A stretch of DNA of 64,000 bases. It comes from Nymphaea colorata. Its lineage: Eukaryota > Streptophyta > Magnoliopsida > Nymphaeales > Nymphaeaceae. How positions within the stretch are numbered: position 1 is the first letter of the stretch; every line of letters starts with the position of its first letter. Location: contig NC_045145.1 in assembly GCF_008831285.2 (NCBI RefSeq), positions 14,524,040 to 14,588,039 on the forward strand, read 5' to 3'. Positions 1-64,000 of the stretch are shown here, in pieces. The notes beneath the pieces were generated by a model. It saw nothing but the letters and a program-made list of their open reading frames with translations. It was not told where the DNA came from and searched no databases. A program made the translations under genes and the position numbers.

Positions 1-2225
1 AATGATTAGCAACGACATTTTTTAAATTAAACATATCGTATTTCCAATTTTTTATGCGAAAAAAAATTGTCCAAAGCTCTAGATAATATTGTGAACACGG
101 TGGACATGTACCTGCCACACGTCCAGGTGGTACGGGACTCACTAGCCGCCTCTTAAGAGAAAAGGGAAGCGCTTTTGGTCCTACACAAGTTAATCATTCT
201 ACGCGCGTGGGTACTTCTGGTGGTGTCCGAGCACAGGATCAAGATCAAGAGAATTACGCTGACATTGTTCCATCACACCATTAGAAAATCGTCGATATTG
301 ATCAAAAATTAACTGTGCGAAAAAGTTGAGATTTTCTCTCTTAAACAATAGAAATTCAAGAAAAAGAAGCCCTTAATACTTCCATTTCCATTCTTGTATA
401 AAAAAAAATCTCTTTTATTAAAAGCCTACGTAAAGGCATTTACCAAACGCATTAATTCATAAGTGGATCGCATGATAGATGGTTAATTTAGTGTTCCTAC
501 CATCCAATCATTCCTATGAGAAAGCCAATGCTTTTACATGCTCAAAACACTATCACAAACTTCAAATTGTTGAAAGTAACTGTAGAATTTAGATTGTTGG
601 ACTTATACGATCTATGATTATAACTTTTGATGCCGCAAATTCAAGTCATTGAGTTAGATGTGTCGGTCATCTCAACAACTCTACCTAGACATTTAGCAAT
701 AAGGACACTTTGTGAATGTTTGACACAAATTTATGAAACAATGGTTCTCTAAATCTGTATTAATTTTTGTGACAGATTTATGTAATATTCATTAAGTGTT
801 TCTACTAAGTGTTTCTACTGTCAAACGGCCCTTACAGTTCTTATATTCTTATATACTAGCAATGTCTATGCGTGTACACTGTGAAGGCTCTTTATCTTGG
901 TCCATTAAGATATTTCTCACTATCTTCAAACCAACTGTTGGTACGCCCATCTCAACTTAATATATAACCTAAAAGCACCGTAGAGGAAAAAGTGGCCCAT
1001 AAATATGTTTTGGGCTATCATATATCACGATGAAGTCCATACATAATTGCATTCCTAACACAGCAGAAAATTCGGTCTTAACAAACCTGACGAAACATTA
1101 AGGAAATTCCTAAAACCTTCAATAACAGTGTATAATATATAGTTGTTCTTTTTCTTGGTGGCTACATTTTTTTGTTTTTTCTTTTTCTGCACAATTAAAA
1201 TTTAAAAAGGTCCTGTTCACCAACCCGCGTCGGATCAGTTAAAACCTAGTTCAAGGTCATTCAAGAAATTGCATGGTTAAACAATTCAAGAAATTGCATG
1301 GTTAAACAAATTGACCATCTCAGTTACCATGAAACGGTTAGATTCTCTTCAATTATAAGAAGCAGTGGGCGGAGCCATATGTTGGCAGTTGCCCACACAG
1401 CCCCTCAAAGTTTATTTATCTTCATAAATTGGTGTGAACACCTTCAAATATTTGCATGATTATACTACCAAAAATTATAGAAAGTGTAAATAATGAACAA
1501 AACCTTCATCTCGAGAAACCATTCACTGGATTAAGGCGAACAATAATGGTTGGAAGTGGGTGAAAGTGATGATGTTCTTCTAAAGCTCTGTACTAGCCAA
1601 GGTACGTCTGCCTTTTCCATTGTCGGCCCCCACATGAAACTGAGATTCAGTATCCTCCTAACCACTACTATTTCCCACTAGGAATAACTGAAAAGGTTTG
1701 TTTGATGATAATAATCAATTTTCTTAATGGAGGCCTTAGAATCACATGGGATGTTATTTGCCGTAATCTTTCTTATGGGGACAGATCTTTCCTCACTTCA
1801 TTTTGTCCTCTCCGTCCCTCGGAGAGAAAAACAGAGCAACTTGGAACCATACCTTCCTTCTGTTGCTGGTACAATGACATGCAGAAAGCGTCCGATCACA
1901 GAGGACGGGTCGGTACTCAAAGGACATGCAAACAAGACAAAGAAGAAGCCAGTGAGAGAGATAAACCAAACCTCTCCATGTTAATTAACTCTTACTGTAG
2001 ACTCTTGCTTCCTGAATGAAAGGGAGAATAGGAAGGACAAACACGAGAAACCCTCGAACAACGCCATGACAGTGGCGTTCACAACCTTCCCTTCTCACTA
2101 AAACAGGACTTCTTCTAATGGACACTCGACATCGCCATCGACATGGGGATCCATTGCTACCCCAAGCAACCGACTTTACATACACAAGAAAGAAGAAGAT
2201 CAGAAATTATAAAAGGTAGGAAAAA
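1..2225. other. intergenic, no gene recognised
   Basis: AT-rich sequence with only short open frames that look like chance. The one clear structure is a perfect 25-bp tandem duplication at 1259-1308. I see no domain, RNA gene or transposon end here. Confidence 0.5.
1259..1308. repeat. 25-bp perfect tandem duplication
   Basis: A unit beginning ATTCAAGAAATTGCATGG occurs twice head to tail (1259-1283 and 1284-1308) without a mismatch, which suggests a recent slippage or duplication event in non-coding DNA. Confidence 0.9.
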
Positions 2226-2681
2226 TCAGAAGCTGTGTTTGTCATCTTCGTGGTAGAAGCCCAATAGCTCCTCCATTTCGAGATTCTGGAGCATGGGGTC
2301 CTTGTTCTTGAGCAGCCACAGAATATGCTCAAAGAGAAGGGACTCGCAGGGAAGCCTGATCCCCCCATTGCTGGAGAAGCCAAACTCTTCCTCTGCCTTC
2401 TTCAGTAGCGCCCTGAAAATGCTGTGGTTTAGATAGCCGAGGGGGATGATAAATCGCCTCTCCTCGCTGCCGACGTAGACGGCGAGATAGCCCTTGGGTA
2501 CGTGCGATTTACATGCATCGTCGGCGTCTTCGCCGGAATCTACGCTCTCAAACGAGAAGACGCGATATTTGGGTACGCGAGCAGGGGAGGATTCGGATTT
2601 GGGTAGTCGGAAAATGGTAGTCGGTGACTTCAGGTTCCACTTCATCAGGCTCTCAGCCAACCCACCTCTCTGCAACTGCAT
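2226..2681 (-). CDS. SAUR-like auxin-responsive protein
   Basis: This intronless reading frame of 151 codons encodes a SAUR-family protein. The SAUR core lies at about residues 58-125: a VPKGYLAVYVG stretch, then RRFIIPLGYLNH, then a helix with KKAEEEFGF and a closing IRLPCES. In characterised members, SAURs bind and inhibit PP2C.D phosphatases and so activate plasma-membrane H+-ATPases during cell expansion; that role is carried over from the family. The first ATG gives about 57 residues before the core and a short acidic tail after it, which fits the longer SAURs. A second Met at residue 13 is an alternative start. A TATA-like box and a GA/GT microsatellite leader lie just upstream. The frame shows no damage. 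I do not assign a subfamily number. Confidence 0.93.
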   Translation of the reverse strand: MQLQRGGLAESLMKWNLKSPTTIFRLPKSESSPARVPKYRVFSFESVDSGEDADDACKSHVPKGYLAVYVGSEERRFIIPLGYLNHSIFRALLKKAEEEFGFSSNGGIRLPCESLLFEHILWLLKNKDPMLQNLEMEELLGFYHEDDKHSF

Positions 2682-2707
2682 GCCTACTAAAACAACACGA
2701 ACGCAAC

Positions 2708-2763
2708 ACAGAGAGAGAGAAAGAGAGAGAGAGAGAGAGTGTGTGTGTGTGTGTGTGTGTGTG
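2708..2763. repeat. GA/GT compound microsatellite in SAUR leader
   Basis: About 30 bp of GA repeats run into about 24 bp of GT repeats. On the coding strand this is an (AC)n(TC)n tract 27-80 bases before the SAUR start codon, between the TATA-like box and the ATG, so it is probably transcribed as 5' leader. Confidence 0.85.
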
Positions 2764-2797
2764 AGTTAGTACGAGATAGCACTTAGTCTGAGAGGCG

Positions 2798-2806
2798 ATT
2801 TATAAA
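2798..2806 (-). promoter_or_regulatory. TATA box of the SAUR gene
   Basis: Read on the minus strand the sequence is CTTTATAAATC, about 120 bases upstream of the SAUR ATG. A start about 30 bases downstream would give a leader of about 85-95 bases containing the microsatellite. The position fits but is not proven. Confidence 0.5.
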
Positions 2807-5800
2807 GATGACGAGGAGGAATTCATCTGATGGGACGCTGGTTTTCTGCTTCACTTTTTTGTTAGTCATCTATAACATGAGCGACCTATTTTGACTCCAC
2901 AGAGTACACGCAAGCTAAGAAGTTTTATGGAGGCCCTACATTGCAGTTACGTGAACCTAATCCTTTCGAGATTATATCATAACTCTTTTTATAATGACGT
3001 TGCTTACTAAGTGGCAGAAACGCTTGCTTGCCGATTTCCGATTACAAGTTCGATCACAGATTAAAATTGAGTGGGCTAACCTTTGGAGATGCGATGATTT
3101 TGCTCAGATGGACCTACTTCGAGTTCATCGGCATTACTGTTTATAGAGCTTCCTTAAATTATCAGCAGTAAAGCATCAAACTCCTGTCGTTATCTTGCAG
3201 TACACTGCTGCGGTGGCGGCTTCCGCCACCATAGCTTTCATTCTCTCTCTCTCTCGAAAGCAGAGAGTCTCCTGGCCACTTCCTCATAAAAGGGAGAGCA
3301 TTCACTTTTTTTTTGGTGCTTTCCGAGCAGTACTGGATGATGCAATCATCATAAATCCAAATTTCAAAGGTTTCGGGAATCCATGGCTCATCATTTCTCT
3401 ATTGTTCATCTCTCTTTGATCATACAATATTTGACTGGAGAAGAAAACATTGGCTCTAATTCTAATTCGATCTAGATTGTCTCCAATAATCCAACTTGGT
3501 GCAATGCGTATTTCAGGTCCTAATCTGCATTAGATTTAGATTGAGTAGGTTTATATTGTCTTTAGTTACAGGATGTTAGGGGGAAATCCGGTGGACCCTC
3601 GTCACAAAGGATGGTCTCAACCGATCGGACCAGACCGGGCATTTGTGTCGGACCTGGGATCAGTTCTAATTGGATGTATCCTTATCATATTGGATTATTA
3701 CATACTGTAATATCTTTGAATCTGTAACATCTTTGAATGTGACTTTTAAATATATAATTCGAATATAATCTGAATCCAACTTTTAATTTTATATCTGAAT
3801 CAGAATCCAACTTTTAAATAAATAATTACTGAATCCGTACCACATTATAACATGTTTGCAACCAATTTTCAAATGAACACCTTACATATAGGAATTTGTT
3901 CGCAAATGAATCTAAGCATGCATGCCAATGAAAGGGATGTAAACAACATGTCAATGTTGTCTTGCTAGACAATCAATCACATGGAAACATGGATTTGAGG
4001 TGAAGAGAAGCAGTATTTCATCTTACTACCACCCAGTTCAGAACTAAAGCCCTCACCTCATCTTTCTCCGCATCCCTTGCTTTCGGTGTTTTAGGTTGAT
4101 GTCTTTGTTGTAATTCAACTTACATATATTGATGTATTCTCTCTTAGGATATGAGAAGTTAATACTATGGTAACTTGAAATGAAGACTGGTCACCAACTA
4201 ACCTCTGTACCATCCATTGCACAAATACATTGGGAGATGTATACAAACATAGATTCCAATTTGGGTAACGTTGCTATTAGTTATTTTGTTGTCATGTCAA
4301 GGAAGTATGACCAATTAAAGCAGGAGAGAAGTTATTGTGATGAAAGGGAAATAAGTTGTAAAAGGAGCCACGAGACTGAGGCTGTTAACGGACCTAGTCC
4401 CAACTTTGTCAGCGTGTGTGTGGATCCGATTCGGAACAGTTAATTGAATATCTTAGAGGTCAGTTTAGAATCGAATCTGGTACTATAGAAAATGACAAAA
4501 CCACGACCAAACCAAATTGGACCCATCTGCCACCTTGATGGTGGTCATGGCGGTGCTTCCCGTTCACCTCTCTGACAGGCAAGCCACTTCAAAGAAAGCT
4601 CTGTGAAAAGAAATCTAAACACCGAACAGACAGTCGGCCACACCTAGTCACCATATACAGGAGGATTCCCTGTATTCTTCCATTTTGGGCATCTGTCATC
4701 CGATCTGCATTCAATTTGGTAGAATCCAAGGTTCGGCTATAAAGAAAAGGACCCAATCAATGACGGATTTGCAAGTCTGATGAGGCCAGATTCGTCATAT
4801 ACGAAGCTGAATATATGTGCTAGAAACTTAATTAATTTTAACTACTCTGCAGGCTTTTTCAAAGGTACGTAGTAACTGTGAAACTTAATTAAAGCAAGTT
4901 TGTAACATGGTTCCATTTAAAATCGTCCAAGTATGGGCCACAATAATCTACAGCAGCTGAGGACGGATCGAGTCCGGTCATTGCAAATAATAGAAAGATG
5001 TCCCACATTGAGAGAGAGAGAGAAATGCTTTGCTGCTGCTGCTGCTACTGCTTCTTCTGCATCAATGGATCATCTCTCTCTCTGTGACATGATCTGTAAA
5101 AGGCATGCTTAAAAATGTAGAACGGCAGATGTCCTTTCTATTTGGATGAGTAAATACGGTGATGTGGACGGCACATGTACCGCTTACAAGTGAAGCAGCA
5201 GCAACATAATTTTATGTTCCTCTCGTGAATATGTCCATCTCGTTTTCGTGGCAGCTCAATTCAACGTACTCTCCCATTCACGGAGAGAGATAGAGGGAAA
5301 CAGCGAAAGAGAGATTTGTGGAAGTTTCATTGCCACTATAAACATTTACTTTACATGAAGATTATCCTCGCTGTATGAAGAAAAAATCAAACACTGGGTA
5401 GAGGTTGTAAATCCAAGATCATTTCGCTTCTGGTAAGGGAACAAAATCGGGCAGAAAAATCCTACTTTATTTACAATGGAGACAGCATAATCGAGGATTG
5501 GAGTACTTCAGCCACACCAGCTCGCCATTAACCTCTTCCAACTATGTAAAGAAGTTTGAGTAAGATAAACTATCTTCTCATTCTTCTTTCATGCCCTGAT
5601 CTTCAGTGGGTCAGAAAATAATGGGAGACCTGTACGTTTTAATGTAAAAAGATAGAAGGCGCCTCCCCCACCGTGTTTGTGTCTCCTACTATTTTCTCAC
5701 CGTTCTGGTACGCCCCTATACGCGCAAGTACAGATGCCAGGGAATTCATGCCAAGAAATTTCAGAAAGGGAGAGGAAGAGGACGGAACGAAACTGGACAT

Positions 5801-8800
5801 TATATTTGATGGAAACCTTGGAGACAAACGATTGGGCGTTTTCATCACGGTTCTCTCCCGAAAATTGCGCGGCACTGAGACGCTCCCCAAAAACATGGGG
5901 GTGGTACTGTGTGAGGTACGTAGACAGCTTTATTATTATATATAGTCATCATCAGACTAGAATATATATGTCTATATAGTCATCATCAGAATACAAATTC
6001 ACTAAATTTCTTCGCTTCGTTATCGTGCGGGGCTTCACGTAACCTCTCACCAATTCCCTCTCCCTCTCCCGTAGTTGTTCAAATTTTCCTGCGTCAATCT
6101 TCGTAGTTTATAGTGGCAGATATATTCATACAGCTTCTTCATACAACCTTTGAGTAATTACTAGTTAGTAACAATATTCTTTTACTCTCTGGCTTTACAT
6201 GCGTAAATATTTCTGATGTGTTTCAATTCTAGTCATATTCATATTCTTCAAAACGTAGTCCAACCTTCTTGTCAAGATCAAACAGTTCTTGCTCCAACCT
6301 CTCGTCCTCTGCTCCGTCTAAATGAACATCTCAATCATCCTGTTGCATATTTTGTTTTCTTTCTCAGATTAATAATGCTTCCCATGCCCCCATGGGCCTG
6401 CAAAAAACCAAAAGTGAAAGAAAAAGAAGCCATCACAGACAACAAGATCTGACGAATATATCCATGCCGTGCATGTCTGAAACTCCTGTAGTCCTTATTA
6501 TGAGCATAAACTGGAACAAAATAGAAAGAAAAATTAACAAAGCAATAGTTCGCATGCAGGAGATATTTTTGAGATATTTCTGAACTACATTCAACTTTTA
6601 ATCCCTGATAATTACTCTTAACCATCAAACTCAACTTAGTCCACATGATATTGAAGGTCATGCATCTCTGGCGTAGCTTTATGTGATTTTGGTTCTGTCT
6701 TTCAAAACCGTGCGGACCCTGGAATAAAGCATCGTCTTTAAATAAAATTCGCTTGACTTCCCCCTTTATTGTCACCACAACTTTCCCTACTTGATCGATC
6801 AAACTCTCGAAGAGACTATTTGTGATCCAGTTGTAAACTAATCTCAGTTAGGTATATATATCTGTGTGTGTGTGTGTGTGTGGAGTTGGCTTACAGGCTC
6901 AGCCTGGTGTTGGTAGCGGCGAGTCACTGATTCAACTAATAAGGGTGTCATCCCTCTCCCTCCTGAACATTATGTCAATGGGGGTGAAACCAGTGTAGTA
7001 GTTCGCAGGCAGTAAGAAGGGAATGGGCTCCGGCTCTCATGCAACTAGTGAGATATTTCTCCCTCTAACTGAAAAGGGTGTGCGTGTGTATCGCATGTCG
7101 AAACTAGATCTTCTAAGTTACTTTTCTTTGATCTATTAGAGTGCAGCAGTTGGTTATGGAAATTAAGCAGTAAAAGAAAACGAAAAAGAATCGGCATTAG
7201 AAGAGACTATGGTTGAACTAATTCCACATGCAACACATAAAATTTTGTCTTCAGGCTAGTTATGCTCACCATCTCTCAAACAGACGAAGGCTTATATGTG
7301 AAGGTGTCGACTGCAAAAATTACTCCATCCGATTAGTTGATCTCGTTTAGAACGTCATCAATCAAGGAAAATGAGAAGACAATATTACACAAAAACTTAG
7401 CAGGGTCATAGTTTTTACATCCGGTTACCGAAGGGCTGCAAACGGATTTCGATCTAGTTTTAAATGTTGCCGGATTCTCATATTTGTGTCTTAGATTGCT
7501 CCTTCCAGTAATCAAGCCTCTAATTGCTAGCGAGCTGCGAGCAAAAGAACACTTTATTTCCTCTATCATGTTGCTTAGCGCCGTGGCCGAAAGACACGCC
7601 GGTAAACATCGTCGCCGGTAAGCTGTTTGGCGTCGGTCGGAACCGTAAAAGGTTTTGTTGGGACAGCCAAATGCACCCGTCAAGCATCCGCCCGGCAGCC
7701 CACATGCACTGGTGCCCTTATATATGGTGCCCCGCATTTCACGCCTTTTTCGCAAATGAATGGCGCATGAGGTTGACTTGGTTGGATTCGGGTTTAGAGT
7801 TACAACTTATATAATCGGATCATCTATTTATATGATCCCAGACAGATATTAGACCCGGATTTGGATTTGGTTATCAAATGGGATATCCAACTCAGATTTG
7901 ATTACTAACCGGATTTAAATTTCTTTACCAGATCCGACTAAAGGAATCCAAAATTGGGTCGTTGATGGAGCGGAATATCCGATTTCAAAACCATTCAGCC
8001 GAATATGGTTGGAAGACCTGATGCCTTATTCAGCCGAATATGATTGTTTTGGGGCCATGCAACACATTAAAATTAGTTTTGTTGGCTTTAATTTAAATTA
8101 CTTTTTTTTTTCTTTTTTTCTTTTTTCTTACAACACATGGTGCACTATCAAAATAATTGTTTCCCATAAACGACCGGTTATAACCTATTATCATGCTTAT
8201 GCTTTCTATCGATCAACGAAATTAGCAATGCACCTATATGGACGGGAAGAGATAAGCACATAAATTGCTCATCCAAAAGGAGAATAGAATTTCGGCGTTC
8301 TAAATAACCTCTCTGTTTCTCTCACATATTAAATGTATGAACACCTTCCTGCTTTGTTCCTTCGAGATATTGTTGATTACTTGAAGTCGTTTTTGGAAAG
8401 AAAAAGTTTTCTTCCATGTTCTTTCATGACTATTCATTAAGTTGTAAAGCATGTTCGATTGGCAAATTAATTTGCTCCGCTGTTTTCCTTTTGTTCTTCC
8501 ATTTTTCCATATATACCCAACAATCAAAAATTCTCTACGCATTTTATTCACTTTTGTTTTTTTAAGTTCCCTTTTCTTACGCTTCTCGTTATTTCATTTT
8601 TCAAAATTTGAGAAGCACATGAACTCAAGTTTAATTTTTTTTTTTCCTCTCAAGTTCAGGTAAGCAGAAAAAACTTCACCCATCAAACTGCAATTTTAGC
8701 ACTTTAGATTTGATTCTCCTCATCTACCGCTTAATATGAAACACCATAACTTCCTATCGGATTAATTATATATATATATGTATATATGCACAACTCTAAT

Positions 8801-9190
8801 AGGAATAGATGAATTTTTTCCCATATTTATGTAGGAGAGAAAAAGGAGAGGGCAGGAGCAGCGACCTTAAATTAAGTGATTATTAGCTTCTTCTCAATTG
8901 CTAATGAACGTGCGTCTTTTTCTTTGGTCCATTCTCGAAAGGTGCATCACTTGGTTAATTTTTTTTTTTTTTTCAAATCCTTATTAATAGACCTTTGGAA
9001 AAGACGTGATTGATGTATCTATGTTCAATTGTTCATGCGTTAAGATTTAAAAACTTAATTTTCGAAAACAATTAATTTCTCTTAAATCATGAATTTATAC
9101 ACAAATCGTTTTATTGTTAAAATCCGTTAAGCGAATATATGTTGTTTTCTTTAAATAATTTTTATTAATTATTTTTTTTTATTCAGCGTA
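2807..9190. other. intergenic, AT-rich, no gene recognised
   Basis: No coding region with a recognisable domain or good splice structure was found. Short frames on both strands (for example minus 5639-5896, minus 6335-6802 and minus 7333-7755) have no family features and are probably chance. A short TG repeat lies at about 6863-6881. Stretches near 3550-3850 and 7780-8040 are rich in GGAT/ATCC-type words and may be old repeat debris, but I could not find ends. Confidence 0.5.
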
Positions 9191-9374
9191 AATGGTAACC
9201 GAGAAGTTGTTTCCCGCCGTTGCCGTTAATCCTTTTTTCCCGCTTCCTTTTTCATTTGGCCGTGCATTTTCTTGAACCCGCGGCACTGGTGACGACGATC
9301 CTTCAACTGACTACCGGCCAGCGAGGTACTCTCGTTTCCTTCTTTCTCTCTCTCTCTCTCTCCCTCTCTAATCC

Positions 9375-9620
9375 TTGCTCGGTTTTGCTCGCTCAAGCGA
9401 GCAACTCCCTCTCAGAGAGAGCGTTTGGTTCTATAAACCCTCGCTTCTCTGTTCAAGCGAGGGTTTTGCTCCCTCAAGCGAGCAACCATCGTTCAGAGGG
9501 ACCTTCGCTCGCAGAAGCGAGCAATCGATCTCTCGAGCCAGGTTGGGTTTCAGGAACCTCGCTCAGAGCGACGGAAAATCGTCACTCGAGTGATGGTTTC
9601 ACCTCCCTCACTTTGAGTGA
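9375..9620. repeat. cluster of short imperfect palindromes
   Basis: Just upstream of the GCP4-derived exon 1, short inverted repeats come one after another: GCTCGCTCAAGCGAGC, GCTCGCAGAAGCGAGC, TCACTCGAGTGA and CCTCACTTTGAGTGAGG, plus related half-sites. Together they form at least four small hairpin-capable elements in under 250 bp. The region would be promoter or 5' leader of the original gene. Confidence 0.7.
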
Positions 9621-9661
9621 GGGTTTCACCTTCAGATTCTAAAATGTTTCTGAAACTCTCC

Positions 9662-9763
9662 ATCAAGGGTTTCGTCAGAAGATCTTGTTTCTTTTGTTTT
9701 TTCAAATTCTGATCGAGGGTTTCATCCGAAGATCTTGTTTCTCTTGTTTTTTCAGATTCTTTT
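9662..9763. repeat. 51-bp tandem duplication, two copies
   Basis: A unit of about 51 bp containing GAAGATCTTGTTTC and TTGTTTTTTCA is repeated head to tail (about 9662-9712 and 9713-9763) with a few differences. It lies between the palindrome cluster and GCP4-derived exon 1. Confidence 0.8.
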
Positions 9764-10376
9764 GAGATGTCATTCTCTGCAAGCGGTTAAAACGTAGTTT
9801 CACACGCTCACGCCCTTTTTTCTCATTGATTCATTCCGTCAGAGAGGGGAGGGAAGAGGCGGGAGAAAGGAGGGCGGAAAAATGCTGCACGAGGTTCTCC
9901 TTGCTTCTGCTGGGCCACACAGGGGATTTCGTGATCAAGCAGAGGGATCAATCCGGCGAGCTCGTGTTCAAACTATCTCCCGATCTTACCTTCGTTCAGC
10001 CTTCCTGAAGGTAAACCCTAATTTTTGTTATTGTGCCTTCGGCTCCGATCTGATTGTTTGATTTGATATTCCCGATGATATTTTCTTAGTGCGAGATCAC
10101 GTTTGTCCGTTAAAGGTGGCTTATTTGGACCGCTCGAAGTTGGTTCATGTTGACAACATTTAAGGTTGATCCGTTTAATCAACCTTGTCCTACAAGCGCT
10201 TCGAGTCAATCACTGCTTCAATTTCAACCGCGATTTTAGAAAAACATGGATGAATGACAAACCACATTAGTTGTGCCCGTGCTATCAATGCTTTTTCTCT
10301 CGAACGTCCGTTTCTGAATTATTGTTACATTTATCATTGCAGGGATGTTATAGAAAGGCTTGTCCGGTTGGGGCTC

Positions 10377-10867
10377 CAAAATAAAGTAAAGAGGAAAAGA
10401 AAATTTCTGAGGCCAGGAAAACCCTCCGAACTACAGAACATTCCCTTGTTTGAGATGCCGCAACATCTTCACTAAAAGGGAATACGATTTCGTTGACAAA
10501 ATTCCCCATAGGTTGGCCTTTCTTAAATGACAAAACACAGTTCGCCGAATATCCTCTGGCTACTTCAAAAAAGACACTATCATTCCTCAAAAATGGCTCC
10601 AAAAGATAAGTATTTGCAGAAAATATTGGTTTCCTAAGATCATTGAAAGAACGTTTAGAAAGCTTGAAATCTTTTGGCACGCCCATCAGCCACATATTAA
10701 CAAAGCAGACAGACATGAAAAAGCACTTGTGAAGTTTTATTACTGATTAATTAGGAGTATTGGCAAAGATAAACATTTTGCCTTCTCTTTTTCATCAGAG
10801 GAAGAAAAAGGGGGGAAGGAACAACAAAATAAAGTAAAGAGGAAAAAGAAGAAAATTTCTGAGGCCA
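10377..10867. repeat. about 40-bp direct repeat flanking the inverted copy
   Basis: The sequence CAAAATAAAGTAAAGAGG, followed by AAAATTTCTGAGGCCA, occurs at about 10377-10415 and again at about 10825-10867, the second with four extra bases. The two copies bracket the left arm of the inverted duplication, as an over-long target duplication or a template-switch scar would. Confidence 0.8.
10414..10795 (-). repeat. left arm of a 380-bp inverted duplication
   Basis: On the minus strand this segment is nearly the same as plus-strand 11196-11574, including MSVCFVNMWLMGVPKDFKLS, SANCVLSFKKG and NEIVFPFSED. It is therefore an inverted copy of the first coding stretch of the insertion, not an independent gene. 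About 400 bases separate the arms. A transcript through the region could fold into a hairpin with a stem of about 380 bp. Confidence 0.92.
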
Positions 10868-11195
10868 CAGCAATGGGGCATTCTGGCAGCTCGGTGTCTA
10901 GGAGACGATCCCTCTCGGAGGACAAAACACAAATGCGATTCGTGTAAGTCCTGCTGTTTTAGTTGAAGCAGTTAAATGCTGACATCAGCCTTGAATGCAA
11001 GCCGAGCAACGGAAGAACGGTACTTTCAGGATACTGATACCACTCCCCCTTCTTTTTTAATTGTCTCACACTCCCTGTTGAATGGAGATGAAGATGGAAG
11101 GGGATGAAGGAGATCCAAGCTTGGCATTGGTTCATGTGAAGGAAGATGCTTTATCAGTCTTATCATCCATTTGACGTGAGAAGAAGCTCCAACTA

Positions 11196-11574
11196 ATGAA
11201 AAAGGGAAGGCAAAATGCTTATCTTTGCCAATACTCCCAATTAGTCAGTAATAAAGCTTCGCAAGTGTTTTTTCTTGTCTGTCTGCTTTGTTAATATGTG
11301 GCTGATGGGCGTGCCAAAAGATTTCAAGCTTTCTAAACGTTCTTTCAATGATCTTAGGAAACGCATATTTTCTGCAAATACTTATTTGGAACCATTTTTT
11401 AGAAATGATAGTGTCTTTTTTGAAGTAGCCAGAGGATATTCGGCGAACTGTGTTTTGTCATTTAAGAAAGGCCAACCTATGGGAAATTTTGTCAATGAAA
11501 TCGTATTCCCTTTTAGTGAAGATGTAGCGGCATCTCAAACAAGGGAATGTTCTGTAGTTCGGAGGGTTTTCCTG
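11196..11574 (+). repeat. right arm (source copy) of the inverted duplication
   Basis: The matching arm lies within the longer coding-like stretch that continues to 11709, so this copy is probably the original and the 10414-10795 copy the derived one. The arms differ by scattered substitutions and small indels and are roughly 95% alike by eye. Confidence 0.9.
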
Positions 11575-12134
11575 CCTATGCTTGATGATCTGAGCAACAC
11601 TTTTCTCTGCTTTCTTGCTGATCTTGTTACAAGGAAGTCGGTAAAATTTGAGAAAACCCGTCCTCGTTTGGAAAGTGTTATCAAGAAATATCTTCTTATG
11701 ATTTTTTGAAAACCCTATCTCGTTCGAGGATGCTTTAAGACTACAAACCCAGATTATGGAAGCGTTTAGGGATCCAAAGAAAATCATATCCGACTCGTCA
11801 GCAAGTCCTCTACATCTTGTGTTCGTGATGTGGCTGTGATACTACATAGACTGGAAGACTTGTCTCTTCATGCTCTTGATGCAATGAGAAGAAAGCTTTG
11901 CATGTATCCTTGTTCTCTTTATACAGAACCTTGTACAAATCGAACTAAGGAGCAGTTGATTTGGATGTTGAGAAGGAAAATTGGTAAACTTTTGGGAGAT
12001 AGGCTGCCAGATAATCTGGCAAGTGCTCTAAGAGTTGCAAGCTTGTCAATGAAGTTGATGAAAGGGCATTTTGATAGTAGATTGTCAGAGTTTTTTGAGG
12101 TTCCTCATGAAATTGAAGCTTTGCAGAATGAAAT

Positions 12135-12543
12135 TGTAACACCCCAGAAGTTTAGTCCCGTATCGAAGATTGTGAGGAATCTTCAAGGGCTTATAATGGG
12201 AGGCTATTAATGAGATGATTGTCCTGGTTCCTAGCCTTTTTAGGATTGGAACCGAAATTGCTAGGGGGCGGGTTGGGATCCGTCGAACCAGGGGCCCGAA
12301 CCCGGGAGTGGGTCGGGTTGTTATAGTGGTATCAGAGCAGTTTCAACACTCGGACCTGGGGTCCCACACGCGCGGACGCGTGCCCTTTAAGGGGGGTGGA
12401 TTGTAACACCATAATGGGAGGCTATTAATGAGATGATTGTCCTGGTTCCTAGCCTTTTTAGGATTGGAACCGAAATTGCTAGGGGGCGGGTTGGGATCCG
12501 TCGAGCCAGGGGCCCGAACTCGGGAGTGGGTCGGGTTGTTATA
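12135..12543 (+). mobile_element. TRIM/SMART-type miniature LTR retrotransposon
   Basis: Two direct repeats, 12135-12325 and 12402-12543, begin TGTAACACC and end TTGTTATA. The internal part is only about 76 bp. It starts one base after the first repeat with TGGTATCAGAGCAG, the initiator-methionine tRNA primer site usual in plant LTR elements, and ends in a purine tract (AAGGGGGGTGGA) before the second repeat. A 5-bp duplication, GAAAT, flanks it at 12130-12134 and 12544-12548. It has no coding capacity, as is normal for this class, and would need enzymes from other elements. One repeat is shorter than the other. Their shared part is almost identical, so insertion looks fairly recent on the plant scale. 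It sits inside the coding-like insertion, whose sequence continues on both sides. Confidence 0.93.
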
Positions 12544-13980
12544 GAAATCCTTAAAGCTATTTGGTTTGTCTCTAATCTTCCACTTGATGAAGGAACTTGA
12601 TGCCAACAGTGATACACATTTTGGCAGGACTAAAATAAAGAACCTCCTACTCGAGTGCCTTTTCCAATGCAATGAATTGGAGATTCCAAAGTCAATTCTG
12701 AAGGCTATTTCCACTATTAATAGTTACTGGAAAGGGACAAATACTAGAGAAATGATTGAAGATGAATTGATATGTATGCTTAATGTGGGCAGTTGCCTGA
12801 AGCAGCTTGTGTTGGATCTATCTGAACACCCAAACATTGATAAAGAATTTTGGGGTGCATACAAGGATGAATCAGAAATTGATGGTGATAGCAGTAATGA
12901 TGATGATGATGGTGATGATGATCATATTGATGACAAGGAAAATCACTGTTCCAACTATCAAAAGGTAGACATATTGGTTGGTAATGTATCTTTTGAAGCT
13001 ACTCACATGGCAAAACAGGAAGATGTTTCTGCGGCTATGAGAAAAAGCAGTGTTACTTCTATGTTACCTCTTCTGCCTAGAAATGATGGAAACCGTTTAT
13101 GTAAAGAAGGAGAAAATTTTTTAAGGGTGATATCTGACAAGTCTTTACCTGAGGAAGATTTGCATGTTTTACAGGAGCGCTGTCACTTCATGCCAATGGA
13201 TGAACCTTGTTTGCCCAAAACAACCTGAATACTTGTTCCCAACTCTCTTTGAGTTAGTAAAACCAAGTATAACAGGGCTTTATGACAGAAAGCTCACTGA
13301 GTTTGTCGCAAAGTCACGCAACCCAAACGTGGCATGGATCACCAACGTGAATGTTCCAAATCAGGCTCCAGCATCCTTGAAGGTAAAAAAATAAAATGCC
13401 GAGTTTTATGAATAATTTATAATTTTGCATATTGGATGATTGGAGCTTATGAGTTGATTGAATTAGTTATTTGTTTTGAATCCTGAGAACTATGACGCAA
13501 GTGATTTGAGCAAGTTGTGGACTTTGATGCATTTCTTTTGAGCAGGTGTGCATGATTGAGGTTTACTTATTGTTTTCTATTACTGTTTTGGGTCCAACTT
13601 TCCGTCCGCTCCAAATAGATTGCAATGGCAGCACGATTAGCAGCATCCTTATTGCAGCTTTCTTTTGCAGATTATGACTGAACCAATAGAACAGATGTTT
13701 ATATAGGCAAGGAAGACGTGAAAGCTGCAGAAAATGAAGGCAATTCATGATGGTAATTTTTTTGAGTAGGTGTTTCCTAGTTCTATGCCTTAAAAGGACA
13801 AATTATGTACATGATTGGGGAATACGCTGTTTATACTAAAGCAACTATTTTTTCTCTTAAATCTTGCAACTTGAGGATGACACCTCTATTAACTTATTTG
13901 ATATGCCATATGTATGGGTATGTAATGCCTGTCACATTCCTCTATCTGTATTCTGTAGTGCTTGTCAATCTTGTTATATG

Positions 13981-14016
13981 TACACTGGCAATTGTGGGAC
14001 ACTGGCAATTGTGGGA
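13981..14016. repeat. 17-bp tandem duplication before the last GCP4 exon
   Basis: ACACTGGCAATTGTGGG is present twice in succession, within what would be the intron just upstream of the acceptor at 14033-14034 of the GCP4-derived exon. It does not affect the coding part. Confidence 0.85.
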
Positions 14017-14121
14017 CTTCTATTCTGTTGCCAGTGCTTTCTTGAGGAGAGCCGCCGACTAATGTGCCTTCCACCCCATTATTTAACTGCCGAAGCTGAC
14101 CTAATGGTTCCACTTCATTTG

Positions 14122-15600
14122 GTAGGTCTTATCATGCTCTTTTAGGCTCTTCACTTCTGCCAGCACAAAGCTTTGTATATAAATTTTCTGCTTATGTATC
14201 TTGAAAATTTTGTGTTTGAGGAAATTCACTTTAAGTTGTCGAGGCAGCATAGCAAAGTTGTTAAGTAATTTTAGGCTAGATAAGTTACATAAAACCTATC
14301 AAATTTAGTAGTCACTCTGCAAAGAAGTAGCTCTTAGAGTAGGCTGCATTTTTAGCAATTTGCTTGATTTTTTTAATTAAGAAATTTCTTGTTTTCGCAT
14401 TTTCTAATAAGGAACGTAAACTACCTATATGTTAGGAGTCGGGCCCAGATCAGTTTGAATCCGGACTCTATCTTAATAAGGTTTGTTTGTTCTTGGAGCC
14501 TAGTGTTTAGTGTTTTCTACTTCTGCTGTATCGGGTCCTTGGTGACCCTTGTTACTGTCCTGTAGAATCGAACCAGTGAGGTGGGATTAAAACCCAAATA
14601 CTAGAGAGAGAGAGAGACCATGTAGAGGCCAAAACCCTTTTCTTTCTTCCCCTTATCTCTGGGATTCTGGGTTTTTCCGGAGTGAACTTGTAGTTACTCC
14701 AGTTAATTTGAGATATAATACATATTTTTTGCAAATTAATGAAATAACACCCATAAAAATAAAACTCATGACCGGGGCTTCACCTGTCCATCAATTCAAC
14801 CAACAAACTACACCCTTGAGGCACTCCGGTGAGTAATTGAGGAAAATATTGTGTCGAAAAAAGCATTTGTTACTTCTGGGTGTTAAAAAACAATAAAAGG
14901 ATGTGAATGACGGGTTTTGGACCTCCCATGTAAAAAGTTTATGATTTTCAATTTAAAAAATTATAAAATTCATATTTCTTGAGTTTATAACAGATCGCAG
15001 CTTGCTTAAATGGTGTTAAACCCAAAATTTATTACTCGAGCTCCTAAGGCAAAGGCAATGCAACTTCATTCCAACTGCAACTTCTTTGGGCAAGACTTCT
15101 ATTGAGATATCAAAAGAATTTTTTTGAGAACGTTACTTTTTTGTGAGAGTAGGTTGTTTGTTATGACCTTCCACTTGTGATGGTGCAAGACCTTAACTAT
15201 TAGGTGACACATGATATTGGTAGTTGAGATATTGTATTCTCGAAATGGAAGGTCATGACACTCAAGCTGTCCTTATTTTTTGTCATCTAAGCAAAAAGTA
15301 GGCTTAAAAAGTGATGTCTTTGTTAAGCACATAAACCAGATTTCAAAAACTATACCCTAGTTTTTACATATATCCAAACAAAACCTGAAATGTGAATTTC
15401 TTTCTTAAAATAATTGGTAACAAAAAGCAGAACACACAAGGCTACCATGTTCACCATCGAATGCTCAAACTGCTTCCATAAACTATTTGCTGGATTGATT
15501 AATAAAAGGAGGGAGCGTTATCTCGCAGCATCTTTACATCGCAACTATTGTTGGATTTGAGTGACAGAGAAAGAGAGGGAAAAATCGCATCAATTAGTTC
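14122..15600. other. intergenic, possible old repeat debris
   Basis: No gene recognised and no further GCP4 exons. The stretch 14430-14720 starts TGTTAGGAGTC and ends ATATAATACA, with the feel of a solo LTR, but I could not find matching flanking duplications. Confidence 0.4.
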
Positions 15601-15601
15601 A

Positions 15602-15698
15602 TGATGGTACATATGTCATTATTTTTTAATAGACTTCTCTCAACAATATCCTGATGGTACATATGTCATTATTTTTTAATAGACTTCTCTCGACAATC
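15602..15698. repeat. 50-bp tandem duplication
   Basis: A unit starting TGATGGTACATATGTC and ending in GACTTCTCTC occurs at 15602 and again at 15652 with a single clear difference near the end. It lies in non-coding DNA. Confidence 0.9.
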
Positions 15699-15989
15699 TT
15701 TCATTGGAATAGCCTCAATACAGTGTACATACTCATTTAAAATTTCATTTTTACTCCGACGAGGGTTAAATGTGTCAATCTTGCAATCTAGACCTAAGTT
15801 AGCCACAGTTTTACCGTCATTTACTTTAAGTTTTAAAAGTTGAGTGGTGGGTTTTTTTTTATTCTAAAAATTAAGGAGCTTTGTGTAATTTCCCTTTCCA
15901 AAGCAAATAAATTAAATTTTTATACGGACATTCGCAGTAACCGGACAAGGAACACCGCAATTCTCCAACTCCCGCCTTTTAGTCCCCAA

Positions 15990-16316
15990 TCACTGTCTCT
16001 GGAAATATCATCGGTCCCAGAGGCACGGCGGATGTTGCCGGAAAGCAAGGGCTTTTTGCGAGGGAATGCTTACTGTAACCAAAGAATTCAGTCCTATATG
16101 GACCAGCCGCTCCTCCATACTAGTGCTCGTGTCACCGATGGAGGCAGGAGTGTCCAGACGATCTGTGCGGGAACAAGCTTTGAGGATTCGTTATTCCTTT
16201 CGATTTCTTCGGTGGAATTGCGAAAGCGAAGGGTGAATTTGATGAATTCAGAAACTATTCCGGACTTCAACCCGTCAGAAGATCGATCAGTTATGAATAG
16301 AAGAGGCGATAAATAA
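15990..16316 (+). CDS. hypothetical open frame, not recognised
   Basis: An open frame runs from 15840 to 16316. Its part after about 15990 has a more protein-like mix of residues (for example RRMLPESKGFLRGNAYCNQ) than the AT-rich start. I recognise no domain, signal peptide or membrane segment, and see no convincing splice partner. It could be an exon of an unknown gene, a gene relic or chance. Nothing ties it to a neighbour. Confidence 0.2.
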   Translation, partial: SLSLEISSVPEARRMLPESKGFLRGNAYCNQRIQSYMDQPLLHTSARVTDGGRSVQTICAGTSFEDSLFLSISSVELRKRRVNLMNSETIPDFNPSEDRSVMNRRGDK

Positions 16317-17689
16317 TTGCTTCACAAATCGGATAAATGGAAGCCGGGCAAGCCAATGCGAATGAGGCTGCGAATTCATGGATTGGAAAACTGTAACCGC
16401 TAAAATGGCCCTGTTTGTGAGCCTCTCTCTCTCTCTCTCTCTATTTCGCTCTCGGCTTCCGTGGATTATCTTGGTCATGTTGTGTTTAATCGATCTATAC
16501 TACTCTTTCCTGTCTTGCCGAAAATTCGGGAAGGCAATTATCTGCACTTGTTTTTACGTGCCGGAAACATTAAATTATATGGATGCTAGGGGATAGCTAC
16601 TAATGAGAATTGTCGAGTGAAATTTATTTCTTAGAATCAACAGCAATAACATAGATTATAGTGAGATTTCTAGGGTTTTAGATGATTGGCCATATTTATG
16701 TTTTGTAATATGATATGCACTTAAAATTGTCTTTAGAATATGATGGACGTACAAGTAGCTGCGCACCCTGTCTAATTAAATTAAGCTAAATTGCCATGTT
16801 TTTTATCTTCTCTAAATATGAGTTTCTTTTGATGCATTTGTTCTGAACATGTCAGATCTTCATCCACATGCTTCTTCTCCGTATGTGCATGCTATGTCAG
16901 CTTGCTGATGGCTACACCCAACTAACTAAATTCGAGGTCGCATGAATGTGAAAACGGCAATGGGAGTGCGAGCGACTTTTATGTGCTATGACGGTTTGAA
17001 TATTAAGGCAAAAACATAGCTCAACATACAGAACTGTTAATATGATTGTCTGTTTTGCATCATTATCATTTATGGCTCTGTTAGCTTATACCGAATTGGC
17101 AAGATGTCCCATTGGAATGGCACAACGTCAGTATCTTGCACTAATTCCCGTTGGACGGTAGAGTTTAGGAAGTCAAAGTTGCATCTCTTTTTGTCTTTCT
17201 GTAAAATCATTACAGAACTCGACTGGTTCCAGTTATTTTGTCTGATTATTTTGTTCACTTTCATGTTAACTGATTCAAAGTAATTCTTGAGGTGCCATTT
17301 ATTAACAAAATTTTATTGTTTTCTTTTAGTGACATATGTAAGAACTCCTACAATGACGAACGCAAAAATGAATCATACTCGATTTTATGAAATATATGAC
17401 GAATATGTTCCTAACCGTGGTCAAATTAACCATGATGAATTAATTATCTAAACGCATAACCATTGGATGAATTGGGCAATGACAATTAAGAAGCAACAGA
17501 TTAATCAACTGCTTCTAAGCGACTCCACAAAAATGGTATGTGAGTGACTGTATAGTCTTTCAGTTTGTTGATTTGAAGAAAGCAAAGGTTTGTGCGCCTT
17601 TATTTGTTTGAAAAGAAAGACGACCGTTGGCTCCACCGGCAAAGAAATTCCCCGCCACTTTTTCCTTTCCGCCTTCTGCATATGCCTGG

Positions 17690-17693
<4 letters not shown>
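16317..17693. other. intergenic and upstream region of the LysM gene
   Basis: A short CT run lies at about 16423-16442. The rest is AT-rich with no recognised gene. The last few hundred bases should contain the promoter of the LysM gene, but I see no clear TATA box at a convincing distance. Confidence 0.4.

Positions 17694-17748
<55 letters not shown>
17694..17748. repeat. (CT)n microsatellite in the LysM gene leader
   Basis: About 27 CT units run up to 26 bases before the start codon of the LysM gene. CT-rich leaders are common in plant genes, and a pure run this long is likely to vary in length between individuals. Confidence 0.95.
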
Positions 17749-17751
<3 letters not shown>

Positions 17752-17773
17752 CACTCAAGCTGTTCCACCCACC

Positions 17774-20456
17774 ATGGCAAAACTAAAGCTCCTTCATTGT
17801 CGCCTGATGCTTCTTCTGTCCTTCTTCTTCATCCACACGCTAGCGAAGTCCACCATAGAGCCGTGCAGCGTTTCGGACTCCTGCACGGCCATGGTGGGCT
17901 ACACCCTCCCCACCGACCTTAAGGTATCGGAGGTGGCTACCCTCTTCCAGGTCGATCCCATTTCCCTCCTCTCCGCCAACGCCTACGATCCTTCCTCCTC
18001 CCCACCAAGTCGTATCCTTCCCGCCGGCCTGTTCCTCAAGGTCCCCCTTCTCTGCTCCTGCGTCGATGGCATCCGCAGCGTCGCCTCCGTCGTCTACCAC
18101 GCCCGCGCTTCCGACACCCTCGAGTCCATCGCCACCTCAGTCTACGGCTCCCTCGTTTCTGCAGACCAGATCCGCGACGCCAACGGCATCGCCGACCCTG
18201 AGCTCATTCTTCTCGGCCAGCCCCTCCGCATCCCCCTTCCTTGCTCCTGCTTCAACCGCTCCGACAACGGCCTCCCGGCCATCTACCTCTCCTACGTCGT
18301 TCGGCCGGCCGATACGCTCATGGAGATTGCCACCACATACAGCACGACGCTATCGGATCTCATGGCCGTCAATGCCTTGGGTGGCCCCGTACTCAAGCCG
18401 GGGGACATTCTCGCCATCCCCTTGGGTGGTCCGTTCTCTCAATCATTAATTTCTGTTCTGTTATCGTCTGAAGGGAGGAGAATTTCGGGGCACTTTCTTT
18501 GATTATTGCTTTTAATAATTCGTTTTGGGGCGTTTCTGAATTATTTGTAGCTTGTATTCCTCGATTCTCGAGGTTCGCTTCGGACGCTGGATTGATGGTT
18601 GCAAACGGGAGTTACGCTATTACTGCTGACCACTGTGTTCAATGCAGTTGCGGACCTGTTAACATGAAGTAACAACCCTTTTCCTCGTACTCTCTGGTTG
18701 CTTGATGTTCAAGTTACAAATGTGCCAGATTCTACTGGTCGTGTTTTTTTTCAAGCCTATGTTTTCCTTAACCCCACTTGATCTTTCTGAGCCACTAATC
18801 TACATTTTTGTGCTGTTCTCGGGGACATCGGCGACCAAGAAAAGAATTTTAAGCCCTTTCCTGCTTTTCCTTTTGCTTCAGTAATCTTCTGTTATTGATT
18901 AAACTAGATGGGTACTGTCTTACTAGGAAAAGAAAGCTTCTTTTCTGCCTCTGCTGACCAAAGTAGATGCCATACTTTTGACGCAAAAGGCTCTCTTCTT
19001 CCCTTCCCCTGTTTTGCACTCCGTTTCAGGACCCATCTGATTTTTCCCACTTATCTAGAAAATTGGATAATCGGATATAGGATATTAAGGATAGATGTTG
19101 TCTATTCCATGCTCTGACATCTGGCTTTGACATGATTTGGCAAATTCAAGTTCAGAACAGGTTCTTGTTTTGTTATCTCAGCCCTTTCACCTGCGCCTTC
19201 TGAACTGAGCGTTGGCTTCTTTTTCCTGATCTGCGCAGTCTCTTCTGTGCGCCGGCCTCACTGGGCGCTTCATGTGAAAGTATGCACTGCAGGAGAAGCA
19301 ACCTCACAGTTGGAAGTGTTACCTCTCGGCTAACCAGCGCAGGCTGCAACGTCACCTCCTGTACTTACGGTGGTTTTGTTAACGGCTCCGTTCTAACTAC
19401 GTGAGTCGTCTTCCCATCCTTCTGCTCATGACCAATTCGTTTACATAATGAATTGGCCATTAATTTTTTGTTTTCCTGTGATTTTTCCTTTTTGTATAGC
19501 TTGTCAACATCTCTCCAGCCACGGTGCCCAGGTAAAAAAGGTTTCTTTACTGAGTTTGTGACCTCTTGCAGCTTTCTTTAGCTTGAATAGAGCTGCCAAA
19601 GCGACCTTGTTAACTAAAGGGGGTGTTTATAGTCTTGGATTTGAAATCTGAGGGAATTTGAGATCATTTGGAATCCTATATCCATGAACTAAGGTTGTGT
19701 TTGTATCACTATGGATCTGAGATCTGCGGTGAGGATTTCAATCCATATATTTAAGATTAGACCGCCCTCTTATCTAACCTTAAATCCTTGGTTTTTAGTA
19801 TGTAGCATGAACTTAAAATTCATGCATTCATGCTTAAACTGAAGACCTCCCAAAAACAACCTTTTTATGCAGCCTTGGATCTAAAATCCAAGGCTATCAA
19901 ACGCAACCTAAAGGTCAGACCTTCCTTCCGTCCAACCTCATTTTGAGGTTTTGGCCATAAAGCGAGGATCTCAAGTTTTCTTTTTCATATAGTGATAAAA
20001 TCCCACTATAAATCCAGTGTTTGTTTACACTGGATCCCACATGGAAGGGATCTTAGTTCAGCCTAGTATTTATGATTTAAGTCTATCAAACACACCCAAA
20101 ATGTTATGTGAGCTCGCCTTTGAATATGAAACTTAGTGTTGATCTAGACAAGAATTTGCAATGTTGATCTGGACAAGAATTTGTTCGTAGGCAATCGGTC
20201 GTCCCTGTCTCTTTTGCCCCTGCCTTCAGTATTACCTGTATCTGCACCAGCACCATCCCCCCCACCATCTCAAGCAGGCGAATTTGCACCATTGGCAGCA
20301 CCTTCATCATCGTCTTCAACAACGGAATCACTTCCGGTGGTGGTTCCGGCAGTCAGCCCATCAGGAACCAGGTCTGATACTTCGTCAGTGACTCACTCAG
20401 CAGGTCCCTCTTCAGTGGTTCTGATTCTACATATGCTGACATGTTTTTTCACCTAG
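17774..20456 (+). CDS. LysM domain GPI-anchored protein (LYM1/LYM3-like)
   Basis: Five exons, 17774-18425, 18551-18668, 19239-19400, 19500-19531 and 20191-20456, all with GT/AG junctions, give 409 residues. The protein has a signal peptide (about 1-24) and paired cysteines C31/C37, C94/C96 and C157/C159 of the CxC type. LysM modules lie at about 108-154 and 174-217. A conserved cysteine region follows (GSYAITADHCVQCSC, PASLGASCESMHC, AGCNVTSC), then a Pro/Ser/Thr-rich stretch. It ends in a short hydrophobic tail after SAGPSS, typical of a GPI signal. LYM/CEBiP-type proteins sit on the outer plasma membrane and bind chitin or peptidoglycan fragments with LysM receptor kinases in immunity; ligand and partner here are inferred. 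The ATG is in good context (CACCATGGC). Intron 4 (659 bp) holds MITEs and a tandem duplication at the last acceptor. Confidence 0.93.
19621..20096. mobile_element. possible outer Tourist-like MITE in intron 4 of the LysM gene
   Basis: The left end GGGGTGTTTATAGTC and the right end, which reads GGGTGTGTTTGATAGAC on the other strand, are imperfect inverted repeats bracketing a smaller element. No clean 3-bp TTA/TAA duplication is seen (AAA lies outside both ends), so the boundaries are tentative. Confidence 0.45.
19693..19908. mobile_element. Tourist-like (PIF/Harbinger) MITE
   Basis: This 216-bp element has ends GGTTGTGTTTG and CAAACGCAACC (inverted repeats) and is flanked by TAA at 19690-19692 and 19909-19911, the 3-bp target expected for PIF/Harbinger elements. 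It has no coding capacity. The interior is clearly related to the copy at 33466-33689. Confidence 0.8.
20137..20190. repeat. 25-bp tandem duplication at the last LysM-gene acceptor
   Basis: TGTTGATCTRGACAAGAATTTG occurs at 20137 and 20162, one base different, directly before the TTCGTAG acceptor of exon 5. Each copy also carries a CAAG acceptor-like site, while the pyrimidine tract is weak. Confidence 0.8.
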
Positions 20457-21734
20457 ATGTCCCTATGACGTTTGCCTCCAACAGAACGTCAGGTTTGTGT
20501 TGTTCATTCAGCAACTTTTTTGTTAGTTGATTTTGATACTAAGATGGAAATGGAACTATTTGCAAATTGGATCAGCCCATGGTTCAGTTGTACCTTCATG
20601 ATTTTTTTTTTCCTTCAACGAAACAATCTTCATTCTAAGCAATCCAGGGTGCTGCTTTACCTTCTATTGGCTTTTGCATTTGCTATTTCCATGTGCTCAA
20701 AGTGTTCCATGTTGCCCGAGCTATTTTACCATTTTGCCTTTTAAAAGCTCTTTTTCCCAAGGTACTTCACCTTGACTAGGAGCATAAACATGACTCAGAC
20801 CAGTTTTATAACTAACCAAGAATGACTCAACCCAGACATGACCTACTGGTATTTGCCTTCAAGCTTGGAATCAGATCAGGAATAATCTGAAACTGATTAG
20901 CTTAAAATCCATCGCTTGCAAGTATGTGGGTAGCTGTTGAGCACATTTTTAGCCAGGTTGAGAACTTAAGACGATTAAATAAGATCTGTGTAGCTGAGGA
21001 ATGGCAAGGGCCAAAAAAATAGACAAAAAAAAAAGTGAAATACCACATTAAGAATGCTATACCTTTCCATCCAGGTGAAGATTAGGATGATTGTGCCAGA
21101 TCTGTTGAAGTTAAAAATGTACAGGCAACGGATAAATACAGACAGAACTACAAATAGAAATTAACAATAACGTTGCCAGTTGCGTTGGCCTGACTCAACA
21201 ACTTACTCAGCAGACACTCATTGTTGTAAGGAACCAGGTATACTGTATACAGAAGATCCCAAATGCGAGGGTCTGATGATTTTGCCGGTAAAGTAGCTGA
21301 TAAGATGGTCGTGGTGATGATGGTGGCATGGTAATGGTAGCGTAAACGATAATGGTGTAAACTGTAATCGACTGCGGTACTTGACATCGGCGGTGCCACA
21401 TATCCGGGTGACTGTTAGGCATGTAATCCATATAAGTGCAAGCAAATTATTTTCATTAAAAAACGGAGAACAAGCAACATTGTGGGTATCTCGACGCAAG
21501 CCATCCATGGGATGGATGATGACAATGGGAAATGGAACAAACTTCTTATAGGCATTTACATATGAAAGAAGTGCCAGAGCTGAATTCCCATGGTGGACAC
21601 GTACCACTAGAACTCGCAGCTTACGCTTCATCCTGTCCTCAACAGCACTAAAGCAATCTAGGTCGACTATTTTCTCCTTGTTTCTCGGCAAACGCGTCTG
21701 CTTTTCTGTGTCAAAACACACTCGAACAAATCTC
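20457..21734. other. convergent intergenic region between LysM and Trs33 genes
   Basis: It should hold both 3' untranslated regions. Open frames on the minus strand at 21148-21734 lie beyond the Trs33 stop codon and are non-coding trailer or chance. Confidence 0.5.
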
Positions 21735-24304
21735 TCACACCTTGATCCGAACAACAAAAGAACCTGGTTCACAGCAAAAGAGAGCATGACGAGAGATATT
21801 TAGCAAATGGATTCACAAGGAACAACATTTAATATGCACTCACAAGCTGGAAGATTGGAAATATCTGCAGAGACTGCGCATGGCACTCCTAAATTTGTGA
21901 GGGCACCACGAATGATTCCACAGGGGAAATAAAGATGCATGTTTGCCGTTAGAGCAGCTCTGCTATCCACCAAAGGTGCAGCAGAATCTGCTTGCGTAAT
22001 TGGAGATGGATGAATTGACACACGTGTAAGCCAGCGGAAACGGTTATCTTGAAGCACAAAAGTACCCTAAAACCAAAATACCAGACAAACAAGAACGTCA
22101 ACATTTAAACGCAGCCAAAATTGGCAACAACCATTTGCTAGGAATTCCAATTATCCAATTGTTACCATGCTTTAGAACTCGAACCTTATGGTTGGTCTTC
22201 AGGTTATCAATTTGCTTCTTGAAAAGTTCATTCCAGAAATCTTTGCAAATGAACTTGATTGCTTCTAAATGGTCAGTAAATCGGGGTCGGTCCATTGTAT
22301 ACCTGTCAAAGGGAAATCAGACGATTGAGTGAACTTGAAGAAAGATATGCATGGGTTTCAAGTATGAAATTCCAGGAAAGGATACAGATTCAAGGATTCC
22401 TGCTATTCACGGAAGAAAATAGTGGATTTAAGGATTCAGATTGTTTTGCACCAAGATTTGTTCGTGGAGGTAGACAATGCAGCAGTCAAACTGCGGCAAC
22501 CTAATAAGAGTTGTGGGATCTGAGTTTGAGCCCCCACTTGCTTACTTATTTCATTCAGCCTAAACTGATATGAAAATGCTGAGCTTGAAGGGAAGATTAA
22601 GGCAACAAATATCAATAGTTGGTGAGAGAAGCCTGAGATGGAGGAGTAAGACCAACACTTGTATCGCCTCGACCTGATTTTAATGGCACAGTTCAATTGC
22701 ATCTGGGGTAGTATATCTCTATTTTCTATTCTAACCTGACAATTGAAAAGTGTGGGACGAATGAAGAGAAAATGAAATCCCTTCCTACCCGATGGAACAA
22801 GAGCAGGGCAGGGCTGCAGATTTTACGAGGTTAGGGCCTAGGTTCACGGTCGGGACCAATCCACCCTAAGCTTTCCCACTATAACTAACACAAGACCACA
22901 ACATGGCATCAGAAAGCAGGATAAGAAATAAAGCAAGCAATTAATGTAAGCATAAAAAATCCAGACGGAGTATAAAATATGGACACTTTGCTTTACTTAG
23001 ACAAACTACCTGCATCAACGCCTTGTCATGGTTGTGTATATCAAAGATACAGATGGAGAGTAAAATGTACACACTGTTTTAATTGACATGGGCAAACTAT
23101 CGGCATCAAAGCCTTGTCATGATACCAAGAACGAAGGTCCGGAACCATGAAGACAGAGAAACAGCATTGGGAAAGGGAAAACATTATCGTAACAAAAAAA
23201 AAAACAAGACGAGACTTATTTACATGAATAACACACTAACACTCCTCGAAGGTCGTTATTTATATGAAATACAAGAAAAACTAAAATTAGACTTAAATGA
23301 GAATGAAGGAAGAAAGAAAAGGACAGAAAACCCACATTATGGTCAAAATAAGCTACTTCTCATTATTAGCTGATGAATGAGGACTTCGTGAAGCTCCGGC
23401 TCAATGCTAAATAGAAGAGACTTTTTTTTCTTGCAACTAATATTTTGAATAGGAGCCACTGTCGATTCAACTCTGCATCATGTACTGAAGCAAATTTCAT
23501 AAGCAAATAATACAACTGAAACCATCCGTAAAGCCCAGGAGTTAGAATATCTGTCCTGTCAACCAAAGCTTGCACACGTCAAGTTTTTCTTAATTCCACT
23601 CAAGAAACACGGGACCATACGCATCAAATAATGTTCTGATCTTTTCTTTTGTCCTGCTTTTTAGCGTTCCCAGGCAACCCACATCTCTTGAACATATTCT
23701 TTTCCAGGGATGAAGATTGAAACTAACAAACGAAGTCAAGCGTCATAACAACGGATTTAGGGAACCTAACACACTCTATCTCAGGGATCACCAAACTCTG
23801 AAGTTTCATCCGTACCATGAAAACCCAAATTCACTATGCTTCAGCACCAAAAAGTTGCACAATTTCTAAAATAGATTCGGCCAAATTTAACGACGAAACT
23901 ACTTCAAGCCCTCAAGGATCACCCTTCGATGAAACCACGTGAGTTGAACAATCCACAAATTGCATGACTGAAGACAAATGCGACAATCGATTCAAAAGTT
24001 CAATAATTGTGCTCTAATCGTCACTGTGCACAAAGATTATCATCCTAACATCGGCAAACAAAACGCGGATCTAGAAATTCGCGGCTTCAGAGAGAAGGAA
24101 ACGACAAAGAGAGCAAGCGAAGAAGCCAACATTAACCCCACAAACGAGTTACCTCTCAGAGAGTTGGACGCCGACCTGGAATCCGATGGACTCGAGCCGC
24201 CGGGCAGCGAGTTCAGGCTTGTTGGCGTAGAAACGGGAGCAATAGGCGGAGACCATTTCTATCATGATGCCCTCGACGCAGCTCTCCGCCACCTCCCTCC
24301 CCAT
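21735..24304 (-). CDS. TRS33: TRAPP complex subunit Trs33/TRAPPC6
   Basis: Four minus-strand exons, 24153-24304, 22185-22302, 21844-22066 and 21735-21763, join at GT/AG sites into 173 residues, about the usual plant length. The product starts [12 protein letters not shown] and holds [44 protein letters not shown] and [14 protein letters not shown]. It ends CSFVVRIKV, supplied by the last 29-bp exon. Trs33 is a small core subunit of the TRAPP tethering complexes, with the Bet3-like fold, and pairs with Bet3 while TRAPP activates Rab GTPases in ER-Golgi and later Golgi traffic. That role is family knowledge. The start chosen is the family-typical MGREV, although the frame stays open upstream. 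Intron 1 is long (1,850 bp) and holds a diverged tandem duplication. I see no damage. Confidence 0.95.
22954..23122. repeat. diverged tandem duplication, about 75-80 bp unit
   Basis: Two copies share words such as CCTTGTCATG, GCATCAA and ACAAACTA/GCAAACTA in the same order, at about 22954-23031 and 23043-23122. They lie in Trs33 intron 1 and look older than the other tandem repeats here. Confidence 0.7.
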
Positions 24305-26331
24305 CTCCAGGTCTTCGTTCTCCTCTCTCCCCGAGTCTACCCCTTCCTTCCAGCAGAGAACCCTAGATCTCTCTCTACTCTCAGGAAGTCCTGACAGCAC
24401 AAATGCACGATGACCGCTTGAGGGAGAGAAAAAGATCTCGGGGCGGGTAGGATTCCATTGGTTGAGTACTGGAGTATCGGTCCATAATGCGATCCATCCC
24501 CAAATGCCGTTCACACCGCCGACCGTACCACAGAGAAAGGACGTCCTGTTCCTAGCGTTCCAGGAAGGGGAACCAAACAAGTCTCCCACAGTAACTCTCA
24601 TTGTCTTGGATCTGATCAATCAAATCCCGGGATGGAACGCACTTTAAGATCAACCTTGCTCTTCGGACAAGTCCTCACCACATTAGCTAAATGTGGATCC
24701 AAAGTCTAGGCCCTAAGTTGGCCCTAAGCTTTCTTTTTTGTGAACCCAAAACTTTAACTCTTAAACAAACCCTAAAATGATGCTTCCTTACCTCAGATCA
24801 GTTTTAGTCTGAAGATCCTGAGACAAGAAATCCATAGATTTCATAGCTTACACCTTAAAAACTCTAGGGATCGACTTAAGAACTAAAAGTCTTTTGTCTA
24901 CACTTGAAATTGAAAGGGTCTCAAGTATCCCCTTCCATTCATAGATTCAAGCCAAACTTCAAGGTTTGGATGTCGAACACAGCCAAACGGACCACGAAGA
25001 ATCATCTTAAGACACCAATCTGATTGAATTCAAGCATGATTTTCCAAGCAACTAGGAGAAATCAAGTTCGCCAACAAAGGTACAGCCTATCATCTTCAAA
25101 AATACTATAGCCATCCGTTTAAAAAATTTCACACCTGCAATTAACATTAGCTTTCACCAACTCGTAAACAAATTGAATCTTAGGCATATTAAAAGGCAAC
25201 TCGGAAGAGCTATAAGGCGAATAACGTAAAAGTATGGTATTTTTTCATTGAATTTTTGGAGTTATTGCGTCTCACGGTTGTCGCCGAAACGAGGACATCG
25301 AGCAGCCACGACAAAAATTTCAGAGGAAGTATACGTACTAATTTTTTTACACATTTTAAGGGCGTAATCATGTTTAAAACAAAATTTAAAAAAAAAATGT
25401 GTTGTCAACTGTTCAACAAATTTCTACCCCATTTGGTTTCAACTTTCTACATGAGTTACAAAAAAGAACAAAACATTCCCTTCGATATCTCGTCGTCTCA
25501 TATTTCTTGTTCTGTTTGAAAGAGAATTACGGTCTCAGACAAACCCACCCAAAAAGGAGTTTTCTAAATTGTCTCAGTTCCCAATCATGCAGAGGCAGAC
25601 CGAAGAAGGACAACGTCAGATTAAGCAGAGAACCAGAAAACACTGGAAGTTGTTCCCCAGCAAGCGAGAAAAGGAGACCGGAAAATAGAATTCATTCTGT
25701 GTCCCTTCTATCAGACACGGGAACACGGCAACTCGAAAAAATTTGAATGCACGCAACGAAAACACTTCCTCCTCGGCAGAATCCCAGGAAACTAGCTAGA
25801 AAATGGCAAGAGACGAAGCTGCACAGTCAAACCATCCGGTTCTCTTCTCTCTTGCAGGCGACTTGCACCAGAGTGGAAAGCATCAAAAGATCAGCTCCAG
25901 CGCATCTGTCTGAGAAACGCATGTTTATATCTCTCTCTCCCTCTCCCTCCCTCTCTCTCTCTCTAAATTTGAGACAAATAATTACGAGAGCGATGAATCG
26001 ACACTAATGAAAAAAATCAAATGGTTCGATCAAGTATATTTTCCGCATTGAAGTTCTGAAATAGTTAATCGGCTACCAACTGATGCGTCGTAAGACATAA
26101 ATTATGACATTTGTTCTACGGCCGGATCAATATGCATGCATGATCAGGATGAGCTCAACGTGGCTGAGATTCACACACCAATGTCAACAAACTTTATTAT
26201 AGGTGTTTCAGGAAGACGGAAAGTAATCCACGAGATCAAAAACGTTTCGATACATGAAAATTTGAAGGAAAGACGGTGATGAGAAGCAAGAGTAAACGGA
26301 ACACGAAGATCAAAAACTGTCCTTGCTGTGT
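24305..26331. other. Trs33 upstream region and downstream of the MEI2-like gene
   Basis: The first bases on the minus strand are the Trs33 leader and promoter. A short CT run lies at about 25930-25964. I see no gene of its own here and no clear transposon ends. Confidence 0.45.
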
Positions 26332-27042
26332 TCAAACTTCCAGATGAACCGGCCTCAATCTCCCTATCGTGCTGCCCACCGGCGCAGACGAGCCATCGCG
26401 GGGAGGTGAGAACTCTATCGGCAGGTAGTCCGATGAGTCGCACGTAAAATTCGAGTTCCGGAAATGACTTTTTAATGCTTCTCTTCCCTGAAGAAAACCA
26501 AATGAAGAATTAACTACCATATTACTTATAACACAGAGAGCGAGCAAAAGAGAGAGAGAGACCTGAATGCGAGCGTAGCAAATCTCGCAGGTCTTCTTGG
26601 AACCATAGCAGCGCCATCGTTGGTTGTGAAAATCTCGGTAGAGGCGCCACGTTGCCGCCGAAGAAGTAAAATTCACGAAGGCGTAACCAAGATTGCACTT
26701 GTTCCTTTGAACCCCAGTTCAGCACAGAAGGAAATTACTCCCGAGTCAATGAAATTTTTTATATATAAGCGAATAGATGATTTCAGGAATTATGGCGGCC
26801 TGCAAGGTGGTTGGAGAAAAACGAGATACAAGATGAAATGCTTACCTGAAATCCATTGGCAAGTAAACAAAGTCGAATTCAGATAAGGGTTCCACCATCC
26901 CTTCCTTCCCGCCGGCGCAAGAACCATCTGATGTTACCCGGTTGTTGATCTCCAAGCAGTGACTGTCAAGCTTCTTCACCAACATCTCTCTACTGATATT
27001 TCATGAAGCTCGTAAATTTTCACAAACACAAACATACACCCG

Positions 27043-27073
<31 letters not shown>

Positions 27074-27811
27074 AAGAAACCTTAGCTTGTTGGGAATGTT
27101 CCGAATCATGACGGTGGTCTTCCACACCGAGTTAGCATCTTCATCCCTGAACTCCAAACTCTGAACCACGCTCTTCCTCTCCTCATCTGCCAACGTTTCT
27201 TCCCCCTTGGGCCGCCAATACGTCGCCACCACCCTCATCCTGCGCTGGTGCGATGCCAACCCTCCTGCTGACCGGCGAAAGCTTCGCCTCGGCAGCCTGC
27301 GCTCCTCTTCGTACACTTTGCCTAGGACACCGAGCTTGCACTCGGTTGGCTCCTTCACAGCATTCTCTTCAACGGGGGGAACGTCGGCGGGGGCGGAAAC
27401 GAGCACGGTAGTAGGAGTCAACGGAGCAGGAGGCGATAAGGCGGAAGGCAGACGGCCGCCGTCCGTGCCTTTACAGCCAGCCTCGTGAATCACAGGAATG
27501 CCGTTAACGCACAACGGGGACAGGTACACGTACAAATTTTCGATGATGTGTTGGGGTGGGCAAAAAGACAACGGTGCCGGCGGAACAGAGTAGCCGGCGC
27601 CGGATTGTGAATAGAACGGCTGTAGCGGACCTGGCAGTGGTGAGGGCAACTCATGGAAGGAGAAGGGCTGGGGTTGTAGAAGAGGAAGATCACAAATGGC
27701 GTGTGGCGGCGGCGGTGGTGGTGGTGAGCACAGGTTGAGGCATGGAGAGGGTGAACGTGTAAGATGGTGGACTGGCAGAAAGAAAGGAGCATGGGGATTT
27801 AGCTGACTCAT
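26332..27811 (-). CDS. MEI2 C-terminal-RRM-only protein (MCT1-like)
   Basis: Minus-strand exons 27081-27811, 26846-26992, 26563-26704 and 26332-26487 splice in frame into 391 residues. The C-terminal half is the MEI2-type RRM: RNP2-like [10 protein letters not shown] (about 233-242), [13 protein letters not shown], then RNP1-like [11 protein letters not shown], followed by the typical extension [19 protein letters not shown] and FPIEF-like [12 protein letters not shown]. This is the RRM of plant MEI2-like and TERMINAL EAR1 proteins, which bind RNA. The two N-terminal RRMs are absent, as in the MCT subgroup. I chose the Met at 27811 because it places [12 protein letters not shown], a PAM2-like motif that binds poly(A)-binding protein, at the very N-terminus. 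An in-frame ATG at 27928 would add 39 residues. The middle is Pro-rich. Expression in meristems or meiosis is only inferred. Confidence 0.9.
27045..27069. repeat. (GA)n microsatellite in intron 1 of the MEI2-like gene
   Basis: About 12 GA units (CT on the coding strand) lie close to the 5' end of the 88-bp first intron, so length variation would change the size of an already near-minimal intron. Confidence 0.85.
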
Positions 27812-30800
27812 GGCAGGGGAGAAAGGCTGAGAGAGGTTGGAGGATGGCGCGAAGTGGAAGAGGAGGTTAAGTAGGCAAAGGGGAGGAGTCGCAGGCGAGG
27901 CTGATAGGCAAGCTGGCAGAGAACTCACGAAGAGAGAGAGAGAGACGTCAGGAAGGAAAGGGTCGTCATGATGCGCGCATTAAATGAGGGGTGTGGACGG
28001 GAGCAGGGGCGGCATGCTTTCTTGGGAAATATAAAAGAGGAATAGATGGAGAGAAAGGGAGGGCTTCTCTTCTGGCCTATAATACAGCCTACCTCGGCTC
28101 CTCCTGAGCACGCTTCTTCCGAGACATGCAGACGATTGGAGCTCGGGCCCTATCAGTATGAGCTGCTCGGGTCCGCCAGATTGTGAGTTCGGGCCCCAAA
28201 TTGACAACCTTACACCCACAAAGTTCCAATAAAACCAGCAATTTTTCGTTAAAATCTGTAATTTGTTTGAACCCAATGTAGTCTTTTCACGTCAACTAAT
28301 CCATTTGAATCTAGGAACTCTTGTCACAGAATTGAATCCAGAATTTATTTGTCATGTCGGGCCATCTGAATAGTCTCCCAACTCATCGACGCTCAACCAA
28401 GTACGCATGAGAATCAATTCAGCGTCCATCTCGGTGCATTTTCATGACCACAAGGAGCGAAACATAAAGTGTAAGATCTTCAGATCAGTCGGCCGATTTA
28501 AAACTAGAGAGTTAAAACTTCGCATCGGCCTTGATTAAGGGGCCTTTCTTCACCTCCGGTAGACACCTCAGTCGCAGATCGTAATCTAACTTGTCATTTC
28601 AAAGAAGCGAAGTCCCAAGACTCGATGACGTTTCTGTCATTCTGACCTGCTCTATACGCGTCCTCTGCGAGCGGCATGCAAAACTCAAGCACCGGGCCTT
28701 CGTCTTTGAGCAGCAGGACATTAAAAAAGCCATCGCCATGGCTGCTGCTGCTGCCTTATCCTCCCGCGTAGACGCAGAGAGGGCCAAGAAAAGGAAATAC
28801 GCAATGGCACACGTGCAGTGTGCAATGATTATGCTGGTCATATCATGGCCACGATCTCCGGCAGAAGGAGGGGATCATTCGATTCGTTGGGAGATGTGGG
28901 GAATGATCTCCTATCCTGTAGGGTTCCTCCCCCTACCGGCGGAGGAAGGGCAGACGCCTTCCAGAACAGGAGCCACCTGCGAAATAGAGAGTGATTATTG
29001 CGCAACCATGCAAAACCAACAAAGAGATTTCTTTTGTACTCAGAAAAGATAATGATTTGGCGGTACCCAGACTTCTAAACCACTGCAACCCTTCTGGCGG
29101 ATGGATAGATTTGCTGTTTCAGAAGAGGCAGAAGTACCAGCCATGGCGGCCGTCGCAAGAAAACGCTAAACCTAACGTTCGGCTGCCGATCAATCTTCGG
29201 CCCACGCAAAAAATGGTTTTCTTATCGGCAGCATTTGGTCAGCAGCTCGACTTCCATCCGATGGTTATCAAAATCCAATGGAATCGACTGATTCAAATAG
29301 TGTTTGAGAAAATCGGGGCACTGGGATTTTAATTTTCTTACTCTTTCAAAATTGATTGGTTACAAATCCTTACTTTGCTTTGCTTCCATAAGTACCTCCT
29401 GAAATGTTTTCAGATGCTTTAATCATATTTTTTCGAGTTCCATTGGCTCCCATGTTTTGTATGATGTGCTAACTATAGTGGCTCAGCATTGGGAGGACAA
29501 GCTTTCACCAACATATCAGCTTTCAATCTTGCTTCTCATCCTAGGTGATCCTTCTCTGCTGCTTCATGCACCCTTCCTATTCTCTCTTTACTGCAATGCT
29601 TTTCATGTATCGGAATCTAACTAAGAACAGCCACAAACATGCAGAGAATGTAAATCCAAATCTGTATCAAATGGTATGAACGGATTTTTTGTGGCAAAGA
29701 AGAAGCCAAAGTTTGAAACTCGATTGGTGAAGTCCATTTATGAGTTTGAGAGAGCAGGAAGAAAGGTGGGAGCACTCATATGTTGCAATCTGCGTTCATG
29801 ATGAGGTTTCGTTTGATTATTGACCTAAGATTCGCATGGATTCTAGATCCATTAACCTATCATGGAAATCCTCCTCTATATTAAAATTTATTGTCTGTTT
29901 AAACAATGAATCTCGCATCAGCTCAGACATAAAATCACGTAATGAGATCTGAGATCCGGAGGAGGCTGTCAAAGTTATCCTCAGCCCACAAGGTAAGAAC
30001 TGATCATCTGAATATGAAGAAAAAACAAAGCTTTGGAACTTCCAAAGCTTTGCCATCTTAGAAACAGTTGTTCTTGGCCTCTTGGGTCATTGAACACAGT
30101 TACACCTAAAAGTCTTGTATTAAGTCCTGTTATACTCAAATGGATAAGTTGAGTAATCCAAAAGGCAAAGGTCTTGTCCGTTATTCATAGAAAAGGTAAT
30201 GGTGATTATGGAATGTCTTTTGGATAGTGCCAAGAACAAATTGAAGTGTATATTCTTTGAAAGAAACTGCTTGAGATGCTACTGGTCAGGAGTCGACTAG
30301 ATGAATGGCGATCTGGGTTTACATTTTTCTTTCCAAATGGTCCTGCGATCGATCAAGATACGACTTGCTAGAGTGTCACAGAAGCGCTTTTTTCCATTTC
30401 CGAGAAGAGAAAATTGGAACCAGAAGAGGGCCAATACACGGACCCAACGTAAAGATTCTTTTCTTATCAGAAACCTGTGAAAAGGGAAGGAGCTCACTCT
30501 TTCATCATTGTCCATAACTTTCTCCTTTTCCACGTCTTGTTTCTGCACGATCAGATCCCACGCAGCAGAGATGAACAGCGCACCTCCATTAGTAGAAAAG
30601 GCACTGACCTTACTCCTTCCAGATGCGAAACCAGAATCTGCGTTCATTCTTTATTCTACAGAGGCTTTCCATCTATGGTGTAACTCTTTGTGCATAATTC
30701 TGGTCAGTTCCCCGTCTCTTCTGCAATTTCTAGGCACTGACCTTACATTTTATTTTCTTGTTATATTTGAAGCAAAGTTAGAAACCGTATATTTTCACTT

Positions 30801-33118
30801 CATTCAACTGTCAGAGGGCAAGGGACAGGATTGAGGGAGACCATGGGCCCGATTGAAGATTACCGATAAGTCATGTTCTGAAAGGAATTTCAGATAAAAT
30901 ATGGCTAACTTTTGGTAGGCAAAAAGGATAATAGCTTCAGTTTTTTCCATTTTTCTGCGACTCCATAGGTACATCAGAAACTGCCGCTGCTGCCACACTC
31001 CGAGAGGGAGAGAGGGTAACGCCTCTCTCGAGAAGCAAAAAAATGTTTCAGTATCTTGTGAAAGGAAAGGCAGGCAGGCAGCCTTCCTTCCCTGCCTGTC
31101 TTTGTAACATCAACGTGAAAAATGTACTGCAGCAACATCGAAACGTGAAATAATCTGAACCAAAGGGAGAAAGGCTCAAAAGGTGAAGAATGAGCGAATG
31201 TCTGTGTTTCTCTCTCTTTCTTGGAAGTGGCAGTGAAAATGGGGCTCAGCGTGCACACCCTCTCACGTAGATGAAACTGCATCAGATTTATATACATTTG
31301 GTACGGCTGGAAAGAGCACGTTATTTCATGAGATCATTTAGGACAAATAGGTCTACCACACAGAGAGAGGGAGATTTCAGGGAAGAAGGGGAGGGGTGGG
31401 ATCCGATCTGTTGAATCATGGTGATGTTAAGTATGTGTGTACGATCATAAATGAGCCTTATACGGTGCCATCATTGCTCGGTTGTCTCGTTTAGCTCACA
31501 CGAGAAGATGAGGATAATCTTTTTGAGGGTGCATCAACCATGGCGCGCATCTCGCCCACGGGAAAATCTTGTGACATTTTTTTTTTTTCTTTTAGTATGT
31601 CCTGAAGAATTGGCGAAGAGCAAATACCAGGACTTTCAGTGGGATATGACAATGTATAGAACTGGAATCGGATGGAACTTCTGTCAAGCACCTTCATTTG
31701 TATTTGCATATCCGCTTTCGAACTTGAATGAACCGTACCCGGAACAGATTCTGAAAATTAACCAAATAATAGTTTCTGAATGTTTAGTTGGAAATGAACA
31801 AGCAAAAAGTTATCTGAGCATATTATATTACACGAGATATCCGTTGCCCCCTCACATACTTTTTTAGATTAAATGTAAATCCAAATTCGACCGCATGTTT
31901 TCGAAATACTTTATCCAATCTGATTTTCTGTTCAGATCAACATTATTTGCATGTCCTACTAATTTGAAGTGATCCCGACATAGAAAACTGTGAGCAAAGC
32001 ATTTCATATGGTTTCCAAGAAAAAGTTGCATTGCCAACTCTGTTTGCAACACAACATACACTCTGGTTGCAACACAATATACAGATAGTACCGGAGACTC
32101 CAAATAGCAAAGGTTACTGCTAAAACCACGACGCCATTTGTTCTAGAAAGGTGCCTTAAAGCAGCGACAAAGCCACCAACTACGCTGGTAAGGCTTGTAG
32201 GAGGTATTGGAATGCCAAGGTAGAATCACCCAATTGAATTGGCAAAGCCAACTAGCGTAAAGGCACTCGAAATGCCAAGGTAGACATTCGGACTTGGGCA
32301 CCAGTTGACTGGGTTATATAGCTTTATTATAGGAACTTCAAATTCAAAGGAGATCTTTTCAAGAAATAAATAGCGCAAGGTTTCTAGTACCTTGCGGAAC
32401 CGAATTCGCTTTGGAGTCGTTGAGAAGGCGGCGCTGGGAAAGTCAAATATACCACCAGCAGTCAACCATGGACAAAACCAATCCGCATCCCCTGCAAGAA
32501 CCCATTCTAAGAACGCACACCCTGCAGGAACCCATACCGAGTAGAGCATGCATAACAAAGAAATGAGACGATGGAGATCCCTTGCAGGAAGTTAGAAGAC
32601 CATTGAAACTTCCACTTTCTTTTGCAAACTGTTTCCCTTGGTCATTTTCAGACACCTGAAAGAGAATATTCGAGATGAACGATCCCCACCAAACCTCCCA
32701 ATAGGCCATCTATAGGAACAATGAGATGGAACAATCAGTTTGCTGTCAGAATGCTTTAGCTGATTACCCAAAATAGGTTAGTTTAAATATAAGCGTTCAC
32801 TGATGGAGACTAAAAATTTTCCTTTTTTTTTTCTGGAGACCCAAGCAAAAGTTTCAGATACTTTGCCACTAGAAACCTTGTCACCAACACTAATACCATT
32901 TAAAACTCCTTGATGCCGGTGTTTAGTAGACAATATGGTTTGTTAACATGCTAACAGTTTGAGAAATCGACTACACATGAGAATACTTCAGCCTCTTTAA
33001 CATAGAGGTCTACTGTATACAAGCGGCCAATTCAAAAAAGAACAAGGTCCCTTGGTCCCCCTTCGTATAGCTATGAACCAAGGTCGTGCAGAAAGTACAT
33101 CCCTTCAACCTTATGAAT
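27812..33118. other. intergenic, no gene recognised
   Basis: Over 5 kb without a supportable gene. Open frames at 28591-29052 (plus), 30297-30647 (minus), 30974-31297 (minus) and 32226-32709 (minus) show no domain or splice structure. Near 31065-31100 a short AGGCAGGCAGGCAGCC stretch is followed by its near-complement, a possible small hairpin. Near 32205-32600 short words such as AATGCCAAGGTAGA and CCTGCARGAACCCAT recur two or three times, suggesting eroded repeats. Confidence 0.45.
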
Positions 33119-36100
33119 CTAAGTTGGCACTCTGTATGATCGGTCCACCATTTTCAAAATGAACAAGTTTCCTTTGTCTCCTCGTGAAATTCTGCAAACC
33201 ATAGCCACGTTCTGATCATATTTTTCTACATGCAAAGACTAACAGTTTCAACCCACGGAAAGCTTAAAAATAGATATCTTTCCAATCATAGCCACATGTA
33301 ACCGGCGAGAACTACTGCTAGTTACATTTTTCATGACATTCATTACATGATATCTTTCCAAAGAAATGCATGATAATAATACACACTAAATCCCTAGTAA
33401 AAATTGTTATTTTTCATGTTGCATTGAACCTGTCACCGTCATTTATGTGCCAATCATATCACTTAGGGTTTGTTTATTTCACTGCAGATCTAAGATCCCT
33501 AGGATCTCAAATCCATGGATTTAAGGTCTCACCAGCCCACATCTGACCTTAGATCTATGGTTTTTAACATGTAGCATGGATTTAAAATCCATGTTATTGA
33601 AATCTTCAGTTTGTTTAAAATGAGTGTTTTCCAAAACACACCTTTTAATGCAGTCTTAGATATAAGGTCCAAAGCTATCAAATGCGACCTTAGTGCCACC
33701 GAGGTCTTTCTTACACAAAGGACATCTCCATGCGATATGGAAAATTAAAGTTATGACACAGGCTTATGTGTCTGTGGAAAGGAAGAGGGCGTGTGGAAGA
33801 AAGGTCCAAACTACCGTTTGGGACAACTCAGGCAAATCTTTCCCAGAGATAGGGAGAGTTGTTTGAGTTGTTTCATATATATACATAGGCGTACACACAC
33901 ACATGTATAATATTAAACTACTTAACTCATCATCAATTCTAAAACTCCGAAAAAAAAAACAGCATCCATGACCATCATAGGAACCATCTATATGATCAAT
34001 TAAATGGTTTAGCATGCTTACCGCAGCTCATCATCCAAGTACGTGATCTCCAATTCCCCACGACCTCTTCCAGGCGCTTTAATAGGTATCTGTGCAGATG
34101 CATACATGTCAATTTATAGAGGTCTCATATGGAAAGGGAACATGATTACATGCAAAAAGTGCAAGGTGTAAGAGATGTTATCAGCTATTCACTGCAGTCA
34201 TGTTAAAATGTGGCATTTTCGTGACAGAAACAAGGAAAGAAACTATGAAGATGTTCCCCTTACTATATGTGTCTCAAACTCTCATCTGTCATCAGGAACA
34301 CTCCCCCTGATGCAGACTTTAACCAGCCAAGGGGACGCAGACAAATATATAACCAAATGATTGGATGCTTGTGCTTGATCCGATAGAAGACATTTATGTG
34401 ATAGCAATTGTGGCTCTAACCAAAAGGCTTCACTAACCTTTGCCAAATAACATGGAGCCAGTAAGCAAACGAAATAACAAAATCTATTGGCATTCAATAA
34501 GCCAAAATTCACAGCTGCAACATGTTATCGCCATCCGTGATTGTGTAAGCTGAACATTTCCCATCTCGTGAGCTCATTTGGATATTCATCTGCTACTCAA
34601 CTGCATTCATGCTACTGAAGCATCTTTTCTTCTTAAGTTTCTCTATAAACATAGGAACAGATACATAGCAAAGTACTGGCTTGTTCATCTACTGTGTGCA
34701 AAAGGATTGGGATATGAGGCTGGTTCTAAGGGGCAACGTTCTTACTGTTGACGCTGTGAGGAGAATAGGAGGTCGCTTTTGTTCCTACTATAATAATGCA
34801 CGTCATTAAGGCCAATTAACCAACATATGCTGAAACCAGATTTAGCACTGGAGTTGTAATAGAATGTCACAGGGATGCAGCTGCAAGCATATCTTGGAGA
34901 ACAAAGGAATGGCTAATGAAACAGACACATGTATCCCCATGAAACTGACAAAAATTTTATGACGGTGCAATTAGGAAAACTGAAGAACTCACCAAGCCTG
35001 CAATTTTAAAAGTATCAAACCTTACAGCAACACGCCTTGCATTCAGAGGTACTAAATTTGCCGTCACCTGTAGACATTAACCCATTCATTAGACTTACGC
35101 TGCCAATAAGTTTTCCTTAAAGAAGAAAAAGCAGGCTAGCTACACATGCTTAAAGTTTGATGTGCATCATATAAAATGTTTTCAAATTTGAGTAATTCCA
35201 ATGATAACCTTGCCAAAAATGCTTTAATTTTAGCTTAATCAAGTTGACAAAAGACAGAGTACATAACTACAGAAGCTAATGCCATGTCTTTGATGAAAAC
35301 GTATAGCAACGTGGCCTTTCAGATTTATAAACTACACTGGTACATTTTTCTTTTTCCTGACTCATGACTTCACTGGGTTGTGGGAGGATCACCTTGTAGA
35401 AAACCAGGGTTCAGTTTGTATAACAAAGTTTTACGCGTGAAATGCCAAGATGATGAGCAAAGATTAGCCAAAGTGATACAGCAAAGAAAATGATAAGAGG
35501 ATGCAACAGCAATCCTTTTAAACTGAATTGAGATATCACAAAATTGGGGCTAACAAAACAGATCCAACAGGACACGGGTACTAACTGTATATGAGCCCAA
35601 GTGGTTGAGAAGAATAATAGTGGTTTCATTTCTTCTAAAAGCTGAATTCCTAACATTTTTAACCTATGAAATCCACATTGAACAGAAAATTCAAAAGCAA
35701 ATGCATCAACCCTCTCAGAACCTGGGTAGGGCCAAAGGAATAGCCCATATCGCAGGCAGAGAAAAGAAGAGAAAACAATACTACCACATGTAAGAGCATT
35801 AATGCCTAGAATGTCATATGAAAATGCTATTCTCCAGAGGTCACAATTCAAAGCAGACCATGCACCAAATATTCACTTGAAGAAACAAGAGCTGATAATC
35901 GATTTTATGTACGTACAATTCATGGTGATACAATTATATGATGTTTAAGGTGAGAAGACGGTATGTTAGAATGACCAAAGCTGCATTAGGAGTAAGTGAA
36001 AATAAAAAGGAAGCGCCGCATTGCCTAGGGGTGTAAAATAATGCAACCATGCAGTGATTGAAAAGAAGAGAAATGACCTGATTGAAAAATGGCCACGTTT

Positions 36101-37173
36101 CCATGTTTTGGGCCCTTAGCGTATCAGAATTAATAGCTTGGTAAATCTTACCATTCGGTCTTAGAAGTTTTGGTCTCTGTCAACAGGCATAAAGAAAAAG
36201 GCAATTAGCCAAGCTTCAGTGAAAGGCGATCTTGTTGAAGTAACTGAGCAGATGCAAATCTAATGATGAAAAGCAAACAGAAAAATTCACCTGCCTTGCC
36301 AAAATTGAACTTGAAGTTGTGTAAATGAGCTCCCACTTTCCATTAAGCAAATCGGATTTGAGAGGTTCTTTAATCATATTATCTGATTCTAGTTCTCGTG
36401 CAATCTGCCACAGCCAAAATAGAAAGAAAGTGAAAAAGAAAATTTAATTGATTCATATGATAGTCATGTACGCTTCAGAGCCCACCACATGAAAGAGAGA
36501 ATCCTTTGGCTTAGCCATTATAACTCACAAGTCACAACCACCAATAGAGGTAACTTAACCTTCTCATGATACATAAATTGGACCAGCTTCTCAAATACTA
36601 CTACGAGGTTGTGCATGGTGATGAGTACAGTGGACCTTAAGACGAGAAATAGGCGTAAGAAAAAGAAGAGGCAACGGACAGAACATTTCCATCAACATGT
36701 AAGAATGTCCTCTCCAGGCTCTCTCTAACCACTAAGAGGACCGTGGAGCCACAACCGCTTCCCATCATCCAGAAAATCGAAGAATTAAGGGTGCATCTGA
36801 AGAAAGTTTGAAAAATGATTGAAAAAAAAAAAAGAAGCAAAAGAAAAAAGCAAACCTGATCGACCCGTTTCTGGTCCTCCTCTGTAGCTTGCGCACCTCG
36901 ATCAAGCGGAGCAATGGCTTCCAGGAGCTCTTCTTTGAGTGCATCCGTGTCCTTCTTCTTCTTCTTCAAGAACGGAAAAAGAGAGGCGGCCGTCCTCCAC
37001 GGTCCCCGTTTACGTGGGATATCAATCGACAAACTCAGCGAGCCCTTGGACTCGTCGTGGCGTGGGAAACTCGGGAAGCACGAGCCGCGAAGACTCGTCG
37101 GGTTTAGTCCGTAGAGAAGTTCAGGCGTCCCTGGAGCAGCGGGTCGGAGGGAAGACAAAGCGACCGACGCCAT
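33119..37173 (-). CDS. plastid-lipid-associated protein (fibrillin family)
   Basis: Six minus-strand exons, 36856-37173, 36291-36404, 36078-36176, 34993-35067, 34022-34089 and 33119-33191, join in frame at GT/AG sites into 248 residues. The first 70 or so residues are Ser/Arg/Pro-rich and end before KKKKKD, consistent with a chloroplast transit peptide. The PAP/fibrillin domain follows: [90 protein letters not shown] and the closing [16 protein letters not shown] then SYRVPT. Fibrillins are lipocalin-like proteins of plastoglobules and thylakoids. The layout resembles the small PAP8/PAP11-type members, but I do not fix the subgroup. Intron 5 carries a MITE. No coding damage is seen. Confidence 0.93.
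33466..33689. mobile_element. Tourist-like MITE in fibrillin intron 5
   Basis: This 224-bp element has a left end GGGTTTGTTTATTTC and a right end that reads GGTCGCATTTGATAG on the other strand. It is flanked by TTA at 33463-33465 and 33690-33692. The interior matches the element at 19693-19908 over most of its length, with shared words such as GTAGCATG and AAAATCCATG/AAAATTCATG. It is non-coding. Confidence 0.82.
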
Positions 37174-37292
37174 GGCAGTCTGAGGAGAGGAGGAACGAAG
37201 CGCGGTGGCGGGGAATCGCAGAGGGGAACGTTGGATCTGGTGGACTGATTTACCCTCAAAATGATCTCCAAAATACCGTTTTTACAGCTTCT

Positions 37293-37380
37293 TGAAAGCG
37301 CTTCGACGCTTCGCAAGAATGTACAGTGAAGGGTGTTGAAAGCGCTTCGACGCTTCGGAAGAATGAATAGTGAAGGGCGT
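37293..37380. repeat. 44-bp tandem duplication upstream of the fibrillin gene
   Basis: TGAAAGCGCTTCGACGCTTC plus the following 24 bases is present twice in a row (37293-37336 and 37337-37380) with four or so differences. It starts 120 bases upstream of the fibrillin ATG, so it lies in the leader or core promoter. The unit itself contains AAGCGCTT, a perfect palindrome. Confidence 0.88.
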
Positions 37381-39426
37381 TTCGGTCTTTTCCAAGATCG
37401 AATTTCGAGAAGATAAGAGAGAGTGGGAGGCCAACGATCTTCACTGGAGTGGAGGGCGAACGGGTGCCGAGCCATTTATGATACGGAGGTGTAAATGGAC
37501 CCCACGTACTGGACCCGAACGGATTTGATTTTGTAAGTGATGATCCTTTGGAAATATGGAAACGAGAAACAAGTTTTCAAAAACTTATTTCGAATCAAAA
37601 TCCCTTTCTGTTTGCTTGCTGGACTTGGTTTTATATTTTTGAAACAAATTTCTCAGTTTGTTAGGCATGAAAGATAAAAATCGGAATCATTGGAAATTAA
37701 GCATTACTTTGCAATTTCATCAAAAACTATGAGGCATCTAGGTAATTCTGTTAAAGACACCAGCCATCTAAAAATGCATGTAAACTTTTGGGGCTGAACT
37801 GAAAATTGTCTGTTGCCAAAAACTCGAGTTTATGAATGTACCACCCATAATATTATGAAACAACTGTGGATTGTAAGGGCAAGGAGAAGAAGGAGACGAC
37901 GTTCGGTTTCGGCCTCGCACTCGGGCAGTAGGTTCCCTCTCGCTCAAGCATTTTAGGAATTTAAGAAAAAGAAGAAACTGATCAAGAAGCAGCCACTGGC
38001 AACAGACAATGATGAATAATTTAAAAATTTTGCATTGTAGTTTGGGGGAGTGACCAGTTAGGTATGTTTAGAATTTTTTGCTCATTCACTCACAGCTTTG
38101 CCATCAACTTATCCACGCCTGGTGGTGTCTGCAGTTGGCTTGATGAAGCACAAGCTTGTTTATCATGAAGTGAGACGAATTAGAAGCTCTTTTTCGTAAG
38201 GAAAACTTTGGGGGAACTTGAGCAACAATGCTCTGCAGAGAGAAAACTTATAAGCTGCAGAAATGAAATTAAAAGCTCTATTACATGTAAAGAATTCCGG
38301 TCCAGATCTGTATTCTTTGGGGATCTACAGTACATATATGAATTCAGGAATAGCAAGTTTGAAAATGCATAAATATTGGAAACGCAAAGAACTAAGTTAT
38401 TTTGTGTATTGATTGAGCGTAGAGATGTGAAACTCTTTGGGGGAGGGAGGTTCAGAAGGGGAGAACGAGATTTCGCTCAAGGTCTCACTCTCGCCCTCGC
38501 GCTCCCTCATCCCTTGCCTCCTCTCTCTAATATGAATCATTTTAAAAAATTTGAAACATGTTTCCTGTTGTACAGTATTTTTCCATACCATCAAACTTCC
38601 TCTCAGGACACTTTTATATATATTAAACATGTTCATTTAAAAATAAAGAAATTTTAAGAACAAGCATCAAATGGCTCGGCCTGACCGCCACTGTTTCACA
38701 TGAAACCTATTATTTTGGTCATTCAATTTTTTTTTTTTTCTGTTTTTGTGATTTCTCCGCCAATCCGGATTTTTCGCCGTCTCCGTTCTCTCCATGTGAT
38801 GGCAAAGGTGACAGTGATTCTGGAGGATGAGTTGCTGTGGTGAGGGTGGGCGGCTGCGGTGAGTTTTCTGATCGCGGGTTTACGCTGCGGTAAGGCTGCC
38901 GCGAGAGGAAGAGGATGGCGATGGCCCGTGCTCTCTCTACGCCCCTAAGTTTCTCTCCCATTTTCTAACTAATCACTGCCGGCAGCCCTCATCTCTCCGG
39001 CGGCGCTTGTCGTTCCGGCGGGTAATTTTTCAACCTCTCTTGGGAGGGGTTTGCACCAGAACACCTTTCGTGCTTCCTGGGACCCTAAACCTCTTTCTTT
39101 TTGGTTCGGGGCTTGGCTATTTCCTCATCTTAGATTTCTCTGTGACTTTTACGTTGGTTATGGGGTGATTGGAATGTCTCGAGGAGATTTTCTCTCATTC
39201 TTCTTTTGGGTAGGGACTCGATCGTTGAGGATTTGGAAAAGTGCATTTGGAGCTGCGATGGGCTTCTGATCAATGATGATGGCATGTTCGTGCTGAATCT
39301 ATAAATCAGCGGAAGCCCGATCGGCGAGGTCATCTGTAATAGGTATTGTACTGTTCAGTTGGAGTTTGATTAGCATTTGGGCTTCTTTTCCTTTTGTAAT
39401 TTAACTTTGATTTTACTGCAGTCTCT
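37381..39426. other. intergenic, with PIG-X leader at the right end
   Basis: The divergent fibrillin and PIG-X genes share this 2.2-kb interval. No other gene is recognised. Because the PIG-X start codon lies 7 bases after a TTACTGCAG acceptor-like site, part of 38950-39340 is probably a non-coding first exon followed by a leader intron. Confidence 0.45.
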
Positions 39427-40804
39427 ATGAAATCCCACCACCTTATTGGAATCAAAACGCCCGCACTCTTGTGCATTGTTCTAATTTTGTTCATAGGTGA
39501 CACGAATTCGAACACTATCAGGCCTTCCTGGTTCAGTAAGGTTGGTATGAGAGGCTATTATCTACATTTAACTTTCTTCTTTTATGGGGCCATCTTCAGT
39601 GTTTAGTCGTTGTCTTTCCTTTTTTCCGATCTTATTCCTCTACTGCTGTTGTCTCTGTCAGTGTTCGTGACTTCGTTCTATGATTCTCAACGGGGAATGA
39701 TAGATTTCAGACATCGTGTATAATCCAAAGAGAGTATTCAAAATCATTGAAAAGTTATCCTTTTTCAACCTCATCTGCTGATTTTTCTTTTCTTAGTTGC
39801 AGGGGCATGGATCTCTTTTTGCAGTAGGCCATGAACTTGGGGACAGGAGTGTCCTCTGCGGCATCGATTGCCGTAATGAGTTCGTGATAAGCTGTTTCTT
39901 GGAAAAATATGGAAAGCTACCTGATTATGGTTTTCATGGACAACTAGCCAAGGAATTGTGCGATATTTCAAATGGTGAATGGCAGATTGGCATAAAGCCA
40001 ACCTTCAAATTAACAGAGTTTCAGCGGTTTCTAGTGGGCGAGGGTTCTCATCGGCAGTCGGTTTCTTCTATAAAATATCAGATCCAACCAAACCTAGTTA
40101 CTGACCATCCTGGACAGCCATGTGAACTAGTGCTTGTTGAAAGATTAGGACCGGGAGTCTTTGCAGATCCTTTCGAGCTACAGAGGCTTGTTCAACGTGG
40201 TGGTGAGATAGAATTTCATCTGATTTTTCAGAATTTATACCACCTAAACTTGTTCCTAACAGAAAGTTTTTATGACAGTGTTTATGGATGCTGCTGTTTT
40301 TGGAGATACTAATCTTGAACTGCCATCTGCTCTTTCCAACCAGTCTGTTGTGGAGGTTCGTGTTAAGATTAACCATGTCTCAGATAGCAACAGCAGGGAG
40401 CATGGAACAACTGTAACACTACCGCTGCATGCACGATATCCCGTACGTTTTATTAACTTTGCTGCAGTGTCACATTCATGTTAAAGATGCATTTTAGTAA
40501 CTGATGATTTGGCTTTAAACTGGCAAATTGATTGCAGCCCCTCGGTGAAGGCAGTTTTTCAACTGTTGAAATTGGTTCACCAGATATGATGATAAGATGC
40601 AAACACCAAGTTGCTTCCTATTCATGGGCCTTGTACAGTTTGGATTCAAAATCAGGGGAGGACATACTACTATGGATGGTGCCGAGAGGAAAAGAATCTC
40701 ATGCATCTTTTGTGTCGGTGGTCACAGCTGGTTCAGCATTGTTATCTGCTTTTGTAATAGTTTTGGCATCAGTATATTCATTGCAAATGCGTGAAAAAAG
40801 TTGA
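39427..40804 (+). CDS. PIGX: PIG-X/Pbn1-like subunit of GPI mannosyltransferase I
   Basis: Exons 39427-39540, 39803-40202, 40279-40442 and 40538-40804 splice in frame into 314 residues. The protein starts with a signal peptide (core TPALLCIVLILFIG, about residues 11-24). It then has a long lumenal part with GEGSHRQSVSSIKYQI, LVLVERLGPGVFADPFEL, DAAVFGDTNLELPS and LPLHARYPPLGEG. The tail holds one membrane segment, about residues 283-305 (VSVVTAGSALLSAFVIVLAS), followed by a short cytosolic end. PIG-X (yeast Pbn1) stabilises PIG-M in the ER, which adds the first mannose of the GPI anchor. That is family knowledge, and the match rests on the FADPFEL, FGDTNLELPS and LPLHxRY blocks. The first donor (GTTGGT) is the weakest junction. 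No damage is seen. Confidence 0.9.
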
Positions 40805-42937
40805 TATCTGTTGCTCTTTTGCTTTTACTTTCTCCGTCTCCTATTGTAATCAGGCCATTCATTTGGTGCGACCAGACTGACGCTCTTGGCAATTTGGACT
40901 TATCCCACTCTTGGCTATTTGGATTTATCCCAGGCTGGTGGACAAGCTGGCCTTTGATTCAAATTGTTTGTGACCAGTTCATGGGATCAGTTAGGAGCTT
41001 CATTGTATGGATTCGTAAGAGCTCATCACGTTATCCATTGTGTTTTTGGCTTACAAATTAGAAGCCTTTCTTTTTCAATCGATCACACTGAAGTCTTCCC
41101 TTTTTCATTCCATTATCTCTCCTTGTATTTTGATTCTGACTCTGTTCTTTGTTTGCATGTGCCTGTGTCTGTGTGTGTGTGAGAGAGAGAGGATGAGAAA
41201 GAGACCATTTTCCACGGTTTCTAGACCGCCCCTCGTGCCATTTAATCTATAGTTCATTGGAGCTTGATTAGGCCAAATGTCTTCGTTTGGTCAAAGGGGT
41301 TTGTGCTTTTAGTATGACTCACTCTGTAAATTACGATTATTCAAAGAAAAACCCTTTTTCTGCACAATATTTATGTGACTAAAGCGTCACTTATTTAGTT
41401 TCAAATTTTGGTTTTTGGCAAAGCGAGCAATCGGCTCATGAATTTCTTCCCCGTTAGATTCCCATTCAGGAGCCACATCCAATCACCCTGCAAGGTGCTC
41501 ACCGTTCAGATGGTATATGGAGTTTTCAGCTTGTTGTACAGTCTATATTTTTAGAATTTTTTAAACGCCTACTTAATCAACAGCGTTTTAGGGCTTGAGT
41601 ATCCTCCATGGCAGAAGTCATTACAGGAATGGAAATGGCTTAATTGCAGAGGTTCATGATCATCAACTTCGCAACAGGGAGTAACTTCTCTATGCACCCT
41701 TCACACGAACCAGACGGCTCATAAACACGGGAAATCATGCTCTTTTTCCAGAGCAGTTACTGGACATTTAAAAAAAAAAAGGCTGTTACCGATCCAACTA
41801 ATTCATTACTAGAGAATGATACAAATATTACATTAGTTCATTAAATACTCAATATTACATTCTCACGAATTCATGAGGCCGTGATAGTTGATGCCTCTCA
41901 AGTTTATAGTTAGTCTTACATATGCCACTTTATTGAGTCCACGGGAAAAAAAAAATTGTTGTACCTGAACAACTTTCAACAGTGTTTGCTTAATCATATC
42001 AAGAGGCTGGATGAAGTTCTCCACCAATCTTCGAAGTGATCGAGCAACCCCGCATCGTGACATCAATCCGAAAATCCGTTGCTTTCCTGTCCCCAATGCA
42101 CGCGCATATAGATGATGTGTCGTTGATTGTAACCAAATTATTAGTGGACATTGTTCAGGAATTTAACCTGCTAGAAGCCGTCTTCCATATATAGATATAA
42201 AGCCTGAAGCTCTTCGAAACGAACACTGTACGAAGAAATGGCAGCATAAGAATGGCATTTTTGCCAATTTTTCCAAATATAGCTGGAATGCATTCCCCAC
42301 CCTTATGCAACTATTCGTATCTAGTGCCAGTAAATCAACCAAGCATCTCGCTGATCAAATCTGCTCAGCTTGTGAAGTACACACTTGAAAGAGGTCTGAC
42401 AAGTAAGTTGGTAATTTCCACCTTGCATGGTTCACGGTCAAGCTAAATCATGCACCTTCCAACAGTTTCAACGGAATCTTACTCAGCACCTTGTGATAGC
42501 GGCTACAAATCATCTGCTGATTTAGTGCCACCAAAAAACCTACAAAGAGAAAACAAATATAATTATCATGAAAGTAGTATTAAGGCCATAATTATAGCAA
42601 AAACATGAATTCGAAGTAAGCAACAAACTGTATAAACAATGAACATAAGATCATGAGTTATCACTAAACCAAAAGGGACCTCCGCAGGAATGTAGAATAA
42701 CATTTTTTTTTTACCATGAAAAAACCTTTGTGTTTGTGCCTTCTTTCTAGATGGCAAGACCTGCATAATTGAAACCACTCGGTAAATGGACATATGTCAT
42801 GCTTCATCTCCAAAAAATCATGCAAAATGATAAAAAAGCTTGTTCATTAGCAAAGAAACATATGATACCTGTTAATGTAAGATCTCACAAAAGCAAAGCA
42901 CTTCATGTAATTGTCGCTTCGAGTTTCCGACTGTTAT
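40805..42937. other. convergent intergenic region between PIG-X and PPR genes
   Basis: Expected to contain both 3' trailers. A short GT/GA run lies at about 41167-41190. Minor open frames (for example minus 41863-42096 and plus 42252-42446) have no recognisable features. Confidence 0.5.
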
Positions 42938-45292
42938 TCAAGAAAAATCCCCACGTTTCATTGATGCCTTCTGATACCGCGCTTTCTCTATTTCTTTTTC
43001 TAGAGAATCAAGAATTGTGTCTGTGACATGATTAGGAGAGCATCCTGCGTCCAACATCATCTTGAGAAACTTATAGGCTTCCTTCACTCGCCCTTGCTTG
43101 CTGTGGATCTCGATGAGTGTATTAAATGTGACAATATCTGGGTTGATGCCACTTACAGTCATTTGTTTGAATAAGTTGTTAGCTTCATCCAGGCGACCTG
43201 CTTTACCTAGTGCATTGATCAAAGTGTTGTACATGACAACGTCAAGATGCCCGCCCTTCTCCAGCAAATGCTCAAGAACAGCGCAAGCAAGATCTGCTTT
43301 ACCCATCTTCCCCAATCCCTGGATGATCACACTGTAGGTTGCAATATCAGCAGGACATAATTGCTCCCCCATCTCAACCAAAACTCCCCATGCTATGCTG
43401 AAATATCCCTTCTTGACAAAAGAGCTCATCAAAGAATTGTAAGTGTAGCTCACTGGTTCACGGCCCATTTCAGTAAAGATTTCAAACAACTTACAGGCTA
43501 AACTCAACTTCCCCTTCGCCAGAAAGATGGACATGTATGTATTGACCATGTCAATGTCAAAGGTTTCTACTCCCTTATCCCTAACTCGCCGTCCTCTAAG
43601 TGCAGAAAACTCTTGAGAAAGGCCATCATGTTCGCCTTCCCCTGCAAGACGTTCCATATAGGAAGACGACGTCCATCCGTTGGATCCAACCATCGCATTA
43701 TGCAGCTCACCTTCAGACATGCTCCCGAAGCTAGTTCCACAATTTCCGTCGGAAGAAGATATTTTCATCAGATTCAAAATCTCGTCTGCATCGTCAACTG
43801 TAGGAAACATAAGCTTGAAATCCTTACTTCTATCCTGTGGTGATCGCATAACGGCTTCTATTTCCGAGCTCCATCGGAGAACATTCATCACCAGGCTACC
43901 ATTCCGAACGTACTGCATTAGCCCCTCAGCCCGATCCCAGAGACCATATTTGTGAAGCCCGATTACAATAGATGTCAGCGTGACTAAGTCAACCACAAAC
44001 CCTCTAGCTTCCATTTCTTCCACCAACTGAAGGGAGCTTTCAATCCTCCCATTCCGAATAAGATACAAGATCACTATGCTATAAGTAATGGCATCAACGT
44101 ACCGCCCCTTCTTCTTCAAATCACAGAAAAGCGAATAGGCAGCCACTGCTCTCCCGTTCTTGAACAACCCATCGATCAAAATGTTATAAGTCCAACAGGT
44201 AGGCCTCAGCCCATCTTGCATCATCTTTTCTAAAAATGTGCAGGCGTCTTCTAATCTCTTCGCCTTGAACAACCCGTCAATAAGAGAATTATAAATTACA
44301 ACACTAGGACTACAGTTTCTCGTCTGCATTTCGTCAAACAGTTTGGTTGCAACTTCTAATCTATAAGCTTTGCAACAACCCTGGATAACGATCCGATAGC
44401 TAAACACATCTGGCTCGTGCCCAGAGTCCTTCAATTCATCGAACAAAACCAACGCCTCATCCAATCTACCAACGAAGCAAAGAACACGAATCAAAGAATT
44501 ATAGGTACACAAATCTGGCTGCCGCCCTTCTTCCTTCAACCTCTTAAATAGCTTCATTGAGACGCCCAATTCCCCCCAGCGCCCGAACGCATGAATGCAG
44601 ATATTGTAACCCCAGTTATCGAGCTTAAAACCCCTACTCATCAGCTCATCGAAAACTCGTCTGAACTCGTCCTTCATCTTCGCGTTCCGTAGGGCGACAA
44701 GGAGCTCGTTACAGGCCAGGTTATCAGGAATCGCGACGCCGGATGCCAGGACGTTGTCAAAAATCGACAGCGCCACCGCGATCTGATTCTTTCTGGCCAG
44801 TGCGACCAGCACGGAGCCATAGACCCCAGGGTCGAGGCCAACCCCGGAGCGCTCCATGTCGTCCAGGGCCTCGAGGGCACGATCGAACTTTCCGAAGCGC
44901 ACGGAGGCACCGATAAGGAGCCTGAAGGTTTGGGGGTCGAGCGCGAGGCCGCGCCCGCGCATGGAGCGGATGATCAATGGCAGCTCGTCGTCGAAAAGGG
45001 CCGCAGTAACAGGCGCGGAGGTGGGGGAGCGACAAATGGTGCGAACAGCGAGGGAGAAAGCCTCCGGAGAGGGATCGTAGTCCGGGCGGGTAAGAGCCCA
45101 TCGGAAGAAATCGAGCTTTCTACGAGGCTGGAGGGAGCGGCGGAGGAGGACGCGGCGGACGAGGTCGTCGGAGAGAGGGAAGGTCAACTTGCAGAGGTCG
45201 GCGGGGCCGCCGCGGGCTAGGGTCTTGATGATGGAGGCAACGAGGAGGAGGGTTCCGGCGGAAGTAGGTAGAGCTCCGCCGGATGGCATCAA
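42938..45292 (-). CDS. P-class pentatricopeptide repeat protein (At4g01570-like)
   Basis: One uninterrupted frame of 784 residues, intronless as most plant PPR genes are. From about residue 115 on it is a chain of 35-residue PPR helical pairs, for example CTYNSLIRVLCFVGRLDEA, VIYNSLIDGLFKAKRLEDA, WTYNILIDGLFKNGRAVAA, ATYSVIIQGLGKMGKADLA, VMYNTLINALGKAGRLDEA and VTFNTLIEIHSKQGRVKEA. A non-repeat linker rich in Ser/Gly/Asp (about 490-590) divides the array into a longer front and a shorter back block. There is no E, DYW or SMR domain, so it is P-class, which usually binds organelle RNA for processing or stability. Target and organelle are unknown. The overall layout, including the linker, reminds me of Arabidopsis At4g01570. 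It starts MMPSG, and the N-terminus may be an organelle-targeting peptide. Confidence 0.94.
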   Translation of the reverse strand: MMPSGGALPTSAGTLLLVASIIKTLARGGPADLCKLTFPLSDDLVRRVLLRRSLQPRRKLDFFRWALTRPDYDPSPEAFSLAVRTICRSPTSAPVTAALFDDELPLIIRSMRGRGLALDPQTFRLLIGASVRFGKFDRALEALDDMERSGVGLDPGVYGSVLVALARKNQIAVALSIFDNVLASGVAIPDNLACNELLVALRNAKMKDEFRRVFDELMSRGFKLDNWGYNICIHAFGRWGELGVSMKLFKRLKEEGRQPDLCTYNSLIRVLCFVGRLDEALVLFDELKDSGHEPDVFSYRIVIQGCCKAYRLEVATKLFDEMQTRNCSPSVVIYNSLIDGLFKAKRLEDACTFLEKMMQDGLRPTCWTYNILIDGLFKNGRAVAAYSLFCDLKKKGRYVDAITYSIVILYLIRNGRIESSLQLVEEMEARGFVVDLVTLTSIVIGLHKYGLWDRAEGLMQYVRNGSLVMNVLRWSSEIEAVMRSPQDRSKDFKLMFPTVDDADEILNLMKISSSDGNCGTSFGSMSEGELHNAMVGSNGWTSSSYMERLAGEGEHDGLSQEFSALRGRRVRDKGVETFDIDMVNTYMSIFLAKGKLSLACKLFEIFTEMGREPVSYTYNSLMSSFVKKGYFSIAWGVLVEMGEQLCPADIATYSVIIQGLGKMGKADLACAVLEHLLEKGGHLDVVMYNTLINALGKAGRLDEANNLFKQMTVSGINPDIVTFNTLIEIHSKQGRVKEAYKFLKMMLDAGCSPNHVTDTILDSLEKEIEKARYQKASMKRGDFS

Positions 45293-47841
45293 CGGGAGGG
45301 AGGAATGGAGGAACCGGAGGCTTCACAGAAAGCGCCTCCTGTCGACTCCAAGCTTAATACGCGTAGGGGTTGGAGGGGTTTAAGGTTTTGTGAATTTAAG
45401 AAAATAAGCAAGTAATCCCACAATCATCTTTAAGTTAAGGACCTGTTCTAGTCTACTGCCATCTTTTATATCTTTGTGAATTTTTCCTCACTTTCTCCTT
45501 CAACGTCTGAAACTTTTTCACTTTCTGCTGCACCTCGTTTGGCTTGACGCTTAGGTGGTTCGAGAGTGATGGCAAATGTGAATTCGAAGAAAAGATACTT
45601 TTGAAAATGGGGAAGTGGAAGAAGGGCATGAAACGGGTCGGATATGATCTGAGTCATGAACGGCCCGGTGTATGATCATCAAACATCTTCGGTCTGTTTA
45701 GAGATCCAGATCTTAGGCGTTTTGTCTCTTGGAAATAACGATACATTCGAGATATTATGATAAAGATCGTAGAAATTATATTGGATCGGACCATACTTGC
45801 CAGTTGCTAGCCTCATTGTGGAGATAGAACTAATATGTGTGATCATTTGCATTTAAGATACTTCATCTTATCAACGTATTGACACAGAAACAACTTATTT
45901 TTTTATTATAACAAAAAAAAAATGTACATTTAAACAGATTCAGACCCAGTGGTACGCAATATATAAATAGATTGCTGTTCTTTTAAAATAAATAATAAAT
46001 GTATCAAGGTGTCTCCATGGCACATACGCAGTTTATTTGTGCATGAAACAAAGAAAATTCGGTATTGTAAGCGGGCCTTGACCACGAGGCTTTGTCTTTT
46101 TCTTTAAAAAAAAAAACCAAAAATGTTTAAACATGACACTCTTAAATATAACCATCAAATCAGATCAGTCTGCCACCCAAATTGCTTAATTCGAGCCGCT
46201 CCAGACCAATCCTGGTAACACCCAGTCAAACCTGGGAGTGGGAATGCCGGTAGTTGGAAAATACTATAGTGAAGACCCTGAATCAAATCCCAGCATTGCC
46301 ACTTTGCACGTTAACGGCCTTCACATTGACATCTCGGCAATTTTCTCTCCAAAAGCAGCACATTAAGAAGCTTGCTTCTTAAATTGTTGGTTCCCAATTA
46401 CTAACGGGTGGCTGGACGCCATTCTTCAAAAACCCAGATTTGTGAAAAAAAAAAGGGTTTTGCAAAGACCAACTGGTTTGCTTCTTAAATTGTTGGTTCC
46501 TAATCACTAGAACTAAAGGGAGGATGTAAGATCGAAGTAATTGCATCCACAAGTCAACGAGCTCAGTCTACCACTCACATCGACAAGTCAACTAAGAGCT
46601 CAGTCTTATCACCAACTTAAGATTCTTTTCAGATGAAGTCAAGAGTTAAATTTACGATGTTCACTGGTGCAACATAGTTTGGATGAAGGGAAAACAGGGT
46701 AGATAACTTTTCTTTGTTATGTAGAACGATTGCCATGTCCACGGTTCCTGAGTATGGTGGAGAAGACTTTATGTTGGCATTTCATGAGTCAAGATCTTAA
46801 ACCAACTCAATCCACCACGTCCTCATTCAATGTCCTCGCGCTAACTCACCAAATTTTCGTCGGCTCACAAGCAGGTTGAGAGATTTACAGGTGTTAAGGT
46901 TGAAGCTATTTAAAACTTTGGTCTTGAAAACTTCGCAAAGCAATGATATATATAAGATGATTGTTGCCGTCTGTGGAAGTAGGAGGAATAAAAAATGGGC
47001 AAAACGAAATTACTGGCTGAAACTTACCTTGATTACCTGCGGAGTGGAATTTGCAGCAAAATCCATTTCAAGGGTGATTAATTGGTGTTCATTCCCTTTT
47101 TATTATTTATTCGTTTTGCAACTTTTGGCCTTTCTCGTCTTCTATAGTTTTGGATTCAAAATTTTGCCTTGGTCAGATTGGCTGAAGAAGTTTCTACTCC
47201 TCCAGTGAAATTTTACTTGCTGTTCTTCAATATGGTCGAGTCACCTCGTCTTTTTGTAAGTTGTAACCAGGAAGGCAGCCCTGGCCCCTCTTCCCTTCCC
47301 GTTAGGCTCTTGACTCTAATTCAAACTAAACTTTTACTGCAGAGGGAGGGAGGGAGGTGGGGAGAATTAAGTATGGCTTTTGAACACGACAAGGACTCGA
47401 ATAATGATGGCCACCTTGCTTTTAGGTGAACAAAGAGGGGAAAGAGCGGAAAAGTTGGCTCGACAATCCTTTGAACTTCCTGACCCACTTTCATTTTTGG
47501 CTCTTTTCTCCCTCTATCCTATTCAACACGTTCTACAAATAGTTAGTAATCGTCAATTCTGCTTGGTCATTTTTTCCCGTTTTGTTCTATTTTTCGTAAT
47601 TGTTGATTGTGTTCGAAGATTCCATTTTACTTTCTTTTCTCTCGCTTTGACATATTTCAAGAGTTTATGGTTTCATTTGTGGGCATTCTCTTGTGGTTGT
47701 TCGTTCTTCTTCTTCTCGTGACGTTGTGTGTCTATTCTAACGCGTTTAATTTGGAATCTCTGTTCAGGAGGCGTTGTATTTTGGTGCAATAATTAGTGGG
47801 CAGGCTTCCTGCGTTGTGAGAAGCACTTCCATAGGATCGTC
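45293..47841. other. intergenic, with GATA gene leader at the right end
   Basis: AT-rich with poly-A/T runs and no recognised gene. Near 46373-46401 and 46478-46506 the words GCTTCTTAAATTGTTGGTTCC are repeated 105 bp apart. The last 75 bases, after a TCTGTTCAG acceptor-like site, are likely part of the GATA gene leader, which suggests a leader intron. Confidence 0.45.
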
Positions 47842-48144
47842 ATGGGCAAACAAGGTCCTTGCTGCCATTGTGGGGTTGCAAGTGAGTGTTGGAATTTTCT
47901 GCTTTTCCTTTCTAGTTTAAGGAGGAAGGTCTTGTTTTTGAATTGCTGCTGCTCCTAATTCTGCTTCTGCGACGCTTGAGAGTCGATGATCCGCAGAACG
48001 ATCTATTCGAATGCAAGGGCCACATTGGAAACATTTATTTTCTGAGGGCTTCATGCTGAGGAGTGGAATGCTTTCTTGCTCTCCTTTTTTTCTTTTTGGA
48101 TTTCTCTCTCTCTCTCTCTCTCTCTCCCCCTCTCTCTCTCTCTC

Positions 48145-48213
<69 letters not shown>

Positions 48214-51200
48214 AGGAGCATTAAGTTATATTCGTTTCTTGTTGTATTGTTGCCTAGGTCGTGAGGAGTACTTTTGATGTAAGATACAGCTATAATAGTT
48301 GCACCTTACAAGCGTTTAAGCTATTGTTGTCTCTTCATATTGACATCTAGGAAACTTGTTTTCACTGCATGGAGTGTCTCGTAACTCTCGTTGTATCCGA
48401 CTGCTGAATTCAGTCATTCCTGTATCGTATGCTGGTTGTAAATCATTATTTTCTCTTTATTGAAAAGTGCGTTAGTAGTTTACATGAGGAATTTCGTCAT
48501 CTTGTAATTACGATGTTCCATTGCAAGATGTTGATATAACGCTTATGACATCTCCTATGCAGCCTATTTTCTCGTGCATGCTTTCAGTTTCAGTCATACT
48601 TTAGGAACCTTTGCTAGTGCATGCTTGATATTATTAGCAAATATTTTGCATGATCCCTTTTCTGTGCCCCTATTATGGCGGTTCATTTTGTTTACTAAGC
48701 TTCGAAAATAGTGGGGGTTCTATTTAACTCCACACTATCTGGTTGCATGCCTTGAGTACTGGTTTTGTTTCTCACTTGACTTCGATAAGTAAGCATGTCT
48801 GCATGAATATGATGCTTGCATGCTGAAAGAATTTATGATAGGTCTGTTTTTCATTAATGTTGAAATGTTGGTATGGAGTGTTCTTTTGTTGTTTTCCAGT
48901 TCCCATTTACCTGTCTTAGGGCGTTTTCTGGCTCTCTGTTTCCAGTGAATGTTCTAAATCCTGAGTGGGGCATATGGTGCCATTCATCACTCTTTTCTTA
49001 AGCACCAGCCATGTGAAAGCCTAGAAAGTTGTCCAACTGCATCGGTGTTGTAAGCTTTTGTGCATGTTAACCAAGTAATTGACACCTTACGTCTGTCGTT
49101 TTTTCATCTTTCATGCCATTATTCTAGAATCACATTCAGTTGAAAGTACTAGATGTTACCTATCGATATGGTATATTATATAGCTATCATCCGGATCTGA
49201 TTTTGATGCACTGGATGTTAATACATAGACATTATTCATTACAATGAGCTAAATGCCCTCATTAGCTGCTGACTGAAAAAAGAAGATGTAATGGAGCAGG
49301 CACTCCATTGTGGAGGAATGGACCACCGAACAAGCCAGTGCTATGTAATGCATGTGGATCAAGGTGGAGGACAAAGGGCACCCTGGTTAACTATGCTCCA
49401 TTGCATGCTCGTGGAAATTCAGCCACTGAACTTGAAAACAGAGGCAACCATGAAGGAGTTAGGCCATTAAACAGTACCAAGTTGAGACTTCTGCATGCCG
49501 CTAAAGCCAAATTAGAAGCTTCACTTGTAGGTAACCATATCAGAGATAAGCCAAAAGCCACACCAGCAATCCACGAGAAAGACACACCTGAAGGAAGTAT
49601 CGAGGAAGACACAGGAAACAGGTCTAGCTCTATGTCTGGAATATCATATTCTGAGAGTTCTACCCAGTTTGACAGAACAGATGGAAATGAAATTGCAGGT
49701 GATCCAGAATAGCTGTTGCAATATGGTTGATGTTAGTGTCTATGCATCAAAATACTTGTGAAACTGAAAGACATTTATATTTATTTAAATCTGCATATCT
49801 TGAAGCAATTTCATTGATTCTCCATGAGAATTATGTTTAAATTTGTCCTCATTAGTTCCCTCTTCATTTTGCCTCTTGAGAATGTATTCCTCTGATCAAC
49901 CTGCAGGTGGACTTGTTTCATTTTTTTTTTTTGGGAAACGAAGGGTTGGCCTTTTAGGCTTTTACCATCTGAAAATATATCCATCTTATGGCTATTTTCT
50001 TCTAATGATTGCTCCCGTTTATTGGGTTATCCAATTAATGCTATGGGATTGGAAAATGGAGACATGAACTTTGTCCCAGTAATGCATGTTTATTAGGTCA
50101 TACTAATGACGATTCATGGATAAGAAACTTAAACATATACATCTAAATTTTGTTGTAATTATGACCACAAATTTTAACTGGACAAGATCTACATGGCTAT
50201 GCACATCTATGCATGCACGTAGGCATAACAATTTCTTGGGCATATGAAGGAACATTGCCATTTGTATAAGAACATGATATATACATGAATATGTTTATGT
50301 ACATGTGTTTATAGATAGATTAGTTGATGAATCTTGTGGCCTTGCTACTTTTCAAAGCCTATATGCATTAAAATGTCAGTAGTCTTTAGTTTGACAGCAT
50401 TACATGATTCATGGTTCTTCGTAGAAGCATCATGGAAAATCTCTCTCACAAACTGAATGGTTGCTTTCATTTTTCCCATTTGGTAGCTCTTTATGTTTAT
50501 TGTGAGCTCAGTTTCTACTTTCTAAAGTTGAGTTCCAGATTCGTTTTCCTCTTGTTGTATGAAGATTATTAGCATTTTTAATTATGTTTTGCATTACCTA
50601 GTAATTTTGTTGGCATGAAGTAAAGTTTACATAAATTGGAAGAGAGATCTATTGCCCACTTGACTTTTAGTTGTTTTATCATAGTTACATCTTTGATCTA
50701 TCTCAATTAGGGATGTTATACCTTGAATGTACATTTATTTGGTTCAGGCTGGTTTTTCCTCTACCTGGAACAGTAGCTTTTTCTGATTCCAAGCAAGAGT
50801 AGCCACTCGTCTGCTGTGATGCAGTGCATATGTGGCATGTAAGAAAGGCAATAACCATGTTAGGGTAAGATGATGATGGTCTATACTAGCCTCAATTTTG
50901 TGGTCGAACACATTCACTTCAATATGTTTGGCATGTCAAAGAGATGATTAGTTATTGGTGATGTGGGCTGGTGATGTAGGTTGGACTCATGTTTCATTGG
51001 CAGTTGGAGGAGCCTAGCTTTGATAACCTATTACCAAGGAAATGATCCTGCTGCACAACAAGTATGCCTGGCACTTGAAACCATTTGTATGTCATAGCAG
51101 TCTAGACTCTAGCCACTTTTGTCGATGTATACGACATCAATAGGCACAGATGGTATAGCAAAGGCAAGAAATCTTGAAATAAAGTGAAGGATGCACAAAA

Positions 51201-52297
51201 TTTTTATGTGGAAGTCCTTTTTTTTGAAAGGATCGAGAAATAATATTTTTCCCTTTCATAATTTTGACCCCTAAATAAAATATATCAGTCTTAATATCCA
51301 TCACTGTAGCAGAGTGAAACCTAGGATTGAAAGCTGGAAGACGTGCAGAGTTGATGGTTATAATTGACAAAAAACAAAGCACAATAACTTGTAAAGAGGT
51401 AACGTCCCGGTTGGCGTCTCATTTTGGAATTCCTTTTTCCTTCATTGGTAGCATTAGGATGAGAGGATAATGCACCTGGTTGAATGCTCTACAATGGCCT
51501 CATGTTTTAAGATTGTGATTTCAAGTTTTCTATGGGAAAGGAAAGTCAAGGCATTGCCATTCCCAAATCATGTAATAGCACCGCAGATTTTTCTGCACAC
51601 ATGGAATTGGCGGATTGCTGAAATATCACAATAAAAAGAACAGATAAGAACATTCTGGGCCTATGCTATAAATAGTGCTTCTTCCTTACTGAAAAAAATC
51701 TCCTACCAGCTTTTATTTTGATTGGTTTCATCCATATTCTGAGATCAATTGGGTCTATTTGATGCCATTTTTTAAATGGATGTTGCCTGTTACATGTATA
51801 AACTTTCGATGATCGTTCTAATTCTGATTGGGTTCAATATGGTTTCTTCAGATTCTGTACAATCACATGCCTGGGACACCCAAATTCCGTCTAGAAAGAG
51901 AACATCCCTTAAACGTCCAACTCCAACTTCAGTAGAAAAGCTCCAGAAAGAGCTCTCTGACATTCTTCACGAGCAAGAATCATCATATCTCTCTGAATTG
52001 TCAGAAGTTCTGGTTTTCGGTTCTGAAACTCCATTTGGTTCTGTTGAGATTGGTCTTGGCAGCATGCTCATCAAGCCCCCACTTTCAACAGCGGCAGCAG
52101 AGGAATCAGAAGGATGCTCATTTCCATCTGAAAACAAACATTTTATAAAAAACAGACAATACAGAGAGGTATCTTTGCCTCTTTTACAATCTGGAAGCTA
52201 TAAAAGCAGTTCAAGTAATGTGTCAAATGATCGGGTGGCAGAGGCGATGGAAATGAGGAAGCAGTCGGGGGAAAATTATCCTAAAAGAATAGCTCTT
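47842..52297 (+). CDS. GATA transcription factor, GATA26/27-like, C-terminal part not found
   Basis: Exons 47842-47881, 49300-49698 and 51852-52297 join in frame (phases 1 and 1) into 295 codons. The zinc finger is at the N-terminus: C7-x2-C10, 18 residues, C29-x2-C32, the plant type-IV GATA spacing, with [19 protein letters not shown] and [16 protein letters not shown] as in Arabidopsis GATA26/27. Exon 3 matches the next conserved block ([25 protein letters not shown]-type). Exon 3 ends at a good GTAAGT donor in phase 0; reading through it gives five more residues and a stop at 52315. GATA26/27 continue with a DEUBAD-type domain of some 200 residues, which I could not find between 52298 and 55258. 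The gene may be truncated, may use a distant exon, or may make a short form. Intron 1 holds a long microsatellite. Confidence 0.85.
48104..48210. repeat. (CT)n(TA)n compound microsatellite in GATA intron 1
   Basis: About 75 bp of CT repeats with two CCCC breaks run straight into about 30 bp of TA repeats. Both strands stay open across it only because of the low complexity. Confidence 0.95.
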
Positions 52298-55258
52298 GTA
52301 AGTAAAGTTTTGTAAGCTGTTCTTGTGAGCTTGATTTTCCAACACATGTATATGTCTTCTTATTTAGAATTGATATATTTTCCTGTGGGAAACTTTTTGT
52401 GTAGCGAACCACTCTGTTCCTGATTTGTCCAGGTCTCTACATGGCATACGGCTGTTTTAGCACATGTTTGCTTTCCCTACATGTACAGGATCTGCGTTGT
52501 AGTCTGCCTGTTAATCGATGTCTCTCAGGTGATCTTTAGAATACTGATTTCACCATTGTGCTTGCTGCCTTCTTTAAGACGAGGAAAGTATGTGGATGGA
52601 ATGCAGGACTTCAGTCTTCTAAGATTAGTAGGACTCCACATGAAATTACAGGAAATGTAGAAAAAGGAGTTCATGAAACTGGCGCATATGTTCGAATTAC
52701 TTTCTGCGGTCCTTTCTAGGTTTGGTATATCATCCTTGTTACCTCTTTCTTTGAGTGAGTGTTACTAGCTGTTTTGAACAAAACGAGAACAAAATTCTTG
52801 TTCCATCCAAGTTAAGGTCAGTGACCGACTTACCAGAGACTGATTGTTTCTGCAATTTTCTATCAGGTGCAGAAGGTTATCCCGTAACTTTTCAAAACAA
52901 AAAACACTTGCTGAAAAAGATATGGTCTAAGCTTTCATATGAGATCAATTAATTGAGTCCAGCCTTTCAATAAAAAAACGTTTGCAATTATGAGTTCTGT
53001 AGGCACATGAGGGTGGGTCGACACGATGCTGCTTGAAATTCAAGCAAAGAGTAACGTCGTCCTGACCTCTTCCACTTTCATGGTTGGGAACCCATCAACA
53101 TGGTCGGACCAGTTTAAGGCATGAAAACTTTGGACGCAATAGATTCAAGCCACCCAACCTATCATCCAGGAAATAAAATAATGAACAAAATCATTTTAGT
53201 CCATGGACACAGAAAGAAGATCAGAGATTCGGAGCACAGATTGCGTCGTGGAGTAAAATGGCGTCCATATCCGATTCCAAGAGCACCAAAATTTAACTGA
53301 TGCCACCTTCTGATTGCTGTAACATGCCATGTTTTCTTCTTCAAGGCATTCAAATTGCTGTCAGTACCTGGAGCTGCGTTAAGTCCTATGTGCGTCCATT
53401 CTGGTCGTGTTATTATTATTCTTGTTGTTTTCGTTTTTATTAATAAAGGTTTCTTGGTTGATTGAACCTTGCAAATCATATTTTTTGGCGTTTTGAATTT
53501 TTTGTTTAAAAACATCTTCCTATTTCTATGTTTTATTTTAAAAAGTTTTGATCTTCTGAATTTTGTTTGGAATTAAGAGGTCCCAATATGAGTCTGTTGG
53601 GCTGAATTCTGAATGTTTGCGAAAAACGATCCAATTTCAAAGCTGATTTGAACATTGGTACCGTCCAGTATGGTATGACACTATGACGTGATCGTTCGCG
53701 TGCAGCAGGACTTAGATCAGGCAGTGGTGCATTCCAACGGTGATGCAATTGTCATGAACCGGAGTTTGTAGGCAGATTCGACATGGTTTATTTAACCGAG
53801 TTCCTCCTTTGCCTTTGAATCTGCATTCCTTTCTCTACATTCATTTATTTTGAGAAGTTTCTCCGTGCTACTTCTATTCTTCTTATTTCTCCACTTCAAA
53901 CTGCAAATTTGTGACGGGTTTCCGACGATGGACAAGAATCCAGTAACTCCCAAAATGGCTTTGTTTGGTTCACATGGATGTGGTTAAAGAAAACTCTTTA
54001 ACTTTTTAACAGCATGTGAATATAAAATGATTTGAACATAAAGTGAAACCTTTTTAGTTTTTCCGCTCTAGCAAATGTAATCAAAATATGCATTTCAAAA
54101 AAAAAAAAAATTGATGCATTCAATCTGATCTCCCAAACATAGTTCATTCAATCAATCGATCCATATTGAAACCATCTACGTCCAAAAGATCAGGTTAGGT
54201 AGGCATGAGTGCACCCACCACGCTTGGTCCCCATAAGTCAAACTCAAGATCTATGGATAGACCCATTGCAAGCAGGATTAATGGTGGGCCTGTTTCCTTA
54301 GTGGCGAAGGAAGTAAAAAAAAAGTAACCTAGTTTTCACATTCCACCCAAATCTTCAAAAAGTTATAACGTGGCCACCACGGTTTATTAACCAATTTTTT
54401 TCGCAAGCCACAGCTAAAAGTTAAGAATGCAGGAAGTAGTGCATGGCATTTTTTCTGGTTTTCATGTTTCTATTTTGTCGCAGTGTGGTTGAGAAGTCGA
54501 GATCAATGGTAGAAGCATAATCTTTAGTTCAGATATGGATTCAATGCAGGCACGTGCATACTCTGGCCCCCATGAGATTAAAGATTGTTTGAAGGATGAA
54601 AGCTTTGGATTTTTGAGGAATATTCTTGTGAACCCGTGGAAGATTTACAGGCACTTCCTATACTTTATTAAGGCATTTTATTAGATTAGTTTGTTTTGGT
54701 CAAGGTGCATGGACCCCAAGTAGATTGGAGAAAAAACCAAGGCAAGTGAGATATGACAAAACCCCTCATCTATAAATTAAGAAGCAAGCAAACTATGAGT
54801 TCACTGGTTGCTTAAATTTAAGAGTTTCCTTGTAAACTCACAAATAAATGGAGCGCATATTATAAATTCTCAGGGGCCATCAATTAAAAACTCTGGTGGA
54901 AGGTGGGTAGATGGTGGTGGGGCGGTGCAAAAGAAGCAGAAGGGTAGAAAACGGAATGCGTGGACGTAAACTAAGGGGTTTAGCGATCACGCGGACGGAA
55001 TCTGGCGGTGCACACCCATTCCATGACGTTTCTTTCTCTCTGGAGGTCTCCTTTCATTTATTATTAAATTGCCGCAACCACAAAGAAGAAGGTCAGAAAC
55101 AAGAGGCCCACTCCCCATTACAGAGAAATAATTGGAGTTCCATTTTCCCAACTCCCTTTCTCTCACCATTAAAGGCACGGAGAGTTAGGTGGGGAGGCGT
55201 CCAGCCATGGTCCCGTCCTTGCCTTGCCTTATTTAACTCCACATAAGGCTGTTGAAGG
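52298..55258. other. downstream of GATA gene, upstream of glycine-rich gene
   Basis: I looked here for the missing GATA C-terminal exons and found none. The open stretch 52609-52719 after an ATGCAG acceptor-like site does not resemble the family and does not continue in phase. The last few hundred bases are the presumed promoter of the glycine-rich protein gene. Confidence 0.45.
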
Positions 55259-55864
55259 ATGAAGACTCTGCTGCTGCTGAGCTTGGGGATCGCTGTTCTT
55301 CTGGCGCTCGCCGCAGGGTTTGCCCAAGAGCCAGACCCGGACCCAGAGATGGCTGCGAGTGGCCGCGGAACCGGCGATGGTGGGTCCGGTGAAGGCGGTC
55401 GCGGCGGGTCCGGACGAGACGGCGGGTGGTCTTACCGCTTCGGATCTGGTTCGGCTCCCGACGGCAGCTGGGACTACAGGTGGGGGTCGGGTTCCGGCCC
55501 CGGTGGTGGTTGGGGTTTTGGTTCGGGGAGCGGCCGATCTGGTTCCGGTTCTGGTTCTGGTTACGGCTTTGGTTGGGGTACGGGGCACGAGAGCGGCGGT
55601 GGCGGAGGCGGAGGCGGCGGAGGCCGGGGCGGAGTTGAAGGTGGCGCTGGTGGTGGGGGTGGCGGCGGCGGTACCGGTGGCTTTTTTGGTGGGCCTGGTT
55701 CCTTTGGGTTCGGGGGTGGGTTTGGAGGTGGCGTTAACCCCTTCGGGTGCGGGTTCGGGTTCGGCGGACCGACTGGCGGAGGGTCGGGGCGGGGGCGGTT
55801 CGCCCGGACCGACGGCCAGGGCGCGCCGGAAGCCGACAACTCGAACGGCCGTAGGTGTGCATAA
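55259..55864 (+). CDS. secreted glycine-rich protein
   Basis: A single-exon frame of 201 residues. It begins with a clear signal peptide (MKTLLLLSLGIAVLLALAAG, cut near residue 22), then a short acidic piece (EPDPDPEM). The rest is dominated by glycine: GSG repeats with aromatic residues (about 55-105), long pure-Gly runs (about 112-140) and GFGGG-type repeats to about 175. The last 25 residues are less repetitive and end in RRCA. This is the pattern of plant cell-wall glycine-rich proteins, which are secreted and thought to act as structural wall components. The GGN codons make the region very GC-rich, which opens long but meaningless frames on the other strand and frames. There is no RNA-binding or oleosin domain. 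Confidence 0.85.
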   Translation: MKTLLLLSLGIAVLLALAAGFAQEPDPDPEMAASGRGTGDGGSGEGGRGGSGRDGGWSYRFGSGSAPDGSWDYRWGSGSGPGGGWGFGSGSGRSGSGSGSGYGFGWGTGHESGGGGGGGGGGRGGVEGGAGGGGGGGGTGGFFGGPGSFGFGGGFGGGVNPFGCGFGFGGPTGGGSGRGRFARTDGQGAPEADNSNGRRCA

Positions 55865-57763
55865 ACGGAAATCTAATGCCGTTTTTCCTTTTCTTTTTCC
55901 GGAGATGAACTGCAGAAGTATTATGTGTTAGTGGCTGCATATCTTTAGCAGGGTTTAGAAAGTGGTTGTGTACGTTTTACTAATGTAACATAAATGTATA
56001 GTTGAAATATCTGAAATAAACGACCAAGTATATGTTTTACATATATATTACAAATACGTCATGTACAGAAAAAATTACTTATATATTCACATGTATTACA
56101 TATACTGCCTTTTCACTCGAAACGAATTTTCAGCACCCATATGCGCAGAAAAAATTAAATCATAAATACTAATATGGGCACCTAGACTTACCGAATTTTG
56201 GTTGTCCATGTTTCCTTCTTGCAAACTCACCTCCCTCGCTGAAAGATCATGAATCAAGCAAGCCAATTTAAATTCATAAAATATGAAGCTCACATGACAT
56301 TTATAAAGAGTGAAAACAAGCCAATTTGAAAGAAAGTCTGCACTGCAAGATTGATTCCCTCCAGAAAATGAAGCCGGTTAATAGACAACAAACTATGCAG
56401 CATTTAAGAAGGGCGAGTCATTCGTCCAAATTAACAATCCAGTAGAGTACGCTAGGTTCGAGATGTTGATAGTTCAACTCCATCTTCCCAGACCACCGTT
56501 CTGATCAACGGGTAGCAATCGACAATTCAACGAGACTAGATGGGCACTCGGTCCGAGCAGTGACTCACGTTTCCTTACTCACCATCAGCCCTCTGCCACC
56601 TGAACCCACTTGTGCAACTGGGTGCAGGTTGAAGTCAGAAGCCGGCACAACTGGGTCTGGGGAGCCATCCAGACAATGAACTCTACGTGTTGTCCCCGTG
56701 TGGTGAATCACGAAACTGCGAGTTCAGAGGGTGAGACTCAGAGCGTGAGTGGTCACATGTGGTTGACTGGGGCTTTCACAGCGCGACGAGACCAAACACT
56801 GCACCACCATTGTTATGGGGGCACTGCGGAATGGGACCTCATTCATGAGTGTTGGGATTTTCGAGGCAGAATTTTCTCACAATTGTAGAGGTTTCTTGAG
56901 AATCTTTGTGCCCCTCTATGTGTGGAGCTCGATGGAATATTCTGAGTGTCTTTCTTTTTTCCCACCACCCTCTCTTCCTTTCTTTGGCTCTTTTCTTTTT
57001 CTCTGTCAGAATATGCTGAGCTTCATTTACTGCAGCGGTGGGCTATCTATCTGACTTTCTGGGGAAGAGTAAATTTATGTTTTCTAGCACTGCCTTTGCA
57101 ACCTCCTTGTAGATTTCTCCACAAGCATATTTCTTTCATAATATTTTGGAAGCCTTCTTACACGAAAGTTTTGCGATCTGATACAACGCTAAAGAAACTG
57201 TTTGTATTAACAATCTTGATTGTAATATATATCATGCAAATCGAGAAGGAAGAGTACTCGCAATCATATGTAAACTATGTTCAAATTATGATAGATCTTC
57301 CAATTCTCCCCGTAAGATATCCAAAGAGTTTACGTTACTGGAGCGGAAATTCATATTATTTGAACGGCCATGGGTAGAGAGGGTCACATTAAACCTTAGG
57401 ACACATCAAACTCATCTCTACATGATGTGAATGACATGAACGGAGAGCGTACATCAATCTGGTAACTTGCAATTCATGTGTCTGCTTTGTTATTGCCGAG
57501 AGCTGTTCGATTTCTTGGGATGGCTATTATTGATTCTACACGCTTGTGATCTGCTCTATTTTTCATTCTGCATGGGTGCCCTCACTTACTTTTCCTTTTA
57601 TTCTTGTTCTTGATTCACAAGTTTATCATAGACAATGCTTTTGCTTAATCTTTTTATAATTTCCAGGGGGAGACCATTCTTTTATACATTAATTTTTTTT
57701 TTTGTCAAGAGTCAGACTTTTCGCTTCAATCCTTTGTTTGACAGTTACCATGAAAAGCATTTT

Positions 57764-57870
57764 CTTTTTCAATTATAAAGCAAAAAGAAGGTCCAAAAGT
57801 AAAATTGTAAAACATATTTTTTTCAATTATAAACAAAAAGTATATCTAAAAGTAAGATTGTAGATAGCGT
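57764..57870. repeat. diverged tandem duplication, about 55-bp unit
   Basis: TTTTTCAATTATAAA, a Lys-codon-like A-rich stretch and AAAAGTAARATTGTA recur in the same order at about 57764 and 57821. Confidence 0.7.
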
Positions 57871-60800
57871 TTTGGCCTTGAAAAAATGACATCGGAAAGG
57901 CTAATTTTTTAATGAGTTTTGAAAACATTGTCTTTTATGTTATGTTGGGTGGGTATAACTTTTCATTGCGGGCTCTCCTTTAGTGTGGGATAATAAATTC
58001 ATCACTGTTAATTTAGATTTCCCAAGTCCATGTTTTATTTAAACATCACGGAGACACTTGCACGAGCTGCCAATTTCAAATAATTAACATTACTGCATGC
58101 CTGTCTGTATATATGGGTGGTTTTTACTTTATAACAAGTTTGTTCCCAAAGGTCCTCAACTTTTCTAAGAATTATTAAACGCCAACTCTTGTTTTGATGG
58201 AAGACGAGGAAAAAAAATTCTAGATCAGGCAAGCACTTGAAAGAAATTGAAAGGTTCGACCACCACACTCAAGTTATAACTAATCGGTGCAAAGCCGTTT
58301 AATTTTTCAGAAAATCAGTCAAGTCATTCAGATCAAAAGACGCCGTCGATCAACACAAACTCATCTCCGGCATAAGAAACAATTGTTGGTCAATATAAAC
58401 AGCAATGTTTATGGACCTGCACCAGCAGAAGAAATAGTCCGGTCGCCTCTTTATGTCCGTAATATTTATGACAAATATGCTGACGAAAACGGATTCTGAC
58501 ACAGATGTGCCAAGAAATCCGTCCATCTGTTTCGATTTCTCTACTCGTTTGGATTTGCAAGCTTGAGTTTAAGAGATCAGTCATGGTGATCACAACAAAT
58601 CCGTCCGGCAACCCTCAACCTAAGCCAACGCTCTCCGATATTATCAAATATCAGAACAGCTCCTTTATTAAGGACCGAATGGAGAACGTGGGTGTACACG
58701 CTACCCAGTCCAAACCTAACCCATCGTCGTTTGGTGAGAAAGAGAGATGTATCTTCCAATTTTCGATCGAATGGATCAAATATCGTCCACGTTATCACCT
58801 CGATCGGCGAGCGGCCATGAAACTGCAGCAGCCGATCAGTCTGTCACACTTATCACCACCGCCATCACCGCCACCACCATTGGCTGGGCCGTACCGTCGT
58901 CGTCCCTTCAGCTCAAACCTGAGGAGGGAGACTGTGAAAGAGAGCTGTACGTTTCACAGACCACACGATCTCTCCGTCTCTGTTCACGAGACTCGAAGGG
59001 TGGGGGGAGAGAGGTTCCCCCATGGACTAACCAACAGCTTGCAGCGGCAGGGTGTAGGCCGTACATGCCTCTGAAGAGACAAAGAGAACGGTCCGGTGCG
59101 AGCACAGGCAGCAGGAAAGAGTCCGGATAAATATACATGGGCGCCGGATCGAGAGGCGGAGTCTTAGGCTCGAGAATTTCGAGAAGAGAGCACTTTGTGG
59201 GAGTGGTCAAGACGAATGGAAATATCCAAAAAAGCACAAAGGAGGGAGGAGAAGGCAGTGATGTGTCGCCCTTAATGAGAGTGGTGATGGAGAAAATGGA
59301 GGGAAGAAATGACGGGGAAAAGTTTCTCACGGGTGCATCCTGCTCCCTCTCGTCTCTGCATCAAACAATTACGTCACGGAATGCGGTGCGACGGCGACGG
59401 CTCATTATCTTCACCGGCAACACGTGTGGTGCTGAGATGGTTGCAGAGAGGCAGAAGCAGCAGCGTCTCTCCATGGTTTTGTTTGAGCATCTGGACCTGA
59501 CAGCGGCGGGTCACCTGACTTTTAGCATGATGTGCTCATCTTCTTTTCCAGACGCCCACCTTCTTTTTCTTTACCTGATTTGTGGATAATGCTGGAGATT
59601 CATATATCGTGGAGAAGGATGACATGTTGGGACCAGAAGCAGCAGGATGCATCTGCTTTTTCCATTTAAAAAAGACTTGATCTCTGCACCGGTGACAATT
59701 CTCTTCTCGAAGATGGCTTTTAATCTCTCTTCTTTGACTTACCTAAATTCATTACTTGTCATAAACATGTAAATTAATTAACTAAGAATTAAAATCACTC
59801 CGGCTTGTTGTAACTTATCTGATCCATTTTAATTGTCCAGTATATATATATATTTTTTTTGAAAAAAGTAGATGATACATTAATGAAGTTGTCTCAATGA
59901 TAGATTATTAATATACATGTAGTTTTTATATTACTTGATTCACATTTTTCAACAATGTTATATATCATCTGATTAAATAAATTGAACAAACACATCCGTC
60001 ATATCCATCCGAGAAAGAGAAAGAACAATCGTACGAGTTGGCAAGTTTCGTTTGGCCTTGATGACTAGCTAACAAAGGAAACGTATAATGGAGGCTTTCT
60101 CTTCTTCGTGGAAGGTGCTCATTGTTGATTGAATGTGAACAGAGATACTTACAAGTTCAGAATAACTTTCCCTTCATTTTTTTTTTTTTTTTTTAAAAGC
60201 TCCAGAGTGTTTAGTTCTAAATAGTTACGCTTGTGGGTTGCACTTGCTCAAAAACTGGAAAATCTGTTCTCTTGTTTGTTTGATAACGTGTGATAAAAAA
60301 ATTTCCGGAAGATTCTCATGGAGAAGGCAGTGTTGGGTTCTGGCTTAACTAGAGTGCAGACCAGATGAAAATGTGCTGGTACTTTGGTGGCTTTTGCAGT
60401 CCGGGAAACCGAAACCAATTCCTTAAGAAACTTTTTCTGACAAACTAGTAATATCGAAAATTGTTCTTCCTTTCCTGATCAAAAAGATAATCAACAAAAG
60501 TTGGCATATACGAAGCATAATTCTTTCTTTTTCAATTAAAGATGCTTTGTAGATTACCTTTTTTGCTTTCTAGATTACCTTTTTTTTTTTTTTTTATAAA
60601 TGTATGAAGTGTCCATTCCCAAGAAAAGTATGCGTTGTAAAATTATACAAGAAAATAAAGAACACATCCGCGAATCTGTTAAATAAGAAGCTCTCATTCA
60701 TGGGTGTGCGATAACGTACAAATAAAGTATATCCTTTTCTTTGTTTCCACATATGTTTGTAGAATCATAACTGACCTGATTTCTTCTAAATGTTGCCCTG

Positions 60801-61971
60801 GCTTCTGAATTAATAGCAACAATTGTATTTGAGATGAAGAAAAAGTTAGACACCATCTCATATATATGAACTCGGAACCTTGAAAAGCCTAAACAACTTA
60901 TATAAGTCAACATCAGAGCGCTCTAAACATTAGGCTAAGCCAACTTAATGGAAGGTAAGGCTGGGCATTGGGCCGGACCTTCCTGGTCCAAGCCTTGAAA
61001 CCCTAGCTTAGGCTGGCTTGAAACCTAGGTTGACAGCTCAAGCTCAACCCATTTAGTTAGCCGGTCAGGTTTGACCATCAACTTTATGTTCGTTGGGTGA
61101 CATTTTGAAACCCTTAATATTTTATATTTTAATATCTCAAAAACCTTTACCAACATGCCAAGAGTTACTAAAGGAGCCATCCACGACACATGAAGAATTT
61201 TTAAGGGAGACATCAGTGATGCTCCAATAGTTTTTAAGTGAGGTGATTGCCGGAAAAGAATGAAAATAAAAGTATGGAGAGATACTCGGCCTATTGCCCA
61301 CCCTTAATTGAAGGTTTTAATTGCAACACCATCACCATCGGACTGATCGAGCTCCTCGTGGTCCCAATTGTTAGTAGTTGACATACATGTATACGAAAGG
61401 CTTTTCCATGACATCCGATACTAGTAGGTAAACATGCACATCTATATCTTGATTCTTGAGCAGTTACGTGAACTTAGCTTACAAACAAAAGGTTATGCTC
61501 GACTACATTTATTAACATGAAACACTATTTAGAACCTAGCTCCACACCACAAAAGAGTAGTGTCAGCTTTGCCTTTAAACAACAAAGAGTTTTGAACTTG
61601 TGAAATCATGCTGCCAGACTGTTAAGCAGAAAATATCCATGAACTTGCCACATTGCCCTTGGGAAGGGATTGCCTGTTAACGAAGTTGTCATGATGGGCC
61701 ATAAATCGCATGATATTATAATGACAATATTGACTCATCGATCTAGTGAAGGGCTATTTCTGTTGGTGTACAACAACCTAGATGTTATGTAATGACTAGA
61801 TTGAGTGGACAGGGGCAAAGCACCCTGCACGATTGTGGCTTAGGAGAGAGTTCCGATAGGACATCGGGGAATCGAATTTCTAGTCTCGTCTCCCTCAAGT
61901 GTACTTTTTTTGTAGTTTAAACAAATAAGTAATAAGCGACATACATCCTCAACAGGTACATACACCATATC

Positions 61972-61991
61972 TCTCTCTCTCTCTCTCTCTC

Positions 61992-62025
<34 letters not shown>
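61972..62025. repeat. (CT)n(TA)n compound microsatellite
   Basis: About 11 CT units run into a short TTT spacer and about 14 TA units, the same CT-to-TA arrangement as in GATA intron 1. Confidence 0.92.
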
Positions 62026-62028
<3 letters not shown>

Positions 62029-63599
62029 TCCTACATACAAATTAAAGCACACGGAAATCTCATAATCTATTACGGACACAACTGTAAACCCTAACGATAA
62101 AGAAAAAGAGAGGGGACTTCACCTCTCACCCAGGCAATGGGATAACCCTCTCTCTCTCACACTTAAGTACAGAAAGAGAGAACGGGACTGAAAGAAGTAA
62201 AAAGTTTTTTTTTTTCCCTGAAATTTGACTTTAAGATGTGATAACATTATTGTTTTAACAGGAATACTGGGAAATTAATCATGTCTTTGCAACACCAGAA
62301 GCCCGCGGCCCTAAGAATTTCAAAATCATGCATTAAAAGGGTCTACATCTTCATCAACTCTCATAAAATCACAGTGTTCATCATAAAAGATGGATGGACC
62401 CAGAGTTGATTCCCAAAAGGACCACAAATTGTTATCATGGTTTAATTGCGCTATTTGTTTCTTAGAAAAAAGGTAGACATAAGGAAAAGACACATGTATG
62501 GTCACTTTCTATAATATTCAAGACTATCGGAATCTGTTCAGTAGCAATTCCACAATTGAAGAATCCATTCAGCAATACCACATTAAGTACCCACTAAGCA
62601 TTTCAAAATCAATCGCTTGACACGGTCTATAGTTTAAGGTCTCAATAAATCACATTTTTAATCATACAAGTATCGAACAAGAGCACCACATATTGCTAAC
62701 GTGGTTGTCGACTTTTTTACTAAAGATACGAGCATGGTCATTTTCTATATATAACCGATTAGATTCAAGCTTATCCAAGTTTCTTAGCATATTCAATAAA
62801 ATTTCATGCCGACTTATTTTTAGTGCTAAAAATCCAAAATGGGAGCAAGATTCTCAATAGAAATGTTCACAATAATTGCATGAGCTGGAAAAGAAAAAAA
62901 GGAAAGGAAAAAATGTGACACATGGTAGCTAGGCATTGCATGCAGCTTTAATGGGGGGGGGACTTTGGCAATCTGAATATTTGGGCAACACCAATCCACA
63001 ATAACTCAACTGGTAAAACCTTTTAAATGTAAAAGGCGTTTGTGACAGTTGAAAAGCAAGCTTGTTCTTATCCAACAGAGGAGAGAGAGACGAATTGGGC
63101 ATTCAGTTCTTTGTACGATTGCTGCCTTGCAGTTCACAAATAAATTATTTAATATTTGTGGGTTTTGTGTGCTATAGGACTAGAAGGGCTCACCATTAAT
63201 GGAAGTACAGTCATTAAATAAGCTGGAAATACAGTGAAAACAATAAAGAAATCCACATTCTTTCTGTGATTTCTGCGGTTGATGCATCGTCGGTCCCCTT
63301 TAAAGAACTGTTGTTTTTGTACTTAAGGAAGATTTACACAAAGAAAAAAGAAAGATGGGGGCTGGGACCGACGCTGAGGAGTACTGTACTATTTACCACC
63401 GTCTTTTTGAATTGTTTCTATATGCAAAGGCTCTGCTCCTTGCCGCTCCATCATATCCAGACAACCTTCCTCTCTCTTTCACTGCCATTTTTCGATATTG
63501 CTTCCTCTATGTTTTTACTTGATTCTAAAGTCTCTTCTCCATCCTACACCAGTATCTCTCTCTCTCTCGCCCACAACCGAGCTTTTTCTGTCTTTCTTC

Positions 63600-63607
63600 T
63601 ATATATT
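63600..63607 (+). promoter_or_regulatory. possible TATA box of the 6-phosphogluconolactonase gene
   Basis: CTATATATT lies about 100 bases before the start codon. It would give a leader of about 70 bases containing a CT run at 63659-63671. Position is reasonable, but AT-rich words are common here. Confidence 0.35.
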
Positions 63608-63700
63608 CCTTCCCTCGTTCTCCTGCTGCAGCACCAGAACCAGACATCCCTCCACTTCTCTCTCTCTCTCTCATACAGACAATTTATGCGCAGAGAAACA

Positions 63701-64000
63701 ATGGGAGAGGTAAGGGTGTTCGAGAACACGGAAGAGCTCTCCACCAACCTCGCAGACCACGTGGCCCAACTCTCCGAGGCTGCCGTCAAGGAGAGGGGAG
63801 CCTTCTCTCTTGCTCTCTCTGGAGGGGACGTACCCAAGTTCTTGAGGTTCCTTTCTCTCTCTCTATCTCTTTTGTTAGCTTCCATCTTCTCTTTTCGCCA
63901 TCAAATGAGAAAACCCGGTCATTTTTACGTCTCCGACTTTCATTCTTTCTTCTCTGCTGTCTCCTCGAATTAAGCAGGAAGCTCTCAGGAGGGCCTTATC
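63701..64000 (+). CDS. 6-phosphogluconolactonase, 5' part (continues past the window)
   Basis: Exon 1 (63701-63846) encodes MGEVRVFENTEELSTNLAD, then VKERGAFSLALSGGDVPKF. Exon 2 starts at 63978 after a TTAAGCAG acceptor and continues in phase with RKLSGGPY to the edge. LALSGG is the conserved phosphate/sugar-binding motif at the start of the NagB-like fold of these enzymes. They hydrolyse 6-phosphogluconolactone to 6-phosphogluconate, the second step of the oxidative pentose-phosphate pathway. No transit peptide precedes the conserved start, so a cytosolic form is likely. An in-frame ATG at 63686 would add five residues. The intron is 131 bp. Only about 56 residues are visible, so family rather than member is assigned. 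Confidence 0.87.

Follow-up and report, generated by a model that had tools for sequence, protein, structure and literature searches.

What interrupts this broken copy of GCP4, and in what order did its layers accumulate? The window, a stretch of 64,000 nucleotides of Nymphaea colorata DNA on the contig called C8 here, was described in an initial annotation as carrying a GCP4 relic split within exon 2 by an insertion of about 2.9 kb, with the reading frame restored once the insertion is taken out. We find a block of 2,899 bp whose flanks align to intact GCP4. We consider it very probable that this block is a retrocopy that inserted into the relic and later received a TRIM-like element; of the rivals discussed below, the two stronger ones contest only how the fold-back arose or by which route the DNA was inserted.

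By its alignment to the intact GCP4 gene on contig C10 of this genome, the region 9842-14359 is a decayed GCP4 copy that is missing most exons. After many simple-repeat rows had been dropped from the alignment of the window to the intact locus, the colinear GCP4 sequence fell into four ordered blocks with 77-90% DNA identity to the C10 gene. Exon 1, the split exon 2 and one later exon remain, in agreement with the loss of exons first proposed. The region is laid out as follows.

9842..10010, + strand: 5' leader (~40 bp) and exon 1 of the GCP4 relic; 9842-10044 is 86.8% identical to intact GCP4
10011..10342, + strand: intron 1, retained; 51 differences in 302 aligned sites against intact GCP4
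10343..10375, + strand: left part of exon 2, ending in GGGCT (10371-10375)
10376..13274, + strand: inserted block, a fold-back spliced retrocopy with an internal TRIM-like element, absent from the empty site
13275..13384, + strand: second GGGCT of the target duplication (13275-13279), then the right part of exon 2; homology with intact GCP4 extends to 13404
13405..13789, no strand assigned: 385 bp in place of ~5.56 kb of intact GCP4
13790..14359, + strand: a later exon (14035-14121, CFLEESRRLMCLPPHYLTAEADLMVPLHL; E 2.8e-7) and flanking introns; homology stops at 14359

The limits originally set at 9882 and 14121 are the ATG and the end of the exon coding CFLEESRRLM.... The reading frame is disabled by a single inserted base near 9905, a stop at 10006-10008 and the missing exons. 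As intron 1 is retained, the relic is a DNA-level copy, and as homology begins just 40 bp upstream of the ATG, no GCP4 promoter is recognised. The ~5.56 kb replaced at 13405-13789 comprises the remainder of exon 2 through the intron before the QCFLEESR exon; comparison with the intact locus gave no source for the 385 bp found there. When the window plus 10 kb per side was compared with a 120-kb stretch of C10 that surrounds intact GCP4, no shared gene order appeared beyond GCP4 and TRIM: blastn (E 1e-8) returned seven rows, four of GCP4 and three of TRIM pieces; the numerous weak tblastx rows were treated as noise.

The comparison with plant GCP4 protein suggested at the outset gave the same identity. 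We used a plant GCP4-like query, whose five best PDB matches are GCP4 chains (best E 2.1e-94). The exon 2 halves taken separately (left, E 0.37; right, E 0.28) score no better than shuffled queries (20 shuffles, 164 hits, best E 0.053); joined at GGGCT they reach E 2.6e-7, and joins shifted by 1-3 bases were worse in six of six cases. Pfam GCP_N matches the joined exon 1 and exon 2 peptide at E 2.7e-5 (24.3 bits, under the curated cut-off of 29.4) and matches neither the left piece, taken without its first eight residues, nor the right piece alone. In PDB searches with the relic's own peptides, GCP4 chains come top at weak scores (E 0.2 and E 0.0087), and the later exon alone returned nothing.

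The alignment to the intact C10 gene is the strongest proof of insertion. In it, window positions 10139-10375 align to 15148-15399 of the intact GCP4 locus and 13275-13404 to 15395-15523, and the two flanks overlap there by exactly its one GGGCT, five bases. The motif is seen twice in the window, at both edges of the block, as the initial annotation had pointed out. The intact gene is thus an empty site with one GGGCT, and 10376-13274 an insertion flanked by a target duplication of 5 bp; the chance of a direct repeat of at least 5 bp at two random window positions is 0.0062 (200,000 draws). With the block removed, exon 2 reads RDVIERLVRLGLYDRKLTEFVAKSRNPNVAWITNV... uninterrupted, open across the GGGCT join. 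The block ends, CCAAAATAAAG and GTATAACA, carry no matching repeats, and a comparison of the outer 50 bases at each end gave no LTR or terminal inverted repeat (score matched by 395 of 500 shuffles).

The block had first been taken for unknown coding-like DNA. Its foreignness holds, but its nature had been missed: judged by its exon matches it is a copy of a spliced mRNA, with a fold-back at its front and a TRIM-like element inside.

10377..10415, + strand: X', a second sense copy of part of a 5' exon, copying 10825-10867 with a 4-nt gap
10414..10798, - strand: left arm, an antisense spliced copy of the gene Y 5' part, partner of 11193-11574
10799..11010, + strand: loop, or X, two 5' exons of the parent mRNA, matching C9:1539385-1539498 and C9:1538855-1538928 (minus strand)
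11011..13274, + strand: gene Y exons e1 to e6, sense and spliced, matching C6:8830679-8850829 (minus strand)

Eight exons are matched whose introns, up to 10.7 kb long, persist elsewhere, two 5' exons on C9 and six on C6. The X exons, at 10812-10925 and 10926-11010, are fused where C9 carries a GT..AG intron of 456 bp; e1 to e6 keep the order of the C6 gene without any of the five intervening introns, which brings the absent introns to six. AG precedes each of e1 to e6 in the C6 gene and GT follows e1 to e5 at the joints; X2 as aligned to C9 has no GT at its end, the nearest lying 5 bases on. The gene Y copy has four frameshifting indels relative to the C6 gene and breaks off inside the coding sequence, with no poly-A at its 3' end.

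On C9, a 423-bp stretch begins ~250 bp past X2; its two matches in the genome are C9 itself and a site on C6 ~3.5 kb before e1. Because C9 and C6 share this intron DNA with no third place, they look like the remains of two copies of one gene, and the X and Y exons seem to belong to a single gene. Divergence is smaller between X and C9 (7 of 188 sites) than between Y and C6 (147 of 1,827), which places the parent nearer C9; going by these distances, the C9 copy is probably the parent of the retrocopy. No Y coding exons turned up for the supposed C9 parent; X1 also has a weaker match on C1 (82%), and when X1 and X2 were searched for in the 47 kb leading up to e1 on C6, they scored like five shuffles of each. 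Since the relic's introns differ from intact GCP4 at 107 of 760 sites, against 7 of 188 for the block's 5' exons, the insertion postdates the GCP4 duplication, the order originally proposed. Gene Y itself matched no Pfam family at a useful level, either as pieces (best E 0.16) or as the 631-aa C6 protein built from exons without e3; its PDB matches did not rise above chance (best E 0.17 and 0.6), a viral_contigs scan gave four pattern matches with none confirmed, and a single-sequence fold of its 227-aa piece (mean pLDDT 44) was set aside.

The 385-bp left arm covers the end of e2, all of e3, e4 and e5, and the beginning of e6; it is intronless, spliced like the sense copy. An antisense copy in front of a sense copy makes the insert a fold-back, and fold prediction gives a hairpin of 385-bp arms. 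The arms differ at 17 of 382 aligned sites, comparable to X against C9, as expected if both arrived with the insertion. Coding changes between the arms are synonymous in six of eight cases, and in four of four for those of the left arm's own (chance 0.002-0.008); this bias hints that the arms may stem from different functional templates, not from one self-folded molecule. Microhomology at the inner joints is, by eye, ~2 bp at most. The differences between the arms seemed clustered when the cut was placed by eye (p 0.004), but 143 of 2,000 permutations did equally well in a change-point test, and we do not claim clustering.

Events later than the insertion had also been suspected inside the block, and one is visible: a TRIM-like element with its own target duplication, a young insertion within the coding part of gene Y.

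12130..12134 (left) and 12544-12548 (right), + strand: 5-bp target duplication GAAAT
12135..12543, + strand: TRIM-like element, 409 bp, with direct LTRs, primer site and purine-rich tract
12135-12325: 5' LTR
from 12327: primer site, TGGTATCAGAGC
12402-12543: 3' LTR, 49 bp shorter than the 5' LTR

Over their longest aligned stretch the LTRs are 98.5% identical (2 differences in 134 sites), and removal of the element gives ALQNEILKAIW, as in the C6 gene. Two short direct LTRs, the primer binding site and the lack of a recognised coding region of its own liken it to TRIM elements such as Cassandra, as described in PMC7215508. Cassandra itself was rejected as its identity: the boxes A and C given there are absent, and the LTRs of the window element start with TG and end with TA. 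Rfam had no matches in the window at the gathering threshold. LTR-related pieces lie at C10:21710407-21711423 (80-88%) and on C6 (74-76%).

The history that we favour would begin with a truncated DNA-level GCP4 duplicate decaying on C8. A spliced mRNA of gene Y, probably from the C9 paralogue, with two 5' exons and the frame-breaking e3, would have been reverse-transcribed, and a switch of templates by the reverse transcriptase may have joined an antisense 5' copy ahead of the sense copy. The cDNA, ending within coding sequence and without poly-A, would have entered GCP4 exon 2 at a staggered cut, leaving the 5-bp duplication, and the TRIM-like retroelement would later have jumped into the gene Y coding sequence. 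The cDNA might have been inserted by an LTR-type integrase or captured at a break; as the block ends carry no LTR or terminal inverted repeat, integrase involvement lacks support. Plant processed retrocopies are partly ascribed to LTR retrotransposons and then often contain just part of the mRNA, according to PMC5408686, so the missing poly-A weakens mainly a LINE-type route. Like such retrocopies, the block has intronless spliced exons, a target duplication, an incomplete copy and, now, frameshifts; unlike them, it has no poly-A or LTR trace and includes its own 5' part a second time, spliced and in antisense.

Capture of cDNA pieces by end joining at a double-strand break, with the 5-bp duplication arising from staggered-end fill-in and not from an integrase, is a plausible rival, if short of probable. 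It would suit the absence of transposon ends and the mixture of several sense and antisense pieces. Plant break repair with filler capture is described in PMC4423477 and PMC3445842, and the block resembles those fillers in placing foreign gene pieces beside a short flanking repeat. Its pieces, however, are cDNA and amount to ~2.5 kb without the TRIM-like element, far beyond the fillers reported in PMC4423477 at transposon excision sites (mean 13 bp, range 1 to 123 bp), and both flanks are preserved to the base, the target having lost none. It is rather unlikely that a plain sense retrocopy inserted first and that a later break in its 5' part was patched with an inverted downstream copy, leaving X' and X as a direct repeat of 39/43 bp. 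That short repeat does bracket the inverted copy, and Vaughn and Bennetzen reportedly suggested in 2014 that such bracketing reflects patch-type break repair with tandem duplication. Yet the arms diverge no less than X from C9 and so look as old as the insertion, and a dead template would not favour synonymous changes in all four of the left arm's own coding differences.

Two further readings we reject. That a Pack-MULE- or Helitron-type DNA transposon carried a genomic gene fragment would fit one insert holding pieces that match two loci, but is very improbable: the spliced exons, six introns of the matching loci being absent, already contradict it, the duplication is 5 bp and terminal inverted repeats are missing. 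Still more improbable is a functional GCP4 gene that splices the block out as a genuine intron. A few GT/GC..AG pairs close to the junctions, 10367/13267 among them, would leave an open frame, but exon 2 of intact GCP4 has no intron at that point, exon 1 of the relic carries a frameshift and a stop, and most of the relic's exons are gone.

Returning to the retrocopy with its later TRIM-like element, the locus reads with unusual clarity as a molecular fossil and probably has no function today. The gene duplicate, the spliced retrocopy with its fold-back and proven empty site, and the young TRIM-like element each bring a mark by which that layer can be dated. The processes combined here are all known, and the value lies in a clear case, not a new system. 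The insert may preserve a paralogue otherwise lost from the genome, and one insertion can place both strands of a gene together, the raw material of hairpin-RNA genes. Inverted-duplication loci are thought to have founded plant microRNA genes, as stated in PMC3237417; the block shares with the loci described there inverted part-gene copies, here with 385-bp arms, and a predicted hairpin. It differs in being cDNA-derived, inside a dead gene with no recognised GCP4 promoter, and known here from its sequence alone. A more speculative extension, to which we give little credence, is that one reverse-transcription event made the fold-back from two mRNAs, of alleles or copies, of the paralogue lost from C9, so that the gene would survive solely in this insert; the hairpin, if transcribed, could then give rise to small RNAs able to act on the C6 gene. 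Among 21-mers, 32 of 362 in the right arm and 17 of 365 in the left arm are identical to the C6 gene cDNA.

The initial annotation described a decayed copy of the gene for gamma-tubulin complex component 4 (GCP4) as cut by a foreign block between two copies of GGGCT, with the frame restored once the block is removed. All of this holds: the parts of exon 2 join, intact GCP4 aligns on both sides, GGGCT stands at 10371-10375 and again at 13275-13279, and exon 2 is open once 10376-13274 (2,899 bp) is taken out. Using a GCP4 query, for which PDB returned GCP4 chains as the top hits (E 2.1e-94), we found that the joined exon 2 gave E 2.6e-7 and its separate parts 0.37 and 0.28; shifted joins were worse than the GGGCT join in six of six cases. 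In the unjoined window, exon 1 (E 2e-5) and a later exon (E 2.8e-7) scored above the best of 164 matches from 20 shuffled queries (0.053), and the two exon 2 parts alone did not. Within the genome compared (407.8 Mb, 783 contigs, the window being C8:14524040-14588039), the intact GCP4 gene was located on the minus strand of contig C10 through the GCP_N and GCP_C families. Alignment to it, as had been proposed, reveals the empty site: the left flank of the relic maps to positions 15148-15399 of the intact locus and the right flank to 15395-15523, overlapping by exactly GGGCT. Exon 2 of the intact gene has no intron at the insertion point.

By comparison with the rest of the genome, the inserted block is a spliced cDNA, with the following parts:

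10377-10415, sense, X', a third piece, copied from 10825-10867
10414-10798, antisense, left arm, a copy of 11193-11574 and likewise spliced
10812-10925 and 10926-11010, sense, X1 and X2, two 5' exons (together X)
11011-13274, sense, exons e1-e6 of Y
11193-11574, sense, right arm
12135-12543, a TRIM-like element (a short LTR retroelement) with GAAAT on both sides

The stretch 12549-13274 has one strong match elsewhere, C6:8830679-8831407 (87%), plus a 33-bp match on C13. Across 90 kb of C6, we found six colinear exons, e1-e6. The introns between them measure about 0.16-10.7 kb, and every one is missing in the window; AG precedes each exon and GT stands at the joint after e1 to e5. Towards the front of the block, 10812-11010 corresponds to two exons on C9, and their 456-bp GT..AG intron is likewise missing; the first of these exons has a weaker second match on C1 (82%).

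A first impression was of a chimaera of two genes, but this is countered by 423 bp common to C9 and C6. That stretch, whose start lies some 250 bp past the exons on C9, has two matches among the best candidates scored genome-wide, C9 itself and a site on C6 about 3.5 kb ahead of e1. Both loci therefore look like remnants of two copies of one gene, with 5' exons left on C9 and coding exons on C6. The joint between X2 and e1 coincides with the e1 splice acceptor; on C9, the aligned end of X2 falls 5 bases short of the nearest GT, an offset perhaps due to a small deletion. Between X and C9, 7/188 sites differ, between Y and C6 147/1,827, and the C9 and C6 intron stretches differ by 14%; from these distances, the C9 copy is the more likely parent. 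Its coding exons were not found in either genome search. The 91-bp e3 (C6:8848383-8848473) breaks the frame and is included in the copy, in both arms. As the C6 gene without e3 is open over the whole stretch read (>500 codons), we infer that the copied mRNA was a frame-breaking splice form, e3 being a fossil of alternative splicing.

The fold-back would have formed if the cDNA end was extended on a cDNA template, antisense from 11574 to 11193 and then sense from 10799. When the arms and C6 were compared at 382 sites, 335 were identical, 30 changes were common to both arms against C6, 7 were private to the left arm and 8 to the right, and all three differed at 2. Six of the eight private coding changes are synonymous (4/4 in the left arm), for an expected share of 0.22-0.28 (chance 0.002-0.008); the shared coding changes look unconstrained (8/25 synonymous). 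These few changes hint, and do not prove, that the arms derived from different functional templates.

Hairpin pseudogenes are known in other organisms. The review PMC5408686 covers plant retrocopies and how LTR-type elements give rise to them through template switching; it states that switching is in theory possible several times and that mRNA is often copied only in part. Other papers treat filler capture at breaks (PMC4423477, PMC3445842) and an inverted-duplication origin of plant microRNA genes (PMC3237417). Among the papers listed on fold-back retrocopies by template switching and on retrocopies of lost paralogues, none describes this case in its title or abstract opening.

In the TRIM-like element, the 5' LTR is 191 bp long and the 3' LTR 142 bp, with 49 bp missing; they start with TG and finish with TA. 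One base separates the 5' LTR from the primer site TGGTATCAGAGC, and ahead of the 3' LTR lies a purine-rich tract. Once the element is removed, the sequence reads ALQNEILKAIW, matching the C6 gene. According to PMC7215508, Cassandra has the identical primer site, but its boxes A and C are missing here. Related LTR pieces lie near intact GCP4 (C10:21710407-21711423, about 0.8 kb apart). The LTRs differ from each other at 2/134 sites. Ordered by divergence, the oldest layer is the duplication of GCP4 together with the Y paralogues (about 0.14, non-coding sites); the insertion (about 0.04) follows, and the TRIM comes last. Arm against LTR divergence alone is not significant (p 0.12).

The relic retains about 40 bp ahead of its ATG. 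Its exon 1 has gained one base and contains a stop; after it come intron 1, exon 2 as far as 13384 (homology extends to 13404), and a later exon at 14035-14121 whose flanking introns are kept as far as 14359. As introns are kept, it is a DNA-level copy. Differences from intact GCP4 number 107/760 aligned sites in introns and 41/352 in exons. Between two relic pieces, 13405-13789 (385 bp) stands in place of about 5.56 kb of intact GCP4 and has no convincing match within the GCP4 locus. In 120 kb of C10 (blastn, E 1e-8), no shared gene besides GCP4 was seen. Just upstream of the relic, at 9381-9760, CTCGCTC/AAGCGAG repeats, degenerate and in part palindromic, occur together with a tandem repeat of 50 bp. 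Several in-frame stops interrupt the GCP-like matches on the small contigs C483 and C630 of this genome (27-29 kb), in contrast to the copies at chromosome scale; these matches are possibly foreign sequence or decayed copies.

Most likely, block and relic do nothing today. Because homology to intact GCP4 starts only 40 bp ahead of the ATG, no GCP4 promoter is recognised in the relic. The stretch 10400-11590 has a predicted single-strand fold of -748.6 kcal/mol, a raw value without shuffles at such length, and the longest perfect duplex is 87 bp. If transcribed, the hairpin could give small RNAs; exact 21-mer matches to the C6 cDNA number 17/365 in the left arm and 32/362 in the right. Elsewhere in the window, Pfam marks ordinary plant genes:

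2226-2765, SAUR-type auxin protein gene
17612-18502, LYK4/5-type LysM protein gene
42938-45322, PPR protein gene
63218-63973, 6-phosphogluconolactonase-like gene, start only
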